Of a stretch of DNA of 64,000 nucleotides, positions 1 to 64,000 are shown piece after piece. The translations under genes and the position numbers were made by a program. Within the stretch, counting starts at the first letter, position 1. Each line of letters starts with the position of its first letter. The DNA comes from a virus: positions 1 to 64,000 of the IMG/VR virus record IMGVR_UViG_3300027704_000015, one strand, 5' to 3'. Under the pieces are notes generated by a model. The model was not told the DNA's origin. It ran no database searches and was given only the letters and a program-made list of their open reading frames with translations.

Positions 1-483
1 GTAGATGAAGGTCTTTGGGCCAATATAAATGCTAAAAAGAAACGAGGTGGTAAATCAGCACCTAAAGGTTCTAAAGCGTATAAAGCAGCAAAAAAAGCTG
101 GTGGTAAGTTAGAGAAGACTAAAGAGTCAGTTATCTATAGAAATGAAGCACTTAAATTAGAAATAATTGAATCCTCTGAACCTATACTATTCCAAGAAGC
201 TGAGTACCAAGGACGTAAAGTAAAGCTTAATAAACCAATGCGTGGTGATACTAAGAAATTTAAAGTATATGTTAATACTGGTAAAAAAACTGCTGATGGT
301 GGAATTAAAGTAAAAAAAGTTAATTTTGGTCACGGTGGTACATCAGCTAAAAAGGCAGGTGAAAAGACAATGAGTATTAGGAAATCAAATCCTAAAGCAA
401 GATCTTCATTTCGAGCTAGACATAAATGTGCTACCCCAGGACCTAAAGATAAAGCTAGGTACTGGAGTTGCAGAAAATGGTAA
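1..483 (+). CDS. Basic Cys-containing phage protein, C-terminal part
   Basis: Open from the first base in frame 1, so the N-terminus lies outside the window. The visible 160 residues begin with a basic motif (GLWANINAKKKRGGKSAPKG) that I recognise as a short module common in phage proteins, and end with a Cys/Trp module (SFRARHKCATPGPKDKARYW, then SCRKW). Between them lie segments such as ILFQEAEYQG that resemble the head-protease sites of its neighbours, so it may be the last piece of another cargo polyprotein. Function unknown. The stop overlaps the next gene's ATG. Confidence 0.75.
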   Translation, partial: VDEGLWANINAKKKRGGKSAPKGSKAYKAAKKAGGKLEKTKESVIYRNEALKLEIIESSEPILFQEAEYQGRKVKLNKPMRGDTKKFKVYVNTGKKTADGGIKVKKVNFGHGGTSAKKAGEKTMSIRKSNPKARSSFRARHKCATPGPKDKARYWSCRKW

Positions 484-875
484 TCAAGTTAAAGGATTTA
501 CTATTTGAAAGATTCGATAGACAATCTGTAGTAGATAAAGTATACCCGCAGATAGTAAAGAATTTAGGTAGAGCAAGAAGAGGTACCCCTAAAGTAGAAT
601 TTCACAGCAATATATATGTAAGGATTACAGGCATTGAAGGTATGGAAGGTGAAGCTAATCCACATGCAGAATATGATTGGGAAAACAATAAGATCTATTT
701 GTATACACCTAGGATGACTAACGAAAAAGAAATTATCAAAGGATTGTTACACGAATATACACATGCAACTCAAGATCCAAAGAAAATGGACAAGTATCGT
801 GAGTTAGGTTACAAGAAGAATCCTTACGAAATAGCAGCATCAAGAGCAGAAAAGAACTGGCGAAAGTATACATGA
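477..875 (+). CDS. Head-targeted small zinc metallopeptidase-like protein
   Basis: I chose the ATG at 477, not an upstream in-frame TTG at 468, because it gives the leader MVIKLKDLLFE that matches the neighbouring cargo genes; the overlap with the previous stop also fits. About 132 aa. Residues near the middle read LLHEYTHATQ, an HExxH zinc-peptidase motif, and a downstream NPYEIAASRAEKN supplies a Glu that could be the third ligand. The fold type (ImmA/IrrE-like or another minigluzincin) cannot be told by eye. Inferred role: a peptidase packaged in the head, freed by cleavage after LFE, acting on host or virion proteins after injection. Confidence 0.75.
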   Translation: MVIKLKDLLFERFDRQSVVDKVYPQIVKNLGRARRGTPKVEFHSNIYVRITGIEGMEGEANPHAEYDWENNKIYLYTPRMTNEKEIIKGLLHEYTHATQDPKKMDKYRELGYKKNPYEIAASRAEKNWRKYT

Positions 876-1486
876 TCAAATTAAAAGACATATTAACTGA
901 AGGTATGGGTGATTGTTATCAAGCAGGTGGTAGGTTAATCATGAACTTTTTTGGTGATAAAAGACATAAATTAGTGCATGGCATGGTTAATGGTCAAGGA
1001 GCATTAAAAGGAAAGCGTTATGGACACTGTTGGGTAGAGTCAAGCAATACAGTATTAGACCACTCTAACGGTAGAAAATTAGAAATACCGACAAAAGTAT
1101 ATTATGCATTAGGTAGTGTCAAACGAAATGAATGTAAATATTATACACCTGAACAAGCTGCAAAGATGATGTCAACTAAGAAGCACTGGGGTCCATGGGA
1201 GATGGCTGGAGGTGTAGTAATGGCAGAAGATATACCTGATGCAAGAGGTGAGATAGGTAAGAGACGTATAAAAATTCCATCAGGCTTTTTAAAAAATATT
1301 GATTTAGAAGAAAATTATAAGGATGGTAAGAAGAAAGGAAAAAGCCGTCCAGGTAGAGTTAAAAAATCTGGAGCAAGTTGTGATGGTTCAGTAACTTCAC
1401 TACGTGCTAAAGCAAAGAAGCATGGAGGTGAAAAAGGTAAAATGTATCACTGGTGTGCTAACATGAAAAAAGGCAAAAAGAAATAA
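872..1486 (+). CDS. Head-targeted papain-like (Cys/His) protein with basic C-terminal module
   Basis: 204 aa. It starts with MIKLKDILTE followed by GMGDCYQAGG, so cleavage after LTE would leave an N-terminus close to a Cys. A later RYGHCWVE and VLDHSNGR give a Cys-His-Asp order seen in papain-like and NlpC/P60-like hydrolases; this assignment is from motifs only. The last 60 residues (KSRPGRVKKSGASCDGSV, SLRAKAKKHGGEKGKMYHWC) form a basic Cys module that I know from many phage proteins and that may bind nucleic acid. Overlaps the previous gene by 4 nt. Confidence 0.65.
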   Translation: MIKLKDILTEGMGDCYQAGGRLIMNFFGDKRHKLVHGMVNGQGALKGKRYGHCWVESSNTVLDHSNGRKLEIPTKVYYALGSVKRNECKYYTPEQAAKMMSTKKHWGPWEMAGGVVMAEDIPDARGEIGKRRIKIPSGFLKNIDLEENYKDGKKKGKSRPGRVKKSGASCDGSVTSLRAKAKKHGGEKGKMYHWCANMKKGKKK

Positions 1487-1494
1487 GAAATAAG

Positions 1495-1525
1495 TTGGTA
1501 GTCTGAGATATATTTCTTATCTTTA
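1495..1525 (+). promoter_or_regulatory. Bacteroidetes-type promoter, near-leaderless
   Basis: TTG at 1495-1497, 20-nt spacer, TATCTTTA at 1518-1525. The next ATG (1534) is only 8 nt after the -7 box, so the transcript should start within a few bases of the start codon. It is the only copy of this promoter family in the cargo region. Confidence 0.75.
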
Positions 1526-1533
1526 TATATAAG

Positions 1534-2052
1534 ATGATAAAACTAAAAACTATATTACGAGAAGGAAAAACTGTAAGTATCTTCGATTTCGATGATACTA
1601 TAGCTCAAAGTGATTCATGGGTATATATAACCAAAAATGGTAAGACCATTAAAAAACTAGATCCAGCTGAATTTGCGGTATATACTCCTAAAGCAGGTGA
1701 AGAGTACGATTTCAGAGACTTCGATAGAAAGCTTAGAAATCCAAGACTTATCAAAAAGAATGCTGACTTACTAAAAAAGCAATTAAAGAAGGGAGGTAGA
1801 AAGGTGACTATACTTACTGCTAGACGTTTAAAAGCTCCCATTAATCACTTCTTTAAAACAATCGGTATACAGCCTTATGTTATCACATTAGGTAGTGCTG
1901 ACCCACAGAAGAAAGCTGAGTACATAGAAAATGAGATAAAGAAAGGATATACTACTATTTATTTTATGGACGATAGTGTGAAGAACTTGAGAGCAGTTGA
2001 TGCTTTAAAACGTAAATATCCGAAAATTAAACTAATAACAAAGATAGCATAA
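1534..2052 (+). CDS. Head-targeted HAD-superfamily phosphatase
   Basis: 172 aa. Leader MIKLKTILRE, then SIFDFDDTIAQ with the HAD nucleophile and acid/base aspartates at about D18 and D20 (FDFDDT). Motif II is in VTILTARRLK and the late acidic motif in YFMDDSVKNLRAV. The order matches compact HAD phosphatases, including the phosphatase half of polynucleotide kinase/phosphatases, but no kinase P-loop is present. Substrate unknown. It has its own promoter at 1495. Inference: an injected phosphatase acting on nucleotides, nucleic-acid ends or signalling molecules. Confidence 0.8.
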   Translation: MIKLKTILREGKTVSIFDFDDTIAQSDSWVYITKNGKTIKKLDPAEFAVYTPKAGEEYDFRDFDRKLRNPRLIKKNADLLKKQLKKGGRKVTILTARRLKAPINHFFKTIGIQPYVITLGSADPQKKAEYIENEIKKGYTTIYFMDDSVKNLRAVDALKRKYPKIKLITKIA

Positions 2053-2053
2053 T

Positions 2054-3454
2054 ATGAAATTTAACATTAAAAACTGGCAAGACAAACACTTAATCAAGGA
2101 ATCTAAATTGAAAGAAATGGATTTCAAAGATAAAGCTGCGTTTGATAAATATCAATCTAAACTTAAAACTAAAATGCGAAAGTCTACCAAAGTAAACATT
2201 GCTGGTAAAGATACTACAGCTGGAGATGCTACTGGAGACGGAAAATCAGCAAGTAAATCAGTTGCACCTTCAACAAATGGTAAAGAGCTATCAGATTTAG
2301 TAAATAATTCTCTAGCTGATTTTGATGGAGAGGGTTATGAAGAAGAAGCAATGGAACAGCTGGATCAATTATTTCAAGATACAGGAGCTTATGGTAAAGA
2401 AGAACTAACATATGAAGATGGTATGAAAGCAATCCAGGATCTTGATAACTACCAGGATGGGGAAGGGATTCATAATGATGAGGATGAAGCTTATGATGCA
2501 AAACTAGAAATGCAGGACCAACTTCAGACGCTTTTTGATGAACCTGAAGGTGGATGGACCAATGACAATAAGGGAAATGTAAAAGCTGATGGCAGTAGTC
2601 ACGATTATGAAGAACTATCTAGAACCACAAAATCATCTCAGACAGGAAGATTTGATGACGATGACGAGGAAGGTGATGACGGTGGAGAACAGCCAGCACC
2701 AGAAGCATCGAATGAATTTGATGGTAACTATGATGGGAAGAAGTACATAGACCCGAAAGAATTAAACGCCGATAACGTAGGCGATTATGATAAGAGTTGG
2801 GCAGGTGAATTTACAGATAACACGAGTGAAACGTATAGTAAAGATACTGCAAGATTAATAATGCGAGGTTTTGCTTGGAACGATCAAGTAGATGGTAAAG
2901 ATTTTAAAGTTAATTTTGCAAAAGATGGGTCAGTTAGTATTAAAACACTAAGTGATAAGGCAAAGAGATTAACGACTGATTCAATGAACGACCCATATAA
3001 GACTGTATATGATGAGAATCCTAGTAAGTATTCAAGACTTCCAAAAAAATCTGTTACTTCAGGAGAACGCAAATACACTGGTGATTACAGTGACCGCGAG
3101 CAAGGTGAAAATTTTAGTGATGGATTTTTTGATGATGTAGAGAAGGAACTTGGACAGACATATAGTTTAGATAAAAAAAATAAAAGGAAATTAAAAAAAG
3201 ATTTATATTATAATGCAAATTCTAAATTTGCTCAAGCAGCAATTGATGCAAAACTAGCTGGTAAAGAGCCTCCAACTGCAACTGCAAGAGACTTCGCTTT
3301 GGAAATAGAAAAGACTCTTAATTATAATAACCAAGTTAAAGATGGTGTTACGCTTACATCTAAAAAAGAATCTGTTACACCTCGATCCACAAGAATACAA
3401 GAAGCAAAGATATATCGAACTATTCAAGAGCTAAAAGGGTTAGAGAAAAAGTAA
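2054..3454 (+). CDS. Acidic head-cargo protein, paralogue A
   Basis: 466 aa. Leader MKFNIKNWQDKHLIKE, then a conserved module (MDFKDKAAFDKY, KMRKSTKVNIAGKDTTAGDA) shared with the genes at 3456 and 5132. The middle is strongly acidic (DDDDEEGDDGGEQ). The C-terminus carries SVTPRSTRIQEAKIYRTIQE, almost identical at DNA level to the end of the next gene and containing two possible IxE cuts (RIQE, TIQE). It could be a scaffold or core component or an injected protein. No catalytic motif recognised. Confidence 0.75.
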   Translation: MKFNIKNWQDKHLIKESKLKEMDFKDKAAFDKYQSKLKTKMRKSTKVNIAGKDTTAGDATGDGKSASKSVAPSTNGKELSDLVNNSLADFDGEGYEEEAMEQLDQLFQDTGAYGKEELTYEDGMKAIQDLDNYQDGEGIHNDEDEAYDAKLEMQDQLQTLFDEPEGGWTNDNKGNVKADGSSHDYEELSRTTKSSQTGRFDDDDEEGDDGGEQPAPEASNEFDGNYDGKKYIDPKELNADNVGDYDKSWAGEFTDNTSETYSKDTARLIMRGFAWNDQVDGKDFKVNFAKDGSVSIKTLSDKAKRLTTDSMNDPYKTVYDENPSKYSRLPKKSVTSGERKYTGDYSDREQGENFSDGFFDDVEKELGQTYSLDKKNKRKLKKDLYYNANSKFAQAAIDAKLAGKEPPTATARDFALEIEKTLNYNNQVKDGVTLTSKKESVTPRSTRIQEAKIYRTIQELKGLEKK

Positions 3455-3455
3455 T

Positions 3456-4868
3456 ATGCTATTCAATATTAAAAACTGGCAAGACAAGCACCTTATTACA
3501 GAGCTAGATTTCAAAAATCAAAAAGCTTTTCAGAAATATGATGCTGAAAATAAGATACGTAAATCAACTAAAATAACAGTTGGTGGTAAATCAACTACAG
3601 CAGGGGAACAAGGTGGTGGTACATCAAACGGTAAAAAAGCAGCTAAAGCAGGATCTAAAAAACAGCCCGTTTTTCACCACACCGATCTTACTAATTTAAG
3701 ATGGAAAACACTAAATAGAGGAACAGAAAGGGTATTCAAAAGGGAAGCTATTCCTGTGCTGAACGACATGCTAGATGATGTTATAGATAATTATGATGGT
3801 AACTTAGAAGATTATAAAGAAAACGGAATGTCTAATATGCCTCCTAATATAGAGAAAGGATTAGATGCTTTGCATAAAATATCTGCAGACGGAGGTTCTT
3901 CAACTGATGTTGATTCTTTTATGAAAACAGCTTATGATCAAATAGAGCAACATCTTGCTCCCAAAGAACCCCCATCTCCTAAAACTGCTTTTTCAATGAA
4001 AAGCGGAGCAATTGATGGAAACACTTTTGAAAAAATGGTACCTGAGCTCAAAGGATATATAACTAGACAGAGTGACGAAGGAAGGGCAGATCTTATGGCA
4101 TCTGGACTCAAATCAGCAGGTGTATACGGGAAAGGTAACGTAACACTTGCAGACGCAGAAAAAGCAGTCGATAATATATCTCTTGATGACATACAAGCTT
4201 ATCATGATAAGTACAAAATTACTAGTGAAACACCTGATGTTGCAAAAACGGAAATGAAAGATGATCTTAAAAGATTGTTTGATCAAGAACATCGACTCAA
4301 TAAGCAGTTTAAAGTAGCAGCTGGAAACCCACTTGAATTTTCTTATGCTACTGGAGAGAGGATCCCAGGTTGGGCGAATGATCCAAATGGAGGGGAATAC
4401 AAAGTAGGTCCTGAAAATTTACCTGGATATGACATTTCACAAGCTAAGATGTCTACACAAGAAGCAGAGTGGGCAAGAATGGATGCAGTAGGTGGAGAGA
4501 AAGAATATAATAAACAAGCTAAAAAGCTAAAATTCAAAGATGGTCAACTCGTGTCAAAAGTTAGTGATGAAAAAGCTGGATTCAAATTTACAGGAGGTAA
4601 TCCTGATTTTAATGGTAAAGATAATTACGGTGAGGAAGGTGAAGCTGAAATAATTACCATGGCTTCTAAAGTTGAAAAGGGTGAAATTGAGCAATCTGAA
4701 ATGGATAAAAGCTTACATCCTGAAGATCCAAGAATGTCAGATCAAGGTAGAAAAAAAGAACTCGCATCTCAAAATTATGATGAATCTGTTACACCTCGAT
4801 CCACAAGAATTCAAGAAGCAAGGATATATCGAACTATTCAAGAATTGAAAGCTTTAGAGAGAAAGTAA
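3456..4868 (+). CDS. Acidic head-cargo protein, paralogue B
   Basis: 470 aa. Leader MLFNIKNWQDKHLITE, followed by the shared module (LDFKNQKAFQKY, KIRKSTKITVGGKSTTAGE). The middle differs from paralogue A except for a related segment (LFDQE..., GWANDPNG compared with GWTNDNKG). The C-terminal tail SVTPRSTRIQEARIYRTIQE repeats that of paralogue A. Starts 1 nt after the previous stop, so translation is probably coupled. Function unknown; tandem duplication with a diverged centre is clear from sequence. Confidence 0.75.
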   Translation: MLFNIKNWQDKHLITELDFKNQKAFQKYDAENKIRKSTKITVGGKSTTAGEQGGGTSNGKKAAKAGSKKQPVFHHTDLTNLRWKTLNRGTERVFKREAIPVLNDMLDDVIDNYDGNLEDYKENGMSNMPPNIEKGLDALHKISADGGSSTDVDSFMKTAYDQIEQHLAPKEPPSPKTAFSMKSGAIDGNTFEKMVPELKGYITRQSDEGRADLMASGLKSAGVYGKGNVTLADAEKAVDNISLDDIQAYHDKYKITSETPDVAKTEMKDDLKRLFDQEHRLNKQFKVAAGNPLEFSYATGERIPGWANDPNGGEYKVGPENLPGYDISQAKMSTQEAEWARMDAVGGEKEYNKQAKKLKFKDGQLVSKVSDEKAGFKFTGGNPDFNGKDNYGEEGEAEIITMASKVEKGEIEQSEMDKSLHPEDPRMSDQGRKKELASQNYDESVTPRSTRIQEARIYRTIQELKALERK

Positions 4869-4869
4869 T

Positions 4870-5130
4870 ATGCGATTTAACATTAAAAACTGGCAAGATA
4901 AAACCTTAAACGAAGCTCCAGCTGTGAGAGGTCTTGAAAAACTTAAAGATAACTACTACGGTATATCAGATGAAATATATGATATTCAGACCAATGTAAA
5001 AAATGTGTTGGGTACTATGGAAGGTGAAGAATGGGTTAAGAGTAAAAATATTGATATGTCAAAAGAAGCAAAACTGTTTAAGCAGATAGAAAAATTATTC
5101 AACCAAAGTAAATTAGGAAAGCATTTATAA
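4870..5130 (+). CDS. Small head-targeted protein
   Basis: 86 aa. Leader MRFNIKNWQDKTLNE, the same family as the two genes before it, followed by a short mostly helical body (VRGLEKLKDNYYGISDEIYD). Cleavage after LNE would leave about 71 aa. No known domain seen. Confidence 0.7.
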   Translation: MRFNIKNWQDKTLNEAPAVRGLEKLKDNYYGISDEIYDIQTNVKNVLGTMEGEEWVKSKNIDMSKEAKLFKQIEKLFNQSKLGKHL

Positions 5131-5131
5131 T

Positions 5132-7990
5132 ATGGAAAAAATAACAGACTTACTAATGAAGTTGAATGAGATTTCCTTTAAATCAGCTGAAGAGTTGAAG
5201 AGGTATAAAGCTAAACATAAAATGCGAGATACTACTAAGGTAACTATTGGTGGTAAAGAAACGACAGCAGGGGAAGCAGAGCCAAAAGCTGATACAACAC
5301 CAAGAAAAGCAGATGGTAGTGTAGATTGGGATGCAATTGCAAATGATCCAAGTAATGTACATGCTAAAGGAACACCACAAGCTGGTGAAGATGATGGTTA
5401 CTTTAATGATGAGGATCATGAAGATGGAAGTAGAGGGACAGGAGTAACAGATGGTGAGAAGAAAGCAGAGCCATCACAAGCTCAGAAAAATGTTAAAAAA
5501 TATCCATCGATGCAAGATGCTGAATCTATAATGGATCAATTTCAGGAAGATGGTTTAGAGAAAGGTGTAGACTATGAAGAAACAACTGCATATGGAGACG
5601 ATGTACCAAACGAAATAGTAGCTTTATCTGATAAAGCTAAAGAGATAGTTGATCAGTATGATGACGAAGATGAAGATTCTGGTGATGAAGGTAGATCTAA
5701 CGATGATCCAGAACTCAGTACAAAAGAAAAATCTCCATATGGGGCTAAACAGAAAGGTATTGGTGCAGGAGGTGATAATTTAACTGGACCTACTTCTGAT
5801 GAGAATTCAGTGTCTGGAGATGCAAAAGCTGAAAAGAAAGTTCTAGAGAAGTTAAGATCTATTACAAAAGATAATGATGTTGATTTATGTTCTATAGCAG
5901 TACCTGGCACTAATCTATTTTGTGCAGGTAACAAACAGATACCTCGTGATGAAATGCCACAATTAAAATCTACAGTAGTTGCAGGTGGTAAAGCTGATGA
6001 ACTAGTTAAAGCTGGTAAGTTAGACATAGATGCTAAAACAGGTGAAGTGAATACTGAAGATCTATTCAAATCGATGCTAGAGAAGGAAGGTATCACAATG
6101 AAAGATCCTGAACCTAGACAGGTAACTTCATTGAAAGCTACTCAAAATCAATTGGTAGGATCAAAAGTTAATATGTTTGCTAAAGTTCTTGCAGGTGATC
6201 AACCTTTTGAAGGTAAAGAGTTACCAGCAGAAGATCTTAAAAAATGGCAAGATGCATTACGAGAACCTATCATAGCTTCTAAAGATGGGTATATACTAGA
6301 TGGTCATCACAGATGGGCAGCTCTTGTTCAGCATGATATAGCAAATGGTGGTACAGGGGATGTTGAAATGGATGTGAAAGAGGTTGATATGGGTGCTACT
6401 GACCTAGTAGATAAAACTAACAAATTTACTAACGATATGGGATTAGCAACTAAATCAGGTGGTAAAGCTAAAGCTACTAAACCTCAATCAAAAATGGACA
6501 AGAGAATTGCTGCTATGCGAGCTCAAGGTATGTTCGGTAAAAAAGAAAAGAAAGAAGGTATTATGAAACTTGCACAGATAATAGAAGAAGAACTTATTGC
6601 AGAACTTAAAGAACGTAATAATCCAGATGATGGAAAAGCTGCTCCTTATGGTTCAGGTTACAACAAAGTAAATGAAGCTAAAGATCGAAAATTGGACAAA
6701 CTATTTCAACGATCTAGAGCTGTTACTTCAAAAAGTGGTGAAGATAAATTATACAAACTATCACAAGACTGGGAAGACTGGAATGTTGATAACGATGATA
6801 AATACGATGATTTAGTAGATCATTTATTTGCAGCAGTTGAACTTGTACAAGACGCTGGTGTTCCTGGTAAAAACAATGTAGTAGCAGATAAGGAATATTA
6901 TAGCTATATGAAATCAGCTGACAAACATCTTAAAACATTTACTAAAGATGTTACAAAAGCAATGAAATTGCATAAAGAAGGTAAATTAAATGAAGATGGT
7001 CATATGGATATACCATCAGCTATCAGAAAATGTAAAGTTATTATAGATGGAGCTCAAGATATCATGGAGAAGTTGGGTGGAATGTCTCAAGAGCAAGATG
7101 ATTTACCATCTTGGTGGATGGACAAAGTAACTCTTGCTACTGATTATATCAATAAAGCAGACGATTATATCAACAATAGTGGTCAGATAAATGATGAAAA
7201 ATTAACGGAAGGTAAACCAATCCCAATGGATACTCCTAATGAATTTGCTTATCTAGACTTTAAAAAATATGTTTATCAGAAACGTAGTATGTTCAAGAAA
7301 GAAATGATGAAGCATGTAAGGAAATCTGACGGACAATCTGATAGCAGTAGAATGTTTAGAACACTATCAGCATTATGGTTTAAATGGGCATATCATAAAG
7401 CTAGAGACTTTAGACATATTAAAGACGATCAAAAATTTGGTAGAGCTTTAATGGTAATGATGGTTAAGGATGATTTAATATTTGATAAGAAAGCTTGGAA
7501 GAAGGATAACAATATGACTCACATTAAAGAGTCAAGAGATCCAGCATCAATTCGAAAAGAATATAAAGAACTTAAAAAACAATCTATAAGTAATCTACGA
7601 CAGGAATGGAGTAGAATGAACAAAGTAGGTAATCCTAATAGTTTAGATAAAGAAGGTTTAGTGTCAGATATATTAAGACAGAGACATGGCGGTAAACATA
7701 TAGATAAAGCTTTTGAAGGTAACGTAACTGAAGCAACAGACTTATGGAAAAAGTTTGATGAGAAGCAAAGATTATACGGTGATGGGATGGATATAGAAAA
7801 CGATCTAAAAAACATCACAGCAACCATCAAACAACTACATAAAAATATGGAACAGGAAGCTGAACCAGAAGGTGGTAAGATAGCTGATAAATATGGTAGG
7901 CAGCTCGATAAATATGAAAAGATGTATAAGAAAAGAAAATCTGATCTTAAAAAGGTTTTTTCTAAAATAGACAAATTAGAGCAATACTAA
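5132..7990 (+). CDS. Large head-cargo polyprotein with ParB-like domain
   Basis: 952 aa. Short leader ending MKLNE (about residue 13), then the shared module (ISFKSAEELKRY, HKMRDTTKVTIGGKETTAGE). An acidic spacer leads to a ParB/sulfiredoxin-type nuclease-like domain around residues 330-440, recognised by YILDGHHRWAAL (DGHHRW at about 390-395). After residue 475 a series of helical segments is separated by protease-like sites: KVNE (515), KLNE (621), KLTE (693) and NVTE (867). Predicted products are the ParB-like piece and several 70-190 aa pieces. ParB-like folds include CTP-binding partition proteins and nucleases; which applies here is unknown. Confidence 0.7.
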   Translation: MEKITDLLMKLNEISFKSAEELKRYKAKHKMRDTTKVTIGGKETTAGEAEPKADTTPRKADGSVDWDAIANDPSNVHAKGTPQAGEDDGYFNDEDHEDGSRGTGVTDGEKKAEPSQAQKNVKKYPSMQDAESIMDQFQEDGLEKGVDYEETTAYGDDVPNEIVALSDKAKEIVDQYDDEDEDSGDEGRSNDDPELSTKEKSPYGAKQKGIGAGGDNLTGPTSDENSVSGDAKAEKKVLEKLRSITKDNDVDLCSIAVPGTNLFCAGNKQIPRDEMPQLKSTVVAGGKADELVKAGKLDIDAKTGEVNTEDLFKSMLEKEGITMKDPEPRQVTSLKATQNQLVGSKVNMFAKVLAGDQPFEGKELPAEDLKKWQDALREPIIASKDGYILDGHHRWAALVQHDIANGGTGDVEMDVKEVDMGATDLVDKTNKFTNDMGLATKSGGKAKATKPQSKMDKRIAAMRAQGMFGKKEKKEGIMKLAQIIEEELIAELKERNNPDDGKAAPYGSGYNKVNEAKDRKLDKLFQRSRAVTSKSGEDKLYKLSQDWEDWNVDNDDKYDDLVDHLFAAVELVQDAGVPGKNNVVADKEYYSYMKSADKHLKTFTKDVTKAMKLHKEGKLNEDGHMDIPSAIRKCKVIIDGAQDIMEKLGGMSQEQDDLPSWWMDKVTLATDYINKADDYINNSGQINDEKLTEGKPIPMDTPNEFAYLDFKKYVYQKRSMFKKEMMKHVRKSDGQSDSSRMFRTLSALWFKWAYHKARDFRHIKDDQKFGRALMVMMVKDDLIFDKKAWKKDNNMTHIKESRDPASIRKEYKELKKQSISNLRQEWSRMNKVGNPNSLDKEGLVSDILRQRHGGKHIDKAFEGNVTEATDLWKKFDEKQRLYGDGMDIENDLKNITATIKQLHKNMEQEAEPEGGKIADKYGRQLDKYEKMYKKRKSDLKKVFSKIDKLEQY

Positions 7991-8307
7991 TGATTAAATT
8001 AAAAAATATGTTAAACGAAGCAGGTGATCAATGGACAGTAAAAGATATTCTGGTATTGCAAAAAGCTCATGAGCGAGTATTGAAATCAACCAAATCATTA
8101 CAAAAAGCTGTAGCTGCATTAGATAAATTATCTATGAAAAATGCTAACAAGCCAAATGGTAAAATGTTTACTGCTGATTCAAGCAATATGCTTAAAGCAT
8201 TCAAGTCAGGGGTAATGCCAGGTAGTAAGTTTTGGAAAGGTTGGGAGGAATTTATGAAGGGTGCTGAAGCTGCATTTCCTAATAATTGGAAAAAGACAAG
8301 ATCATGA
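7990..8307 (+). CDS. Small head-targeted helical protein
   Basis: 105 aa with leader MIKLKNMLNE. The body is rich in Lys and Ala (VLQKAHERVLKSTKSLQKAV) and likely helical. ATG overlaps the stop of the polyprotein (TAATG). No recognised domain. Confidence 0.7.
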   Translation: MIKLKNMLNEAGDQWTVKDILVLQKAHERVLKSTKSLQKAVAALDKLSMKNANKPNGKMFTADSSNMLKAFKSGVMPGSKFWKGWEEFMKGAEAAFPNNWKKTRS

Positions 8308-8582
8308 TAAAGCTTAAAGATATATTAAGCGAAGCTAAAGTAAAAACTATAGATATATGGTTTGAGGAAAGCCGTGGAAGATTTTATAAAGTAATAATCA
8401 ATGGTAATAGAGCTCCAAGAGAATGGAGTAGTTGGAAAGATGCACAAGAGTCTTTAACTAAATTGCTAGGTTGGACGATTTATTTAAGATCGATAGATCA
8501 TGATGAGTTAGATAAAGCTGCTAAACAATTAAAAAAGCAAGGTATCAAACTAACTTATGATGAATCAATGGATGTATCCTAA
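8304..8582 (+). CDS. Small head-targeted protein
   Basis: 92 aa from the ATG at 8304, chosen over an in-frame ATG at 8286 because it gives the family leader MIKLKDILSE and a 4-nt ATGA overlap. After the predicted cut the body (KVKTIDIWFEESRGRFYKVI) looks like a small alpha/beta domain. Function unknown. Confidence 0.7.
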   Translation: MIKLKDILSEAKVKTIDIWFEESRGRFYKVIINGNRAPREWSSWKDAQESLTKLLGWTIYLRSIDHDELDKAAKQLKKQGIKLTYDESMDVS

Positions 8583-8608
8583 AACCTACTGTATTCCTTA
8601 AGCAACAG

Positions 8609-8625
8609 CTATTTATTATAGATAA
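8609..8625 (+). promoter_or_regulatory. Candidate late promoter motif, copy 1
   Basis: CTATTTATTATAGATAA, identical to 21323-21339. Both copies are preceded by a related ATTC-TTAA stretch and lie in the only two sizeable gaps of the structural region, about 50-90 nt before a gene. It lacks the TTG-N20-TANNTTTA layout used elsewhere. A late sigma (gp55-like, 62.7 kb) target is an inference. Confidence 0.4.
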
Positions 8626-8628
8626 ATC

Positions 8629-8675
8629 CTGGTACTGTACCAGAAGAGTTCAACTAACTACCGAGTAAATACTCG
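8629..8675 (+). other. Two small hairpins in the leader of the 777-aa cargo gene
   Basis: CTGGTA-CTG-TACCAG at 8629-8643 and CGAGT-AAAT-ACTCG at 8662-8675 are perfect short inverted repeats just before the ATG at 8696. They could protect or fold the 5' leader. Confidence 0.45.
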
Positions 8676-8695
8676 ATGATCTTCGGAGAAACAAG

Positions 8696-11029
8696 ATGCA
8701 AGAATCTAAGCTAAGAAACTTAGTACGTCAAGAAATTATAAACAAGCTTGATACAATTACAGAAGGTAAAGATCCTTTTGTTCCAACCTACGGAAAAGGT
8801 GATGTCGTTCATGACTGCCCAAAACACGTCCAAGAAATCAACACAGGTATTAAAGGTAAAGTAACTGGTCACACTCTTAATGAGTCTGGTGTAGTTAACT
8901 TTGTAGATGTAGATTTCGGTACAGGAAAGGTGTTTGAAAACATTCCAACAAAGAAATTAAAAATATTAGAGATGCAAGAGCATGCTCACAATATAAAAGA
9001 AGAACCAATCACAGGTGCAGGTAAAGATGAGGTTGTTACTGAAGAAGGTGATAGATGTGATTGTGCATTAGCACATCCAGGTATATCCCATAGAGCTTAT
9101 AATAGTCAACAACTTGCTGAAGAAATAAAAGTGTTAACTAGAACACCTAATCAAAATGGGTCATCATTAGGATACAGGTTGACTCAAAAACAACACAAAA
9201 AAATGTTAGCATTCTTGAAAAAGAATAAAAATCAACCAAGTGTTAAGGAACTACTTGCTACATTAAAAGATAAATACTCTGATGCAGTTGGTATTGTAAT
9301 GGATGGTAAAGTATTTTTTGTATATGCTCAATATGGTCAGTTAAGAATTGGAACAGGAGGAAAGGCTTCAGAATGGAATCAAGATGCATCAGCATCTCTT
9401 ACTAAATACATTGGTGAAGCTGTTCTACTTGAAAAAGTAACTCCAAGACAAGTATCAAAAGCATTTAGCGATATATCCAAATTATCTATGGAAATGATAG
9501 AAAATCTACAGAAATATAAAGCTGCCAAGAAATCAGGTAATGAAGCTGATATTAAAAAATATATTAAAATTGCAGGAACATTAAGTAAACAAAAGCGTTC
9601 AATGGAAGCTGCAATGGAGAAAATGATCACTCAACTAGATAAAGATGTTGAGTATATAGGTGAAGGCAAAATAAACGAAGCTCCAATGGATAAAAGATTT
9701 GCAAAAGAATGGGAAAGAAATTGTAAAGTTTTATTGACTCACATTAAACATGAGGAATCTAAAAAGAACAGAGAAAATTTTAGACTGTTAAATAATTTAA
9801 CAAATCAAGTAAAAGATGCAATGAATGTACCTGCTATGTTATCTAAGATAGTTGGAATGCAGGAAGGTAAATTAGCTGAAGCTACTATATTAGCTAATGT
9901 TTATTATATAGACTCAGAAGGATCAGCAGTGCCTGAGCACGAGCTTGCTGGAAGATCCAAAGGAGGTCCAAATTTTCTTTACATAAAAAAAGGAACAAAA
10001 GGAACATACAACGGGGACGAGTTCGAAAGTGAAGAAGGTTCGAATGTCTATATTAACAAAAGATATATAAGAGAATCTAAAACTCGATTAACTGAAGCAT
10101 TTGCATCAACTAAACTTGGTCAACTATTTGGAAAAGTATCCAAGTATAGCAATGATAAAAACTTTTTATCCGGTATGGCGAAGAGTTATGGACTTGAATG
10201 GGATAAAATTACAGACGACCAAGTAAAAGGTCCAGACACAAAATTAGATCGAAAAGGTATCGATTTAATTGTAGCTACTCAAGATGTTAATTTAGCAGCT
10301 ACAACAACGTATGATTGGACAACTTACATCAAAAAAGGTCAATTGCTAGGTGCAACCATAAAAGGTAAACGAGTATGGACAGGTAGATTTGGTGTATCAA
10401 CAGGTGCAGGTAAAAATAGAAACTTTATTGGATTAGAAAAACGTGGATACTCTAACGTAAAAAGCGTTCTATCAATTACCGGAGCAGTAGTTTATCATAT
10501 AGATCCTGAATTAAAATCACGTGGTGCAAAAGATAAAGTTGCATCAAGAGCAGAAGCTAAAGCTGGTGCAACTGCACTTATGTCTGCTAGAGATATAAAA
10601 GATAAAAACAGAAGAACGTATGAAGCAGCATTAAAGGTTCGTGTTGGAGCAGAAGGCAAAGGAGGTCTAATCAAGATGATTGAACAAGCTACCAAGTTGT
10701 ATGAAAAAGTATTGAAAGAGAAACTTAATATGCTTAAAAAAGGAATGGTTTCCACTGAACATTGGAACAATGATTCATGGAGCACAGTTTCTAGAGCACA
10801 TCAACAAATGATTAGAGATTTTCAGTACTGGATGAGAGAAGCTGCTGACCAGGAAGCACAAGCTAAAAAGGATGGGGGTAATGATGCTTCAGGAGGTGTT
10901 GATTATATGCAAAAACAAATGAATCAATATGCTTTGAATATAAAACAGGAATTTGGTAAAATGAATATCGCACTTAAAAAGATTGATAAAAGTAAAGAGT
11001 ATTCTAAGATTGAAGGTCGAGCTTATTAA
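8696..11029 (+). CDS. Head-cargo polyprotein, four predicted pieces
   Basis: 777 aa. A basic amphipathic leader ends at ITE (residue about 23). Internal sites KINE (328), KLAE (395) and RLTE (467) divide it into pieces of about 305, 67, 72 and 310 aa. Piece 1 holds a KOW/SH3-like stretch (TGIKGKVTGHTLNESGVVNF). Piece 3 has a small beta-rich segment (LYIKKGTKGTYNGDEFES). Piece 4 begins AFASTKLGQLFGKVSK and contains a basic beta domain (KGQLLGATIKGKRVWTGRFG). Site linkers share nucleotides with other cargo genes. No enzyme motif recognised. Confidence 0.7.
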   Translation: MQESKLRNLVRQEIINKLDTITEGKDPFVPTYGKGDVVHDCPKHVQEINTGIKGKVTGHTLNESGVVNFVDVDFGTGKVFENIPTKKLKILEMQEHAHNIKEEPITGAGKDEVVTEEGDRCDCALAHPGISHRAYNSQQLAEEIKVLTRTPNQNGSSLGYRLTQKQHKKMLAFLKKNKNQPSVKELLATLKDKYSDAVGIVMDGKVFFVYAQYGQLRIGTGGKASEWNQDASASLTKYIGEAVLLEKVTPRQVSKAFSDISKLSMEMIENLQKYKAAKKSGNEADIKKYIKIAGTLSKQKRSMEAAMEKMITQLDKDVEYIGEGKINEAPMDKRFAKEWERNCKVLLTHIKHEESKKNRENFRLLNNLTNQVKDAMNVPAMLSKIVGMQEGKLAEATILANVYYIDSEGSAVPEHELAGRSKGGPNFLYIKKGTKGTYNGDEFESEEGSNVYINKRYIRESKTRLTEAFASTKLGQLFGKVSKYSNDKNFLSGMAKSYGLEWDKITDDQVKGPDTKLDRKGIDLIVATQDVNLAATTTYDWTTYIKKGQLLGATIKGKRVWTGRFGVSTGAGKNRNFIGLEKRGYSNVKSVLSITGAVVYHIDPELKSRGAKDKVASRAEAKAGATALMSARDIKDKNRRTYEAALKVRVGAEGKGGLIKMIEQATKLYEKVLKEKLNMLKKGMVSTEHWNNDSWSTVSRAHQQMIRDFQYWMREAADQEAQAKKDGGNDASGGVDYMQKQMNQYALNIKQEFGKMNIALKKIDKSKEYSKIEGRAY

Positions 11030-12987
11030 TGACCAATATAACTAAGATAAAAAATGCTATTAAACGTAAAGTAAATGAATCACGTTTACGTGATAAAGTA
11101 TCTTCTATTTTAGATGATGCATTACCAAATATACTTGCAGAGATCGATCAATTAGATCAAGCATTTATAAACGCAACGCCTACAAAAATTAATGTTTTTA
11201 AAAATTCCAAGAAGGAGGCGGACGATCCACTTGATATTAATAAAGTACAAATTGTTGATGAAGGTGGTACACCTTTACAAAACAAAGTATATGATGCAGT
11301 TACTGGTATGAGTATAAATGGTAAGGATAGTTTCGAAAGTAAATTTGCTGTCAGACCAGGTAAATTAAACGACTTTGTATTCAGATTATCTGATAGAGAC
11401 GCAACAGGTATATTGAAACTTATCAAACAACGTAAATTCGAAAGTATCAAAGAGTTAGACGTAAGAAAAACTCATGGTGATAAACGAATAGAAAATCCTG
11501 CAACTGGAAATGATATAAAACTTCGTACAGCTTTAAAAGCTAAAAAAGGTTCAGCAGTGTATGCTAAAGGTAAATCAATGTATAATGCATTAAAAGACGA
11601 ACCTACTAATGAAGGTAAAATAACTGAAGACTACTCTCAACGAGCAAGAAATTTTAGAGTTAACCTTAGAAAAAGACTTATAGGTATGAAAAAAGGTCAA
11701 AAGGTTAGCTATGGTAAAGCTCAATATGTAAAGATGGTTGATGGAAATTTTCAAATTCCGAAAACAGGTAAAGTGTACGGTGTAGAAGATATAGTACAAG
11801 CAATGAAACGTGCAGTACAGCCAGATATAATGAAACATAGAGGTGTAGCTGGTGCAGACATGGTTAATGCTTATCTGAAATTTGAAGGTAAATTAACTGA
11901 AGCTAAAGGTGGATGGGCTTTATATATTGACGGGAAGAAAATCAAATCATTTAGATCGAAGAGGGAAGCACTACGAGCATTACAACTCGTACAGTTATCT
12001 GATAACTCAGTTGAACTTAAAAAAGAAGGTAAATTAACTGAAGTTTCATGGCCAGGCCCTTCTTTAAAAGATTTAGGTATGTCATCTTCAGTTAGCAAAC
12101 GTAGAGCTGGAGCTGAGTTAAAACAAAAGCTTGCAGGTAAACGTTCCGATGGAATGGGTAAATATACAGCTACTATCTACGGTATGAATGGTAGTAAAAG
12201 AGTTGAATTAAAAAGCTTGAATGATCTAAATAAATTTAGTAAGTTTGAATTAGATGAAGGTAAATTAACTGAAGCTGCAAAATATAAAAAAGGTCAAAAG
12301 GTAACCTTTCAAATGGATAAAGGTGGTGCTAGACCATTAAAGCCTACTACTGGTACAATATCAAAAGTACAAAGAAAAGGTAATTCTTATCTCTATACAA
12401 TAGTTGATAAGCTTGGACCAACTCCTGTATATGAACCAGAAATTACAGGCCTTGCAGAAACTAAAGGGGCTCCTAAAGGACATTACTTCACTGCATCAGG
12501 TAATGTAGTTAAAGGTAGCTTATCTAAAGCAGCTAAATCAAAAGGTGCAAGGTTAAGTGATCCTAAAGACAAACAACGATCTAAAGTACCTAAAGCAACT
12601 CAAGTAAATGAAGCAGAAGAATACAAATATAAAAAGTATGTTGCAAAAGCATTTAAAGATATAAAAGATGCAACATTTAACTTTAGAAATGCAATGGGCG
12701 TTAAGCAATTAGGTCAATCCGATCCTAAAGTAAAGAAGCAGCTAGAATCATTACATAAAGCTTTATTTGCTTTGGAAAAAGACTTCAAAGGTAAAGGTTT
12801 AACAGAAGGTGAGATACACGAAGATAGATTCGGCCACCCTATTACATCACAGGGTAATCAGACGTATATCCAATTGGAAAAACTAATAAAAATGCTTTCT
12901 GGTAAGGAAAAACGTGATGCAGAAAAAGCTTTCCGTACAATGTGGAGTAAGATAAAAACAGCAATGGAAGAAGAGGAGCAAAAATGA
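11029..12987 (+). CDS. Head-cargo polyprotein, beads-on-a-string
   Basis: 652 aa. Leader ends KVNE (about 17). Internal sites: KITE (200), KLTE (291), KLTE (338), KLTE (415), QVNE (528), LTE (593) and IHE (598). Predicted pieces are 183, 91, 47, 77, 113, 65 and 54 aa, each compact and basic. The piece after 291 (GGWALYIDGKKIKSFRSKRE) and the piece after 415 (KYKKGQKVTFQMDKGGARP, an SH3/KOW-like strand pattern) look like independent folds. The last pieces are helical. The regular EGKLTE spacing is the strongest evidence in the window for prohead processing of a polyprotein. Confidence 0.7.
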   Translation: MTNITKIKNAIKRKVNESRLRDKVSSILDDALPNILAEIDQLDQAFINATPTKINVFKNSKKEADDPLDINKVQIVDEGGTPLQNKVYDAVTGMSINGKDSFESKFAVRPGKLNDFVFRLSDRDATGILKLIKQRKFESIKELDVRKTHGDKRIENPATGNDIKLRTALKAKKGSAVYAKGKSMYNALKDEPTNEGKITEDYSQRARNFRVNLRKRLIGMKKGQKVSYGKAQYVKMVDGNFQIPKTGKVYGVEDIVQAMKRAVQPDIMKHRGVAGADMVNAYLKFEGKLTEAKGGWALYIDGKKIKSFRSKREALRALQLVQLSDNSVELKKEGKLTEVSWPGPSLKDLGMSSSVSKRRAGAELKQKLAGKRSDGMGKYTATIYGMNGSKRVELKSLNDLNKFSKFELDEGKLTEAAKYKKGQKVTFQMDKGGARPLKPTTGTISKVQRKGNSYLYTIVDKLGPTPVYEPEITGLAETKGAPKGHYFTASGNVVKGSLSKAAKSKGARLSDPKDKQRSKVPKATQVNEAEEYKYKKYVAKAFKDIKDATFNFRNAMGVKQLGQSDPKVKKQLESLHKALFALEKDFKGKGLTEGEIHEDRFGHPITSQGNQTYIQLEKLIKMLSGKEKRDAEKAFRTMWSKIKTAMEEEEQK

Positions 12988-13466
12988 TAAAACTTAAAGA
13001 ACTACTCATCAAAGAACAAGAGGAAAAGAAATGTCCATCAGCAACTCAAAATCTAGTTGTTAATACAGCTAATAGAGATCGAGCAATTCAAGCTGATTTC
13101 ATTAAGTATGGTCCTTTAAATGTTGAAGAGCCTGGTGACTACTGGAAAGTAATTGCTAAGAAATGGAATACTTCAGAAGAAGCAGCTGAGAAATCAAAGT
13201 GTGCTTCATGTACTGCATTTGATGTATCACCAAGGATGTTGAAATGTATACCAGGTGAAACTTCTCAACCAGTTAAAGATGAACATGGTGATTTAGGTTA
13301 CTGTTGGATGCACCATTTCAAGTGTCACTCAGCTAGATCATGTAACACATGGGCAGCAGGTGGACCAATTAATCAAGATGAGAAATCATTTGAATGGCAA
13401 AAACGTAACTTAAAAGTAGCTTTGGATCCAGATCCAATTGATCCTACAATGTATAAGGGCGCGTAA
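12984..13466 (+). CDS. Head-targeted Cys-rich protein
   Basis: 160 aa. Leader MIKLKELLIKE. The body has many ordered cysteines and histidines: KCASCTAFDVSPRMLKC, then LGYCWMHHFKCHSARSCNTW. This pattern recurs in phage proteins I have seen but has no named function that I can state; metal or Fe-S binding is plausible. Overlaps both neighbours by a few nt. Confidence 0.65.
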   Translation: MIKLKELLIKEQEEKKCPSATQNLVVNTANRDRAIQADFIKYGPLNVEEPGDYWKVIAKKWNTSEEAAEKSKCASCTAFDVSPRMLKCIPGETSQPVKDEHGDLGYCWMHHFKCHSARSCNTWAAGGPINQDEKSFEWQKRNLKVALDPDPIDPTMYKGA

Positions 13467-14008
13467 TGATTAAACTAAAAGACCTATTAAACGAAGATAG
13501 AATGGACCAAACTAAGATGTTTGATACATCTACAGTTAACAAGATAGCTACTGATATTAAAAAGCTAGCTAACTGGAAGAAGGAACAGTATGGTAATCAA
13601 TCATTCGACTACAGTGAATTTAGATTTGGTGATGGATCAGGAGGATTTTCTTTCAAATGGGCACATGCAAGAAATTGGGGTGGACAGATTGGAGTAAGCT
13701 TCGGTAAAGATGGTAATCATAAGTATTACTCTTATAGCCACTATGATAAAAAATATACTGGAAGTACTACAACAAACAGTATGAAGCCATTCAAGTTCAA
13801 AGGTAATCCTAAGGTATGGAAAGACTTTACAAACGATCATCTTCTACAGTTTTGGAAGAAAGTTAAAGGTGAGATCAAGAAGAACGAAGCAGGTGCTAAA
13901 GCAGCATTAGATGCAGAGGCAAAAGCACAAGCAGCACACTATGGTGCAAAAGCTGATACTGGTAGGATAGGTTACGGGCTATCATCACAACCAAGAAGAG
14001 GAAGATAA
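13466..14008 (+). CDS. Head-targeted protein of unknown function
   Basis: 180 aa with leader MIKLKDLLNE. The central region is aromatic and glycine rich (FGDGSGGFSFKWAHARNWGG, YYSYSHYDKKY), suggesting a beta domain; the C-terminus is Ala-rich helix. ATG sits on the previous stop (TAATG). Confidence 0.65.
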   Translation: MIKLKDLLNEDRMDQTKMFDTSTVNKIATDIKKLANWKKEQYGNQSFDYSEFRFGDGSGGFSFKWAHARNWGGQIGVSFGKDGNHKYYSYSHYDKKYTGSTTTNSMKPFKFKGNPKVWKDFTNDHLLQFWKKVKGEIKKNEAGAKAALDAEAKAQAAHYGAKADTGRIGYGLSSQPRRGR

Positions 14009-14292
14009 TGATTAAATTAAAAGACATAATAAACGAAGTAAATAAATCAGATGTAAAGTATGCTATGAAAATGGCATTTGATAGTATACCAGGTAACTGG
14101 CATAAAGCTCTTAAAAAAGTCGATACCCAAGGTAATACGATTAAACTAAATATGTCTTCTTATATGGGTCCTGGTAAAACACTTCAAAAGATTGTAGATG
14201 AATTTAATAGTTCAATGGGTACTAAATATAAAATTGATAAAGACTCGTTTGTAAAAGGCAGTATTACAAGTATAGAGTTACGAGAAAAATAA
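14008..14292 (+). CDS. Small head-targeted protein
   Basis: 94 aa with leader MIKLKDIINE. The body (DVKYAMKMAFDSIPGNWHKA) looks alpha/beta. Last gene of the first cargo run; stop is 12 nt before the next gene. Confidence 0.65.
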   Translation: MIKLKDIINEVNKSDVKYAMKMAFDSIPGNWHKALKKVDTQGNTIKLNMSSYMGPGKTLQKIVDEFNSSMGTKYKIDKDSFVKGSITSIELREK

Positions 14293-14304
14293 AGGGATAA
14301 ACAC

Positions 14305-14694
14305 ATGGATAAGTATATTTATAAAGCAAAGTTAGATAGAGTAGTTGATGGTGATACTGTTGACGCTATGATAGATGTAGGATTTGATATATGGGTTAAA
14401 AAAAGGATACGCTTTATGGGTGTTGATGCTTGGGAATCTAGAACAAGAGACTTGGAAGAAAAAGCAAAAGGACTTGCAGCGAAGGCAAGAGTTATAGAAT
14501 TGCTAGAGGAAACATCATCTAAACCAGGGTATTTTAGATTGAAGTCACATGGTGTTGGAAAATACGGAAGAGTTCTTGGTGAACTATTCATACAAGATGA
14601 GGAAGGAAAACAATACAATATAAATGAACAATTAAAAATCGAAGGTCATGCTTATGAATACTTCGGAGGTAAAAAACAAATATTCAAGGGATAA
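14305..14694 (+). CDS. Staphylococcal nuclease-like (SNase) protein
   Basis: 129 aa. The order AKLDRVVDGDTVDAMIDVGF, then KKRIRFMGVDAWESRT and YGRVLGELFI matches the thermonuclease/SNase fold: the DGDT Asp, the Arg in RIRFMGVD, a Glu (E in WESR) and a later Arg in GKYGRVLG. Calcium-dependent cleavage of DNA or RNA is the family's activity. Unlike its left neighbours it has no head-targeting leader and no signal peptide, so it probably acts in the host cytoplasm, for example in host DNA breakdown. Confidence 0.85.
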   Translation: MDKYIYKAKLDRVVDGDTVDAMIDVGFDIWVKKRIRFMGVDAWESRTRDLEEKAKGLAAKARVIELLEETSSKPGYFRLKSHGVGKYGRVLGELFIQDEEGKQYNINEQLKIEGHAYEYFGGKKQIFKG

Positions 14695-14697
14695 GTT

Positions 14698-17600
14698 ATG
14701 AAAAAGTTATTATTATTACTGGCACTATTGCCAACAATGTTATTAGCACAAAATAATAGCTGGCTTAAGCTTGACATACAGCTAGACCAATGGCCGGAGG
14801 AAAACTGCTGGGAGTTAAGAGAATTTACTACAGATACTTTAATATATGATGCCTGTGGAGACCCTTATTTCCCTAATGAATTTATAGAATTATATATTCC
14901 ATTACCAGCAGGTCAATATATCTTTAATTTTGTAGATTCATATGGTGATGGATTATCTACTGCAATTCCTTCATACGCTTTAGTTTCAAATGAATGTCAA
15001 GATACTCTATCCTATGTACATGGATTTGGTACCTCTTATAATGGAAACGATTCACTTGCATTAGCTAATGGATGGACAATACCAGGAATCATTACTCAAG
15101 GTTTTACAAGTGCAGCAGAGTTAATTGATACATTAACACTTGCACCTTGCGCTCCACCAACTACTTTTATACCTGGTTGTATGGACCCTATTGCAGAGAA
15201 TTATGACTCATTAGTAACCGTACCTCAATGGGGATATTCAGACCAATCTATTTGTACATATATTATAGGATGTACAGACCCATCAGCATTAAATTATGAT
15301 ACAGTAGCAACTTTAGCTGATGATGGTTTATGTATGTACCCACCATGTGGTGGCTTTGATACAATATCGGCTTCACAAACATGTATGGGTAATCAAACAA
15401 CATTAACATTTGAATGGGAAACATCTCTAACTGCATGTGATGTTGGTGAAATACATTATGGTTACGATTTATCAGCTGCACCATTTGTTCAAAGTCAATG
15501 GTTTCAAGGTGATGTTCCGTTAGGAGCTACACCTCCTACTACACTAGCATACACTATATTTGAATGTAGTTACTTTAATTATAACTGGAATGTTTTTGAA
15601 GCTAAAGCAGGTGGTAATTTCGTAACACAAGATATACCACACTTCTTCTTTGTTAAATTTGGCATTGCCGGTAATTTCACGTACAGTGATACAACATGGA
15701 TAACACCAGAACATTGTATTGTTGGATGTACAGACCCAACATCTAGTCAATATAACCCATTTGCAAATATAGATGATGGTAGTTGTCAAAATAGTGGTAC
15801 GACATGTGGCCCTGATTCCACTACAATTAACATTATACTAACTCCAGATACATATTCTGGTGAAACATCTTGGGAACTTATAGATTCTACAACTACACCT
15901 CCTACAATAATAGCTTCAAGTCCATTATATAGTGGATTAACAGGTATACCTACATCAACAATAGTATGTGTTGATAGTACAATGAACCTAGTATTTAATT
16001 TATATGATTCTTTTGGAGATGGAATGTGTGGTTCATGTTTTGGAGAGGCTGATGGTGAAGTATTGATATTAGATGAATCATGTGGTGATACATTGTTCCA
16101 CTTAACTTCACCTAATATGAATTTTGGTGTTGAACTTAGTGAATCATTTGGATTTCTTAATACATGTGGAATTAATGCTAGTGTATACGGTTGTACTGAC
16201 CCCGCATACGTTGAGTACGACGAATCATTTTTGTACGATGATGGTTCATGTTTAACATTAAACATTTATGGATGTACAGACTCTACTGCATTAAACTATG
16301 ACCCTAATGCAAATACACAAATAAATACACCATCATGTAATTATACATTAAGATTAACAGATGGTGCTGGCGATGGTTGGTTCGGTTCTTATATTGGGAT
16401 AGTACAGGGAGATTCATTATATGGTCCTTACACTTTTAATAATGGTTTCTATAATGATTTTAATATAAATTTAACAACAACCGAAAAAGCTAAAATATAT
16501 TTTTATACTCAAGGTAATTCATCAGGGACAGCAAGTCAATGTGGGTTTAAGTTAATTAATCCAGATGACGTTGTTACGTTTGAGGCTGGAACAAACCCAT
16601 GGACAGATGCTATCGTTCCATTTCCAAAAGTATATACAGCAGAACAAGATTGTGGTAATACTTGTTTACCGTCAGTTTTAGGGTGTATCGATTCATTTGC
16701 ATTTAATTATGATTCTTTAGCTAATACAACAGACAGCTCATGTTATTATAATCCAGGATGTACTGATGCTGCTTATTTAGAATATCATACTCAAGGATTT
16801 ATCGCTGATTTTAATAATGGTTCATGTTTATCATACGCTATATTTGGTTGTATGGATATGACAATGTTTAATTATGACCAATACGCGACAGTTCAATGGA
16901 CAACAGTATTAAATGATACAACTCCTTGTATTGCAAAAATACTTGGTTGTTTAGACCCAACTGCTTTTAATTACGACCCACTAGCAAATACAGAAAATTA
17001 TTCATGTGTCCCATTTATATATGGATGTATGGATGCAACACAATTCAATTATGATCCATCAGCGAATACTGATAACGGATCTTGTTTACCTTATATACTT
17101 GGTTGTACAGACTCAACAGCATTAAATTATGATGCTTTAGCTAATACTGATAACGGAACATGCATCCCTTTCTTATATGGATGTACAGACTCTTTAGCTT
17201 TAAATTATAACTCATTAGCGAATACAGATGATGGTTCTTGCATATCAACTATACTAGGTTGTACTGATGTTAGTGCTTTCAATTACGATTCACTAGCTAA
17301 TACTGATGATGGAACATGCGTTCCATTTATCTATGGATGTACAGATGCTTCACAGTTTAACTATAATGCTTTAGCTAATTCAGATGATGGATCATGTATA
17401 CCATTTATTTATGGTTGTACAGACCCCTCACAATTCAATTATAATGCTACTGCAAATACTGATAACGGATCCTGTATCCCATTTGTTTACGGATGTTTAG
17501 ATTCATTAGCATTTAATTTTAACCCACTAGCTAATACTGATAACGGATCATGTACACCAATAATACTTGGTTGCACAGATACCGCAGCAATCAATTATAA

Positions 17601-18894
17601 TCCTTTAGCAAATACAGAGGATGGTTCTTGTTTAGGTATTATATATGGATGTACTTCTCCAATAGCATTCAATTATGATTCAACTGCAAATTCAGATGAT
17701 GGTTCATGTATTCCTTTCATCTACGGTTGTATGGACAATACACAATTTAATTTCAATCCTTTAGCTAATTCAGATGATGGATCATGTATTCCAATCATTA
17801 ATGGATGTACTGACAACACTCAATTTAATTACAATCCATTAGCAAATACTGATAATGGATCATGTATTCCTTTTATCTTTGGATGTATGGATCCATTAGC
17901 ATTTAACTTTGATCCTCTAGCTAATACAGACAACAACGGATGTATAGCTGTAGTACTTGGATGTACTGATTCAACCTCAGTTACTTATGATCCTCTTGCA
18001 AATACGGATGATGGAAGTTGTATATCTCCATTGTATGGATGTACAGACTCAACGGCACTTAACTATAACAACTTAGCTAATGTAGATGACGGTTCATGTA
18101 TTGATATAGTTAATGGATGTACAGACCCATTAGCATTTAATTATAATTCATTGGCAAATGTAGATGACGGAACCTGTATTCCATTTATATATGGATGTAT
18201 TGATCCAACACAATTCAATTACGACATTACAGCTAATACTGATGATGGTTCATGTATTCCTTATATTTATGGGTGTATGGATATATTATCATTCAACTAC
18301 AATCCTTTAGCAAATACTGACAATGGATCATGTATAGCAATCATATTAGGATGCATGGATACAACAGCATTAAATTATGATATACTTGCTAATACAGAAT
18401 ATGTACCTTCTAATTGTATACTTCCTATATCAGGATGTACTGATGTTGCAGCTTACAATTACGATCCAATTGCTAACACTTCAGACTCTACAGCTTGTTT
18501 ATATGATGCAGGATGTTATGGAGGACCAGGAATGCCATATTGGTTAAACGATGGATGTTTTGCATGGGTAATCGATGTAGATGATTATTGCTGTACTACT
18601 GACTGGGACGCTTCATGTCAGTCAATGTATGATTACTGTCAACAAGGTTGGCCAACAGCAATACAAGATATATCAGCATTAGGTATTGTAGTGTATCCAA
18701 ACCCTACTAAAGATGTTATAACAATAGAAACAAGATTAGATATACAAGTTGAATTGTATGATATGACAGGTAAGAGAGTTATTAATGAATCTAACACTAA
18801 ACGATTAGACTTATCTAAATTGCCAAGTGGTATTTATAATATGTCAATACTTTACAATGATTCTAGATACAGTAAAAGGGTGATAAAACAATGA
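14698..18894 (+). CDS. Giant secreted repeat protein with T9SS C-terminal sorting domain
   Basis: 1398 aa. Signal peptide MKKLLLLLALLPTMLLAQ. The N-terminal half mixes DGYGDG-like beta domains (FVDSYGDGLSTA, LYDSFGDGMCGS, LTDGAGDGWFGS) with early copies of a GCTDxxAxNYxxxANxDDGSC motif. From about residue 750 to 1265 about 20 such copies follow in tandem with a 26-aa (78-nt) period; I count about 28 in all, each with two Cys and an Asp-rich turn. A Cys-rich cap follows (about 1275-1315). The end (VVYPNPTKDVITIE, YDMTGKRVI, LPSGIYNMSI, RVIKQ) is a type-A T9SS sorting domain. Expected: secreted and anchored on the host surface by its T9SS. Confidence 0.85.
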   Translation: MKKLLLLLALLPTMLLAQNNSWLKLDIQLDQWPEENCWELREFTTDTLIYDACGDPYFPNEFIELYIPLPAGQYIFNFVDSYGDGLSTAIPSYALVSNECQDTLSYVHGFGTSYNGNDSLALANGWTIPGIITQGFTSAAELIDTLTLAPCAPPTTFIPGCMDPIAENYDSLVTVPQWGYSDQSICTYIIGCTDPSALNYDTVATLADDGLCMYPPCGGFDTISASQTCMGNQTTLTFEWETSLTACDVGEIHYGYDLSAAPFVQSQWFQGDVPLGATPPTTLAYTIFECSYFNYNWNVFEAKAGGNFVTQDIPHFFFVKFGIAGNFTYSDTTWITPEHCIVGCTDPTSSQYNPFANIDDGSCQNSGTTCGPDSTTINIILTPDTYSGETSWELIDSTTTPPTIIASSPLYSGLTGIPTSTIVCVDSTMNLVFNLYDSFGDGMCGSCFGEADGEVLILDESCGDTLFHLTSPNMNFGVELSESFGFLNTCGINASVYGCTDPAYVEYDESFLYDDGSCLTLNIYGCTDSTALNYDPNANTQINTPSCNYTLRLTDGAGDGWFGSYIGIVQGDSLYGPYTFNNGFYNDFNINLTTTEKAKIYFYTQGNSSGTASQCGFKLINPDDVVTFEAGTNPWTDAIVPFPKVYTAEQDCGNTCLPSVLGCIDSFAFNYDSLANTTDSSCYYNPGCTDAAYLEYHTQGFIADFNNGSCLSYAIFGCMDMTMFNYDQYATVQWTTVLNDTTPCIAKILGCLDPTAFNYDPLANTENYSCVPFIYGCMDATQFNYDPSANTDNGSCLPYILGCTDSTALNYDALANTDNGTCIPFLYGCTDSLALNYNSLANTDDGSCISTILGCTDVSAFNYDSLANTDDGTCVPFIYGCTDASQFNYNALANSDDGSCIPFIYGCTDPSQFNYNATANTDNGSCIPFVYGCLDSLAFNFNPLANTDNGSCTPIILGCTDTAAINYNPLANTEDGSCLGIIYGCTSPIAFNYDSTANSDDGSCIPFIYGCMDNTQFNFNPLANSDDGSCIPIINGCTDNTQFNYNPLANTDNGSCIPFIFGCMDPLAFNFDPLANTDNNGCIAVVLGCTDSTSVTYDPLANTDDGSCISPLYGCTDSTALNYNNLANVDDGSCIDIVNGCTDPLAFNYNSLANVDDGTCIPFIYGCIDPTQFNYDITANTDDGSCIPYIYGCMDILSFNYNPLANTDNGSCIAIILGCMDTTALNYDILANTEYVPSNCILPISGCTDVAAYNYDPIANTSDSTACLYDAGCYGGPGMPYWLNDGCFAWVIDVDDYCCTTDWDASCQSMYDYCQQGWPTAIQDISALGIVVYPNPTKDVITIETRLDIQVELYDMTGKRVINESNTKRLDLSKLPSGIYNMSILYNDSRYSKRVIKQ
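16945..18500 (+). repeat. Tandem 78-nt coding repeats (GCTDxxAxNY...DDGSC)
   Basis: About 20 consecutive in-frame units, mostly 78 nt, within the secreted protein gene. Unit DNA is similar but not identical, so the array is not a very recent expansion. Repeat number could change by slippage or recombination. Confidence 0.85.
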
Positions 18895-20012
18895 AAAAGT
18901 TATTAATAATACTATTTGCAGTGATTAGCTTACAAGTTAGTGCGCAAGAAAAACAGGACAAACATATAAAAAAATTATTCCAGAATGAATATGTAAAAGA
19001 TCTACTTAAATTTGGTACAATATATGGTGCTGTTAACGGAGGTACATCATTATCTGATAGAGATGTTTACTCAGTAACTAATGGTTTACAGACATCTGTT
19101 ATTGAAACACCTTATGATTATTCCGTATTATTTGGAATAAGAAAGATCAAGAAATTTGGATACGAAGACAAAGAAAGATTTAAGAATGGTACTGAAAACT
19201 CATTTACAGATGCAGCTACTATTGGTAGATGGACAAATAAAATTGAATTCTTAGTTCAGGGTGAATATAAAAGACAGCAAGGCGAATCTTATTTAGATCA
19301 ACATCATTTTATTAGATATGTTGGCGATGATGGTTGTAGTAATAAAAACTGCTGGAGACATTACATAGTAAAAATTGAATACCTTGAAGATGGTTTTGCT
19401 GATATAAAATACTTTGAAGCTTCAGAAAGATTTACATATAAACACCCATCTTTTAAAAATTTAACATTTAACTTTGGAGCTGCTCAGAGATTAGCAGAAC
19501 CTTATGGTTATGATCCGTTAGAAGAGTGGATATTATCTACTGGTAATTTACATTATACTCAACTTGCAATAGAAGAAGGTTACAATATTATCTTTGATGG
19601 TAACAATGGAGTAGAATATCTAGATCCTTCAGGAGATCAAGTGGCTACAAGTACTGAGGTATGGGAAGCAGTTGTTATACCAACAGTAATAGCAAACTAT
19701 GCAGAACGTAAACGAAATGAGTTAGAAAATACTATGCAACACTCTTTAGTATTTGGAGCAGATTATTACAAATATGAAAAAAAGAGTTGGCTACATGCAT
19801 GGGGTAATATAATGCCTTACCATTATGATGCAGGTGGAGAATTTAGTTATCATAAATTTATTGGAGGACAATGGTTAGATTATTCGGCAGGTATAGTTTA
19901 TGGTCATTGGTACAATAAAAACTTAGGTATATTTTTAGAAGGAACTTATAACAGATATTGGAATAGAGAATGGCACGGGTTTAGTGCTGGAGTAAATTAC
20001 AGAGTATTTTAG
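18891..20012 (+). CDS. Exported probable outer-membrane beta-barrel protein
   Basis: 373 aa with signal peptide MKKLLIILFAVISLQVSAQ. Many alternating aromatic strands (KIEFLVQGEYKRQQGE, FSYHKFIGGQWLDYSAGIVY, LGIFLEGTYNRYW) and a C-terminal Phe (SAGVNYRVF) fit an outer-membrane barrel. Starts inside the stop of the T9SS repeat protein (ATGA), so the two are probably made together; it might anchor or help export its partner. The family is not one I can name. Confidence 0.65.
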   Translation: MKKLLIILFAVISLQVSAQEKQDKHIKKLFQNEYVKDLLKFGTIYGAVNGGTSLSDRDVYSVTNGLQTSVIETPYDYSVLFGIRKIKKFGYEDKERFKNGTENSFTDAATIGRWTNKIEFLVQGEYKRQQGESYLDQHHFIRYVGDDGCSNKNCWRHYIVKIEYLEDGFADIKYFEASERFTYKHPSFKNLTFNFGAAQRLAEPYGYDPLEEWILSTGNLHYTQLAIEEGYNIIFDGNNGVEYLDPSGDQVATSTEVWEAVVIPTVIANYAERKRNELENTMQHSLVFGADYYKYEKKSWLHAWGNIMPYHYDAGGEFSYHKFIGGQWLDYSAGIVYGHWYNKNLGIFLEGTYNRYWNREWHGFSAGVNYRVF

Positions 20013-20023
20013 AGGAAAGAACA

Positions 20024-20308
20024 ATGGCAAAAGAATTAAACGAAGACACAGGGGTAACAGTAAGCATAAAAACATTAGGTGGAATTGCAGCTTTAATAGC
20101 AACAGTTGTAGGTATGTGGTTTGCATTACAAGCCGACATCGAAGAAGCAAAACTACTTCCAGAACCTCAAGCTCCTGTAATTAGTCGTATGGAATTCGAT
20201 ATGAAAGATAAGTTGGTACGACAAACTATTATGACAACTCAAGAGGATGTTAAAGAAATTAAGGTACAACTTGATAAATTAAATGATAAGATTGATAGAT
20301 TAAGATAG
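20024..20308 (+). CDS. Small membrane protein with coiled-coil tail
   Basis: 94 aa. One membrane segment (IKTLGGIAALIATVVGMWFA) near the N-terminus and a charged heptad-like C-terminus (DVKEIKVQLDKLNDKIDRLR). Topology resembles small phage membrane proteins near lysis genes, but no function can be assigned. Confidence 0.65.
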   Translation: MAKELNEDTGVTVSIKTLGGIAALIATVVGMWFALQADIEEAKLLPEPQAPVISRMEFDMKDKLVRQTIMTTQEDVKEIKVQLDKLNDKIDRLR

Positions 20309-20309
20309 T

Positions 20310-20660
20310 ATGAAACTATTAAAAACTAATATTTGTTTAACATCTAGAGTATCACTATTAACAATAGCTGCGTTATTAGTGAGTACATTAGTTATAGCAA
20401 GTGTATATAGAACTACATTAGTTATTGAAGACGTTAATGAAGAAGAGGTAGAGGTTTGGATACCAACAATAGAAGATATAGCTTTCCAAGACTCAATGTA
20501 TGCTATAATAGAGCGAACTCAATTAGATTTGGATACTATTAGATCAGGTATAGATAGAATACTATATAAACTTGAAAGATTTGATTACCCAGATGGCACG
20601 TATGATAGTATACGATATGTTGCTGGTGGTAAGATTGACAAACGCAGAAATAAGAGGTAG
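20310..20660 (+). CDS. Single-pass membrane protein
   Basis: 116 aa. One hydrophobic segment (VSLLTIAALLVSTLVIASVY) followed by an acidic then helical domain (LDLDTIRSGIDRILYKLERF). Starts directly after the previous gene. A spanin-like or holin-partner role is possible from position only. Confidence 0.55.
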   Translation: MKLLKTNICLTSRVSLLTIAALLVSTLVIASVYRTTLVIEDVNEEEVEVWIPTIEDIAFQDSMYAIIERTQLDLDTIRSGIDRILYKLERFDYPDGTYDSIRYVAGGKIDKRRNKR

Positions 20661-20668
20661 AGTAGACA

Positions 20669-21049
20669 ATGAATAAAGATTATACAATATGGAAATTAAT
20701 GGCAGGGTATATATTAATACTATTATTAATGTTGATATCAGTTACAGCTAATGGACAATCCCCATGTGGAAGTGATGGATTATGTGTAGTACAATTTAAT
20801 GCAGGTTTTAACGAAGGCAATAAAGTAACATGGGTAGGTAACTTAGAGGAATGTGAAACATCATTTATAGACATAGGTACAGATGCAAAAGCTTCAGGTA
20901 AATATAAGATTGTAGTTATACCTACGATACTTATATTCAATGGAGACGAAGAGATAGGTAGATATCAAGCAAATATAATGATGGTGATGGAAGCTAAACA
21001 ATCAGATATACAAGGTAAAATCGATGAAATAATCATGGATGCCTTTTAA
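20669..21049 (+). CDS. Exported thioredoxin-fold protein without CxxC
   Basis: 126 aa. N-terminal signal or anchor (YILILLLMLISVTANGQ). The remainder follows a thioredoxin outline: CVVQFNAGFN where WCxxC normally lies, and the cis-Pro strand YKIVVIPTILIFNGDEEIGR. The two active-site cysteines are missing, so redox exchange is unlikely; a structural or binding role is inferred. Confidence 0.65.
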   Translation: MNKDYTIWKLMAGYILILLLMLISVTANGQSPCGSDGLCVVQFNAGFNEGNKVTWVGNLEECETSFIDIGTDAKASGKYKIVVIPTILIFNGDEEIGRYQANIMMVMEAKQSDIQGKIDEIIMDAF

Positions 21050-21064
21050 CTTAGGAGATATATA

Positions 21065-21289
21065 ATGAGTTGGAAAGAAATATTTAAAGATGGGAATGAT
21101 TACAATGAAAAATCGATAGTAGGTTTTTTAGCTTTTTTTGTAATGGTGATAGTGATGTTGGCTGATGTTATTACTGGATGGACAGGAGCAGATTTAGTAA
21201 TAAACGAAGCTATATACAATTCATTTGTAATGGTTGTATTAGGATGTTTTGGGATAGCTGGACTTGAAAAATTTGCAAATAGAAAGTAA
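21065..21289 (+). CDS. Holin candidate
   Basis: 74 aa with two hydrophobic segments (VGFLAFFVMVIVMLADVI and FVMVVLGCFGIAGLEKFA), a short turn and a basic end (NRK). Size and topology suit a class II holin. No lysin is adjacent; M23 and SLT genes lie at 27.7 and 41.7 kb. Confidence 0.5.
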   Translation: MSWKEIFKDGNDYNEKSIVGFLAFFVMVIVMLADVITGWTGADLVINEAIYNSFVMVVLGCFGIAGLEKFANRK

Positions 21290-21322
21290 TTATATAATAG
21301 CACTGTCTTATTCATTAAACAT

Positions 21323-21339
21323 CTATTTATTATAGATAA
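21323..21339 (+). promoter_or_regulatory. Candidate late promoter motif, copy 2
   Basis: CTATTTATTATAGATAA, 17 of 17 identical to 8609-8625, here 35 nt before the ATG at 21375. Preceded by ATTCATTAAACAT, related to the sequence before copy 1. Confidence 0.4.
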
Positions 21340-21374
21340 GCAACGTATGAATAGGTTTATTAAAGAGGAAGGAT

Positions 21375-21626
21375 ATGTCAAAATTAGCACAAATGTTAGC
21401 AAATAGTAAATCACCAACTACAATGGTTACCAACGCAGATGTCTTTGCTCAAGAAACTGGTTTAGGTTTAGGTGGTATGACATCCAAAATTACACCACTT
21501 GGTAAGGTAGGTCCATTAGCACAAGAAGGAACTGCAGGGCTATCAAGTATGAGTTCAACATATCAAAGCAGTCCAGGAGGAACAATAACACCAGCAGGTG
21601 AAAGCAGTCCTGTAAAAACAACATAA
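21375..21626 (+). CDS. Small Ser/Thr/Gly-rich phage protein
   Basis: 83 aa, low complexity (SSMSSTYQSSPGGTITPAGE), no Cys, no membrane segment. First gene after the candidate late motif and just before two cargo genes, so a virion role is likely. Unknown family. Confidence 0.55.
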   Translation: MSKLAQMLANSKSPTTMVTNADVFAQETGLGLGGMTSKITPLGKVGPLAQEGTAGLSSMSSTYQSSPGGTITPAGESSPVKTT

Positions 21627-21636
21627 AGGGAAAACA

Positions 21637-21990
21637 ATGAGTAAAGAAAAATTTAGTATAAATAATTGGAGAAAGAAACGCGTACTTAAAGAAGGTGTAG
21701 GTGGAGTAGTTTCTAGAAATCCATTCAAAAAAATGCAAGGAATGTGGTTTACAGAAGCTGTAGATCATATTGATGATAAGGAAGCTGATACTGATTATGA
21801 TAATCTTGAGGATAAAGATGTTGATAATGATGGTGATCATGATGCTTCAGATAAATACCTTCATAAACGTCAAGGTAAAGTTGCTAAAGTAACTGAAAAT
21901 GAATTAGAAGAAGAAATGTCTGATGAAGAATTTAATATTCAAGAATGGCAAAAGAAGTTCCTTGATAAACGTAATTTGAAATGGGGATAA
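21637..21990 (+). CDS. Head-targeted protein with Asp-rich calcium-like loop
   Basis: 117 aa. Leader MSKEKFSINNWRKKRVLKE, cut expected after VLKE. The centre reads DNLEDKDVDNDGDHDASDKY, which matches an EF-hand or dockerin-like D-x-D-x-D-G calcium loop. The C-terminus has a second INNW-like motif (FNIQEWQKKFLDKRNL). Possibly a scaffold or core protein. Confidence 0.65.
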   Translation: MSKEKFSINNWRKKRVLKEGVGGVVSRNPFKKMQGMWFTEAVDHIDDKEADTDYDNLEDKDVDNDGDHDASDKYLHKRQGKVAKVTENELEEEMSDEEFNIQEWQKKFLDKRNLKWG

Positions 21991-21991
21991 T

Positions 21992-22333
21992 ATGATAAAT
22001 CTTAAAAAATTATTAAGCGAAAATGTTTTAGGTGATCTACCTTCTTCAAAGTTAATGAAGATGAAATGGAATCCTGTAACTGAAGCTACACAAGATGCTC
22101 CGGAGCATTCAGAGTTAGAAGAAGCTGCATTCAGTTTGAATGAAGCCTTTGCTACATGGAAAATGCAATTTGCACCAATGACATTATCAGGTGTAACATT
22201 AGATCCAAAGAAAACTTTCACAGTAAAAGCTAGATCAACAGTTGAAGCAATTAAAAAGGCATCTAAAGCAGCTGGTATTACTGGTGATGGTTGGATGGCA
22301 ACTCAAACACATAAATTAGTAAAAGTAGGATAA
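21992..22333 (+). CDS. Head-targeted small protein
   Basis: 113 aa. Leader MINLKKLLSE; further possible sites NPVTE and SLNE divide the N-terminal half. The last 70 residues (TFTVKARSTVEAIKKASKAA, GDGWMATQTHKLVKVG) form a small alpha/beta domain. Confidence 0.65.
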   Translation: MINLKKLLSENVLGDLPSSKLMKMKWNPVTEATQDAPEHSELEEAAFSLNEAFATWKMQFAPMTLSGVTLDPKKTFTVKARSTVEAIKKASKAAGITGDGWMATQTHKLVKVG

Positions 22334-22386
22334 AGTAACGACCGAAACACGGTTATAGTATTAACAATTAATAAAGGAGAAATACA

Positions 22387-22569
22387 ATGAGTACAGTAGA
22401 TTTATACACTTCGTTAGATGGTTTATGGGAAACATTCCAAGAAAATCATAGAAAACATAACGATAAGAATAATAAAGCAGCTGCACAGAGAGCTAGAAAA
22501 TCTTTAGGTGATATCAAGAAATTGGTAACTGAATATAGAAAAGCATCTGTTGAAGAATGCAAAAAATAA
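22387..22569 (+). CDS. Histone H1-like (Hc1-related) DNA-binding protein
   Basis: 60 aa. The pattern NNKAAAQRARKSLGDIKKLV followed by TEYRKAS resembles the N-terminal domain of Hc1-type bacterial histone-like proteins (KGNKAAGTRARKA...). Basic and helical. Has a clear ribosome-binding site (AAAGGAG, 7 nt before the ATG). Likely binds or condenses phage or host DNA. Confidence 0.6.
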   Translation: MSTVDLYTSLDGLWETFQENHRKHNDKNNKAAAQRARKSLGDIKKLVTEYRKASVEECKK

Positions 22570-22614
22570 AGAAGACACTAAGGGCTTCCTAAAAGTTCGT
22601 TAAGAGATCATAAG

Positions 22615-22643
22615 AATTCTCCAAGAACATATCTAGGAGAATT
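22615..22643 (+). promoter_or_regulatory. Hairpin holding the ribosome-binding site of the next gene
   Basis: AATTCTCC (22615-22622) pairs perfectly with GGAGAATT (22636-22643), 13-nt loop, followed by TTT and the ATG at 22647. The AGGAGA ribosome-binding site lies in the 3' arm. It may act as a weak terminator or as translational control. Confidence 0.5.
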
Positions 22644-22646
22644 TTT

Positions 22647-22979
22647 ATGGTTAAACGAGTTACAACAGACGGACATAGTTTCTCACGAGACGAATATAAA
22701 TGGGAGTATGCTAACTTCCATTGGGATAAAGCAACTGGTGATGGTTATGAATGGGATGATGTAGTACTTATCAAAGAAATTTGGACAGGTAATACATATC
22801 AAGCAGTTGAAGCATTACCAGAGGAAAAAAAGAAGAAGCTTGTACGACTTGTAATGCGTAGGAGAGGTATTAAGTTATATGATGAATATAAAGAAGTATC
22901 TAACATTACAGCAAGTATTGAAGATATTAAATTGATAATTAAAGAAGTTAAAGTTAAAGTAAAGGTTGAGCTAGTATAG
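22647..22979 (+). CDS. Phage protein of unknown function
   Basis: 110 aa. Aromatic acidic N-terminal half (DEYKWEYANFHWDKATGDGY) and a basic helical C-terminus (EVKVKVKVELV). Sits at the head of the structural block; stop abuts the next ATG. Confidence 0.55.
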   Translation: MVKRVTTDGHSFSRDEYKWEYANFHWDKATGDGYEWDDVVLIKEIWTGNTYQAVEALPEEKKKKLVRLVMRRRGIKLYDEYKEVSNITASIEDIKLIIKEVKVKVKVELV

Positions 22980-23792
22980 ATGGCAATTTCGGATAAAGTA
23001 CTCTCAGAAATACAGGTAAAATTAGCCAAGCTATATGGTTCTGAAATACTTATTCTTAATGGTTCAGATTTAACTTTTATTGCAGCTACAGGTTTTGTAA
23101 CTGGATCTGACGGATTAAATGGTTCTGCTTGGACTGATTATAGAACTGCTTTAGAGATTGCAGATGGAACAGAATTTGATCCTAAAGAATATCTACAAAT
23201 AATTACCAAGCTCGGTATTAGAGGTGAGAAAGCTCTAGAAGCAAGTTTACAGGAGCGAAAGGTAAGATCTTTAAAGGACGCAACTGGAGCAGCAGCAGAG
23301 GCTAAGAAAGATCAATATGTTAAGCTATTTAGAGGTAGAGCGTTATTTACAGCTCCTGCTGATCTGAAAGGTGTTGATGTATCATTATCTGGGTCAGCAT
23401 TATTCATAGATTATGACGACTTATCTGATGCGGTAGAAGCAGAACTTGATTCTAAAATGATTGAAGAAACCAACATCTCTAAAATAATGATGCCTTCTGG
23501 TTCAGTTGCAACTCTAGGTGATCTTACATATATACAGGTAAAGGAAGGTAGAGAGGTTGCTAGAAGATCAATGCAAGCTCAAGGATTTAAAATTAGTAGA
23601 AAGAATTTAAGAGCTAAACCAAACGCTAGAGGTACTAGAGGTAGATTTAATGTATTTAATAATCATCAAGAGCAATTCTACGCTACAGGTTCATGGAAAA
23701 CTGGTACAGGTGGACCTAGAATACAAGGACATGCAGGTGGGGCTGAAAGTTGCGCATTTGTAATTATTCACAGATCGGGATCGAGAGGATAG
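22980..23792 (+). CDS. Probable virion structural protein
   Basis: 270 aa. Alpha/beta N-terminal part (LYGSEILILNGSDLTFIAAT), a basic loop-rich C-terminus (NARGTRGRFNVFNNHQEQFY) and a His/Gly-rich end (GHAGGAESCAFVII). Position before the tail-fibre genes suggests a tail or neck component. No recognised domain. Confidence 0.55.
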   Translation: MAISDKVLSEIQVKLAKLYGSEILILNGSDLTFIAATGFVTGSDGLNGSAWTDYRTALEIADGTEFDPKEYLQIITKLGIRGEKALEASLQERKVRSLKDATGAAAEAKKDQYVKLFRGRALFTAPADLKGVDVSLSGSALFIDYDDLSDAVEAELDSKMIEETNISKIMMPSGSVATLGDLTYIQVKEGREVARRSMQAQGFKISRKNLRAKPNARGTRGRFNVFNNHQEQFYATGSWKTGTGGPRIQGHAGGAESCAFVIIHRSGSRG

Positions 23793-23799
23793 AGGAAAT

Positions 23800-24381
23800 A
23801 TGTATAAATTATTTACAGATAAAAAAGAAGTATTTGAGTGTGACCTAAAATTATCAGGAGCATCTCTAGACAAATCTAATGTACGGTTAGTAGTTGAATC
23901 AGCAGATATAAATTTGTTATTCAAAGGGAAAATCGATTCAACTGGTAAGTGTGTTGTACCTGTTAAACGTCTAAGTGGACTACTAGGTGAGAGTACTACG
24001 GGAACACTACGGCTTGAAGTAATAGCAGATGATACATTCTTCACACCGTGGGAGAGTGAGTTTGTAGTTGAAACTAGTAAGAAAGTAACAATAGAGGTTA
24101 AGTCTCAAAACAAAACTCGAATAGTTGAAACTCAAAAACCAGTGATCCAAGTTGCAAATATTAAAAATATAGCACCAGCTAAGATACTAAAAGAATCAAC
24201 GCATATAGTTCGCATACTCAAGCAGTTGATAAAAGAGAAGGTAACTCTTAAAAACATGCCAAGCAAGAAAAAAATAGTGAATAGAGTGATAGCAAACTAT
24301 TCAAAAAAATATACGATTACAGAATCAAAACAAAAAAGGATTATTGATGGAATAGTCAAGGTTTTATCTAAACGTAAATAA
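23800..24381 (+). CDS. Phage protein with beta domain and basic helical C-terminus
   Basis: 193 aa. N-terminal 95 residues look like a beta sandwich (FECDLKLSGASL, RLVVESADINLLFKGKID, LRLEVIADDTFFTPWESEF); the rest is Lys-rich and helical (ILKQLIKEKVTLKNMPSKKK). I have the impression this type recurs in marine T4-like phages next to fibres, but cannot name it. Confidence 0.55.
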   Translation: MYKLFTDKKEVFECDLKLSGASLDKSNVRLVVESADINLLFKGKIDSTGKCVVPVKRLSGLLGESTTGTLRLEVIADDTFFTPWESEFVVETSKKVTIEVKSQNKTRIVETQKPVIQVANIKNIAPAKILKESTHIVRILKQLIKEKVTLKNMPSKKKIVNRVIANYSKKYTITESKQKRIIDGIVKVLSKRK

Positions 24382-24394
24382 AAGGTTATAAAAT

Positions 24395-25585
24395 ATGCCA
24401 AACACATTATTCGGCACAAACATTTCAGATACTTACCAGAAACTGGTACAAGTAGAGAATGGACAAGTATCAGATGGAACTGGTAGTCTTCTCCCTATCT
24501 CATTTAACGGTAATGATGTCACTATCATAGGTACATTGCACGCTACTTCTATATCATCTTCTCGAGTAACATCTTCGATAATTTATACAAGTGGATCAAG
24601 TACATTTGGTGATGAAGCAACTGATACACACACATTCTTAGGATCAATAACAGCCTCAGGTAATATAAGTTCAAGTGGTAATGTTTATGGAACTAATATT
24701 TATGGTGTATCTACCCTTAGATTACATGATGCTATTGGATTATCTAGAAATGTTATTTCTAACGGATCTGATGATAAAAGAGTTGAAGTAGGTAACGTAT
24801 TTATGACAAGTGGGGTGTCATTAATAGGTAACGTAACAGCATCAGGTAATATAAGTTCTAGTGGTTATATTCAGACAACAGAATTAAGAGGAGCTGGAGA
24901 TGGCGTTACACAATTAAATGTGCAAGGTCAAATAACAGCCTCAGGTAATATAACTGCAAGTCAAGTGTATGAAAGCACACTTTATCAATGGGAAGCAACT
25001 GCAAGATCTGATACAAATGATGATACAAACTGGCAAGGACCTAATGGATATGGTATCCATACAAGAGCTGATTGGAATCAAGATTATGGGACTGATTATG
25101 ACGATCCAAGTTCAACAAATGCAGAATCTAGATTATACATGAATACAGGGTGGAGGATACCTAATCAAGCAAATTACTCGTGTAGTATAAAATCAATGGA
25201 TGTATATGTTGGGCACAACACAAATGATAATCATATATCAGCAAGTCAGAATTTCTCGTGCACTCTATGGTACTCAAAAAATTCAGATCTAACTGGTGAA
25301 ATAAATGTATTAGGCTCTAGTCCAGGTAGTTTTACTCAAAGACACGCTACTACAATTAGCTCTAGTCAGTTTAAAGCACCTGACGAAGCGTTCTTTAAAT
25401 ATAACAATTACTATGTATCAGCTTCAAACATGGACTTAAATTTAGCACCAGGTTCTATTATATTTCCTAGAATTAAATCAGTAGGTAATTTGAATCCAGA
25501 TCGAACTAATGATCCAACACCTAACCAGACAGGCTCAGTGCTTAATATACACTGGATAGTTAATTATGCAAAAACACCACTATAG
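24395..25585 (+). CDS. Tail-fibre-like protein 1
   Basis: 396 aa. N-terminal half is built of short beta repeats with the phrase ITASGNISSSGNVYG, typical of trimeric phage fibres and adhesins in marine viral sequences. The second half (WQGPNGYGIHTRADWNQDYG onward) is a separate globular domain that probably contacts the receptor. Three DNA repeats in the gene match one in the next gene. Confidence 0.75.
   Translation: MPNTLFGTNISDTYQKLVQVENGQVSDGTGSLLPISFNGNDVTIIGTLHATSISSSRVTSSIIYTSGSSTFGDEATDTHTFLGSITASGNISSSGNVYGTNIYGVSTLRLHDAIGLSRNVISNGSDDKRVEVGNVFMTSGVSLIGNVTASGNISSSGYIQTTELRGAGDGVTQLNVQGQITASGNITASQVYESTLYQWEATARSDTNDDTNWQGPNGYGIHTRADWNQDYGTDYDDPSSTNAESRLYMNTGWRIPNQANYSCSIKSMDVYVGHNTNDNHISASQNFSCTLWYSKNSDLTGEINVLGSSPGSFTQRHATTISSSQFKAPDEAFFKYNNYYVSASNMDLNLAPGSIIFPRIKSVGNLNPDRTNDPTPNQTGSVLNIHWIVNYAKTPL
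24647..24680 (+). repeat. Fibre DNA repeat, copy 1
   Basis: A 34-nt sequence (ATAACAGCCTCAGG... to ...AGTTCAAGTGGTA) identical to 26302-26335 in the next gene; diverged copies lie near 24834 and 24934. Confidence 0.8.
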
Positions 25586-25596
25586 GAGATGAAGTA

Positions 25597-27234
25597 ATGG
25601 GAAAACCAAATGAATTTATAGAAAGTGATAATCAAGCTGGATTTGGCGGAATAGGAAGACCTAATGATCCTAAAGGTATATTTGTTATTCCTACAGGGAG
25701 TGCATCAATACTTGGTACATCTAGTTCTATTAAAGCAGGAGAAGTAGGTTCAACTAAAGATACGTTAACTTTATTAAGTGCATTTAATACAGGAGATTCT
25801 TATGAAGAAGCATGGCATGAACCGGTGCATTTTTTATATAAAAAGGTAACTCAATTAGCACATGGTATAAACCGAGTAGGGGATGCACAATCAAATATAT
25901 CATCTTCAACTGCTAACAAGGATCGAGATGATAGAGATATAGTAGATGCAACTGTGCGAATTACAGGTAATCAAGATATAGCTGGAATTAAAACATTTAG
26001 TAATAGTATAGTATTAAATGGTCAATTAACTGGTGACGGAGCAACTAACATCACTAATTTTAATAATGCAAATTTACTAGGAACACTTAATGTTGCATCT
26101 ACAACTTGGTTAGGAAATCCTTATCTAGATAATTCTTCTAAAACTCGATTTAGTGGTGCAAAGGTTATTGTCAATGGAAATATGTACTTATCAGGTAATG
26201 TATCATCTTCTGGAGCAATTAGTAGCTCTAAAGGATTACTCGCAGGTAGTTTAGTTATCAGAAACAACAAAGTACAAAAAGTATCTATATTAAATAGCCA
26301 TATAACAGCCTCAGGTAATATAAGTTCAAGTGGTACCATCTATGCAAACACCTTTAATGGTATGTTTAGTGGTTCTTCACAAACTGATCATGATGCAGCT
26401 ACAAATTTTGTAGCAAACGAACATATAGATCACTCAGAAATAAGTGTAGCAGCAGGAACTGGTTTAACTGGGGGAGGTACTATAGCAGCTAATAGAACTT
26501 TAAATGTAATAGGGGGTGATGGTATAACAGCTAATGCAAATGATATAGCAGTAACTGCAGCTCAAACTACTATTACATCCATGTATGCAACCGATTTAAA
26601 AATTGGTGAGGATGCAGAAACAGCAATAGACTTTGAAACAGTTAATGAAATACATTTTGATGCAAACAATTCTGAAGTAATGAAGGTACGAGCAGGTGGT
26701 GTTGAAATAACAGGACAAGTGACTGCTTCATCAAATATAAGTGCACTTGGATTAAAAGTTGCATCAACAATTACAGGATCAATATCATCTTATAAAGGTT
26801 CAGCAACTGATTATATCTTAACACCTAATGATTTTAATCAAGTAGTTCTTAATGAAGATGGAAATGGCGTTTTAATACCTGATGCATTAGGTAGATTTAG
26901 TTCACCTAGTGTAGTAGGAACAATAATTGCACAGATAACTATACCTCAAGGATTGATACCAACACATGTAAGCCTGATACCTAGTACCACAGCTCAAACA
27001 AATAGGAACACCAAGTTTGCATTATATCATAACTTGTTTTCAGATAGTTCTACTGTAACTGCAATAGATGGAAGCATAAATAATGCTGGTGTTCCAATAA
27101 CTAAAAAATGTACGATAAGAGCATCAAATTCTTTGTTATTTCTTAATGCAGCATCATACCTAACTATTGCCCTCAGATTTGGAGCTACAAGTGATCAAAT
27201 AGCTGGAGCAAGTATTACCATGAGGCATAGATAA
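25597..27234 (+). CDS. Tail-fibre-like protein 2
   Basis: 545 aa. An N-terminal attachment-like region (YEEAWHEPVHFLYKKVTQLA) is followed by repeated fibre phrases (ITGNQDIAGIKTFSN, GTGLTGGGTIAANRTLNV, VRAGGVEITGQVTASSNISA) well known in phage fibres, then a C-terminal beta domain (PQGLIPTHVSLIPSTT). Likely host-range determinant. Confidence 0.75.
   Translation: MGKPNEFIESDNQAGFGGIGRPNDPKGIFVIPTGSASILGTSSSIKAGEVGSTKDTLTLLSAFNTGDSYEEAWHEPVHFLYKKVTQLAHGINRVGDAQSNISSSTANKDRDDRDIVDATVRITGNQDIAGIKTFSNSIVLNGQLTGDGATNITNFNNANLLGTLNVASTTWLGNPYLDNSSKTRFSGAKVIVNGNMYLSGNVSSSGAISSSKGLLAGSLVIRNNKVQKVSILNSHITASGNISSSGTIYANTFNGMFSGSSQTDHDAATNFVANEHIDHSEISVAAGTGLTGGGTIAANRTLNVIGGDGITANANDIAVTAAQTTITSMYATDLKIGEDAETAIDFETVNEIHFDANNSEVMKVRAGGVEITGQVTASSNISALGLKVASTITGSISSYKGSATDYILTPNDFNQVVLNEDGNGVLIPDALGRFSSPSVVGTIIAQITIPQGLIPTHVSLIPSTTAQTNRNTKFALYHNLFSDSSTVTAIDGSINNAGVPITKKCTIRASNSLLFLNAASYLTIALRFGATSDQIAGASITMRHR
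26302..26335 (+). repeat. Fibre DNA repeat, copy 2
   Basis: 34 nt identical to 24647-24680, encoding ITASGNISSSG in both fibres. Confidence 0.8.
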
Positions 27235-27235
27235 T

Positions 27236-27706
27236 ATGGCAACAGTATCAGGGTATTCATCAGTAGAGGAGTTATCAGTAATAGATGGTAGTATCTTAAG
27301 AGCTCAAGAGGTTGTTCTAGAAGATTATCAACTTACAGTACCTGCAAATGCAACTATTAAAGGTATAACAGTAGTGTGGACAGGTGCATACTCATCAAAA
27401 GTTCCTAATCCAGTACAATCAATGACAGTAACTTATGATGGTGCAGGCTTAGATAGCAATGCATTGCAAGCGGATTTACATGCTATATACCAACCTATAG
27501 CTACAGTGAAGTTTGGAGGTTCAACTGAACTATGGGGGTTAACTTGGACTGCAGCCCAAGCAGCTGCAATTGTTACAAATTTTAATATTGATGAAGGTAC
27601 AGCTTACCATGATGCATTTGAAGTTATAATTAACTACACAACACCTGATCAAATAACTATTAGTAAAGGAAGTATTCAGTTATCTACTGGAAATTTAACA
27701 ATCTAG
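27236..27706 (+). CDS. Probable tail-fibre accessory or tip protein
   Basis: 156 aa, all-beta character (QLTVPANATIKGITVVWTGA, DAFEVIINYTTPDQITIS). Related in style to the C-terminal domain of the fibre just before it, and begins 1 nt after its stop. Likely part of the fibre complex. Confidence 0.55.
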   Translation: MATVSGYSSVEELSVIDGSILRAQEVVLEDYQLTVPANATIKGITVVWTGAYSSKVPNPVQSMTVTYDGAGLDSNALQADLHAIYQPIATVKFGGSTELWGLTWTAAQAAAIVTNFNIDEGTAYHDAFEVIINYTTPDQITISKGSIQLSTGNLTI

Positions 27707-27737
27707 TTGTTTAATTAAGATATTTTCCGTATATTTA
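27707..27737 (+). promoter_or_regulatory. Bacteroidetes-type promoter, near-leaderless
   Basis: TTG 27707-27709, 20-nt spacer, TATATTTA 27730-27737; the ATG of the M23 gene follows after 5 nt. Confidence 0.75.
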
Positions 27738-27742
27738 TATAA

Positions 27743-28330
27743 ATGGATACAGAAACTAAACTCACAGCAGGTATATTTACATTTATTTTCATGTGTTTAG
27801 TTATGTATTATATTAACTATCAAGACGAATTATTAATTAATACAATTCAATCTCATGAGATTGAGCTGAACGAGGTAATAAATCAACATGAAACAATTAA
27901 CATAAAATATGACAGCTTATTAAATATAATTGATAGCTTACCTTTAGGATCCCCATTAGATACATTAGAAGTATCAAGTGAGTATGGATGGAGGAGAAAT
28001 CCAATAAGGACAGGTTGGCAGATGCATGGAGGAACAGATTATCTAGCAGCATGGCAAGACACAGTTTATGCAACAGGGAGTGGTATAGTTAGAAGAGCTA
28101 GATGGAATGCAGGATATGGTAGATGTATTATGATTGACCATACATGGGGGTATCAATCAACATATGCTCATTTATACAGATACTTTGTAAGAAGAGGTGA
28201 TACAGTTAGTAAAGGACAACCTATAGCAAGGGCAGGGAACTCAGGAGCTGTAACAGGTCCTCATTTGCACTATGAAGTAAGAAGGTATGGAAAAAGAGCA
28301 AATCCCTCACTGTTTGTGTTGGATAATTGA
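27743..28330 (+). CDS. M23 family peptidoglycan endopeptidase
   Basis: 195 aa. N-terminal membrane anchor (AGIFTFIFMCLVMYYINY), a coiled-coil linker, then a complete LytM/M23 domain: HGGTD (H95, D99), TYAHLYRY with the catalytic His, and PHLHYEV (H174, H176). Family activity is cutting peptide cross-links in the cell wall from the periplasm. With the transglycosylase at 41.7 kb it is the best lysis candidate here; the membrane anchor means it could instead act early, during entry. Confidence 0.88.
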   Translation: MDTETKLTAGIFTFIFMCLVMYYINYQDELLINTIQSHEIELNEVINQHETINIKYDSLLNIIDSLPLGSPLDTLEVSSEYGWRRNPIRTGWQMHGGTDYLAAWQDTVYATGSGIVRRARWNAGYGRCIMIDHTWGYQSTYAHLYRYFVRRGDTVSKGQPIARAGNSGAVTGPHLHYEVRRYGKRANPSLFVLDN

Positions 28331-28349
28331 TAAAAAGTTCGTATATTTA
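28319..28349 (+). promoter_or_regulatory. Bacteroidetes-type promoter
   Basis: TTG 28319-28321, 20-nt spacer, TATATTTA 28342-28349, overlapping the end of the M23 gene; the next ATG is at 28373. Confidence 0.7.
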
Positions 28350-28372
28350 ATATAAATAAAGATGGATAATAG

Positions 28373-29170
28373 ATGAGTAAATTTAGCGTAGTTCAGAATT
28401 TTATATGTGATATACCTCAAAGACTTGAAGTTATTAGAAATAATACTCCAATAGTAGCGTCTGTATGGGGTGATTACGAATATTTTGTAAACTTTAATTC
28501 TAGTATAAATTTGAATGAAGTACATGCAATATATAAAAAGAGTTTACCTAAACTTAATTTTTATAATAACCTAGAGAAGGATTGGGCAAGTATTACACTT
28601 GCTCTTGTTAATCAAGTAAATACATCATATGTTATTATGCTTAATGAAGATATGCAGTTTAGGATGGATAAAGAGCATTGGGATAATATTGTTCATGAAT
28701 GCTTTATTGATAATGATGTTAGTTATATGTTGCTTAATAAAATCGGTAAATATAATCAAGAACCGTATGTAAGTGGAGAGTTTCCTGATCCTAATAATCA
28801 AGCAGCACACGCTACAATAAGAGGGTGGGGTCAATACCCTGCTCCTAAGTACAAGCAAGGAAAGCATGTATATTTTTATGATAGTAAATTTGCTAGACAT
28901 AAAAGGGTATCTATGGATGCAGTTTATAAAACAGAATGGTTAAAGGAGAGGTTAGAAGAATTTATTCTTAAAGGAGATGCATGTAAGCATGATATACCTC
29001 ATAGGCATAAACATATACCTCACTTCTATGAAGGTTATTATGACTTTAATAATGGAATGTATAGATTTGGAGACATGAAGTGTGCAATACCGAGAAACAA
29101 TATAATTGACCATTATGAAGAAGTAAAGCAGAACGAATTTCATCACCTATATAATAAACAATCAATATAA
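28373..29170 (+). CDS. Glycosyltransferase-like protein
   Basis: 265 aa. The N-terminal part (IVASVWGDYEYFVNFNSSIN, SYVIMLNEDMQF) follows a GT-A pattern, with NEDMQ in the place of the metal-binding DxD. The second half is rich in His and Tyr (CKHDIPHRHKHIPHFYEGYY). Could modify host or virion glycans. Assignment from fold-like pattern only. Confidence 0.5.
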   Translation: MSKFSVVQNFICDIPQRLEVIRNNTPIVASVWGDYEYFVNFNSSINLNEVHAIYKKSLPKLNFYNNLEKDWASITLALVNQVNTSYVIMLNEDMQFRMDKEHWDNIVHECFIDNDVSYMLLNKIGKYNQEPYVSGEFPDPNNQAAHATIRGWGQYPAPKYKQGKHVYFYDSKFARHKRVSMDAVYKTEWLKERLEEFILKGDACKHDIPHRHKHIPHFYEGYYDFNNGMYRFGDMKCAIPRNNIIDHYEEVKQNEFHHLYNKQSI

Positions 29171-29192
29171 TTAATAAATAAAAAGAAAGAAT

Positions 29193-29711
29193 ATGAAAAA
29201 AGTATTATTAGCACTATTAGTTTCGCTTGGACTACAAACACAAGCACAACAAGCAACACCATATTTCTGTTGTGATTCAATCACATACTGGACAGATCAA
29301 AGTCAAGGATTTAGTATAGGTCTTGATACATCAGGAATAATACATAATCCAGACTCTATGTTGGTATTGTGGCAAGTATGTAATTCAAATACATGTTATT
29401 CAGCAGATGGAATGTATGCTTATTTCGGACAGGTATTGACAACAGATACATTGAAGGTTTGTTACGATGTTATGATTTGGGAAGCAGGTATAATGGAAGT
29501 ATGTACTAGATGTGATTCATTAGTATTTGATCAAAATACATTCACATGGATGTTATATAATTCACAAGGTAATACAACTGGAATTGAAGAGTTAATGAAG
29601 AATGAAGGTGTGTATAATACAATGTATGATTTACAAGGTAGAAAGATTAACCTAGCTCCTACAGGAACAATGTACATCAGAAATAACAAGACATATATTA
29701 GAGTAAAATAA
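29193..29711 (+). CDS. Exported Cys-containing protein with T9SS-like tail
   Basis: 172 aa. Signal peptide MKKVLLALLVSLGLQTQAQ. The mature part starts PYFCCDSITYW and holds several Cys (VCNSNTCYSADG, VCTRCDSLVF). The end (MYDLQGRKINLAPTGTMYIR, YIRVK) has the YDLxGRK...GxYIxxxxxxxRVK pattern of T9SS sorting domains, though shorter than usual. First of three exported genes that overlap by 1 nt each. Confidence 0.65.
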   Translation: MKKVLLALLVSLGLQTQAQQATPYFCCDSITYWTDQSQGFSIGLDTSGIIHNPDSMLVLWQVCNSNTCYSADGMYAYFGQVLTTDTLKVCYDVMIWEAGIMEVCTRCDSLVFDQNTFTWMLYNSQGNTTGIEELMKNEGVYNTMYDLQGRKINLAPTGTMYIRNNKTYIRVK

Positions 29712-30349
29712 TGAAAAAGATATTATTAACATTAGTATTAGGGTTAGGATTACTGACAGCTGATGCACAAACAAACTTAACTACTGCAGTTGATTTTACA
29801 GTAACAGATGTACATGGTGAAATATATAATTTATTCTCTATACTAGATGGAGGTCAACATGTAATACTTGATTTTTTCTTTACTACTTGTGGACCTTGTA
29901 TAGCTTCGGTCCCAACTCTAAACCAATCATTTACAGACTATGGGTGTAATTTAGGTGAAGTATTTTATATTTCAATAGATGCTGGTGATACTGATGCACA
30001 AGTTCTCCAATATGAATATGATTACGGAGGACTTTTACCTGCAGTTAGTGGAATAGATGGTGGAGGTGATGCAGTAAATTCTACATATGGAATTGGTGCA
30101 TATCCAACAGTGGTTTTAATTGCACCAGACTATACAATAATAGAACAAGACATATACCCTGTTACAAATATAACATCAACATTAATGAGTGCAGGATTAA
30201 ATATGTCATCTTGTAATTTAGTATCAATAGAAGAATTATCAGTAGAAACTATAAGTAACAGTAAACAGTATGATCTATTAGGTAGAGAGTTGATAAAAGT
30301 TACTAAAGGAACTATATACATTCAGAATAAAGAATTAAAGATTAAATAA
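29711..30349 (+). CDS. Exported TlpA-like thioredoxin with T9SS-like tail
   Basis: 212 aa. Signal peptide MKKILLTLVLGLGLLTADAQ, then a TlpA/AhpC-type thioredoxin domain: VILDFFFTTCGPCIASVPTL with the CGPC active site and AYPTVVLIAPD with the cis-Pro. After SSC the C-terminus reads QYDLLGRELIKVTKGTIYIQ, a T9SS-like sorting tail as in the previous gene. A periplasmic or surface thiol oxidoreductase is expected; it might help fold the Cys-rich phage-exported proteins. Confidence 0.75.
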   Translation: MKKILLTLVLGLGLLTADAQTNLTTAVDFTVTDVHGEIYNLFSILDGGQHVILDFFFTTCGPCIASVPTLNQSFTDYGCNLGEVFYISIDAGDTDAQVLQYEYDYGGLLPAVSGIDGGGDAVNSTYGIGAYPTVVLIAPDYTIIEQDIYPVTNITSTLMSAGLNMSSCNLVSIEELSVETISNSKQYDLLGRELIKVTKGTIYIQNKELKIK

Positions 30350-30903
30350 TGAAAAAGATATTATTAACATTAGTATTAGGGTTAGGGTTACTGACAGCTG
30401 ATGCACAGATAGACAGATTAGCAGGACCAAGAATTGGATTCACATTATTAACACATGGTAGTTCAGCAGACTTTATCAATGATAGGTCATCTGAATACAA
30501 TGGATTTGATGAGGTTTATACAGAAGGTCAGAAGATGGCATTCATATCTCAATATGGATGGCAATGGGAAACAAGATTTGTAGACAATGGTGAAGTAGCA
30601 GGATTAGTAGAATGGGTAGTTGTTGTAGGTGGAATGGAGCAAGGAATGTTCTTACCAGCAGTATCATCTTTAGTAGGAATAAGAACAGGTAATGGAATGG
30701 AAGCAGCAATAGGACCTAACTTATCTTTATCAGGTATTGGAATGGTATTTACAATAGGAAAGAACTTCAAATCAGGAGACTTAAACTTTCCAGTAAATAT
30801 AGCATTTGTGCCAGGTAAAACTTCAGCATGGGGTGATGGAGGAGATCCAACAGGAGCTAGAATATCATTGATACTTGGATTCAATATGAGCAATAGTAAG
30901 TAA
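30349..30903 (+). CDS. Exported outer-membrane beta-barrel-like protein
   Basis: 184 aa. Its signal peptide DNA is almost identical over about 59 nt to that of the gene at 29711 (one mismatch seen), while the mature parts differ. Mature sequence has alternating hydrophobic strands (GLVEWVVVVGGMEQGMFLPA, NLSLSGIGMVFTIGKNF, ARISLILGFNM), fitting a small barrel. Function unknown. Confidence 0.6.
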   Translation: MKKILLTLVLGLGLLTADAQIDRLAGPRIGFTLLTHGSSADFINDRSSEYNGFDEVYTEGQKMAFISQYGWQWETRFVDNGEVAGLVEWVVVVGGMEQGMFLPAVSSLVGIRTGNGMEAAIGPNLSLSGIGMVFTIGKNFKSGDLNFPVNIAFVPGKTSAWGDGGDPTGARISLILGFNMSNSK

Positions 30904-31028
30904 TGAGAAGAGATGAGCAAGCAATGTATGCATTAATGATACCATGGTTATTTATAATTGGAGTATGTGGTATAATGATTATAGCAGTAGCATTAGATTT
31001 AGTTTTTAACTTAGGGCTAAGTAACTGA
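30903..31028 (+). CDS. 41-aa single-pass membrane peptide
   Basis: ATG overlaps the previous stop (TAATG) and the TGA is just before the next ATG, so it fills the gap between two genes exactly. Almost all of it is one hydrophobic helix (WLFIIGVCGIMIIAVALDLV). Small phage membrane peptide of unknown role. Confidence 0.6.
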   Translation: MRRDEQAMYALMIPWLFIIGVCGIMIIAVALDLVFNLGLSN

Positions 31029-31029
31029 T

Positions 31030-31497
31030 ATGAAAAATATGAATTCAAGATTAGGGTATACAATAGTTGTAACATTCTGGGTTATAATTTTAATAGCATT
31101 AACTAGTTGCAATGGCACATACTATTTAACAGATGCAGAGTATATAGATGCAAGAGAAGATCACGCATCTATAACATATTACAATAGTCAAATATATTGG
31201 GGATGGAATAATGGATATTATTACTATTATGGAATACCTCATTACTATCCTTGGACATACTATTATAATACATGTCCACCATCACATCATACAACATCTA
31301 CACATATTGTAATTAGTAGACCTGTTAACAGGCCAACACATAGACCTAATATACCAACACATAGACCAACTATAAAAACCAATTCTAGTAGGAATATCAT
31401 AAAGACTAATAGGAATATCATAAAGACTAATGTCAAGACTAATGTCAAGACTAATAGAACAAACAAAAAGGTTACTAATAGAAGGAGACCAAAATAA
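31030..31497 (+). CDS. Tyr-rich lipoprotein with basic repeats
   Basis: 155 aa. Lipoprotein signal with lipobox LTSC (VTFWVIILIALTSC). Then a Tyr/Trp-rich stretch (YYNSQIYWGWNNGYYYYYG) and a basic repeated tail (THRPNIPTHRPTIKTN, IIKTNRNIIKTNVKTN). Expected to sit in the host outer or inner membrane. The repeats are also visible in DNA (AATATCATAAAGACTAAT twice). Confidence 0.65.
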   Translation: MKNMNSRLGYTIVVTFWVIILIALTSCNGTYYLTDAEYIDAREDHASITYYNSQIYWGWNNGYYYYYGIPHYYPWTYYYNTCPPSHHTTSTHIVISRPVNRPTHRPNIPTHRPTIKTNSSRNIIKTNRNIIKTNVKTNVKTNRTNKKVTNRRRPK

Positions 31498-31883
31498 TGG
31501 GATTTCATAAAAGACATATAAGTAATGATCAGGTAATTGATATATTTAGAAGTCAAGGTATAACTGGTGTAGAAGATTGGTACACTAGAAAGGTAGATGC
31601 AGTTATAACTGAAGCAGGTCTAGCATCAGATATATATGATATAATGCATATTCCAGGAATGGATCAAGCTAACACATGGAAAACAATATCTGATATGATT
31701 ATGAATGAAAGGTATTATGATAGATTAACAGAAGCTGAGCAAATTGAAGAAATACTTCAAGAAGCAAATGGATATGGATTAAGACCAGAGGTAAAGCAAT
31801 GGGCAAGACAATTTATAGATAAAGATCCTAAATTAACTAAAATAGCTGCATATCAAATGAGCTATGATGAATGGGTAAAATAA
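31497..31883 (+). CDS. Phage protein of unknown function
   Basis: 128 aa, mainly helical (DVIDIFRSQGI-like start, EQIEEILQEANGYGLRPEVK). No leader, signal or known motif. Overlaps both neighbours by 1 nt. Confidence 0.5.
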   Translation: MGFHKRHISNDQVIDIFRSQGITGVEDWYTRKVDAVITEAGLASDIYDIMHIPGMDQANTWKTISDMIMNERYYDRLTEAEQIEEILQEANGYGLRPEVKQWARQFIDKDPKLTKIAAYQMSYDEWVK

Positions 31884-32464
31884 TGAGCAAAGAAACACAA
31901 GCAAGAGATGTAGCACTTAGTGAATATAATAAATTCATGGACAAGTATAAAGCAGGGGTAGAATCAGGTAACATGAAGCTAATGCAGCATATGTTACGAT
32001 TAGAAGCTGATAAGATTAGAACACAATCTATTGTAGATGCAGTAGAGAAATCAGAAGCAGGTATTGATGGTGGTGTATATGACTTTGAAGATACTAAGAT
32101 GAAGCTACAAATGGATTCAAACGAGTACAGGCAAGATCAAGCTAGAGAACAAGCATTTGTTAAGATGGCTACTAAAGACACTACTAAGGAGGAGCTAAAG
32201 CAAGCACCTATCAGTATTGGGGACCCTGATAAGATGGATGCATTTAGAATAGATCCATATGATTTTGGTCAAATAGCTAAATCAACCCCTGCTAAGGAAG
32301 AAGTTAAACAGGCTCCTTCTGTTACACCAGCAGTTACAATAGATCCAGTTACAGGTAAGAAGGTATACAATGGTCCAAAACTACGAAATAAAAGAATAGT
32401 TGATGGAAAGGAGTGGGATGAATCTCACCCTAACTTCATGGACAAAGGTGTGGGAGGGATGTAA
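31883..32464 (+). CDS. Helical phage protein, possibly structural
   Basis: 193 aa from the ATG that overlaps the previous stop (31883), preferred over an in-frame ATG at 31871. A helical N-terminal half (SEYNKFMDKYKAGVESGNMK) leads to a Pro-rich low-complexity linker with a repeated phrase (KEELKQAPISIGDPDKMD; KEEVKQAPSVTP). Unknown family. Confidence 0.55.
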   Translation: MSKETQARDVALSEYNKFMDKYKAGVESGNMKLMQHMLRLEADKIRTQSIVDAVEKSEAGIDGGVYDFEDTKMKLQMDSNEYRQDQAREQAFVKMATKDTTKEELKQAPISIGDPDKMDAFRIDPYDFGQIAKSTPAKEEVKQAPSVTPAVTIDPVTGKKVYNGPKLRNKRIVDGKEWDESHPNFMDKGVGGM

Positions 32465-32489
32465 TCTTCGAAGAAGCGACGCCCGAAGA
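32465..32489 (+). other. Short hairpin after the helical protein gene
   Basis: TCTTCG (32465-32470) and CGAAGA (32484-32489) form a 6-bp stem directly after the stop. No T-run follows; a weak terminator or mRNA 3' stabiliser is possible. Confidence 0.35.
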
Positions 32490-32527
32490 GAAATACTAGG
32501 TTACATACACTTATAAAGGAATAAAAA

Positions 32528-32854
32528 ATGAAAGAAATGATTAAAGATAGCACAATAATATTATTATTGATAGCAGCAGTATATTTGAGTGTGATGGGAA
32601 TTGCACAAGTAAACAATGCTCATGACAAACAGACAACGGATTGGACAGGAACAACTCAAGGTGTACAGGATACAATGACAGAAGCAGAGTTGATGTTGTC
32701 AAAAGAACCGGATTGCATCTACTATGACACAACACATTGGCAACAAGAAGAAGATAGTGTCAATGCATACATGAGACATTGGTATGAGGTGTTGGATACA
32801 AATAGTGATGGTGAAATAGATAATGATAGTATAATAGAATGGTTGGAGGAGTAA
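32528..32854 (+). CDS. Membrane-anchored protein with EF-hand-like loop
   Basis: 108 aa. N-terminal membrane segment (STIILLLIAAVYLSVMGIAQ), an acidic middle, and a C-terminal DTNSDGEIDNDSIIEWL that matches an EF-hand calcium loop. Likely exported or periplasmic. Confidence 0.6.
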   Translation: MKEMIKDSTIILLLIAAVYLSVMGIAQVNNAHDKQTTDWTGTTQGVQDTMTEAELMLSKEPDCIYYDTTHWQQEEDSVNAYMRHWYEVLDTNSDGEIDNDSIIEWLEE

Positions 32855-32858
32855 ACAA

Positions 32859-33005
32859 ATGGAATGGATGAAAATAGTAGGTTGGATATGGGCAGGATTG
32901 ATAGTATGGTGTGCATGGGAGTTCTTTACATCACCCACAATGCCAGCAGATTACAATGAGGATGGAATTAATCCAGATTATGAGGAGATTCAGGATGATG
33001 AATAG
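32859..33005 (+). CDS. 48-aa membrane peptide
   Basis: ATG at 32859, stop TAG at 33003-33005. Trp-rich hydrophobic helix (MKIVGWIWAGLIVWCAWEFF) then an acidic tail (DYNEDGINPDYEEIQDDE). Overlaps the start of the next gene. Probable inner-membrane micropeptide. Confidence 0.55.
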   Translation: MEWMKIVGWIWAGLIVWCAWEFFTSPTMPADYNEDGINPDYEEIQDDE

Positions 33006-33393
33006 AGCAGATTGGTTGAAGTTGAGAAATAGATTTACAGGCGATTTATGGTCATTTATAGTGTGGGCATGTATAGGTTGGGGAGCCACCGAGATGATTG
33101 TGTGGTTGACTGCAATACCAAGACCTCAGGTGCAAACATTCTTCTCAGGAGCATTCACTATGTTTGTGGTGTTAACCTTGTTGGGTGCTTGGAGATATGC
33201 TCAAGCAGAGAAGTTGAGACATGCGGCCATGGATCAGTTCATTGCGGATCAGAAGATGGATCAAGACAAACAAGCCAAGATCGATAAAGAGGTGATTGAA
33301 AAGCTCCAAAACGAGCATAACCTATCAGGTACTGAGCAGGATCGAAGGCTTAAAAGCTTGGAAGCAGCCTTGAAACATTTGAGAAAGAAATAG
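32995..33393 (+). CDS. Two-pass membrane protein with coiled coil
   Basis: About 132 aa from MMNRADWLKLRN; I prefer this start to a far upstream ATG that would run through the previous small gene. Two membrane helices (LWSFIVWACIGWGATEMIVW, FFSGAFTMFVVLTLLGAW) and a charged coiled-coil C-terminus (IDKEVIEKLQNEHNLSGTEQ). Resembles phage holin or tail-tape associated membrane proteins in shape only. Confidence 0.55.
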   Translation: MMNRADWLKLRNRFTGDLWSFIVWACIGWGATEMIVWLTAIPRPQVQTFFSGAFTMFVVLTLLGAWRYAQAEKLRHAAMDQFIADQKMDQDKQAKIDKEVIEKLQNEHNLSGTEQDRRLKSLEAALKHLRKK

Positions 33394-33395
33394 CG

Positions 33396-33596
33396 ATGGC
33401 AACATATATAATGGCAATAAAGACTAGAAATGCAGGTGATCAAACTTTGAACTCACAGATATGGAGAACAGAAGCTGATGGATTGAGTGAAGCGAAAAAG
33501 TATTTTGTGGAACTCAAACAGTTGAAAGAGGAGGACTTTGATAGAATGTTTATAGTTACTGAAATAAGAAAAGATGGAAACAATGAGAACGGATAA
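33396..33596 (+). CDS. Small phage protein
   Basis: 66 aa, soluble, alpha/beta pattern (YIMAIKTRNAGDQTLNSQIW, LSEAKKYFVELKQLKEEDFD). Unknown family. Overlaps the next gene by 23 nt. Confidence 0.5.
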   Translation: MATYIMAIKTRNAGDQTLNSQIWRTEADGLSEAKKYFVELKQLKEEDFDRMFIVTEIRKDGNNENG

Positions 33597-33942
33597 ACAA
33601 TATACAGACTCCATGAAGATGTTGTCTATAGGATGGTGTGGAATAGTGATGACAATACTCCTACTGTTAGCAACACAATGTACACCCATACAAGCACAAA
33701 CCATATACGAGGTGGAGTATAAGTCACAAGCAAACATCATACTATATAAGACACAATACCAATCACAAGCTGATTATAGCTACTATATTACAGCATACCC
33801 ATCACAGGCAAACACAAGTAGAAATCATTGGTATCAAGTACCTTATAAGTCACAAGCTGAACTGCTGGTATGGTGGACAAGGCATCCCAATCAAGCTCAT
33901 CACAAGGTGTGGCAAGCAAAGTATCCTTCGGAAACCCGATAA
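33574..33942 (+). CDS. Exported YxSQA-repeat protein (DUF6150-like)
   Basis: 122 aa. Hydrophobic signal segment (GIVMTILLLLATQCTPIQAQ) followed by about five repeats of the form Y-x-SQA (VEYKSQANIILYKTQYQSQA, YPSQANTS, YKSQAELL). The pattern fits the DUF6150 family, as I recall it. Exported; function unknown. Its end is overlapped by an open +1 frame that runs to 34090. Confidence 0.6.
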   Translation: METMRTDKQYTDSMKMLSIGWCGIVMTILLLLATQCTPIQAQTIYEVEYKSQANIILYKTQYQSQADYSYYITAYPSQANTSRNHWYQVPYKSQAELLVWWTRHPNQAHHKVWQAKYPSETR

Positions 33943-34090
33943 ACACCAAGAGTTCCATCCAAGCTCCTTCTTCATTACAAGTCTAACCCTTGAGCAGATC
34001 ATAGCTATACAAGGTAGAAAGGGGGCTAAGTTCAATAAAAGTATTACTATCATTCCAAATAATCATGTCGAGAGAATAAGGGCTTTCTAG
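33941..34090 (+). pseudogene. Startless open frame after the SQA-repeat gene
   Basis: In the frame +1 to the previous gene there is a stretch that reads like a real C-terminus (HPSSFFITSLTLEQIIAIQG, KGAKFNKSITIIPNNHVER, then IRAF and a stop at 34088-34090). I see no ATG for it nearby; the frame is open backwards into the previous gene. It may be a remnant, a frameshifted extension, or an assembly error. Confidence 0.35.
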
Positions 34091-34212
34091 TTTTCCTCAT
34101 ACTTATTTACATAGTATAATATAGGTCATACAATTAACTTGTATAGAAGACAGATAAAACAATCATGTACGTGTCTGTCGTGAACCGAATTTTTATATAG
34201 GAGTAAATTATT

Positions 34213-34734
34213 ATGGGAAGAATGTTTGGAACAGGGAGAGAGCCCTTAAACCTACTCAAATCAAATATCATTTATGGTATGGCTAATAGTAAAAGCAATA
34301 TGGAGGCTGCTAGGTTCTTGAGGATATCCTACCCCACCTACAAGAAATATGCCAAGATGTACAAGGATGATGCTACAGGTACCAGCTTGTTTGAAATGCA
34401 TAAGAACCAGCAAGGCATAGGGGTAGCTAAACCTTACAATGTCAAGAAAGGAAAATACAGCATGGAGGATATCCTGGAGGGTGCTTATCCAGAGTATCCT
34501 GTAAGTAATCTTAAGAAAAGAATCATAACCAACTCCATCCTCGAGGAATGCTGTGACAATTGCAGCTTTCAGGAGAGGAGAGTAGTGGACTATACTGTAC
34601 CCTTGCTCCTGGACCATATGGATGGCGATAGAACCAACCATAGACGCTGGAACCTTAGGATGTTGTGTTATAATTGCTACTACCTGATGGTGGGTAACAT
34701 CGGTGGACGTCCAGTCAACACAGATAATCATTAA
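34213..34734 (+). CDS. HNH endonuclease
   Basis: 173 aa. N-terminal helical DNA-binding-like part (KSNMEAARFLRISYPTYKKY). The C-terminal HNH: CCDNC, then LLLDHMDGDRTNHRRWNLRM and LCYNCYYL, giving the zinc-ribbon cysteines and the D-H...N...N pattern. Either a homing-type nuclease or a phage-function HNH. First gene of a block that looks richer in GC and different in codon choice from the genes around it, which suggests separate origin. Confidence 0.85.
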   Translation: MGRMFGTGREPLNLLKSNIIYGMANSKSNMEAARFLRISYPTYKKYAKMYKDDATGTSLFEMHKNQQGIGVAKPYNVKKGKYSMEDILEGAYPEYPVSNLKKRIITNSILEECCDNCSFQERRVVDYTVPLLLDHMDGDRTNHRRWNLRMLCYNCYYLMVGNIGGRPVNTDNH

Positions 34735-34739
34735 ATTAG

Positions 34740-34770
34740 TTGCTTATCCGAGATATATTTCGTATCTTTA
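34740..34770 (+). promoter_or_regulatory. Bacteroidetes-type promoter, forward arm of an inverted pair
   Basis: TTG 34740-34742, 20-nt spacer, TATCTTTA 34763-34770. It faces a matching promoter on the other strand at 34848-34878. Confidence 0.65.
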
Positions 34771-35082
34771 TAATATAAATCAATTGGATACCCTAATAGA
34801 TCGGGGGAGCGCACCTACTATTTAATTTTTCACCCCACCCTTAACTATAAAGATACGAAATTAAATGCAGGGAGGCAACTAAATCCATGTTTATCTTTGT
34901 CTCAATAGGAGTCATGCGGTGGAGGGGGCGGGGAACCCAAGGCTTAATAACTTTCTGATAACTTTCCGGGAGAGAGTTGCCACCGATGTAACGCCTTGAG
35001 TATGAACTAGTTAGCGGCGCTCAGTTTAAACACAAAGGTTTAATAACTTTTGCAAATTAACTCAAGATAACTGTGGGATTAG
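34771..35082. other. Structured intergenic region with ATAACTTT repeats
   Basis: No credible gene. After the convergent promoters there is a G-rich section. CGGTGG (34917-34922) can pair with CCACCG (34980-34985). The phrase ATAACTTT recurs: TTAATAACTTT at 34944-34954, GATAACTTT at 34957-34965, TAATAACTTT at 35041-35050, and GATAACTG near 35066. Candidates: a non-coding RNA, an iteron-type replication origin or a regulator-binding region. Confidence 0.4.
34848..34878 (-). promoter_or_regulatory. Bacteroidetes-type promoter on the minus strand
   Basis: On the complement: TTG (34878-34876), 20-nt spacer, TATCTTTA (34855-34848). It points left, towards the forward promoter at 34740, and would give antisense RNA into the HNH gene. 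Confidence 0.55.
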
Positions 35083-35113
35083 TTGTAGATATGCAGATTA
35101 TTTCTTATCTTTA
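35083..35113 (+). promoter_or_regulatory. Bacteroidetes-type promoter
   Basis: TTG 35083-35085, 20-nt spacer, TATCTTTA 35106-35113, 40 nt before the ATG at 35154. Downstream TATAAATAAAG is shared with several other family members. Confidence 0.75.
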
Positions 35114-35153
35114 GGTATAAATAAAGCGGAGATACTAATTAAATTACAATAAA

Positions 35154-35435
35154 ATGACAGAAACACACTTACCAAAGACTACAGACATGTTACACACGTT
35201 AACACTGGAGCAATTAAACGAATTACAAGGACAGATCACACAGATGATCCAGTTAAAACAGCCATCCTTAAGGGTTGGAATGAAATGCGAGGTAAGATCT
35301 CCTAAATTGGAAGGGTTAGAAGGTATGATCATCAAGGTGAATAGGACTAAATGTAAGATACAGTTCGATAACAGTGGACAATTCAAGAGAGACACTACAT
35401 GGAACGTGCCAAAAGACATGATAATCTTAAAATAA
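35154..35435 (+). CDS. Small KOW/SH3-like protein
   Basis: 93 aa. Helical N-terminus (LTLEQLNELQGQITQMIQLK) and a beta-barrel-like C-terminus (RVGMKCEVRSPKLEGLEGMI, TKCKIQFDNSGQF) like a KOW/SH3 domain. Flanked by two copies of the promoter. Possibly an RNA- or ribosome-binding factor; inference only. Confidence 0.55.
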   Translation: MTETHLPKTTDMLHTLTLEQLNELQGQITQMIQLKQPSLRVGMKCEVRSPKLEGLEGMIIKVNRTKCKIQFDNSGQFKRDTTWNVPKDMIILK

Positions 35436-35447
35436 ACAGTGAAACAG

Positions 35448-35478
35448 TTGGAGATACGAGATATTTTTCGTATCTTTA
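35448..35478 (+). promoter_or_regulatory. Bacteroidetes-type promoter
   Basis: TTG 35448-35450, 20-nt spacer, TATCTTTA 35471-35478, 50 nt before the ATPase gene. Confidence 0.75.
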
Positions 35479-35527
35479 TGTATATAAAGAGGGAGGAAGC
35501 TCCTAGTAATAATTAAAAACTAAATCA

Positions 35528-36709
35528 ATGAGTGCAATCAACGAACTATTAATCGGCTACTACAGACCGGAAATGTTTACAACTACAACTATCAAGGTGT
35601 ATAACACCGATGGCAAGGAATGTCATACCAACAACTATCCTCACAAGCTATGGAGCAATCTTAAGAAGTCGGCTATGGCGGAAGGCAAGGCTCTACACTA
35701 TACAGGTGAAGGCTGGAGGAAAGTGGATATGACTCATTACCTACAAGCTCAGATGGAGGTGAAAATACCTGAACCAGCTCCAGAGGTACCAACTGAGCAT
35801 GCTGAACTTCTCAACCTTATACATACATCATATGACCTTAAACCTAAGGGCTTGAAAATGAACGAGTTAAAGTGGAAGTATCTGATGAGATCAGGTATGA
35901 GAGGTAAAAATATAATGATGACAGGTCCAGCTGGATGTGGTAAAACGATGGCTGCTAAAGCTCTAGTTAACGCATTGGATAGACCTGACTTCTATTTCAA
36001 CCTGGGAGCTACTCAAGATCCAAGAGCTACCCTAATAGGTAATACTCATTTCAATAAAGAGCAAGGCACCTACTTCTCAGAGGCTTTATTTGTTAAAGCT
36101 ATTCAGACCCCTAACGCAGTAATACTATTGGATGAGCTATCAAGAGCTCACCCTGATGCATGGAACATCTTAATGACGGTACTTGACTCAGGTCAAAGGT
36201 ATTTACGTTTAGATGAAGCTTCCACACAAGCTACTATCAATGTAGCGGATGGAGTAACCTTTATCGCAACCGCGAACATAGGTAACGAGTATACGTCGAC
36301 CAGGGTGATGGATAAGGCTTTGATGGATAGATTCACAATTATCGAGATGGACCTATTGAGCGCATACGATGAAGCAGAACTGCTGAAATATATGTTTCCG
36401 TTAGTAGCTAGCAAGGATATTGAAAGCATTGCGGGCATCACAGATCTAACTAGAAAGGAATGTAACAATGAAGAGTCTAGATTATCCAGTCCAATAAGCA
36501 CACGTACAGCCGTAGAGATGACTTCCCTTATATACGATGGCTTCACGTTACAAGAGGCGTCAGGTATTACTATCTACCCTCAGTATAGTACGGATGGAGG
36601 GGTAGACTCAGAACGCACATTTATCAAGCAGATAGTTCAGAAGTTCTGTGATGATGGTACTGAGAAGGACCTATTCAACGTGGATGAAGAGGCAGGTCAA
36701 GAGATATAA
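35528..36709 (+). CDS. CobS/MoxR-like AAA+ ATPase
   Basis: 393 aa. Walker A GPAGCGKT at about 133-140, Walker B VILLDE near 200, sensor-1 VTFIATANIGNEY, then the arginine-finger region (VMDKALMDRFTIIEM). The order and spacing match the MoxR/CobS clade of AAA+ proteins, which work with a VWA-domain partner. A CobT-like VWA partner is at 48813. The N-terminal 110 residues are a separate domain. Likely remodels a protein complex; the target is unknown. Confidence 0.85.
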   Translation: MSAINELLIGYYRPEMFTTTTIKVYNTDGKECHTNNYPHKLWSNLKKSAMAEGKALHYTGEGWRKVDMTHYLQAQMEVKIPEPAPEVPTEHAELLNLIHTSYDLKPKGLKMNELKWKYLMRSGMRGKNIMMTGPAGCGKTMAAKALVNALDRPDFYFNLGATQDPRATLIGNTHFNKEQGTYFSEALFVKAIQTPNAVILLDELSRAHPDAWNILMTVLDSGQRYLRLDEASTQATINVADGVTFIATANIGNEYTSTRVMDKALMDRFTIIEMDLLSAYDEAELLKYMFPLVASKDIESIAGITDLTRKECNNEESRLSSPISTRTAVEMTSLIYDGFTLQEASGITIYPQYSTDGGVDSERTFIKQIVQKFCDDGTEKDLFNVDEEAGQEI

Positions 36710-36713
36710 TATA

Positions 36714-36899
36714 ATGATAATCAATGAGTTAGCAAGGCTGGTAGGTATAGAGAGGACAAGGTTCCAAAGTAACTGCAAGGTGAAAATAGACAAGGACTTC
36801 AAAAACCCAACGGCCAAGCTTACTCATGGATTTTCAAGAGATCTAAAAAACAGGGATTGCACTCCCAAGAGACGGGTAACCCAAAGTGGCGGTAATTAA
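36714..36899 (+). CDS. Small basic protein
   Basis: 61 aa from the ATG at 36714 (an earlier in-frame ATG at 36648 would overlap the ATPase end). Basic (RTRFQSNCKVKIDKDFKNPT, CTPKRRVTQSGGN). Weak evidence for coding beyond the open frame and position. Confidence 0.4.
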   Translation: MIINELARLVGIERTRFQSNCKVKIDKDFKNPTAKLTHGFSRDLKNRDCTPKRRVTQSGGN

Positions 36900-36910
36900 C
36901 TCCACTAAGG

Positions 36911-37005
36911 GGGACTTGGTCCCTAAACACGGCACACTGTGGGTTGTGTGTCGAGCATGGTTTTTTGGTATAGGTAGTTCATACGTTACAATGTGTTGAA
37001 CACAT
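36911..37005 (+). terminator. Three hairpins, one followed by a T-run
   Basis: GGGAC-TTG-GTCCC (36911-36923); GGCACAC (36931-36937) with GTGTGTC (36946-36952), then TTTTTT at 36961-36966; and ATGTGT-TGA-ACACAT (36991-37005). The second is a plausible intrinsic terminator for the ATPase unit; together they may be one structured RNA. The rest of 36900-37111 shows nothing else. Confidence 0.5.
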
Positions 37006-37111
37006 GAGTATAGAAAGTAGATATATAAAGAACAGGTGCACTGTTTGTTGAGAGACAAAACGGGTACTGAGATATAAAGAGTAAAAAAAATTGAAAACAA
37101 AAAAATTACAT

Positions 37112-37348
37112 ATGGAAACTAAAGAACACATACACTTACAGAAGCTTATAGCATTAGAGGAACGAATAGAGCTCTATTATATATGTAATAGTGAGGAGGA
37201 CAAGGAAGGGAATCAAGGATTCATTACAGACTTGCGACGTAAGTGCATGAAAGATACCACTCATAGAATAGGAAAACACTACATGCAGACTATGAACCAT
37301 CTGTGGCATCAATATAAGATAAATGGTAACATGAAAGAAACAATATGA
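37112..37348 (+). CDS. Small phage protein
   Basis: 78 aa from the ATG at 37112 (METKEHIHLQKLIALEER). Helical, with several Cys and His (YYICNSEEDKEGNQG, KCMKDTTHRIGKHY). Unknown function. Overlaps the next small gene by 4 nt. Confidence 0.5.
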   Translation: METKEHIHLQKLIALEERIELYYICNSEEDKEGNQGFITDLRRKCMKDTTHRIGKHYMQTMNHLWHQYKINGNMKETI

Positions 37349-37494
37349 CAGTAAAAGAGGTATACGCTATACTCAAGGAGCTTGAGGATCATGTTGAAGA
37401 TACATGCTGTACAGTGACCATGGATTCAGAAGATGTAAAGGATTTAATAACAAAACTGAGAAAGGCGATACACGCTTACTCTCAAGAAAAGTAA
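37345..37494 (+). CDS. 49-aa acidic protein
   Basis: ATG at 37345 overlaps the previous stop (ATGA). Sequence MTVKEVYAILKELEDHVEDT then CCTVTMDSEDVKDLITKLRK. Coding supported by tight packing. Unknown function. Confidence 0.5.
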   Translation: MTVKEVYAILKELEDHVEDTCCTVTMDSEDVKDLITKLRKAIHAYSQEK

Positions 37495-37514
37495 TAATAA
37501 CGAAAGAATAAAAT

Positions 37515-37670
37515 ATGACAACAATCACAATGATAACCGTAGGTGCCCTAGGCTTTGCTTTGGGCCTGTATGTAAGCTCTCAAATCATGGCACACATCAA
37601 CACCAGTACCAGTAACGAGAAGCTTATGGACAACATCAACAAATGGGACAAGAGAAAGAACAATGACTAG
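37515..37670 (+). CDS. 51-aa membrane peptide
   Basis: One N-terminal hydrophobic segment (TMITVGALGFALGLYVSSQI) and a polar tail. Overlaps the next gene by 8 nt. Unknown. Confidence 0.5.
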   Translation: MTTITMITVGALGFALGLYVSSQIMAHINTSTSNEKLMDNINKWDKRKNND

Positions 37671-37974
37671 ACATGAACAAGAGATGTATCGAAATATCGA
37701 GCGTATAGCTGTAGCTCTAGAGACTATAGTAGTACAAGGCAAGGACCAGAAGCTTGCACAATTCAAGAAGGCCACCAATCTGATATACGGCAATGAACCT
37801 ACTGGTCAATCAGAGCGTACGTCAATGGGTAGCTTTCAACCGGATATTCAATCCCAACTGGATGAACGTATATACCAGGAGTCACAGGCTATAACTGGTG
37901 GTGAGTTTCAAACCTGGTACCATGCTTTGACTCCTGACGAACGAGAGTCGTATGGTCGTGTGTATAGTCACTAA
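37663..37974 (+). CDS. Helical phage protein
   Basis: 103 aa. Helical N-terminus (MYRNIERIAVALETIVVQGK) and a Gln/Ser-rich C-terminus ending with a small helical motif (FQTWYHALTPDERESYGRVY). Unknown function. Confidence 0.5.
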   Translation: MTRHEQEMYRNIERIAVALETIVVQGKDQKLAQFKKATNLIYGNEPTGQSERTSMGSFQPDIQSQLDERIYQESQAITGGEFQTWYHALTPDERESYGRVYSH

Positions 37975-38003
37975 CATCAGTATACAATTCGCACTGCATT
38001 TAG

Positions 38004-38034
38004 TTGCTAGTCTCAACTTTTTTTCTTATATTAA
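38004..38034 (+). promoter_or_regulatory. Bacteroidetes-type promoter, variant -7
   Basis: TTG 38004-38006, 20-nt spacer, TATATTAA 38027-38034, 28 nt before the ATG at 38063. Confidence 0.65.
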
Positions 38035-38062
38035 TATAAATTAAACAATCAATAGAACGCTT

Positions 38063-38338
38063 ATGAAATCAGCTCAACAACAAGACATCAGTCTACTCAA
38101 CATCAACCTATCAAATGCTCGTTCAGAGAACGAGTCTTACGAGGACTACCGCAATAGATTGAAGACCAGCAAACAAATACTTAAAACTTACTTCACACAC
38201 GGTAGAGAAGGTTTTCGTACCATGTTCCCTAACGGTGTAGCAGATGCTATGCAACAGGCACAAGCACAAGATCAACAGGAGATGGCTACCGAACAAGTTC
38301 AAGTGCCGGGGTCACTTCACTTTGGAGACAATGAGTAG
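38063..38338 (+). CDS. Gln-rich helical protein
   Basis: 91 aa (YEDYRNRLKTSKQILKTYFT; ADAMQQAQAQDQQEMATEQV). Unknown family. Its end overlaps the next gene by 8 nt. Confidence 0.5.
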   Translation: MKSAQQQDISLLNINLSNARSENESYEDYRNRLKTSKQILKTYFTHGREGFRTMFPNGVADAMQQAQAQDQQEMATEQVQVPGSLHFGDNE

Positions 38339-38681
38339 TGACCCGCATCTAGACAACCGACGTGCCGGGCGCAAACAGCGCCTTCACAACCCTTACAACT
38401 GTGCGGGCTCACTGGAGGTGCAACACGACAATGGTACTTGGTATCGAACTACAACTTCATATTTTCGTTCCTTCTCCGGACCACGACGTATCACTGCTCC
38501 CGAACGCATCATACAAGGCATGGAATCGTTGAGCATACCCGTAGTGACCAACGAGTATCATGGACCGGTCTATGCCATGGACACCAACTTCGAGTATATT
38601 GGGCCGGTGATCAATGATTACGTCAACAAAGAGATGTTGAACAAGTCCAAGATGGATCGAAACGCGTCTATGTTAGACTAA
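38331..38681 (+). CDS. Phage protein of unknown function
   Basis: 116 aa from the ATG at 38331, chosen because it overlaps the previous stop; a longer frame from 38244 would sit in another gene. Beta-like centre (CAGSLEVQHDNGTWYRTTTS). Its codon use (CGT, CGC, GGG) looks different from the genes after 38.8 kb. Confidence 0.5.
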   Translation: MSSDPHLDNRRAGRKQRLHNPYNCAGSLEVQHDNGTWYRTTTSYFRSFSGPRRITAPERIIQGMESLSIPVVTNEYHGPVYAMDTNFEYIGPVINDYVNKEMLNKSKMDRNASMLD

Positions 38682-38708
38682 TAGTGTATAGAAATCAATG
38701 AGAAAATT

Positions 38709-38756
38709 CGAGGGGCATTTTGCGCGCGGCGTCGCTTCGCTCTAATCCTTCCCTCG
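38709..38756 (+). terminator. GC-rich hairpin between gene blocks
   Basis: CGAGGG (38709-38714) pairs with CCCTCG (38751-38756) around a strikingly GC-rich loop (GCGCGCGGCGTCGCTTCGC) in an AT-rich genome. It closes the 34.2-38.7 kb block and precedes a promoter. A terminator or structured RNA is likely. Confidence 0.5.
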
Positions 38757-38788
38757 CCCCCTCTCGCCCAACATAACTGTGTGAATAG

Positions 38789-38819
38789 TTGGTAGTCTGA
38801 GATATTTTTCTTATCTTTA
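38789..38819 (+). promoter_or_regulatory. Bacteroidetes-type promoter
   Basis: TTG 38789-38791, 20-nt spacer beginning GTAGTCTGAGATA, TATCTTTA 38812-38819, 24 nt before the ATG at 38844. Confidence 0.75.
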
Positions 38820-38843
38820 TATATAAATAAAAAGGAACAAATT

Positions 38844-39023
38844 ATGAATGAAAGAGACAGGTTACGAGTAGCTAACGATTATATAGTAGGTTACGCAAAT
38901 GGTTTTATTACAGATCAAGAGTGCAGTGAAATGTGTGATCTAATATTAAATGAGTCATCAATTGTTACAGAAGATGATTGGTGTCATTACTCAGGTATGC
39001 CATCACCAGAAGCTTATAAATAA
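38844..39023 (+). CDS. 59-aa acidic protein
   Basis: Driven by the promoter at 38789. Sequence ANDYIVGYANGFITDQECSE then MCDLILNESSIVTEDD. The small gene at 40549 has a related layout (DMYYADEITLEVCERLL), so the two may share a short helical motif. Unknown function. Confidence 0.6.
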   Translation: MNERDRLRVANDYIVGYANGFITDQECSEMCDLILNESSIVTEDDWCHYSGMPSPEAYK

Positions 39024-39038
39024 TAACCGTGAAAACAG

Positions 39039-39069
39039 TTGCTAGTCTGAGATATTTTTCTTATCTTTA
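39039..39069 (+). promoter_or_regulatory. Bacteroidetes-type promoter
   Basis: TTG 39039-39041, 20-nt spacer, TATCTTTA 39062-39069, followed by GGTATAAATAAAGAGG as at 35113. Confidence 0.75.
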
Positions 39070-39125
39070 GGTATAAATAAAGAGGGAGATACTAGATCGA
39101 GCTCAGTAACAATAAAAATCAAAAA

Positions 39126-39581
39126 ATGTCAAAATCTAAAAAAGCACCAGTTTACCAATACGGAATCGAAATTACTAAACCTCATTCAAAAGCAATGTAC
39201 GAGCATAATGATCAAGTTGCAGAAGAGATGAAGCGTAATATCGCAAGTATTTGGGCTGATGAAATGATTAAGTTCAATAAGACTGATGAGTGGCCTTCGC
39301 AAGGTGATTCTAAAATGCATACAATACAGAGTAGTATATGTGCTACCGGTTTTGGTGACGGGTTTACTATTGATGAAGTTCATACAGACTTTATGTCTAA
39401 CTTGAGTAATATGGCCAACTGGCAATTGCATGAAGAGTACAGTTACATGTCCTTTAGTAATGGTTTAGTTCCAAGAACTAGATTTATGATGGTAGGTTTT
39501 GAATGGCAAAAACATGATTACAGTTTCTGTACAGATAAAGATTTATCACCAGTAGCAGTAGAAAATAAAATGCACGTATAA
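39126..39581 (+). CDS. Phage protein of unknown function
   Basis: 151 aa. Soluble alpha/beta protein (NIASIWADEMIKFNKTDEWP, RTRFMMVGFEWQKHDYSFC). Own promoter at 39039. Not a family I can name. Confidence 0.55.
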   Translation: MSKSKKAPVYQYGIEITKPHSKAMYEHNDQVAEEMKRNIASIWADEMIKFNKTDEWPSQGDSKMHTIQSSICATGFGDGFTIDEVHTDFMSNLSNMANWQLHEEYSYMSFSNGLVPRTRFMMVGFEWQKHDYSFCTDKDLSPVAVENKMHV

Positions 39582-39582
39582 T

Positions 39583-40080
39583 ATGAAAGATAAATTAAGA
39601 ATTTTTATAGACATGGATGGTGTGTTAGCTGACTTCCAGAAAGCAGCTGACTTAATACCTGACTGGGCACCTGAACATGATAAAAAGCATCCAGATGAGG
39701 TGTTAGACTTTTCAACGTTTGAAGTGATTCCAGGTGCTAAAGAAGCAATAGCTAAATTAATTGATATGGGTCACGATCTATTCATTGCTTCTACCCCACC
39801 TTGGAACAATAAAGCTGCATGGGGTCAGAAAGGTGAGTGGATAGAAGAACACTTCCCAGCACTTAAAAGAAAGGTTTTTCTAACTCACAGAAAAGATCTA
39901 CTGATTGGTGACATCTTGATTGATGATACTGGTTATAGAGGTCAAGCTGACTTTCAAGGTGAGTGGATCCATTTCGGTAAGAGTAAGAGAAAGGTTCTAA
40001 CTGATCAGGGATGGAGAACACGAAATTGGGGAGACTGGAAGAGTGTTATGTTATACTTAAACAAGAAATATGGTATTTAA
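39583..40080 (+). CDS. 5'(3')-deoxyribonucleotidase-like HAD phosphatase
   Basis: 165 aa. RIFIDMDGVLADF gives the HAD nucleophile D10 and general acid D12; motif II is in DLFIASTPPWNN and the acidic motif in DILIDDTGYRG. The DMDGVLADF form and length fit the NT5C-type deoxyribonucleotidases found in many phages, which dephosphorylate (d)NMPs. Likely tunes nucleotide pools during infection. No head-targeting leader, unlike the HAD protein at 1534. Confidence 0.85.
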   Translation: MKDKLRIFIDMDGVLADFQKAADLIPDWAPEHDKKHPDEVLDFSTFEVIPGAKEAIAKLIDMGHDLFIASTPPWNNKAAWGQKGEWIEEHFPALKRKVFLTHRKDLLIGDILIDDTGYRGQADFQGEWIHFGKSKRKVLTDQGWRTRNWGDWKSVMLYLNKKYGI

Positions 40081-40097
40081 AAAAACTAGTAAATAAT

Positions 40098-40128
40098 TTG
40101 TTGTTATGAAAAATAATTCGTATATTAT
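40098..40128 (+). promoter_or_regulatory. Bacteroidetes-type promoter, variant -7
   Basis: TTTG 40097-40100, 20-nt spacer, TATATTAT 40121-40128. A 16-codon open frame starts at 40132, 3 nt after the -7 box, and overlaps the start of the gene at 40166; it may be a leader peptide. Confidence 0.65.
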
Positions 40129-40165
40129 AATATGATTGAATTCCTTATATATAAAATAAAAAATT

Positions 40166-40552
40166 ATGGCAAAGAAAAGTAAGTATACTAGACGTAGAGC
40201 GATCGATTGTAAATTAATTGAGAGAAGCAAGAGCAATCCAGGTTACTGCAAGTATATGATTACTATAGCAGAGCTAGATGGTACCATTCATAAGCAGCCA
40301 GCTTACGGTAGAGATATGCAAAGTGCTTTAGCTAGGTTAATGAATAGAGAGTTGACTGTAAAAGTTGAAAGGAAGTTAGAGACTAATACTGGTTTAATAT
40401 TCATAGCCTGGTTACTATTAATGGGGACACCAGCTATAATTTTTGGAGCACAAGATACACCTTGGTACCTGGCACTCACGTTTGGTACTATTATAATGTT
40501 AATGGCAGTAGCTAGTATATGGTATAACTATATAAAGAAAGGTGAAGTATGA
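40166..40552 (+). CDS. Two-pass membrane protein
   Basis: 128 aa. Basic soluble N-terminal domain (KYTRRRAIDCKLIERSKSNP) and two C-terminal membrane helices (LIFIAWLLLMGTPAIIFGA, LALTFGTIIMLMAVASIWYN). Unknown. Confidence 0.55.
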   Translation: MAKKSKYTRRRAIDCKLIERSKSNPGYCKYMITIAELDGTIHKQPAYGRDMQSALARLMNRELTVKVERKLETNTGLIFIAWLLLMGTPAIIFGAQDTPWYLALTFGTIIMLMAVASIWYNYIKKGEV

Positions 40553-40659
40553 GTAGATTGATATATGACATGTATTATGCTGATGAGATAACTCTAGAGG
40601 TGTGCGAGCGATTGTTAGCTCAACTAAGTAAATCAAAAGAACGTAGACGGTATTATTAA
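40549..40659 (+). CDS. 36-aa peptide
   Basis: ATG overlaps the previous stop (ATGA); stop 1 nt before the cupin gene. MSRLIYDMYYADEITLEVCE then RLLAQLSKSKERRRYY. Similar short helical layout to part of the protein at 38844. Confidence 0.5.
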   Translation: MSRLIYDMYYADEITLEVCERLLAQLSKSKERRRYY

Positions 40660-40660
40660 T

Positions 40661-41005
40661 ATGAATTATATAGAAGATCGACCTTGGGGTAAATTTGAGA
40701 TATTAATTGATAGTGATATCTGTAAGGTTAAAAAGATAACAGTTAAACCTGGCGGTAGGTTAAGTTACCAATACCATCACAAGAGGGGTGAGGCCTGGAC
40801 AGTTGTATCAGGTGTAGCTACTATGACTTTAAATGACAACATAAGCATACACGTGTACGGTGAAACTATATTAATACCGCAAGGTACTAAACATAGGGTC
40901 GAGAATAGGGGTACAAATGATCTAATATTTATAGAAGTTCAGCATGGGTCATATTTTGGTGAAGATGATATAATAAGAATAGAAGACGATTATAATAGAG
41001 AATAA
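40661..41005 (+). CDS. Cupin, mannose-6-phosphate isomerase type II-like
   Basis: 114 aa. The stretch RPWGKFEIL, then ITVKPGGRLSYQYHHKRGEA and WTVVSGVATMTL, and ILIPQGTKHRVENRG matches the cupin domain of PMI/GMP-type sugar-phosphate enzymes, with metal-ligand histidines (HHKRGE, KHR). A stand-alone sugar-nucleotide cupin. Together with the carbamoyltransferase and glycosyltransferase nearby, it suggests glycan modification. Confidence 0.8.
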   Translation: MNYIEDRPWGKFEILIDSDICKVKKITVKPGGRLSYQYHHKRGEAWTVVSGVATMTLNDNISIHVYGETILIPQGTKHRVENRGTNDLIFIEVQHGSYFGEDDIIRIEDDYNRE

Positions 41006-41006
41006 T

Positions 41007-41249
41007 ATGTATAGAATAATAAGAGAAGTAAACCATTTAACAGATAAAGTACAGTACTTTATTGAGCGTAAGAAAACATTTTTATGGGCATCATCATGGA
41101 CTAGAGAGCTAGGATTAGATGTCAGTCAGAGAGGTACTATAGGAGCTCCGACTTATGATGGAGCAAAATGGAAGTTAGACCGTATCAAGTTAAGAGACGG
41201 TGTTATGATGGAGAAGGAGGTAGTAGTAGACTTAACTGACGTTATATAG
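41007..41249 (+). CDS. Small phage protein
   Basis: 80 aa, beta-rich (RIIREVNHLTDKVQYFIERK). Packed between the cupin and GIY-YIG genes with 1-nt gaps. Unknown. Confidence 0.5.
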   Translation: MYRIIREVNHLTDKVQYFIERKKTFLWASSWTRELGLDVSQRGTIGAPTYDGAKWKLDRIKLRDGVMMEKEVVVDLTDVI

Positions 41250-41250
41250 A

Positions 41251-41706
41251 ATGGATATAAATTACTATACTAAATACGATAAAGGGTTTCAACTACTATG
41301 TGAACTACAGCCATCAGATAGATATACTCAAGGTATTGAGTTAAAGGATGTAAGGTTACTCAAAGACAATAGAGAACTCTATAGTCAGCCAGGTGTATAT
41401 ATACTTGCTAATAAGCTTGGAGAGGTACTTAAAATAGGTCAGACGAGTAATATGTTCAATAGAATATATACTCAATACAAATGTGTTTCAAATGCTACTA
41501 ATCACAGGATACGAGATCATATTAAGATAGTTGAGCCTCTATTAGTATATGTCTATATGCTACCTAAAAAGAAGACTAGAATACCTTTAGGGCTAAATAA
41601 GTACACAGTGTATACATCTTTTGCAGGAGGGTTTGAGCATGCACTTCTAAAAGAATTTAAAGATAAAACTAAAGCATTACCTAAACTAAATACGATGATA
41701 CGATGA
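41251..41706 (+). CDS. GIY-YIG-like nuclease
   Basis: 151 aa. QPGVYILANKLGEVLKIGQT carries the GVY...KIG variant of the GIY...YIG pair, with Arg in NRIYTQYKC and the Glu in GFEHALLKEF. This fits the GIY-YIG nuclease core. Possible roles are host DNA cleavage or a homing-like activity. No partner domain visible. Confidence 0.75.
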   Translation: MDINYYTKYDKGFQLLCELQPSDRYTQGIELKDVRLLKDNRELYSQPGVYILANKLGEVLKIGQTSNMFNRIYTQYKCVSNATNHRIRDHIKIVEPLLVYVYMLPKKKTRIPLGLNKYTVYTSFAGGFEHALLKEFKDKTKALPKLNTMIR

Positions 41707-42257
41707 AACAATTTTCTCAACTCTTTACTATAATAGTTATAACTGTGTTAATGGGTGTATATCTCTCAAGTATATTAGAGGTAGAGCATCAGCAGGAAGA
41801 ACTAACTAACAATCTACATTTAATCGATAGCTTAACCCGCGTCAATGATAGTCTGATACGTACAATCGATACATTACATCGTCAATCAGAAATATGGGAC
41901 TTTGGTATACAAAAGAAAACTAAATTTCTATTAAATGCAATTATTACCATTGAATCTAGTAATAACGACTCTGCATATCATGCTGGAGAAGATGCAGTTG
42001 GTTGCTTACAGATACGACCATGCATGGTTTTAGATGTTAATCGAATATTAAAAAAACAAAATAAAACAATTCAGTACACTTTAACTGATAGATGGAGTAG
42101 AGATAAATCTATTGAGATGTTTCATGTGTATTGTAACTATTATAAACTTACTACACTTGAAGCTATGGCACGTTCTTGGAACGGAGGACCTCGTGGAGCA
42201 GCTAAATCTACTACAGTAGGTTACTGGAAAAAAATACAAAATCAGTTGGAAAGCTGA
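41703..42257 (+). CDS. Membrane-anchored lytic transglycosylase (SLT-like)
   Basis: 184 aa. N-terminal membrane helix (FTIIVITVLMGVYLSSIL), coiled-coil linker, then an SLT/lysozyme-like domain: IITIESSNNDSAYH with the catalytic Glu, DAVGCLQIRP, and EAMARSWNGGPRG. Expected to cut peptidoglycan glycan strands from the periplasm. Its anchor and linker resemble those of the M23 gene at 27743, so the two may be a lysis pair. Confidence 0.8.
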   Translation: MKQFSQLFTIIVITVLMGVYLSSILEVEHQQEELTNNLHLIDSLTRVNDSLIRTIDTLHRQSEIWDFGIQKKTKFLLNAIITIESSNNDSAYHAGEDAVGCLQIRPCMVLDVNRILKKQNKTIQYTLTDRWSRDKSIEMFHVYCNYYKLTTLEAMARSWNGGPRGAAKSTTVGYWKKIQNQLES

Positions 42258-42276
42258 ATAATATTTCTTATATTTA
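42246..42276 (+). promoter_or_regulatory. Bacteroidetes-type promoter, near-leaderless
   Basis: TTG 42246-42248 inside the end of the transglycosylase gene, 20-nt spacer, TATATTTA 42269-42276; ATG at 42281, 4 nt later. Confidence 0.75.
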
Positions 42277-42280
42277 ATAT

Positions 42281-43324
42281 ATGATAAACGGAACTAGACT
42301 AGGGTATGCATGCGTCAACGCAGGACTTACCAACCGACCTAAGAAGCTTGGAGGTCGTGTAACGACTTCAAGGACGTTACGTAAATCAACTTGGCAATTA
42401 GATGAGGGTTGGGATTATGAAGCTGTAGGTGTAAAGGCATTAGATAATGCAATCGACTTACTTCATTACCTTAAGTGGAATAAAGAACATAATATTACCT
42501 TATTCCGTATTGGAAGTGAACTTATACCATGGCATGATCATTACGAATTAAAAATGTTACCTCAATTAGATGAGATAAAAGCTGCTTTATTTGAAGCTGG
42601 TGAATACGCTCGTAAACATAATATGAGAGTGACTACTCACCCTGGTCCATTTACTGTATTAGGTTCTCCTACCCCTGCGGTAGTTGATAAATCTATTATA
42701 GGTCTAGAGCGTCATTCTGAGATGTTTGATATGATGGGATTTGAGCCTTCGTTTGATAATAAGATAAATATACATATAGGTGGTGCTTATGGAGATCATG
42801 CTGCTACTGCAGTGCGATGGATAGCAGCTTGGCATAGACTATCAGATGGCTGTAAAAAGCGTTTGGTTGTTGAGAATGATGATAAAGCTAATATGTGGTC
42901 AGTGCAGATGTTATATGATTACTTCCATAAAGAGATTGGCATTCCTATTACATTTGATTACTTCCATCACAAGTTTCATACTAGCGATTTAACAGAAGAG
43001 CAAGCTCTTAAACTAGCAGCTACTACTTGGCCTGATAATGTTCGTCAATGTACCCATTATTCAGAATCTAAACGAGAAGAGGAGCTTAGAGCGTTTAATC
43101 GTATGTGTAAAGCTAATTCGATTAACCCAGATAAGATAGAGGACTGGCCTACTCTACTTGAAATGAAGAAGAAGGTAGATAAGATTAGAGCTACTGCTCA
43201 CGCAGATTATGTTATAGAAGAAATAGATACTTACGGTTTAGATATCGATATAGTATTAGAAGTAAAAGCTAAAGAGTTAGCTCTCTTTGGTTGTAGACAA
43301 GTAAACAAACAATTAATTAAATAA
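42281..43324 (+). CDS. uvsE: UV damage endonuclease (UvdE/UvsE-like)
   Basis: 347 aa. TIM-barrel enzyme recognised from RLGYACVNAGL, then LFRIGSELIPWHDH, MRVTTHPGPFTVLGSP, INIHIGGAYGDH, RLVVENDDK and PITFDYFHHKFH, which supply the metal-binding His, Glu and Asp residues. The family nicks DNA 5' of UV photoproducts, starting repair. Useful for a phage in sunlit water. The symbol is a family name, not a proven orthologue. Confidence 0.9.
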   Translation: MINGTRLGYACVNAGLTNRPKKLGGRVTTSRTLRKSTWQLDEGWDYEAVGVKALDNAIDLLHYLKWNKEHNITLFRIGSELIPWHDHYELKMLPQLDEIKAALFEAGEYARKHNMRVTTHPGPFTVLGSPTPAVVDKSIIGLERHSEMFDMMGFEPSFDNKINIHIGGAYGDHAATAVRWIAAWHRLSDGCKKRLVVENDDKANMWSVQMLYDYFHKEIGIPITFDYFHHKFHTSDLTEEQALKLAATTWPDNVRQCTHYSESKREEELRAFNRMCKANSINPDKIEDWPTLLEMKKKVDKIRATAHADYVIEEIDTYGLDIDIVLEVKAKELALFGCRQVNKQLIK

Positions 43325-43333
43325 GAGAAGATT

Positions 43334-43537
43334 ATGTATTATGTAACAAAAGTATCGGTACTTCATACCGACCCAAATTCAGGTAAAGAGAAAAAAATGA
43401 CTGAGCAGTATCTAATAGATGCGGTAAGTGTAACTGATGCAGAGGTGATTATAACTAAAGAGTTGAGCTCACAAAGTTTAGACTTTGAAGTAAAATCAGT
43501 AACGGCAAGTAAAATATTATCAGTATTATCCGCATAA
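43334..43537 (+). CDS. DUF4494-like small protein
   Basis: 67 aa. YYVTKVSVLHTDPNSGKEKK then MTEQYLIDAVSVTDAEVIIT matches the DUF4494 pattern (short strand, VTE-YLVDA-SFTEAE), a family I associate with Bacteroidetes. Function unknown. Supports a Bacteroidetes host. Confidence 0.6.
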   Translation: MYYVTKVSVLHTDPNSGKEKKMTEQYLIDAVSVTDAEVIITKELSSQSLDFEVKSVTASKILSVLSA

Positions 43538-43540
43538 TAG

Positions 43541-43571
43541 TTGGTAGTCTGAGTTATTTTTCTTATCTTTA
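43541..43571 (+). promoter_or_regulatory. Bacteroidetes-type promoter
   Basis: TTG 43541-43543, spacer of 20 beginning GTAGTCTGAGT, TATCTTTA 43564-43571; ATG at 43597. Confidence 0.75.
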
Positions 43572-43596
43572 TATATAATAATAAAAACGATAAACT

Positions 43597-43827
43597 ATGA
43601 TTTGTGTGAAATGCAATGAAGAAATTCAAGAGGGTAGACTAAAGGCTTTACCTAGTACAAAGACTTGTACTGAATGCTCAACTACTACTGCTTGGTATGT
43701 ACGTAATGTAATAGCTGGTAAAACTGAGTATATGGAGACAGAGATAATTAAAGATCCTAAAGCTATAGCTGTTATTAAAGATATGGATAAGAGGGTAGGT
43801 TGGGGAAGTAACTTAGTAAAAGTATAA
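43597..43827 (+). CDS. DksA/TraR-type C4 zinc-finger protein
   Basis: 76 aa. MICVKCNEEIQEGRLKALPS followed by TKTCTECS gives the C-x2-C...C-x2-C pattern with the conserved RLxALPxTxxC of DksA/TraR zinc fingers. Such proteins can bind in the RNA polymerase secondary channel, but this one lacks the long coiled coil. Role in transcription is an inference. Confidence 0.65.
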   Translation: MICVKCNEEIQEGRLKALPSTKTCTECSTTTAWYVRNVIAGKTEYMETEIIKDPKAIAVIKDMDKRVGWGSNLVKV

Positions 43828-43836
43828 AGAGTAAAT

Positions 43837-45504
43837 ATGAAGATATTAGGATTTCAATCTGGTCACGACGTTTCATACTGTCTTTTAGAAGACGGTATAC
43901 CGGTTATACACGAGGAGTTAGAGCGATTCACGCGTGAAAAGGAACCCCTTGGTGATGGTTTAGAGTTCGCTATTAAGAGACTACCAGAAGATGTATTTAA
44001 CGATGTAGCGTGCTATGTACATGGTAACCCTGGAGGTAGATATGGTAAGTATAAAGAGGTATGTAATAAGTCTGAAGCTGAAGATAAAATGTTATCGCGA
44101 GTGGCTTCAGGAAAAAGTGATAACTTATGCATAGGTCACCACCAATCACATGCTGCTAATGCATTCTTTTCTAGTAATTTTGATAAAGCTATAATTTTTA
44201 CTCTAGATGGTAGTGGTATGGAGAAGAGTATCACAAGAGATTATGTATACGAAAATAAAAAGCCTACCACGTTTAATGGGTTCCAAAACTTCTCATGTGC
44301 ATTTACTGTATGGCTCGGTGAAGGTAATAAGATAACACCTATACGTCGAATAGATTCAGGGTTATTTACAGTAGGATCTTCATGGAAGTACTATACTAAA
44401 GAACTGTTTGGGTTATCTAGTGGTCATCCGCACGGATTTGCCGGTGGTACAGTTATGGCTATGGCAAGTGCTGGTGATGGTAGTAAGTACTATCTTGATT
44501 TTGCAAAAGCATTTATCATGGGTGGTGGAGGTCATAGTGCAGCTGTCAAAGCTAATGTTAAAAAATATTTACCTATAGTTGCAAGGAGTGAACAGGATAG
44601 ATTTGATGTAGCAGCTGCTCTTCAAATGGCTTCAGAGCAGGTTGTATATGAGACTATGGCACCATATGTACAACACTATAAAGAAGCAAACAATATCTGT
44701 CTAGCAGGAGGAGTAGCTTTAAATACAACAATGGTAGGTAAGATGTTCGATTGGTTTCCTAAATCAAATATATTTGTATGCCCAGTGCCTTACGATGGAG
44801 GGTTAAGTATTGGATCAGCTCAGTTTGTGTGGCATCACATATTAGGCAATCCTAGAGTAAAGTGGGATACTCACCCATCACCATTTTTAGGTATGGAGTA
44901 TAGTAAACAAGATATATTAAATCATCTAGAAAAATCATCAGCCGAAGTAGTATTTAAAACAGTTACTGATGATGATGTAATTGAATTACTGGATCAACAA
45001 AATATTATATCTTTATTTCAAGGTGGAGCGGAAAGTGGTCGTAGAGCACTAGGTAATAGAAGTATAGTAGCTGATCCAAGGAGCTCGGATATGAAAGGTA
45101 AAATTAACGAAAAAGTTAAACACCGGCAGTGGTACAGACCATTTGCTCCTGCAATATTAAGAGAAGATGTTAAAGATTGGTTTGAAAAAGATATCGATAG
45201 CCCGTATATGAGTTTTATAGTTAAGTTTAAAGAGAGTGTAGTAGATAAGGTACCAGCAGTAGTGCACCTTAACGGCACAGGTAGGCTTCAGACATTAACT
45301 GAGAAAGGAAATGGTTGGTTTTATAACTTTGTAAAAAAGTGGAAAGCTAAGTCAGGTGTACCTATCTTATTAAATACCAGTTTTAATGATAGAGAGCCTA
45401 TAGTTGAAACGCCAAGTCATGCAATCAATTGCTTTATAGGTACAGATATAGATTACCTTTATTTTAGTGACTGCAAAATACTAGTAGAGAAAAAACATAA
45501 ATAA
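43837..45504 (+). CDS. Carbamoyltransferase (NodU/TobZ family)
   Basis: 555 aa, full length for the family. N-terminal ASKHA-like part: GHDVSYCLLEDGIPVIHEEL, GHHQSHAANAFF (metal-binding His), IIFTLDGSG, LAGGVALNTTM. C-terminal YrdC-like half: ALGNRSIVADPRSSDMK, RPFAPAIL and VPILLNTSFNDREPI. Family activity is transfer of carbamoyl from carbamoyl phosphate to a sugar or antibiotic hydroxyl, via carbamoyl adenylate. In phages it may modify glycans or hypermodified DNA bases; the target is unknown. Confidence 0.92.
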   Translation: MKILGFQSGHDVSYCLLEDGIPVIHEELERFTREKEPLGDGLEFAIKRLPEDVFNDVACYVHGNPGGRYGKYKEVCNKSEAEDKMLSRVASGKSDNLCIGHHQSHAANAFFSSNFDKAIIFTLDGSGMEKSITRDYVYENKKPTTFNGFQNFSCAFTVWLGEGNKITPIRRIDSGLFTVGSSWKYYTKELFGLSSGHPHGFAGGTVMAMASAGDGSKYYLDFAKAFIMGGGGHSAAVKANVKKYLPIVARSEQDRFDVAAALQMASEQVVYETMAPYVQHYKEANNICLAGGVALNTTMVGKMFDWFPKSNIFVCPVPYDGGLSIGSAQFVWHHILGNPRVKWDTHPSPFLGMEYSKQDILNHLEKSSAEVVFKTVTDDDVIELLDQQNIISLFQGGAESGRRALGNRSIVADPRSSDMKGKINEKVKHRQWYRPFAPAILREDVKDWFEKDIDSPYMSFIVKFKESVVDKVPAVVHLNGTGRLQTLTEKGNGWFYNFVKKWKAKSGVPILLNTSFNDREPIVETPSHAINCFIGTDIDYLYFSDCKILVEKKHK

Positions 45505-45505
45505 T

Positions 45506-45838
45506 ATGAATGAAATAGAAGAAATAGAACAAGATATACAAATGCTTAGATCCGCAATGGAGAATACGTTCCTGATATTAACAGGGAGAGCTACCTGGGA
45601 TAGTTTAATGGATAAAGCATCCATGCAGCCCGGCAGTATTGATCAGCATAATAATGTAGCGTTATTATTTGACCCTATGGCAGATGATTATAATCCAAAA
45701 TTCCCACACCTACATAATGATGTTGATAGTAATGAGTTATTTGACTCAATGATTGAGTATTATGTTGAGAGTGAAGAGTATGAAAAATGCGCAGAAATAT
45801 TAAAAATTAAAGAGAAGAAATATGGCACAACGAGGTAG
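45506..45838 (+). CDS. EEYEKCAE-motif protein, paralogue 1
   Basis: 110 aa. C-terminus reads MIEYYVESEEYEKCAEILKI, shared with the genes at 50909 and 54491; the N-terminal parts differ. The motif resembles the UVR-type helical hairpin (as in UvrB/UvrC) by shape, not proven. Stop overlaps the next gene's start. Confidence 0.6.
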   Translation: MNEIEEIEQDIQMLRSAMENTFLILTGRATWDSLMDKASMQPGSIDQHNNVALLFDPMADDYNPKFPHLHNDVDSNELFDSMIEYYVESEEYEKCAEILKIKEKKYGTTR

Positions 45839-46028
45839 ACCGAGATCAAAACCGGTAAAAAAATGGAATCCTAGGTATTCAAAAACAGCAGTTAGAGTAG
45901 CGATACAGAATGCATTTATGGATAATCCAGAGGTAGGAATGATGATGAACCAAAATAAGTTTACAAGTACTATACTACAGTCATGTGATACTTGGGCAGT
46001 AAATGATGGACAGACACCACCGGAGTAG
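45822..46028 (+). CDS. Small basic protein
   Basis: 68 aa, very basic N-terminus (MAQRGRPRSKPVKKWNPRYS), possible nucleic-acid binding. Overlaps the previous gene by 17 nt. Confidence 0.5.
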   Translation: MAQRGRPRSKPVKKWNPRYSKTAVRVAIQNAFMDNPEVGMMMNQNKFTSTILQSCDTWAVNDGQTPPE

Positions 46029-46031
46029 TCT

Positions 46032-46604
46032 ATGAAGATAGCTTTTTGTATACCGGGTCCAAGTTTTTCAGGATGGTTTTTAGAAAACTGGACTGCATTA
46101 ATTAAGTCTCTCCCACCTGAGATAGATTGGAGATTGTTTCGTAATTATAATCCAAACGTTCATGTAGTACGTAATCAAGTATTAGATAGGGCTAAGATGT
46201 TCAGACCAGATTACTATATGTGGATAGATAGTGATATAAATTTTACACCTGACGATTTTTATAAGCTTTTAGATCATAAGAATGTATCAATAGTATCTGG
46301 AGTGTATGTTATGAAAACAGTGCACCCTTATAATGATTTTGCATGTGGCTCGTTAGACGGTGGTACATTAACTCGAGATGATATCAAAGATAAGAAAGAA
46401 TTGATAGAAGTTAAAGCTAACGGGTTAGGTTGGATGTTAGTAAAGGCAGAGGTGTTTGAACAAATGGATCAACCATTTACGCAGGATGAACACGGTACTG
46501 GTGAAGATGCTTTATTTCAACTACGAGCTAAAGAGCTAGGATATATATCTTATATCGATCCGACACTAGTGGTTGGTCATGAAAAAGTGATGATACTTAC
46601 TTAA
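46032..46604 (+). CDS. GT-A type glycosyltransferase
   Basis: 190 aa. IAFCIPGPSFSGWFLENWTA start, then VVRNQVLDRAKMFRPDYYMW leading to IDSDINFTPDDF, where DSD is the metal-binding DxD of GT-A folds, and VSGVYVMK. Compact for a glycosyltransferase. With the cupin and carbamoyltransferase it forms a likely glycan-modification set. Confidence 0.75.
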   Translation: MKIAFCIPGPSFSGWFLENWTALIKSLPPEIDWRLFRNYNPNVHVVRNQVLDRAKMFRPDYYMWIDSDINFTPDDFYKLLDHKNVSIVSGVYVMKTVHPYNDFACGSLDGGTLTRDDIKDKKELIEVKANGLGWMLVKAEVFEQMDQPFTQDEHGTGEDALFQLRAKELGYISYIDPTLVVGHEKVMILT

Positions 46605-46678
46605 ACTGCTAGCGCAAATACTATCACCATTATTAAAATATAAATTAATGGTGCTATATCGATTTGTTTTGTTTCCAT
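46601..46678 (-). CDS. Possible 25-aa membrane peptide on the minus strand
   Basis: On the complement an ATG at 46678 opens METKQIDIAPLIYILIMVIV then FALAV and a TAA, a near-perfect single membrane helix with a charged N-terminus. It lies in an otherwise empty gap and converges on the stop of the glycosyltransferase. It would be the only minus-strand gene. Part of the DNA also forms a hairpin (46625-46653), so coding is uncertain. Confidence 0.35.
   Translation of the reverse strand: METKQIDIAPLIYILIMVIVFALAV
46625..46653 (+). terminator. Hairpin after the glycosyltransferase gene
   Basis: CACCATTA (46625-46632) and TAATGGTG (46646-46653), 8-bp perfect stem with a 13-nt AT loop, 20 nt after the stop. 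No T-run. Possible terminator. Confidence 0.4.
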
Positions 46679-46740
46679 ATTATTAATAAGTAAATATTTA
46701 TATAAGCAAACATATTAAGAGAATATTAAGAAATTATTAA

Positions 46741-47043
46741 ATGTCGAATAACAGTTTTAAAAATTTACAAAACAAACTACTCCAGTTAAAGAAGGAGATA
46801 GAGCCTGATGAGCCTAAGCGTAGAGTTGAAGCATTACGCTATATAGATGTTCTATGCAGTTTAGTTAATGATAGTTATGATCCACTAAGTACAGGTGATT
46901 ATATGTTTATAAAGACGTTAACAGATTCTATACATGAAGTAAAATACTTTGGTGGATTTACAAAAGATTCTAAGGAAAGGTTACGTGTTATAGAAAAACG
47001 ATATAATTATATACATGAAGAAGACAGAACTAACATCGAGTGA
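46741..47043 (+). CDS. Helical phage protein
   Basis: 100 aa, helical and charged (LQNKLLQLKKEIEPDEPKRR, KDSKERLRVIEKRYNYIHEE). Unknown. Overlaps the next small gene by 29 nt. Confidence 0.55.
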   Translation: MSNNSFKNLQNKLLQLKKEIEPDEPKRRVEALRYIDVLCSLVNDSYDPLSTGDYMFIKTLTDSIHEVKYFGGFTKDSKERLRVIEKRYNYIHEEDRTNIE

Positions 47044-47176
47044 AAAACTAGCTATATGTAGTTCATGTGAGCATTATTGGAAAGCAACAACGCAGTGTGG
47101 TATTTGTAAATGTTTTATGATAATAAAAGTGTTAACATCACTGCCATGTCCTGCTAAACCACCTAGATGGGAGTAA
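47015..47176 (+). CDS. 53-aa Cys-rich (zinc-binding) protein
   Basis: ATG 47015, TAA 47174-47176. AICSSCEHYWKATTQCGICK then CFMIIKVLTSLPCPAKPP has C-x2-C and C-x2-C-x-C groups, a likely zinc knuckle with the Pro-rich end typical of small phage zinc proteins. Confidence 0.6.
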   Translation: MKKTELTSSEKLAICSSCEHYWKATTQCGICKCFMIIKVLTSLPCPAKPPRWE

Positions 47177-47179
47177 GTA

Positions 47180-47353
47180 ATGAGTAAGTGGCAAGAGGAT
47201 ACATTGTATGAGATTACAATGTCAGTCCAAGCATTAGGGTTAGCAGTTAAGTTTAATAAACAAATAAAAAAGATGCAGACTCAGCCTCATCATAAACATA
47301 AGACTGTATGTGAGAGATACGAATATGCATACAGTAAGATAAAGAACAAGTAG
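47180..47353 (+). CDS. 57-aa protein
   Basis: ATG at 47180, TAG at 47351-47353. Helical, Lys/His rich (AVKFNKQIKKMQTQPHHKHK). Tight packing supports coding; unknown. Confidence 0.45.
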   Translation: MSKWQEDTLYEITMSVQALGLAVKFNKQIKKMQTQPHHKHKTVCERYEYAYSKIKNK

Positions 47354-47395
47354 AGAAATGGTTATGTGTACTAAGAAACAATTAGGGGAAACCAA

Positions 47396-47584
47396 ATGGG
47401 ACATAAAGTATTTATTAGACATACATACATATATCAATGCAGTGATAAAAATTGCAAAGGTGAATGGAAGATAAATGAAGCCGATAATATAGAAAAATTA
47501 AAATGCCCACACTGTGGTAAACACGACATTGTTGAGTATGTAATACTTGATCAAAGAGAAAAGTACAATCGAAAGTGGGAGTAG
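47396..47584 (+). CDS. Small zinc-ribbon protein
   Basis: 62 aa with IYQCSDKNCKGEW and LKCPHCGKHD, a C-x4-C...C-x2-C zinc ribbon. Function unknown. Confidence 0.6.
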   Translation: MGHKVFIRHTYIYQCSDKNCKGEWKINEADNIEKLKCPHCGKHDIVEYVILDQREKYNRKWE

Positions 47585-47601
47585 GTTGTTATTAAAAAGT
47601 T

Positions 47602-48108
47602 ATGAGTTGTCCGTATACTAGTTTAAAAAATAAAATGAAAGGTTATATTAACTTTATACTTCGACCTAAACGAGAAGAGTATGGTGGTATGCCTGTATGC
47701 CCGTTTGCAGGATCAGAGCTTGATCAAGGTAAGTTATTAATTGATATATTCGATCCTACTATAGAAAGTTTCATAGATAAGATGCAGGAGTTCAAGGATA
47801 GCAAATATAACTCTGCATTATTTGCTCAAGTTAATACTGACACTATACCAGAAGTAGATACACGAAAATATCAGTCATATTTAAACAAGCTAATTAAAAC
47901 TAGCGGGTTTACTAACTACAAGATTATATGCTTTAATCCAGAAGATACTATTACTAATATAGACGGGTTTAACCCTAGACAGTTTGCTCCTGCTTTTTTA
48001 ATTAATGTAGCAGATAAAAAAGAGCTAGGTAAAGCGCATAGGACAATTATGAAGTCAAACTATTTTGATAAAATGTCAGATGCTTATAAAAAATATCTTA
48101 AAGTTTAG
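47602..48108 (+). CDS. Phage protein of unknown function
   Basis: 168 aa. Begins MSCPYTSLKNKMKGYINFIL; alpha/beta character (DTIPEVDTRKYQSYLNKLIK, FAPAFLINVADKKELGKAHR). Not recognised. Confidence 0.55.
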   Translation: MSCPYTSLKNKMKGYINFILRPKREEYGGMPVCPFAGSELDQGKLLIDIFDPTIESFIDKMQEFKDSKYNSALFAQVNTDTIPEVDTRKYQSYLNKLIKTSGFTNYKIICFNPEDTITNIDGFNPRQFAPAFLINVADKKELGKAHRTIMKSNYFDKMSDAYKKYLKV

Positions 48109-48139
48109 TTGGTAGTGTGAAGATTATTTCGTATATTTA
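48109..48139 (+). promoter_or_regulatory. Bacteroidetes-type promoter
   Basis: TTG 48109-48111, 20-nt spacer, TATATTTA 48132-48139. It overlaps the stop of the previous gene. Over 250 nt of leader separate it from the next ATG, unlike other copies. Confidence 0.75.
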
Positions 48140-48149
48140 ATATAATTAA

Positions 48150-48370
48150 ATGGGATAGGTAACTATCTCATCAGTTATAAAACATGGAAGATACATGTTA
48201 AGAGTGGACGCGACTATGATTAAGACCGGCATCAATCGAAAGCAATGTAGCACACCTCTGACTCTTCCATAGCTCTACGAACAAAGGCCACCTTCACGTG
48301 GTGTAGGGTGTTAAGGTTAAAGTTGCTCACTATTATATCCAACTGTTTAACCCACTGAGAGCCTTTATTT
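48150..48370 (+). ncRNA. Candidate structured RNA downstream of a promoter
   Basis: No gene in this stretch. It begins with a hairpin (GGGATAG-GTAA-CTATCTC, one G-T pair) soon after the promoter. ATGGAAGA near 48184 can pair with TCTTCCAT near 48263, enclosing about 70 nt of mixed composition, and CCAC...GTGG follows near 48290-48303. Composition is more GC-rich than nearby genes. Either an independent small RNA or a long regulatory leader of the next gene. Confidence 0.4.
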
Positions 48371-48397
48371 TTAAACAAATTAAAATTGATATATAAT

Positions 48398-48640
48398 ATG
48401 AAACGATTAACCGCACATCTAGCTCACGTTAAACCTATTAAAGAAAAGGTAGGTAACGAGGGTAAATTAAAAACGATATTGAACAATACATTATCAGTTC
48501 GCAACCTTAGATCACAAGCTGATGTTCACGAAGCTCTATCTAAGATTCGTTCCAACCACACTATTGCAACATGTACCAAGCATAATCATGCTACCTGGAA
48601 TGTAGGTGATGAAATGTGGTACACTTCTAACGAAAAATAA
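48398..48640 (+). CDS. Small basic protein
   Basis: 80 aa from MKRLTAHLAHVKPIKEK (ATG 48398). His-rich end (ATCTKHNHATWNVGDEMWYT). Behind the long structured leader. Unknown. Confidence 0.5.
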   Translation: MKRLTAHLAHVKPIKEKVGNEGKLKTILNNTLSVRNLRSQADVHEALSKIRSNHTIATCTKHNHATWNVGDEMWYTSNEK

Positions 48641-48652
48641 TCCATAAAACAG

Positions 48653-48683
48653 TTGGTAGTCTGAGATTTATTTCTTATCTTTA
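48653..48683 (+). promoter_or_regulatory. Bacteroidetes-type promoter, first of a tandem pair
   Basis: TTG 48653-48655, 20-nt spacer, TATCTTTA 48676-48683. Confidence 0.75.
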
Positions 48684-48747
48684 GTATATAAAGAAAGAGA
48701 GATGAAGAACCGGACAAACTACTTATTAAAAATAACTACAGATTTAG

Positions 48748-48778
48748 TTGGTAGTCTGAGTTTTTTTTCTTATCTTTA
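48748..48778 (+). promoter_or_regulatory. Bacteroidetes-type promoter, second of a tandem pair
   Basis: TTG 48748-48750, 20-nt spacer, TATCTTTA 48771-48778, 34 nt before the VWA gene. Two copies 95 nt apart suggest strong expression. Confidence 0.75.
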
Positions 48779-48812
48779 TATTATAAATAAAGAGAGATAA
48801 ATACCTAAAATT

Positions 48813-50852
48813 ATGATTATAAAAAATAGAACAAATTCAAGCTGGTGGTTAGGAAACGACTTCTTTTCTGAGGATAGAGATATCCTGACAGGGGATATAG
48901 TTTCAGATAGAACTTCTGAGCTAATTAAGCTATCTGGATACCGTAGAGCAATTTCTAACTTCGTTAATATTGTAACCGGTAAATCAGATATACCAGTTCG
49001 ATTTGAAGGTAAAGATAGTTATACTGATGGTAAGTCAGTTACTATTTCAGCTAGTATTAAAGATACAGATTTCGATAGTACTGTTGGTTTAGCTTTGCAT
49101 GAAGGTTCCCACGTTCTATTAACTGATTTTAAGATCCTACCTAATCTAGAGGATGAGATAGCTAGCTGGGTAGAAGCTACTGATATATACTCTAATATAA
49201 ATGAGAAGTATGAAATGAAGAGTCATATGGCAGCTAAAAGTTATGTGAAAGATAAAATTAGAAACTTGTTAAATATAGTTGAAGATAGACGAATTGATAA
49301 TTTCGTATTCAAATCAGCTCCAGGCTATAAAGGTTACTATCATGCATTATACAATCGTTACTTTAGCTCACCTATCATTGATAAAGCTTTAAATTCATCT
49401 AGTCATAGAGAGTTAGATTGGAATTCTTACATGTTTCATATCATTAATATTACTAATGCTAACCGTGATCTTAACGCTTTACCTGGATTATTAGATATAT
49501 ATAAAGCTATAGATCTAGCTAATATTGATAGATTAAAATCTACTACAGAATCATTACAAGTTGCATTAGAGATATTTGATATAGTAGAAGCAAATATTCC
49601 TGCAGTTACTGAGCAAGATGGTGATAGTCAAGAGGATGGTAACGAAGGTAATAATGCTAATAGCGGTGAAGAAGCTACTACTACAGAAGGTGAATCTAAA
49701 GATGATGGATCAAAAGCTGATGGAGATGATGCTATCACAGGTACTGCTCAAGGAAATGGTGCTGGTGGGTCAGGAGGATCAGATCTACCTGATTTATCAC
49801 CTCGTCAAGAGAAGCAGTTAATTAAAGCTATTCAGAAGCAAAAAGATTTTATCAATAATAATATTAAAAAGACTAAGCTTAATAAGACTGAGCAGAAGAA
49901 GATGGTGGCGTTAGATGAGTCAGGTTCAGAGATTAAAAAGGTAGGTAAGTCTACTAACAAGTATAATGGTAGAGTTTACGAAACTGAGTGTATATTAGTA
50001 AAAAAGCTCACTCAGAACGTTATTGATAATGCAGGGTACAATTTCTTAGATGCTCAAATGTGGAGATCTAAAGGAGAAAAAATGAGTAATGCTATTAGTA
50101 AAGGTGTTACTCTTGGTAGACAGCTAGGTAAGAAGCTTAAGTTAAGAAGCGAAGAGCGAAATACTAAATTTTCTAGACTTGATTCTGGTAAGATAGATAA
50201 GAGGTTGATTAGTACTTTAGGGTTTGGTGCAGAGAGAATATTTCAGCAGGTTATGAATGATAAGTATACCCCTGCTAATGTACACATCACAATAGACGCT
50301 TCAGGATCAATGGCTGGATCTAGATTCGAAAACTGTCAAACTGCTGTAGTTGCAATAGCTAAAGCAGCTTCTATGATTGATAACTTAGATGTTCAGATAT
50401 CTTACAGAACTACAACAGGTGATAAACCGATTATCTTAATTGCTTATGACTCTAGAGTTGATAGCTTTAGAAAAATTACTAACTTATTTAAGCATATATG
50501 TGCTTCTAATTTAACTCCAGAAGGTTTAACTTTTGAAGCTATAAAAAATGAACTAGTTACTGCATCAGGTGATAAAGAGAGTTATTTCATTAACTTCAGT
50601 GATGGAATGCCATACTGCGAGCCTAAAGGCTACCAGTACTGGGGAGAATCTGCTATACAGCATACTAGAAAGCAGGTTGATGGTATGAAGAAGAGAGGTA
50701 TCAAAGTGTTAAGTTACTTTATTGGAGGTGGTCAATATGGATCTACTAAAGATGACTTTACTAGAATGTATGGTAAATCGGCTCAAACGATAGATGTTAC
50801 TAGCCTTGTCCCATTAGCTAAGACGTTGAATAAAATGTTTTTAACCAAGTAG
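48813..50852 (+). CDS. CobT-like VWA-domain protein, partner of the CobS-like ATPase
   Basis: 679 aa. N-terminal part holds GLALHEGSHVLLTD (HEGSH at about 96-100), which resembles an HExxH zinc-peptidase-type motif. The middle is a long acidic low-complexity linker (residues about 270-330), then a helical region. The C-terminal VWA domain has the MIDAS motif DASGSMAGSR (D495), LTPEGLTFEA and NFSDGMPY. CobT-type proteins pair with CobS-type AAA+ ATPases such as the one at 35528; both have the same promoter type. Role in phages unresolved. Confidence 0.8.
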   Translation: MIIKNRTNSSWWLGNDFFSEDRDILTGDIVSDRTSELIKLSGYRRAISNFVNIVTGKSDIPVRFEGKDSYTDGKSVTISASIKDTDFDSTVGLALHEGSHVLLTDFKILPNLEDEIASWVEATDIYSNINEKYEMKSHMAAKSYVKDKIRNLLNIVEDRRIDNFVFKSAPGYKGYYHALYNRYFSSPIIDKALNSSSHRELDWNSYMFHIINITNANRDLNALPGLLDIYKAIDLANIDRLKSTTESLQVALEIFDIVEANIPAVTEQDGDSQEDGNEGNNANSGEEATTTEGESKDDGSKADGDDAITGTAQGNGAGGSGGSDLPDLSPRQEKQLIKAIQKQKDFINNNIKKTKLNKTEQKKMVALDESGSEIKKVGKSTNKYNGRVYETECILVKKLTQNVIDNAGYNFLDAQMWRSKGEKMSNAISKGVTLGRQLGKKLKLRSEERNTKFSRLDSGKIDKRLISTLGFGAERIFQQVMNDKYTPANVHITIDASGSMAGSRFENCQTAVVAIAKAASMIDNLDVQISYRTTTGDKPIILIAYDSRVDSFRKITNLFKHICASNLTPEGLTFEAIKNELVTASGDKESYFINFSDGMPYCEPKGYQYWGESAIQHTRKQVDGMKKRGIKVLSYFIGGGQYGSTKDDFTRMYGKSAQTIDVTSLVPLAKTLNKMFLTK

Positions 50853-50908
50853 TATGATACTTAACTACACACTACAAACTAACGAGAGCGTTAGGTAAAT
50901 CCATTGAT

Positions 50909-51145
50909 ATGAATATAAACGGACGAGATATAACAGAGGCAGATTTAGTAAATCAAATTGATATGCTACACTCGGGATGGTGCAATATAATGTATAAGTA
51001 TATATCTACTGATAAGAACTTCCTAAAAGATATGCATGGTACTAATTATAAAAAGCGACAATTATTAGATGAGTTAGTAGAGCACTTTATTAAGACTGAA
51101 GAGTATGAGAGGTGCGCAGAACTAGTAAAGTTAAAGGAATGGTAA
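50909..51145 (+). CDS. EEYEKCAE-motif protein, paralogue 2
   Basis: 78 aa. C-terminus LVEHFIKTEEYERCAELVKL matches the genes at 45506 and 54491. N-terminal part is unrelated. UVR-like helical motif by resemblance. Confidence 0.6.
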   Translation: MNINGRDITEADLVNQIDMLHSGWCNIMYKYISTDKNFLKDMHGTNYKKRQLLDELVEHFIKTEEYERCAELVKLKEW

Positions 51146-51402
51146 AGGTAAGTTACAAAGATGTACTTAGAGAACCAACCATGGCAGCTAATAGAAGGAT
51201 TGATGATCTTATCAATCAAAGGAATAAAATTGATCGTGAGCTACGTGAGATGCGTTCAAAATGTAATCACATGGAGCAGACGATTAAACAAGTGACGCTA
51301 GGCGAGGGGTGTCAGACGAGCACTAGATGGGTGTGTTGTGAGTGCGCAGCTGTGATAGGCTATCCATCAGAATATGAACTAAATAAATTTTTTAAAAAGT
51401 AA
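51139..51402 (+). CDS. Coiled-coil zinc-ribbon protein
   Basis: 87 aa from the ATG at 51139 (overlaps the previous stop); an in-frame GTG at 51112 is less likely. Coiled coil (ANRRIDDLINQRNKIDRELR) then C-x-H / VCCECAAVIGYPSE zinc-binding end. Unknown function. Confidence 0.55.
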   Translation: MVKVSYKDVLREPTMAANRRIDDLINQRNKIDRELREMRSKCNHMEQTIKQVTLGEGCQTSTRWVCCECAAVIGYPSEYELNKFFKK

Positions 51403-51406
51403 AGTT

Positions 51407-51850
51407 ATGTCAACAGTAAGTCAGGAAGCAGAATGTCAAAGATGTGATTACGAACACGGTTATCACGAGTTTCAAACAAGAACAATGGAGGATTATTTTA
51501 TGTGTCCAAGGTGCGGGCATCAGGTACGTTATGTAGTTGATAACTGGGATGATTCAAAATACAAATCAGGTAAAAAGAAGGGTCAAAAGAGAAAGACTTG
51601 GAAGCCTAAATATCGAACTGAGACTATAGTACCAGTTGCATCATACACTTTAAAAGAGAAAGGTGCATTAGGTAAGCAGTTAGGTCCAGTTCCTACAGAT
51701 GAAGATCTAGTTAATTTTAAACTAAACGTAGTAGAGCGTTCAACTGAATTGTCTGTAGCTAAATTAACATATCTATGTGCTGAAGGGCAATACTTAGGTA
51801 AATGGGTAGAAGAAGACTTACTAGAAAATAGAGTTAAATTATTAAAATAA
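51407..51850 (+). CDS. Zinc-ribbon protein
   Basis: 147 aa. AECQRCDYEHGYHEF and YFMCPRCGHQVRYV give a four-Cys ribbon; the basic middle (SGKKKGQKRKTWKPKYR) suggests nucleic-acid contact. Not assigned to a family. Confidence 0.6.
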   Translation: MSTVSQEAECQRCDYEHGYHEFQTRTMEDYFMCPRCGHQVRYVVDNWDDSKYKSGKKKGQKRKTWKPKYRTETIVPVASYTLKEKGALGKQLGPVPTDEDLVNFKLNVVERSTELSVAKLTYLCAEGQYLGKWVEEDLLENRVKLLK

Positions 51851-51855
51851 AATAA

Positions 51856-52191
51856 ATGAATAAAAGGTTATATGATCTTCCTGTCGAGAGAAGGAGGAAA
51901 GAGTTTCAAAAAATTAAAAAGAAGGTTCTGAAGAGGTATCCGAACGCATCTACAAAAGCAAATAGTGAAGGTAAATATTATATCATAGATGGGTATGGTG
52001 GAGTCATAGGTGAAGATTATATGCTACCGCCTGCTAAATCAGTCTGGGATGCGTGGGAGTATGCGCTACAGTACGGAATTAAATTACATCAAAATTTACT
52101 ACGAACACATCCAAGTAAAGGATTAAGCGATAAAGCTGAGGCTAAGGTTATGCGTATTAATAGGCGTAGAGGTAATCGGTATAAAGAATAG
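51856..52191 (+). CDS. Basic phage protein
   Basis: 111 aa, strongly basic (RRRKEFQKIKKKVLKRYPNA) with a short beta centre (GKYYIIDGYGGVIGEDYMLP). Unknown. Confidence 0.5.
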   Translation: MNKRLYDLPVERRRKEFQKIKKKVLKRYPNASTKANSEGKYYIIDGYGGVIGEDYMLPPAKSVWDAWEYALQYGIKLHQNLLRTHPSKGLSDKAEAKVMRINRRRGNRYKE

Positions 52192-52275
52192 TTGTTTATA
52201 TGAAATTAAATTACTATATTAACAATAATAAAATTATTTATTAACTAAAAGGTTGTGGCTCACCACTAAAATAGA

Positions 52276-52596
52276 ATGTCATACGACAACAAAAACAACA
52301 GCAAAGAATGGAAAATGCCTAAAAAAACTGACAACAGAATTGGTGTAATGCAAGGAGGGTTACATACTCATCCAAGAGAGCAGCGTTATGGTAACTTGTG
52401 GGGTCATATCGACTTCTCGCCTAGAGAGGGAGTTAGAGGTGACGGTAAAGATGGGTATAATAACAAAACTATTGGAGAGCTTTCAATTGGTAATTATAAA
52501 GTTGCACTAACATGGACTGAATGTACTAAGATTATTGAAGCAATAGCTAATGGAAAGGAAGCGTTCAAGACTGGTAAAGCTCTTGACATAGTATAA
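52276..52596 (+). CDS. Phage protein of unknown function
   Basis: 106 aa (GVMQGGLHTHPREQRYGNLW, LSIGNYKVALTWTECTKIIE). Soluble. No family recognised. Confidence 0.5.
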   Translation: MSYDNKNNSKEWKMPKKTDNRIGVMQGGLHTHPREQRYGNLWGHIDFSPREGVRGDGKDGYNNKTIGELSIGNYKVALTWTECTKIIEAIANGKEAFKTGKALDIV

Positions 52597-52607
52597 AAAG
52601 AGAAGAC

Positions 52608-52808
52608 ATGGGTATATTATTATTTATAGTAGGAGCGTTATTGGGTGCTATAAGCACTTATTGGTACGCAAGTAAGACAATTAACGGGTTAACAGAGAAG
52701 AATCTAGATAAAGCTTTAGTAATAAGTTTACTAAAAACTAGAGCAGATAAGTCTACAAAGAAGATCGTTAATAAGAAAGAAAGTAAAAAATCAAAAGCAA
52801 CTAATTAA
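52608..52808 (+). CDS. Small membrane protein with basic tail
   Basis: 66 aa. N-terminal membrane helix (LLFIVGALLGAISTYWYASK) and a Lys/Ser-rich tail. Same layout as the gene at 53763, suggesting a small family. Confidence 0.55.
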   Translation: MGILLFIVGALLGAISTYWYASKTINGLTEKNLDKALVISLLKTRADKSTKKIVNKKESKKSKATN

Positions 52809-52833
52809 GGGTTGTGTATAGAATAAATCCGGG

Positions 52834-52870
52834 GCATATATAAATATCTTAAGTGTTTATTTATATGTGC
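52834..52870 (+). other. Long AT hairpin upstream of an outer-membrane protein gene
   Basis: GCATATATAAATA (52834-52846) pairs with TATTTATATGTGC (52858-52870): 13 bp with one G-T pair, 11-nt loop. It could end the upstream unit or stabilise the next mRNA; the 3' arm also resembles the TATTTAT core of the candidate late motif. Confidence 0.45.
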
Positions 52871-52931
52871 AACAGATTTACTTAATGCTAATACAAGGGT
52901 TAACTTAAATTAAAACAAAAAGAGGAAATAT

Positions 52932-53366
52932 ATGAAAAATTTATTTTTAACATTAGCACTGGGCTTTGCAACTATGTTCGCATCAGCACAGAATTTTATA
53001 GTAGTTACAACTTACACTGCAGCTGAAGAAGGCGCAGAGTGGGAAATGTCTAGCTTAACTGACAACATGGGTATTGGATACGCAGTAAACGATACTTGGA
53101 CAGTTGGTTTAATCACAGCTGGAGAAGATTCTTTAGGTGATGCTTCTTACGACCTTTTTGGTCGTTATAATTGGAACGAAAACGTTTACGTTTCAATCCA
53201 AGCACCAACCGAAGAAATGATGGATAACTTAACTTTAGGGTTAGGATATTCATTCAACGTATGGAAAGGGTTAGCAGTAGAACCTAACTATACAATGGGT
53301 CTTAAAGAAGACGCAAACGGAGAAAGAGAAGGTACATTCAACCTAGGGTTGGCGTACCGTTTCTAA
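52932..53366 (+). CDS. Exported small outer-membrane beta-barrel protein
   Basis: 144 aa. Signal peptide MKNLFLTLALGFATMFASAQ. The mature part alternates strands (MGIGYAVNDTWTVGLITAG, YDLFGRYNWNENVYVSIQ, GTFNLGLAYRF) and ends in Phe, typical of 8-stranded barrels. Codons appear more uniform than in neighbours and a good ribosome-binding site (GAGGAAA) is present, hinting at high expression. Possibly alters the host surface. Confidence 0.7.
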   Translation: MKNLFLTLALGFATMFASAQNFIVVTTYTAAEEGAEWEMSSLTDNMGIGYAVNDTWTVGLITAGEDSLGDASYDLFGRYNWNENVYVSIQAPTEEMMDNLTLGLGYSFNVWKGLAVEPNYTMGLKEDANGEREGTFNLGLAYRF

Positions 53367-53377
53367 GTAATTAATAT

Positions 53378-53392
53378 CCCATAATGGGATCA
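53378..53392 (+). other. Short palindrome after the barrel gene
   Basis: ATCCC-ATAAT-GGGAT palindrome just after the stop; possible mRNA 3' hairpin. Confidence 0.35.
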
Positions 53393-53466
53393 ACCCTTGT
53401 AGAGCATCGGCAATTGTGCCACAAAATTTGTATTTAACAATACAATAGATATAGGAGATTTATAAC

Positions 53467-53691
53467 ATGGAAAATGTAATCAAATATGTAACAGGATTCT
53501 TTGGCGGTTTATTAACTGTCTTAATGGCAGTATTGCCAGTAACAATCCTTTGGACTGTCTTAACAGGTGGTTCAGTATTCGGAATGGACGTAATAGCTAA
53601 CTTAACAGCTATCGTTACTTCATTAGGAAATGGTGGGTTCGTAGGACTTATCGTTTTATTAATAGTAGCTTCATTCTTCGTAAAGAAGTAA
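53467..53691 (+). CDS. Two-pass small membrane protein
   Basis: 74 aa. Helices FFGGLLTVLMAVLPVTILWT and FVGLIVLLIVASFFVKK; good ribosome-binding site (AGGAGA). Sits between hairpins with the barrel gene. A holin-like or abundant membrane protein; not resolved. Confidence 0.6.
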   Translation: MENVIKYVTGFFGGLLTVLMAVLPVTILWTVLTGGSVFGMDVIANLTAIVTSLGNGGFVGLIVLLIVASFFVKK

Positions 53692-53700
53692 TTAGTTAAC

Positions 53701-53740
53701 ATGTATAGGTCCTGGGCGATTGGTCCAGGGCCTAATACAT
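53701..53740 (+). terminator. Strong hairpin after the membrane protein gene
   Basis: ATGTAT-AGG then CCTGG on the left pair with CCAGG, CCT and ATACAT on the right around GCGATTGGT, about 14 bp with small bulges. No T-run, so it may work as an mRNA stabiliser or factor-dependent terminator. Confidence 0.5.
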
Positions 53741-53762
53741 TAAATAAAGGTAAGAGAAAAAA

Positions 53763-54005
53763 ATGTTATATTTAGGAATAGTAATAGGATTACTAATTGG
53801 TGCAGGAGCAATGTACCTTAAGAGTGTAAAAGAAGTAGATGTAGTAAATGCTACTCTAGAAGCAACACAAGACAAATTAAAATCAGTTAAAAGTCAGTTA
53901 TATAAGAGACGTACATCTTATAAAAAGAAACCAAACGTTCAAGCAAATGGCAAAAAAACAACGCGGAAAAAAACAACCTCCAACTCTAAAAACTCAAATA
54001 TCTAG
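53763..54005 (+). CDS. Small membrane protein with basic tail
   Basis: 80 aa. N-terminal helix (YLGIVIGLLIGAGAMYL), coiled coil (ATLEATQDKLKSVKSQLYKR) and a Lys/Thr-rich end. Overlaps the next gene by 59 nt in another frame, unusually long for this genome. Confidence 0.55.
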   Translation: MLYLGIVIGLLIGAGAMYLKSVKEVDVVNATLEATQDKLKSVKSQLYKRRTSYKKKPNVQANGKKTTRKKTTSNSKNSNI

Positions 54006-54399
54006 TAATCTCTCTAAAAAAGCTAATAAGCTTTTGGACCATTATGAAAATATTGAAGCATTACGGAAGGTAGGTGAATCTAATTCAGAGACATCTCAGC
54101 TATTGAGTAAGTTAGGTGATATATTTAATACCACGGAGGAGGTACCTAAAGATACTTTCAGCTCTAAAGTTGAAGATGTTTTAGGTAAATTAAAAACGCT
54201 TAAGCAATTAATTGTACTTAATATAATGTGTACTGAAGATAAGAAGAATTTTGATACCGATGAGTATCGTGAGGATAGAATGTTTGTAACAGATACTGTA
54301 TTTAAAATACATGCTACTTCAGAGGTGGATAGAGCAGATCTAGTTACAATGAATACTTTATATAAAAAACATAAACGGATTAAGCAATTATTTGATTAA
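53947..54399 (+). CDS. Helical phage protein
   Basis: 150 aa. Basic N-terminus (MAKKQRGKKQPPTLK), then helices (EALRKVGESNSETSQLLSKL, VEDVLGKLKTLKQLIVLNIM). Unknown. Start at 53947 is the first ATG in frame; later ATGs would lose most of the protein. Confidence 0.55.
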   Translation: MAKKQRGKKQPPTLKTQISSNLSKKANKLLDHYENIEALRKVGESNSETSQLLSKLGDIFNTTEEVPKDTFSSKVEDVLGKLKTLKQLIVLNIMCTEDKKNFDTDEYREDRMFVTDTVFKIHATSEVDRADLVTMNTLYKKHKRIKQLFD

Positions 54400-54428
54400 T
54401 AATTACTAATTATTATAAAGGGAATAAT

Positions 54429-54497
54429 ATGATACAACTTATTACGATACAAAGATTTATGTTACCTAGAACTGCACACTGTAAAGGTGGATGTTAG
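54429..54497 (+). CDS. Possible 22-aa peptide
   Basis: ATG at 54429 after GGGAATAAT; MIQLITIQRFMLPRTAHCKG then GC and a TAG. Fills the gap before the next gene and overlaps it by 7 nt. Coding is uncertain. Confidence 0.25.
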   Translation: MIQLITIQRFMLPRTAHCKGGC

Positions 54498-54745
54498 CTA
54501 TGGATAGCTATACTGATAATTACGATACATTTAGTGATGATGATGAATTACTAAACGCAGCTATTAGTAATACATATGAATATTTAGTTAGTGAGCTAGA
54601 GATATCTGAACTTCCAGCTGGTACATGGATGCTTAAGCAACCAAGGCGAGTTGCAACTATAGATCAGCTTATAGAGTACTTTACAGGAACAGAAGAGTAT
54701 GAGAAGTGTGCTGAACTAGTAAAGATAAAACAAACAATAAATTGA
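54491..54745 (+). CDS. EEYEKCAE-motif protein, paralogue 3
   Basis: 84 aa; an alternative start at 54500 gives MDSYTDNYDTFS. C-terminus LIEYFTGTEEYEKCAELVKI matches the genes at 45506 and 50909. Its stop directly precedes the tmRNA gene. Confidence 0.6.
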   Translation: MLAMDSYTDNYDTFSDDDELLNAAISNTYEYLVSELEISELPAGTWMLKQPRRVATIDQLIEYFTGTEEYEKCAELVKIKQTIN

Positions 54746-54808
54746 CCGCTAGTACTTTTATTAGCTGCTCAAATGGACGAGGGTTCGACTCCCTCCATCT
54801 CCACAACA

Positions 54809-54860
54809 ATTATATGTGAAAACATATAATACAATAAATTACATATAAAGTATATGTAAT
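54809..54860 (+). other. Two perfect hairpins in the tmRNA intervening segment
   Basis: ATTATATGT-GAAA-ACATATAAT (54809-54830, 9 bp) and ATTACATATA-AAG-TATATGTAAT (54838-54860, 10 bp). In permuted tmRNAs this segment is removed; the hairpins could guide cutting. Confidence 0.6.
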
Positions 54861-54929
54861 TACATATAATATGGGGATGACTTGGATATTGACATTGAGA
54901 TAAGGATTTAAGGAAGGTCACGCATAACA

Positions 54930-54965
54930 GGCGAACATGTTGAAATGGCAATGGCGGCTTAATAA
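54930..54965 (+). other. tmRNA tag reading frame
   Basis: Ten codons from GGC to GCT, then TAATAA. Peptide GEHVEMAMAA: Gly-Glu start and Ala-Met-Ala-Ala end, like the Bacteroidetes tags I recall (GExxYALAA or GExxYAMAA), with an extended middle. Confidence 0.75.
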
Positions 54966-55040
54966 AGTCCCCAGAACCGAACGGCGTTAACAGGGCAAGT
55001 CGTATAAGCCCGGTGGTGGTGGACCTATAAGGTATAAATT

Positions 55041-55733
55041 ATGACAATGATGAGTAGACCAATAATAAAGAAAAAGATTAAGCGTAACAATGTTGTGTAT
55101 AATCTTGAGTTATGGAATACGATAGATGATGATTTTATACCAAATGTATCAGAGCCACCCCAATTCCGAAAAGATTTCTTTAATGATGTAGCTATGGATG
55201 GTAAATGGCCTGACTCAACAGAGTATCAAGAGAGGTTCGATGATTGGTTTGATAATCTATCTAAAGACAAGCAAATTCAATATGCTAGAGCTATTGATGA
55301 GTCTAATAGGGTTATAATATTAATGGTGTGGGAGCAAGTTAATAAATTAGATAAGCATGAGTTGTTCAATAATAACATCAGGCAGTTTAGTATCTGGTTC
55401 TCAGGTTTGGATCCAGCTGATATTGACTTCTACATGACACGTATAATGTCTAAACGTCGTTTGATGCCTGCTGAGTTTAGAAGTGATAGCCCTGAGTTAT
55501 TATCTGCTGAAGAGATAACTAACGCGTTACAAGGTGTATATGATAGTATAAATGATGATTTAATTCGAGCAACAACTATTAACGGTCTACTGTGTATTAG
55601 CTGTACTGATGAATCAAGATTAGCTAAAGTAAAAAAGCATATGATAATGCATGGTAGTATATTACGTGATTATCGCAAGAAAGAAAACATCAGCGGTAAT
55701 ATGATTTATACATATATATTTTCTAAACCGTAA
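55041..55733 (+). CDS. Phage protein of unknown function
   Basis: 230 aa. Acidic, helical (FDDWFDNLSKDKQIQYARAI, IDFYMTRIMSKRRLMPAEFR) with a C-terminal Cys pair (LLCISCTDES). Starts 20 nt after the tmRNA end. Not recognised. Confidence 0.55.
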   Translation: MTMMSRPIIKKKIKRNNVVYNLELWNTIDDDFIPNVSEPPQFRKDFFNDVAMDGKWPDSTEYQERFDDWFDNLSKDKQIQYARAIDESNRVIILMVWEQVNKLDKHELFNNNIRQFSIWFSGLDPADIDFYMTRIMSKRRLMPAEFRSDSPELLSAEEITNALQGVYDSINDDLIRATTINGLLCISCTDESRLAKVKKHMIMHGSILRDYRKKENISGNMIYTYIFSKP

Positions 55734-55799
55734 TATACACGTTATTAGTGCACCTTTACATACTTATATATACACATAACTAAACAGAGGAGAAATGCT

Positions 55800-56339
55800 A
55801 TGAAGCAACTATTAATTTTACTATGTATGGCTACATCGTTATACGCAATATCGCAGACAACTATAAATCCAGACACTGTATGTTCTGGTGCAACAGCGGA
55901 GCAGTACTTTGTAACTAACACACCTACATCAACCTATCAATGGACTGTTAACGGAGGTGGTAGTTCTATACAGACAGGTCAGGGTACTAATCTAATAACA
56001 GTTGACTGGGGTACAGTTGCAGGGTTATACTCTAATGCGGTCGAAGTTGTAGAGTCAAACGCTGCAGGATGCCCTGGTTTGCCTATATTATTAGATGTAT
56101 TTATATTAAGTCTATCAAGTAATCTCATAGGACCTTTCTGTCCAGGTGATCCGTCTGCATCGTTAGTTGGTAATCCGATCGGTGGAACTTGGTCAGGCAC
56201 AGGAGTAACAGGAAATAATTTTGATCCTGCATCTGGTATAGGAAATTATATACTAACTTACTCATTAGCGGGTTGTACAACTACAATAAATGTTATTGTT
56301 AATAGTGGTCCAATTACTGGACCTATTCAACACTTTTAA
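55800..56339 (+). CDS. Exported PKD/SprB-like adhesin fragment
   Basis: 179 aa. Signal peptide MKQLLILLCMATSLYAISQ. Sequence INPDTVCSGATAEQYFVTNT, YQWTVNGGG, LITVDWG matches the Ig/PKD-like modules of large Bacteroidetes surface proteins; a second Cys-module (GPFCPGDPSASLVGNPIGGT) follows. It has no sorting domain, but the next gene does. Likely secreted and part of a surface complex. Confidence 0.7.
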   Translation: MKQLLILLCMATSLYAISQTTINPDTVCSGATAEQYFVTNTPTSTYQWTVNGGGSSIQTGQGTNLITVDWGTVAGLYSNAVEVVESNAAGCPGLPILLDVFILSLSSNLIGPFCPGDPSASLVGNPIGGTWSGTGVTGNNFDPASGIGNYILTYSLAGCTTTINVIVNSGPITGPIQHF

Positions 56340-56340
56340 T

Positions 56341-56871
56341 ATGAGATGGTTAGTAATATTATTACTACCTTTTCAGTTATTAGCTCAAGAAACTTATAAT
56401 GATTGCGCAACTATTGAACCTCAATCATATCAAGTAAGCTATGAAGTTGATAAGATATACTACTGGTCAATCTCTAACGGAGAGGTAGTATCTACGTTTG
56501 ACAATACAATAACAGTACAATGGCCTGATACTGCAGGAGAGTACCTCATTTCAGTATATACTACTAGATTTGGATGTGAAGGAGATACCTCTAGCTATCA
56601 AGTGGTTATAAATGAATGTCCATACGCTACATTATTCTTTCCGAGCTCATTTACACCAAACAAGGATGGAATTAATGAAACATACTTTATAGGAGGTAAA
56701 TCAGCTGATAATATTGAGTATATTACGATATATAACAGGTGGGGTAATAGGGTATTTGAAGCTGATGGAAATATGCCATGGACGGGTGATGAATGTGCGG
56801 CTGGCGTTTATGTTGTTAGTGTATTTGTTAATAATAATAGGTTTACAAGAAAGGTTACTTTAATACGATGA
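56341..56871 (+). CDS. Exported protein with T9SS type-B (CHU_C) sorting domain
   Basis: 176 aa from ATG 56341 (MRWLVILLLPFQLLAQ signal). One PKD-like module (YYWSISNGEVVSTFDNTITV), then the gliding-motility-associated C-terminal domain: LFFPSSFTPNKDGINETYFI, ITIYNRWGNRVFEA, WTGDECAAGVYVVSV, RKVTLIR. This is the type-B T9SS signal. The protein is short compared with host CHU_C proteins. Starts right after its partner and overlaps the next gene by 4 nt. Confidence 0.85.
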   Translation: MRWLVILLLPFQLLAQETYNDCATIEPQSYQVSYEVDKIYYWSISNGEVVSTFDNTITVQWPDTAGEYLISVYTTRFGCEGDTSSYQVVINECPYATLFFPSSFTPNKDGINETYFIGGKSADNIEYITIYNRWGNRVFEADGNMPWTGDECAAGVYVVSVFVNNNRFTRKVTLIR

Positions 56872-57434
56872 AAAAGTTACTATATATAATATGTTTATTG
56901 ATTAGTTTTAACGCAGGCGCTCAATGTATAACTGGTCAGACTTCTACTACTGTTCCTGCAGGACCTTATCAACCAGGGGATGTTGTTACTGTAACATATA
57001 CTTTAAATAATTTTACAGGAATATTCATTAATTGGATTCATGCATTTCAGATAAATTTATCCCCAGCTTGGATTAATTTAACACCTATAACCACTCCACT
57101 TAATCCAGCAGGATCTGCAGGGAATTGGGTATGGGATTTGCAGCATACATTTATAGGAGGATTGAACTTTGGACCAGGGTGGAGGTTTGATAATACAGGT
57201 AATGTAGATTGGGGAACTACCTCCACAGGTCCGTTCACAGTGAGTTTTACCGTTGAGGTGGGTCCAACATGTACCCCAGATGTTTTAACTATTGATATGC
57301 TAGTAATAGATGATTGCACAACTGGTGGTTGGACGGGAGGTGGAGGAGCTTGCTGTACTGATCCAGCATTTCAGGTATATAATGGAATTATACAAGTACC
57401 ACCTATTAATACATCACTAATAAACCATAACTAA
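56868..57434 (+). CDS. Exported beta-rich protein
   Basis: 188 aa. Signal peptide MKKLLYIICLLISFNAGAQ. Beta-sandwich-like (PYQPGDVVTVTYTLNNFTGI, FTVSFTVEVGPTC) and a Cys/Gly-rich end (CTTGGWTGGGGACCTDPAF). Third gene of an exported-protein operon. May be a ligand or cargo for the type-B protein before it. Confidence 0.65.
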   Translation: MKKLLYIICLLISFNAGAQCITGQTSTTVPAGPYQPGDVVTVTYTLNNFTGIFINWIHAFQINLSPAWINLTPITTPLNPAGSAGNWVWDLQHTFIGGLNFGPGWRFDNTGNVDWGTTSTGPFTVSFTVEVGPTCTPDVLTIDMLVIDDCTTGGWTGGGGACCTDPAFQVYNGIIQVPPINTSLINHN

Positions 57435-57435
57435 G

Positions 57436-57466
57436 TTGGTAGTTTAAAATACTTTTCGTATATTTA
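57436..57466 (+). promoter_or_regulatory. Bacteroidetes-type promoter
   Basis: TTG 57436-57438, 20-nt spacer, TATATTTA 57459-57466; 87 nt before the Hsp20 ATG. Confidence 0.75.
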
Positions 57467-57553
57467 TATTAAATAACTTATTGATACTGCGGGTCAGCAA
57501 GTTATATTAAAACAATAATGTTTAATAATTAAAATTATCTAAGGAGATTTATT

Positions 57554-57967
57554 ATGGGAAATTTAACACCATTCGGCACATCGCCATTCGACGTCCTTTT
57601 CAAGGACTTTTTCAAGACAGATGTAGACTACCAGTTTGCAGATGCAACTAAACTAAACCATCCAGTAGACATATACGAGGCCAATGACGGTCTTAATATA
57701 GATATTGCTTGTGTTGGGTTAACTAAAAAGGATATTGAGCTCACTATTGAGGGAGATATTCTTCGAGTAGAATATAAAAAAGAAGCTGGCCATAACGGGG
57801 CAGAATACATTCAGAGAAACATTGCTAAACGAGCGTTCAACTTTGGATGGAGAATAAGCGGAAGATTTGATCTATCAAATTTACAAGCTAAACTAGAAAA
57901 TGGTTTACTAACTCTATTTGCACCAATTGCAGATGAGGCTAAACCTAAATCTATAACTATTAAGTAG
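57554..57967 (+). CDS. Hsp20 (alpha-crystallin) small heat-shock protein
   Basis: 137 aa. The alpha-crystallin domain runs from HPVDIYEANDGLNIDIACVG through GLTKKDIELTIEGDILRVEY to RFDLSNLQAKLENGLLTLFA, and ends with KPKSITIK. Family members are ATP-independent holdases. Common in T4-like cyanophages and relatives. Good ribosome-binding site (AAGGAG). Confidence 0.9.
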   Translation: MGNLTPFGTSPFDVLFKDFFKTDVDYQFADATKLNHPVDIYEANDGLNIDIACVGLTKKDIELTIEGDILRVEYKKEAGHNGAEYIQRNIAKRAFNFGWRISGRFDLSNLQAKLENGLLTLFAPIADEAKPKSITIK

Positions 57968-57975
57968 AGTCTATT

Positions 57976-58212
57976 ATGATGTTTGCAAGTAAGAGAAGGA
58001 GTTTATTAAAAACTATTAGTTGGAGGATCGTAGGGACCATAGATACAATGGCCTTAGGGTGGTTTATTACTGGTAGCCCTTTAGTAGGATTAAAAATAGG
58101 GGCATTAGAACTATTTACTAAGTTCATCTTATACTATTTTCATGAAAGAACTTGGATCAATTGCAAATACGGTATAGATTCTAAAGTTAAAAAGGTTATA
58201 GAAAAACAATAA
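57976..58212 (+). CDS. DUF2061 membrane protein
   Basis: 78 aa. RRSLLKTISWRIVGTIDTMA then LGWFITGSPLVGLKIGALEL and FTKFILYYFHERTW match the DUF2061 family (two membrane helices). Role unknown; a bacterial-type auxiliary gene. Confidence 0.85.
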   Translation: MMFASKRRSLLKTISWRIVGTIDTMALGWFITGSPLVGLKIGALELFTKFILYYFHERTWINCKYGIDSKVKKVIEKQ

Positions 58213-58247
58213 AAAGCTGGCCCGCACGTCAATTTAAAAAATACATC

Positions 58248-58478
58248 ATGAATAGAAAAGTATGGAAGTATGAGGATGAATACTGGGTAATACATAGAAG
58301 TATACCTGAACATCAAATGTCACCAAAATCGTTAGGTTATAATTCTGATGATAAAAACAAAATGGTACGAGTTTGGGTAGAGTATCTACGTGATAATTGC
58401 AATAATATCGAGAAGGTTTTTAGTAAAGACGGTGTATTCTTATTCTGTGAGCAAATTAAATCTGCAGAATTAGTATAA
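58248..58478 (+). CDS. Small phage protein
   Basis: 76 aa (KYEDEYWVIHRSIPEHQMSP, VWVEYLRDNCNNIEKVFSKD). Soluble, unknown family. Confidence 0.5.
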   Translation: MNRKVWKYEDEYWVIHRSIPEHQMSPKSLGYNSDDKNKMVRVWVEYLRDNCNNIEKVFSKDGVFLFCEQIKSAELV

Positions 58479-58483
58479 AACAG

Positions 58484-58514
58484 TTGCTTTTACGATTTAT
58501 TTTAATTATATTCT
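58484..58514 (+). promoter_or_regulatory. Weak Bacteroidetes-type promoter
   Basis: TTG 58484-58486, 20-nt spacer, TATATTCT 58507-58514; fits less well than other copies. Confidence 0.5.
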
Positions 58515-58519
58515 ATAAT

Positions 58520-58622
<103 letters not shown>

Positions 58623-58645
58623 ATATTTATAATAAGAGGAATAAT

Positions 58646-58819
58646 ATGAAATATAAAGAACAAGTACAGTCAAGAGCGGAAGCAATCGTTAATTTATTAG
58701 AAACGTTAGAGCGTGGACTTCAAGCTAACGCTATAAGTAAATCAGAAGCAGTTAAGTTGGTTGCTAAATTAAGACGTCTAATTACTGAGATAGATAACTT
58801 CGCTGACCTCGAGGGGTAA
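58646..58819 (+). CDS. 57-aa helical protein
   Basis: ATG 58646 after AAGAGGA; MKYKEQVQSRAEAIVNLLET then LERGLQANAISKSEAVKLVA. Two helices. Stop is 1 nt before the next gene. Unknown. Confidence 0.6.
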   Translation: MKYKEQVQSRAEAIVNLLETLERGLQANAISKSEAVKLVAKLRRLITEIDNFADLEG

Positions 58820-58820
58820 A

Positions 58821-60152
58821 ATGCAGAAACACTTATTTCCAATTATAATTACGCTAAGTGCACTTGCCGTTTCAGGTAGTGCTGCATTCTATTCTGTTTA
58901 TGGATTAAGTAAGTTGTTTGCGGGAGCAAGCTTACAAGTTATGATTATGGCTGGTTCATTAGAGTTTGCAAAATTGGTTGTTGCATCTTTACTATACCAG
59001 TATTGGGACACAATAAATAAAGGTTTACGAGCATATCTATCTATAGCATGTCTTGTGTTAATACTAATAACATCAGGTGGTATATATGGATTCTTATCAG
59101 GCGCATATCAATCCACTGCTACTCAATCAGAGCTACTTGACAAATCCCTTATGATTCTAAATCAAAAACAGATTAGATTTGAGGAGCAGAAAGAGGATCT
59201 TAAGATAGAAAAGCAGGGATTATCTAAATCAATATCAGATCTAAGAGTCGCTCTATCTAATCCAGCGCAAGTGCAGTACATAGATAAGGAATCAGGTACG
59301 TTAATTACAACATCATCATCTTCAGCAAGAAGAGCTCTTCAAGGTGAACTATCTACAGCTACTAATAACAGAGATGTTATAAATTTAAAGATGGAAGCTG
59401 TAATGGATTCTATTAATAAAACAGATATGGCATTGCTAGATAAAGAGATATCTAATGAAGCTGAGAGTGAGCTAGGTCCTTTAAAATATTTAGCTGAAAT
59501 AACTGGTAAGGATATGGGAGTTGTTGTTAATTGGTTCTTATTATTAATTATATTTGTATTTGATCCTTTAGCTATAGCGTTAGTAGTAGCAGCTAATATG
59601 GCATTTGCACAAATAACTCCTAAAGTTACTATGTCTGTACCAGTCGGTAAAAAGTTTAACACACCCTACCCAGTACCTTTGAACATTGAGAACCCATCAA
59701 GTGAATTAAAAACTCGTGTTGCTAATAATCAAGCAAGATTAAAAGATCAAGAGTATAGTCAAGATAACTGGGATATTAAAGTGCATAGTTCAAGTTTAAA
59801 TCCGAACAGTTTATCTAGTAGTATTAAGGTTGAGAGAAAGGATCTAGTAATGGATGATCTTGAGACGAATATATCTAAACCGGAAAAGGTTGAAATTGGA
59901 TTAGATGCGTTGATCGATATACTGGAGGATGAAGAATTGCAACTACCAGAAAATTCTGTTACTGAGACTGATATACCCTTACCAGTTGAAAAAAATATTC
60001 CAGCTGCTGAGCAATCAAGCGAGCACACACTATACCATGGTGATTCAAAGCAAAAATCATTAAGTACTAACGATAAACGTAGAAAGCGTGTTATCAAACG
60101 ACCTAAACACAATCCAAACAAACCACATAACCCGAACCCTTATAAAGGATAA
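58821..60152 (+). CDS. Multi-pass membrane protein with coiled coil
   Basis: 443 aa. Three N-terminal helices (PIIITLSALAVSGSAAFYSV, LQVMIMAGSLEFAKLVVASL, AYLSIACLVLILITSGGIYG), a long coiled coil (RFEEQKEDLKIEKQGLSKSI), a fourth helix (VVNWFLLLIIFVFDPLAIAL) and a charged basic tail (NDKRRKRVIKRPKHNPNKPH). The layout recalls DUF4407-like proteins. Function unknown; could be an inner-membrane exclusion or entry protein. Confidence 0.65.
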   Translation: MQKHLFPIIITLSALAVSGSAAFYSVYGLSKLFAGASLQVMIMAGSLEFAKLVVASLLYQYWDTINKGLRAYLSIACLVLILITSGGIYGFLSGAYQSTATQSELLDKSLMILNQKQIRFEEQKEDLKIEKQGLSKSISDLRVALSNPAQVQYIDKESGTLITTSSSSARRALQGELSTATNNRDVINLKMEAVMDSINKTDMALLDKEISNEAESELGPLKYLAEITGKDMGVVVNWFLLLIIFVFDPLAIALVVAANMAFAQITPKVTMSVPVGKKFNTPYPVPLNIENPSSELKTRVANNQARLKDQEYSQDNWDIKVHSSSLNPNSLSSSIKVERKDLVMDDLETNISKPEKVEIGLDALIDILEDEELQLPENSVTETDIPLPVEKNIPAAEQSSEHTLYHGDSKQKSLSTNDKRRKRVIKRPKHNPNKPHNPNPYKG

Positions 60153-60153
60153 G

Positions 60154-60184
60154 TTGGTTAACTTATTTTTTTTTCGTATATTTA
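60154..60184 (+). promoter_or_regulatory. Bacteroidetes-type promoter, near-leaderless
   Basis: TTG 60154-60156, 20-nt T-rich spacer, TATATTTA 60177-60184; ATG at 60190, 5 nt later. Confidence 0.75.
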
Positions 60185-60189
60185 ATTAT

Positions 60190-60696
60190 ATGGCAAAGAA
60201 AATAAAAACTGTTTACAATAGTTACACTGACGGTGGTGAACGATACATGATATGTCGTAATAGCATTGAGGGTGGTAGATGGTGGAAAGGTAACTTATGC
60301 GGAGAGTGGGTAAAGGTTAATGTAGATACAACTGCTACCCTTTGTCATAGATGTGTAAATAAAGTTACTGAGCCTCCTAAATTTACTCCCAGGTATGCCC
60401 CTACAGGTCGACCAAAAGGCTGGCAATGGATGACAGAGTTTGTAGATAAGGACGGTAAGGTTTATCATAAAGGTAAAGAGCAACCTGCTCTTGAAGGCAC
60501 ATTACCAGTAACTATAGTTGAGAAGGTTAGTAATAAAAAACGATTAACTAAGCGTGAACGAGAAACTCAACGAAGAAATGATGCATCAAAGATATATACT
60601 CTTAAGAAGAAATTAGCTAAAGCTAAATTTAAGAAAGATAGAAAGCCCTTGGAGGTGCAAATCCGGAAACTTACTAGAAAAATAAAAGTTAAATAA
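60190..60696 (+). CDS. Basic Cys-containing phage protein
   Basis: 168 aa from ATG 60190; an open frame from 60088 would start inside the previous gene and before the promoter. YMICRNSIEGGRWWKGNLCG and ATLCHRCVNKVTEPP suggest zinc binding; the C-terminus is very basic (KKLAKAKFKKDRKPLEVQIR). Probably binds nucleic acid. Confidence 0.6.
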   Translation: MAKKIKTVYNSYTDGGERYMICRNSIEGGRWWKGNLCGEWVKVNVDTTATLCHRCVNKVTEPPKFTPRYAPTGRPKGWQWMTEFVDKDGKVYHKGKEQPALEGTLPVTIVEKVSNKKRLTKRERETQRRNDASKIYTLKKKLAKAKFKKDRKPLEVQIRKLTRKIKVK

Positions 60697-60698
60697 GT

Positions 60699-60728
60699 TT
60701 GTTTATTTAATTTTTTTTCGTATATTAT
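60699..60728 (+). promoter_or_regulatory. Bacteroidetes-type promoter, near-leaderless
   Basis: TTTG ending 60701, 19-nt T-rich spacer, TATATTAT 60721-60728; ATG at 60734, 5 nt later. Confidence 0.7.
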
Positions 60729-60733
60729 ACTAT

Positions 60734-60943
60734 ATGGATAAACTAATATACACTCGTGGTACTCATTCTAATGAAATACAGAAGGTTGAACTAGATGTTA
60801 ATGAAAATATAGACATACATGATTTTAAAAGAGTATGTAAGCAGCTAGCATGTGCATTAGGTTATGACGCATTGAGTGTTCAACAGGCTTTTGAAGGTAA
60901 AACATCACAAGTAGATAAATTAAAGCAAATTTTAAAAGGTTAA
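60734..60943 (+). CDS. Small phage protein
   Basis: 69 aa (VELDVNENIDIHDFKRVCKQ, LACALGYDALSVQQAFEGKT). Helical. Leads the ClpP-HD-sigma operon. Unknown. Confidence 0.55.
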   Translation: MDKLIYTRGTHSNEIQKVELDVNENIDIHDFKRVCKQLACALGYDALSVQQAFEGKTSQVDKLKQILKG

Positions 60944-60945
60944 AT

Positions 60946-61608
60946 ATGTCAAAGAATATATACGGTAATTACGAGGAGCAAGAAGAAGATTTGAATAAAA
61001 ACTCAAACGCATCTGACGAGGAAGTTTATTATGAAGATGAGCTTGAGAAAAAGCATCTCTATAAAGAGATAGAATTTGCAGTAGATGTAGAAGATAGTAT
61101 TATCTATATTATAGGTGAAATTGAAGATTTCGGTTTATATGATTTTATGGTTAGGTGTAGAGCTATATTGCGTAATCGTCAAGAGGGTGATGATTCACCA
61201 ATTAATGTAGTTATTGACTCTGTAGGTGGTGATGTGTATGAGATGTTCGGTATAATCGATTATATTGAAAGTCTGGAGAAAAACAGTAACATTAAAGTTA
61301 ATACAATATGTAGAGGTAAAGCAATGAGTGCAGGTGCAATGATACTAGCCAGTGGTACAGGTAAGAGATATGCTAGCAAGAGGTCAACAATAATGATACA
61401 TGAAGGTTCATCGATGCAAGCAGGTAAGTCATCAGATTTAAAAGCTGCACATAAATATAATTCACATCTAGAAGAAATGGCTAATGCATTATTAGGTGAG
61501 AAGACATCAAAAGATAAAAAATTCTGGTCTGAACAAACAAAAACTGACCTTTATTTATCCGCAAAAGATGCTCAAAAGTTGGGCGTTATAGACGGTATAA
61601 TTAATTAA
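60946..61608 (+). CDS. clpP: ClpP-like serine protease
   Basis: 220 aa. After a 45-aa acidic N-terminal extension the ClpP fold follows: VVIDSVGGDVYEMFGIID, GKAMSAGAMILASG with nucleophile S128, TIMIHEGSS with H152, and KTDLYLSAKDAQKLGVIDGI with D201. Spacing fits the ClpP triad (24 and 49 residues here). ClpP needs an unfoldase (ClpX or ClpA) from the host, or none is in this window. Could mature virion proteins or degrade tagged peptides, including tmRNA-tagged ones. Confidence 0.88.
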   Translation: MSKNIYGNYEEQEEDLNKNSNASDEEVYYEDELEKKHLYKEIEFAVDVEDSIIYIIGEIEDFGLYDFMVRCRAILRNRQEGDDSPINVVIDSVGGDVYEMFGIIDYIESLEKNSNIKVNTICRGKAMSAGAMILASGTGKRYASKRSTIMIHEGSSMQAGKSSDLKAAHKYNSHLEEMANALLGEKTSKDKKFWSEQTKTDLYLSAKDAQKLGVIDGIIN

Positions 61609-61611
61609 TAT

Positions 61612-62433
61612 ATGAAATTAAACGAAAAACAAATTACAGGAAACTGGGCAGATTTAATTGGTCGTATTACACACCAATTTAGTGGTGAACGACAAGACAA
61701 GTTATTAGAAATGTATAACTACTTTGCAGATAGAATGATGTTCGCCCCTGCAAGCTCTAGGGAGCATTACCATAATTGTTTTCCAGGTGGTTACGTGGAT
61801 CATGTTTTACGTGTTATGGATTGTTCATTTGATCTATACAATTCCTGGATGATGCAAGGTGCTTACACTGACAACTACTCGGTTGAAGAGTTAATGTTTG
61901 CTGCATTAAATCATGATTTAGGTAAGATAGGTGATCTAGAGAATGATACCTACATACCCAACACGTCTGAATGGCATAGAAAGAACCAGGGAGCTCTGTA
62001 TACAGTAAATCCTAAAACTGAATTTAGTCTTGTTCCAGATAGAAGTTTATTTTTATTACAGCATTTTGGTATTAAATACTCTTGGAATGAGTTCTTAGGT
62101 ATACGGACGCATGATGGTATGTATGAAGAAGCTAATAAGCCATATCTAGTTAGTTTTAATCCTGACTCTAGATTACGTTCAAATTTACCTCTTATACTCC
62201 ATCAAGCTGATATGATGGCTTCTAGAGTAGAGTGGGAGCGATGGAAGTATGGTGAAAACGGGCTACAAGGTAATCGAACATTAACAGATGTATCTAAAGA
62301 CAAGATGATGGATCATGTAGTTAAGAAACCAGCAGCTGCACCGAAATCTGTCCCTAAAAAGAAACCAAATCCTGCTTCACAACTTAATACTGGAGCAGAT
62401 ACTAGTAAACTATTTGATGAGTTATTCAAATGA
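61612..62433 (+). CDS. HD-domain phosphohydrolase
   Basis: 273 aa. HNCFPGGYVDHVLRV gives the first His and LNHDLGKIG the HD pair; later RTHDGMYEE and LHQADMMASRVEWERWKYG provide the remaining His and Asp. The family cleaves phosphate from (d)NTPs or signalling nucleotides such as cyclic dinucleotides or ppGpp. Basic Pro/Lys tail (KKPAAAPKSVPKKKPNPA). Substrate cannot be told; anti-signalling or nucleotide-pool functions are open. Confidence 0.82.
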   Translation: MKLNEKQITGNWADLIGRITHQFSGERQDKLLEMYNYFADRMMFAPASSREHYHNCFPGGYVDHVLRVMDCSFDLYNSWMMQGAYTDNYSVEELMFAALNHDLGKIGDLENDTYIPNTSEWHRKNQGALYTVNPKTEFSLVPDRSLFLLQHFGIKYSWNEFLGIRTHDGMYEEANKPYLVSFNPDSRLRSNLPLILHQADMMASRVEWERWKYGENGLQGNRTLTDVSKDKMMDHVVKKPAAAPKSVPKKKPNPASQLNTGADTSKLFDELFK

Positions 62434-62723
62434 TAATAGCAATAATAATTTTAAGCATAGCATTAATATGCTCACTGTATGCCAATTACAATATACTTAA
62501 GAAGTATGAGCGAGGTGAGGAATATATAACGAATTTAGAAACATGGTTTGTTCAATTCTCTAAAACTATCACTAACATGAACAAGGAAATGGAGAAGATA
62601 GATAAGAGAGGAGCATTTTCATCTGATGATGAAGTTGGATATTTCTTTAAAGAACTCAAATCTATTATTGGTAAAATAAACAACTTAGGAGATAATGATG
62701 AATCTAACTCAAACGAGCTCTAG
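62430..62723 (+). CDS. Single-pass membrane coiled-coil protein
   Basis: 97 aa. N-terminal helix (IIAIIILSIALICSLYANYN) and charged coiled coil (FSKTITNMNKEMEKIDKRGA). Overlaps both neighbours. Unknown. Confidence 0.6.
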   Translation: MIIAIIILSIALICSLYANYNILKKYERGEEYITNLETWFVQFSKTITNMNKEMEKIDKRGAFSSDDEVGYFFKELKSIIGKINNLGDNDESNSNEL

Positions 62724-63498
62724 CCTTTCACCTGTACAAGAATTTTATGAATGGTATGCAATTTTTGAAGCTGAACGTAAAGCTACAAAACAAAAAAAGC
62801 GCCGCGGGTACTTTTTTGAAGAAAACGAAAAAGCTATTATAGCGTATAATAATGAACCAGATTATCATCTACGTAATAAAGTTTACTCCCAGCATATTCA
62901 TAAACCCTTTATGAAGTTAGCTGAAAATATAATTCATACCTTTAAATTCTATTGTTTCGATGATTGCTATGCTGATGTACAAGCAGAAGTGGTAGCTTAT
63001 CTTATAGAAAAGATTGATAAATTTGATCCAACAAAAGGATCTAAAGCATACTCATACTTCAGTATAGTAGCTAAAAACTATTTAATTTATAATAATAATG
63101 AAAATTATAAAAAGATGAAACAGAAGACTGATCTAACTGTAGTAGATTTATCACGTAATATTACTAATGAAATAGTACGAGCTGAGTATGTAGAATCTAA
63201 AAAAGATTTTACCGATCTCATGGTAGAATTCTGGGATGATAATCTTAATGTTATATTTACGCGCAAGAAGGATATTAGGGTAGCTGCAGCAATAGCGGAA
63301 CTTTTTCGTCGACGAGACAATTTAGAGATTTATAATAAGAAAGCTCTATATATATTGATACGTGAGATGGCAGACGTAAAGACGCAATACATTACTAAAG
63401 TGGTGAATCAGATGAGAAAAATATATAATTATATGTGGGAGGAATATAATATTAAAGGAAAGCTTCCTGCATATGATCAAAACTCTAAATATTTCTAA
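62695..63498 (+). CDS. T4 gp55-like late sigma factor
   Basis: 267 aa. The core AENIIHTFKFYCFDDCYADV, then AYLIEKIDKFDPTKGSKAYS and YFSIVAKNYLIYNNNENYKK follows the region-2-like pattern of T4 gp55 family sigma factors. The C-terminal helical part (RRRDNLEIYNKKALYILIRE) would supply the promoter contact. Expected to direct RNA polymerase to late promoters; the motif at 8609 and 21323 is a candidate target. Starts MMNLTQ, overlapping the previous gene by 29 nt. Confidence 0.8.
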   Translation: MMNLTQTSSSLSPVQEFYEWYAIFEAERKATKQKKRRGYFFEENEKAIIAYNNEPDYHLRNKVYSQHIHKPFMKLAENIIHTFKFYCFDDCYADVQAEVVAYLIEKIDKFDPTKGSKAYSYFSIVAKNYLIYNNNENYKKMKQKTDLTVVDLSRNITNEIVRAEYVESKKDFTDLMVEFWDDNLNVIFTRKKDIRVAAAIAELFRRRDNLEIYNKKALYILIREMADVKTQYITKVVNQMRKIYNYMWEEYNIKGKLPAYDQNSKYF

Positions 63499-63507
63499 TT
63501 ATTATAT

Positions 63508-63900
63508 ATGGATAAAGATAGTGAAATATTTAAAGGAAAGAGTTTTTCCGATATAGCTAAGGATTTATACGGTGCATCTAAGAAAAAAGAGTCACAAATA
63601 AACCTACTTATATCAGAATTAAAGCCGTTTGTGACTAACATCGGTGATGCAACATTAATAGTACCTTTAATAAAAGACTACCTTGAGGTAAGCGTAAAAA
63701 ATGATGATCAATTGGCTAAATTACTAGCAGTAGTTCAGCGATTAATTGGTAATAACGTGCAAGGTGAAGGCGATTTTGGTATCTCTGAAGAAGAGAAGCA
63801 GCAGCTTCTTGATGAACTGGAAGCTATCAACCATACTAATAAAAAGATCGACGACACAGTTAAGGGTATAAGCAATGGGCTACAAAAAAATAAGGAATAA
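63508..63900 (+). CDS. Helical phage protein
   Basis: 130 aa. Helices (SFSDIAKDLYGASKKKESQI, VSVKNDDQLAKLLAVVQRLI, EEKQQLLDELEAINHTNKKI). Follows the sigma gene by 9 nt and overlaps the next gene by 26 nt. Could belong to late transcription or structure; unknown. Confidence 0.55.
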   Translation: MDKDSEIFKGKSFSDIAKDLYGASKKKESQINLLISELKPFVTNIGDATLIVPLIKDYLEVSVKNDDQLAKLLAVVQRLIGNNVQGEGDFGISEEEKQQLLDELEAINHTNKKIDDTVKGISNGLQKNKE

Positions 63901-64000
63901 TAAAGCTAAGTTTTATAATCCGGTTGGTCCTCAGACACCGGTAACACCTCAAGATCTAGAGCATTCAGCTAATCTTCGCATTACTGAAATCAATACTGAG
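63875..64000 (+). CDS. Phage protein, N-terminal part
   Basis: ATG at 63875, open to the window end: MGYKKIRNNKAKFYNPVGPQ then TPVTPQDLEHSANLRITEIN. 42 residues seen; unknown. Confidence 0.55.
   Translation, partial: MGYKKIRNNKAKFYNPVGPQTPVTPQDLEHSANLRITEINTE

Follow-up and report, generated by a model that had tools for sequence, protein, structure and literature searches.

The 64,000-nucleotide stretch of DNA analysed here (the window), part of a virus record of 79,962 bases, most probably carries a functional circularly permuted (two-piece) tmRNA gene of a contractile-tail phage that infects a member of the Bacteroidota with a type IX secretion system. We put the probability of this reading at roughly 0.82, a figure that covers the functional two-piece tmRNA, whereas its independent origin carries a separate estimate, given below in words. 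tmRNA is the RNA that rescues stuck ribosomes, and its two-piece form is regarded as having been invented separately a few times in bacteria. What appears new is the lineage of the present gene, which is Bacteroidota-like and, judged by the characters described below, unlike any known two-piece lineage.

Two programs recognize the gene. The only RNA gene that ARAGORN reports for the window is a permuted tmRNA at 54711–55053 with the tag GEHVEMAMAA and a double stop, and the Rfam scan places a match to the permuted tmRNA family RF04321 at 54754–54962. This match scores 55.7 bits, above the curated cut-off (gathering score 47; E = 3.9e-8 over 64 kb and 4227 families); relatives score 50–73 bits. 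Both checks bear out an earlier note on this DNA, which had called the locus a permuted tmRNA from its letters. ARAGORN failed on related genes in six contigs (L006, L007, L017, L028, L042, and L051), and therefore some members lie at the margin of its model. The gene, at about 54746–55020 on the plus strand, occupies the gap between the co-directional reading frames 54491–54745 and 55041–55733. Highly similar genes are present on many independent metagenome contigs and the gene is therefore no assembly artefact; together with the covariation described below, these contigs rule out both artefact and chance.

The 3′ half of the tRNA-like domain is encoded upstream of the 5′ half, as the earlier note had read it: the T arm and 3′ acceptor strand (54775–54803) precede the 5′ acceptor strand (54873–54879). 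All features lie on the plus strand, and both pieces are delimited by ARAGORN, RF04321, and the alignment of relatives. The acceptor piece (54750–54803, 5′ end approximate) holds the P2b strand CUUUUAU (54755–54761, partner 54906–54912) and the P2a strand CUCAA (54768–54772, partner 54895–54899), followed by the T stem-loop GAGGG UUCGACU CCCUC (54779–54795), the 3′ acceptor strand CAUCUCC (54796–54802), and the discriminator A54803. An intervening segment of 69 nt (54804–54872), which is expected to be removed, leads to the coding piece (54873–55020, 3′ end approximate). This piece opens with the 5′ acceptor strand GGGGAUG and continues through the D region (54880–54894), the partner P2 strands (54895–54912), the CAUAACA-GGC resume site, the tag frame, and an H-type pseudoknot (54981–55011). 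In the sequence and in the alignment of relatives the acceptor stem is a complete helix of 7 bp, GGGGAUG/CAUCUCC, in which U70 faces G3, just as had been claimed. A CCA is encoded after A54803 neither in the window nor in any other clade sequence (11 compared).

Relatives were gathered by scanning viral contigs with a permuted-gene pattern and with the neighbouring protein, and the comparison set consists of 11 distinct sequences from viral contigs, all in the same clade as the window gene, which is one of them. Pairing was counted on an alignment anchored by hand; MAFFT aligns the pseudoknot poorly. Among these sequences, which are kin and whose paired cells are not independent events, pairing is found in 77/77 cells of the acceptor stem, 55/55 of the T stem, 55/55 of P2a, 69/77 of P2b, 55/55 of pseudoknot stem 1 (54981–54985/54999–55003), and 44/44 of stem 2 (54993–54996/55008–55011). 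Every helix is kept although 10 base pairs have changed on both sides: pair 5 of the acceptor stem (A-U/G-C), pair 2 of the T stem (A-U/C-G), two pairs in P2a, three in P2b (one being C-G to G-U), and three in the pseudoknot (one in stem 1, two in stem 2). Six of the 10 belong to the helices between the acceptor and coding pieces (acceptor stem and P2) and therefore give direct comparative support for the permuted reading. The P2 pairing, previously described as plausible, is thus real, with double changes in both of its helices, and the covarying pseudoknot 3′ of the tag is an addition to what the earlier note had described. The architecture, covariation, conservation, and phage location of the gene can all be read from the sequences themselves.

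The tag frame (54930–54965) encodes GEHVEMAMAA and ends, as previously read, in MAMAA and a double stop. Upstream of it, CAUAACA (54923–54929) has U at −5 and A at −4 (54925–54926), the equivalents of U85 and A86, which set the reading frame of Escherichia coli tmRNA (PMC2481249). Changes in the tags of relatives are synonymous (GCA/GCG, GCG/GCT, and GCT/GCC), the first stop goes from TAA to TGA with the second retained, and amino-acid replacements are limited to H/Q, E/A, and M/L. The frame, the AA end, and the double stop are kept while third positions vary; by this comparative evidence, the tag is under selection. It seems very improbable that the locus is a decayed or decoy tmRNA, kept for another reason such as service as an RNA sponge after tagging was lost. 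Such a relic would accommodate the two U-U mismatches that the window has in P2b and the departure of the AMAA end from the host ALAA, but the identity elements and compensatory changes are all kept over divergent relatives, the tag frame and double stop are conserved amid synonymous change, and the position of the gene is conserved as well.

The intervening segment contains two AT-rich hairpins (54809–54830 and 54838–54860; fold z = −4.1). A search of the 80-kb genome for exact 9-bp hairpins has four hits, three of them within this segment. In relatives its length is 18 or 68–70 nt, and it behaves as an exchangeable cassette in five contigs. L030 and L048 have identical coding pieces and acceptor pieces one base apart, with a long segment in one and a short segment in the other. 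Conversely, the segments of L030 and L040 are the same but for the last base and those of L012 and L021 are common to both, while the bodies differ in each pair. The segment is therefore replaceable, as expected if it is discarded. That it has a role in processing is a guess on our part. We rejected the idea that it is a set of promoters, as a scan for sigma-70-type promoters, the one type covered, gave results below shuffled expectation, and the hairpin motifs have no repeats elsewhere in the genome.

The phage origin of the permuted tmRNA is clear. The gene lies in a virus record among phage genes, that record encodes a baseplate wedge protein, and the gene holds the same position in related viral contigs even though the downstream protein falls to about 27% identity, all of which agrees with the previous description of the gene as phage-borne. 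No SmpB gene was found in the phage record. The type IX secretion system belongs to Bacteroidota, and the phage encodes proteins with apparent signal peptides that carry type IX secretion sorting domains (Por_Secre_tail, E = 2.7e-13; CHU_C, E = 1.8e-11). From these domains we infer that the host is probably a member of the Bacteroidota. Among named phages, Microcystis phage Mel-JY01 has the most similar baseplate wedge protein (45%), followed by Flavobacterium phage immuto (39%), and the window contig has no host record, so that a functional permuted tmRNA in a phage with a host outside Bacteroidota has to be considered. We regard such a host as improbable given the sorting domains, and another conserved phage protein is nearest to Flavobacterium phage immuto (45%).

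Signal-peptide proteins with Por_Secre_tail, PKD_6, CHU_C, or PKD domains are encoded at 14698–18894, 55800–56339, about 56340–56871, and 56868–57434. Two of these sorting- or PKD-domain genes sit just downstream of the tmRNA, and the genes at 55800 and 56340 are conserved neighbours in L008 and L029. Export of phage proteins through the type IX system of the host would be unusual. The window also has auxiliary genes for a CobS-like AAA ATPase of a porphyrin-biosynthesis phage family (35528–36709) and a Nol-like carbamoyltransferase (43837–45504).

The earlier note stated that Bacteroidetes hosts use a one-piece tmRNA, and the genomes agree: one-piece tmRNA is over the cut-off in 362/395 sampled Bacteroidota genomes and permuted tmRNA in a single one (G240), where it is prophage-borne. 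The permuted gene of G240 lies on a 1.6-Mb contig amid phage genes for rIIA, rIIB, a primase, a DnaB-like helicase, a DNA polymerase, and an integrase, and therefore in an integrated phage; the one-piece gene is located elsewhere in the same genome. Among 396 genomes of its order, G240 alone has an RF04321 match over the cut-off. In a second order this holds for 1/393 genomes (G785), which likewise has a one-piece gene and whose permuted gene is found on a 109-kb phage-like contig with endolysin and ParB genes. In the genomes of 84,980 species there was no match to the permuted UUGA pattern with an intervening segment of 45–75 nt. We thus reject a host-chromosomal origin of the permuted form, since this pattern, within that range of segment lengths, is without a match in any of these species and the RF04321 matches in the sampled Bacteroidota genomes are in prophage or phage-like sequence.

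Permuted tmRNA is established in α- and β-proteobacteria, cyanobacteria, and mitochondria, and an advantage of the two-piece form has been put forward to explain why it was invented more than once (PMC3978253, PMC11915505). In a 2022 survey, 53 of 133 unique phage tmRNAs were two-piece, mostly from marine or aquatic phages, and permuted tmRNA is common in marine phages of α-proteobacteria (PMC9004378). In the literature covered by our partial search, permuted tmRNA is not described as such for phages of Bacteroidota. The present gene shares with the α-/β-proteobacterial and cyanobacterial family RF04321 (PMC11915505) the gene order, the tRNA domain, the intervening segment, and a tag on the second piece. 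It differs in its modest score, in having UUGA instead of UUCGA and a Gly instead of an Ala resume codon, in lacking an encoded CCA, and in the absence of much of the coding piece of the model. The two-piece tmRNA of marine phages such as Methylophilales phage Melnitz and the pelagimyophages is likewise phage-borne and permuted, but the Melnitz gene has α-proteobacterial kin and is linked to a glutamine riboswitch (PMC9004378), whereas the present gene is Bacteroidota-like. The Rfam scan found no riboswitch in the 64,000-nt window.

CrAss-like phages (Suoliviridae: cr10_1, cr50_1, cr60_1, cr125_1, and cr130_1), which are viruses of Bacteroidota, also have tmRNAs that ARAGORN reads as permuted, with a UUUGAC D-loop and, in most, a G resume codon as in the window; their records bear deposited “SsrA” annotations. 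These genes differ from the present one in their tags (GNNFVTDYT.. and others), in an intervening segment of about 100–210 nt, and in belonging to other phages. A claim to be the first of its kind is thus not open to the present gene, two-piece phage tmRNAs having been published (PMC9004378) and crAss-like phage tmRNAs being permuted. In crAss-like phages we also observed RAGATH-9, RAGATH-22, and RAGATH-20 RNAs (L002 123–301, L003 854–1020, L197 663–764, and L200 782–950) at most about 1.3 kb upstream of the permuted tmRNA, the one in L200 directly abutting it. An unannotated permuted tmRNA with the tag ANDNVFGAKTLAA is found in Acinetobacter phage BUCT628 (Obolenskvirus; L004 1442–1775). Cellulophaga phages phi38:1 and Calle were considered as a cultured permuted example and rejected, as their tmRNA is one-piece. 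This tmRNA-like gene (L195 871–1230 and L196 871–1230, from Calle_1 and phi38:1) has an odd 22-aa tag and is without annotation in phi38:1. Bacteroidota phages therefore hold both gene forms.

Several characters connect the present gene with the one-piece tmRNA of Bacteroidota (RF00023), which has the same UUGA D-loop, AUAAC-GGC-GAA resume site, and GE tag start. The one-piece genes differ in being about 350–425 nt long and in their tag, GENNYALAA, while the present gene is permuted and shorter, has one recognized pseudoknot, and bears a tag ending in AMAA. In comparison with one-piece genes, its D region is of the Bacteroidota type (UUGAC, not UUCGAC). UUGA is found in 64/67 one-piece tmRNAs of a Bacteroidota-enriched sample but in 1/19 α-like permuted phage genes from viral contigs gathered with no D-loop constraint, 18/19 of which have C, and the Rfam permuted consensus is UUCGAC; UUGA is common to the window clade, the fully read crAss-like genes, G240, and G785. 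Where the α, β, and cyanobacterial permuted lineages have a UUCGAC D-loop and an Ala resume codon, the window has UUGAC and GGC. The resume context CAUAAC-GGC-GAA is the same as in Bacteroidota one-piece genes, although this comparison is biased, the one-piece set having been gathered by its GE tag. Taken together, the D-loop and resume site match one-piece Bacteroidota genes, which upholds the Bacteroidetes-like origin suggested earlier.

Over the 65 aligned columns of the window, mean identity is 0.76 to Bacteroidota one-piece genes and 0.77 to α-like permuted genes; only the D-loop and resume part, which includes the biased resume-site comparison, discriminates between them (0.73 vs 0.58). 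In the tree of these columns (tRNA domain and resume site), the window clade lies near Bacteroidota one-piece genes, with weak deeper forks, and the α-like permuted genes form a separate group (100/98), which includes L046, a sequence with a doubtful resume site. The AU test rejects neither a single clade of all permuted genes (p = 0.26) nor a clade of the window and crAss-like genes (p = 0.33), with low power in both cases from 65 alignable columns. The gene could therefore have come from one of the known permuted lineages, such as the α-proteobacterial one as in pelagiphages, and have converged on or recombined with Bacteroidota features, in which case the tmRNA would be functional and its permutation not independent. 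The unrejected single clade fits such an acquisition, as does the abundance of permuted tmRNA in marine phages of α-proteobacteria (PMC9004378), and the common GGGGAUG acceptor stem lifts the identity to α-like genes to the one-piece level. We nevertheless consider it unlikely: in D-loop base and resume codon the gene follows the one-piece genes of Bacteroidota and not the α-like set, the α-like permuted genes group apart, and those shown encode CCA whereas the window clade does not.

Because the D-loop and resume site fit one-piece Bacteroidota genes and the permuted genes in the sampled Bacteroidota genomes lie in a prophage or on a phage-like contig, we rather favor a separate permutation, which would have taken place in phages, from a Bacteroidota one-piece gene, and apart from the α-proteobacterial, β-proteobacterial, and cyanobacterial ones. 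The independent form envisaged in the earlier note is accordingly favored by these characters, while the part of the claim that would set aside a single origin is not borne out by the AU test.

For processing, charging, and tagging we infer the following course. A single precursor would be transcribed with the acceptor piece leading, and host tRNA-processing enzymes would excise the intervening segment, rich in hairpins, and mature the termini, CCA being added by the host. The two pieces would be held together by the acceptor stem and P2, and the two-piece RNA would be charged with alanine via G3-U70. Using the SmpB of the host, it would enter stalled ribosomes, where the tag GEHVEMAMAA would be added.

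The endings of such phage tags are AMAA, RMAA, KVAA, KIAA, RLAA, or similar, and host tags in our sample end almost always in YALAA. One may ask, given this variability, whether tagged proteins meet a different, phage-directed fate. The joint proposal, to which we would give an even chance, is that Bacteroidota phages made a further independent permuted tmRNA from the one-piece gene of their hosts, with the host gene unchanged alongside, that the tag diversified from a near-invariant ALAA, and that trans-translation during infection proceeds via a phage-specified and possibly differently degraded tag. If the permuted form is of viral origin and the hosts have remained one-piece, this would speak for an advantage of the split form in its own right, and one-piece and two-piece tmRNA could then be compared within one infected cell and in the same phylum.
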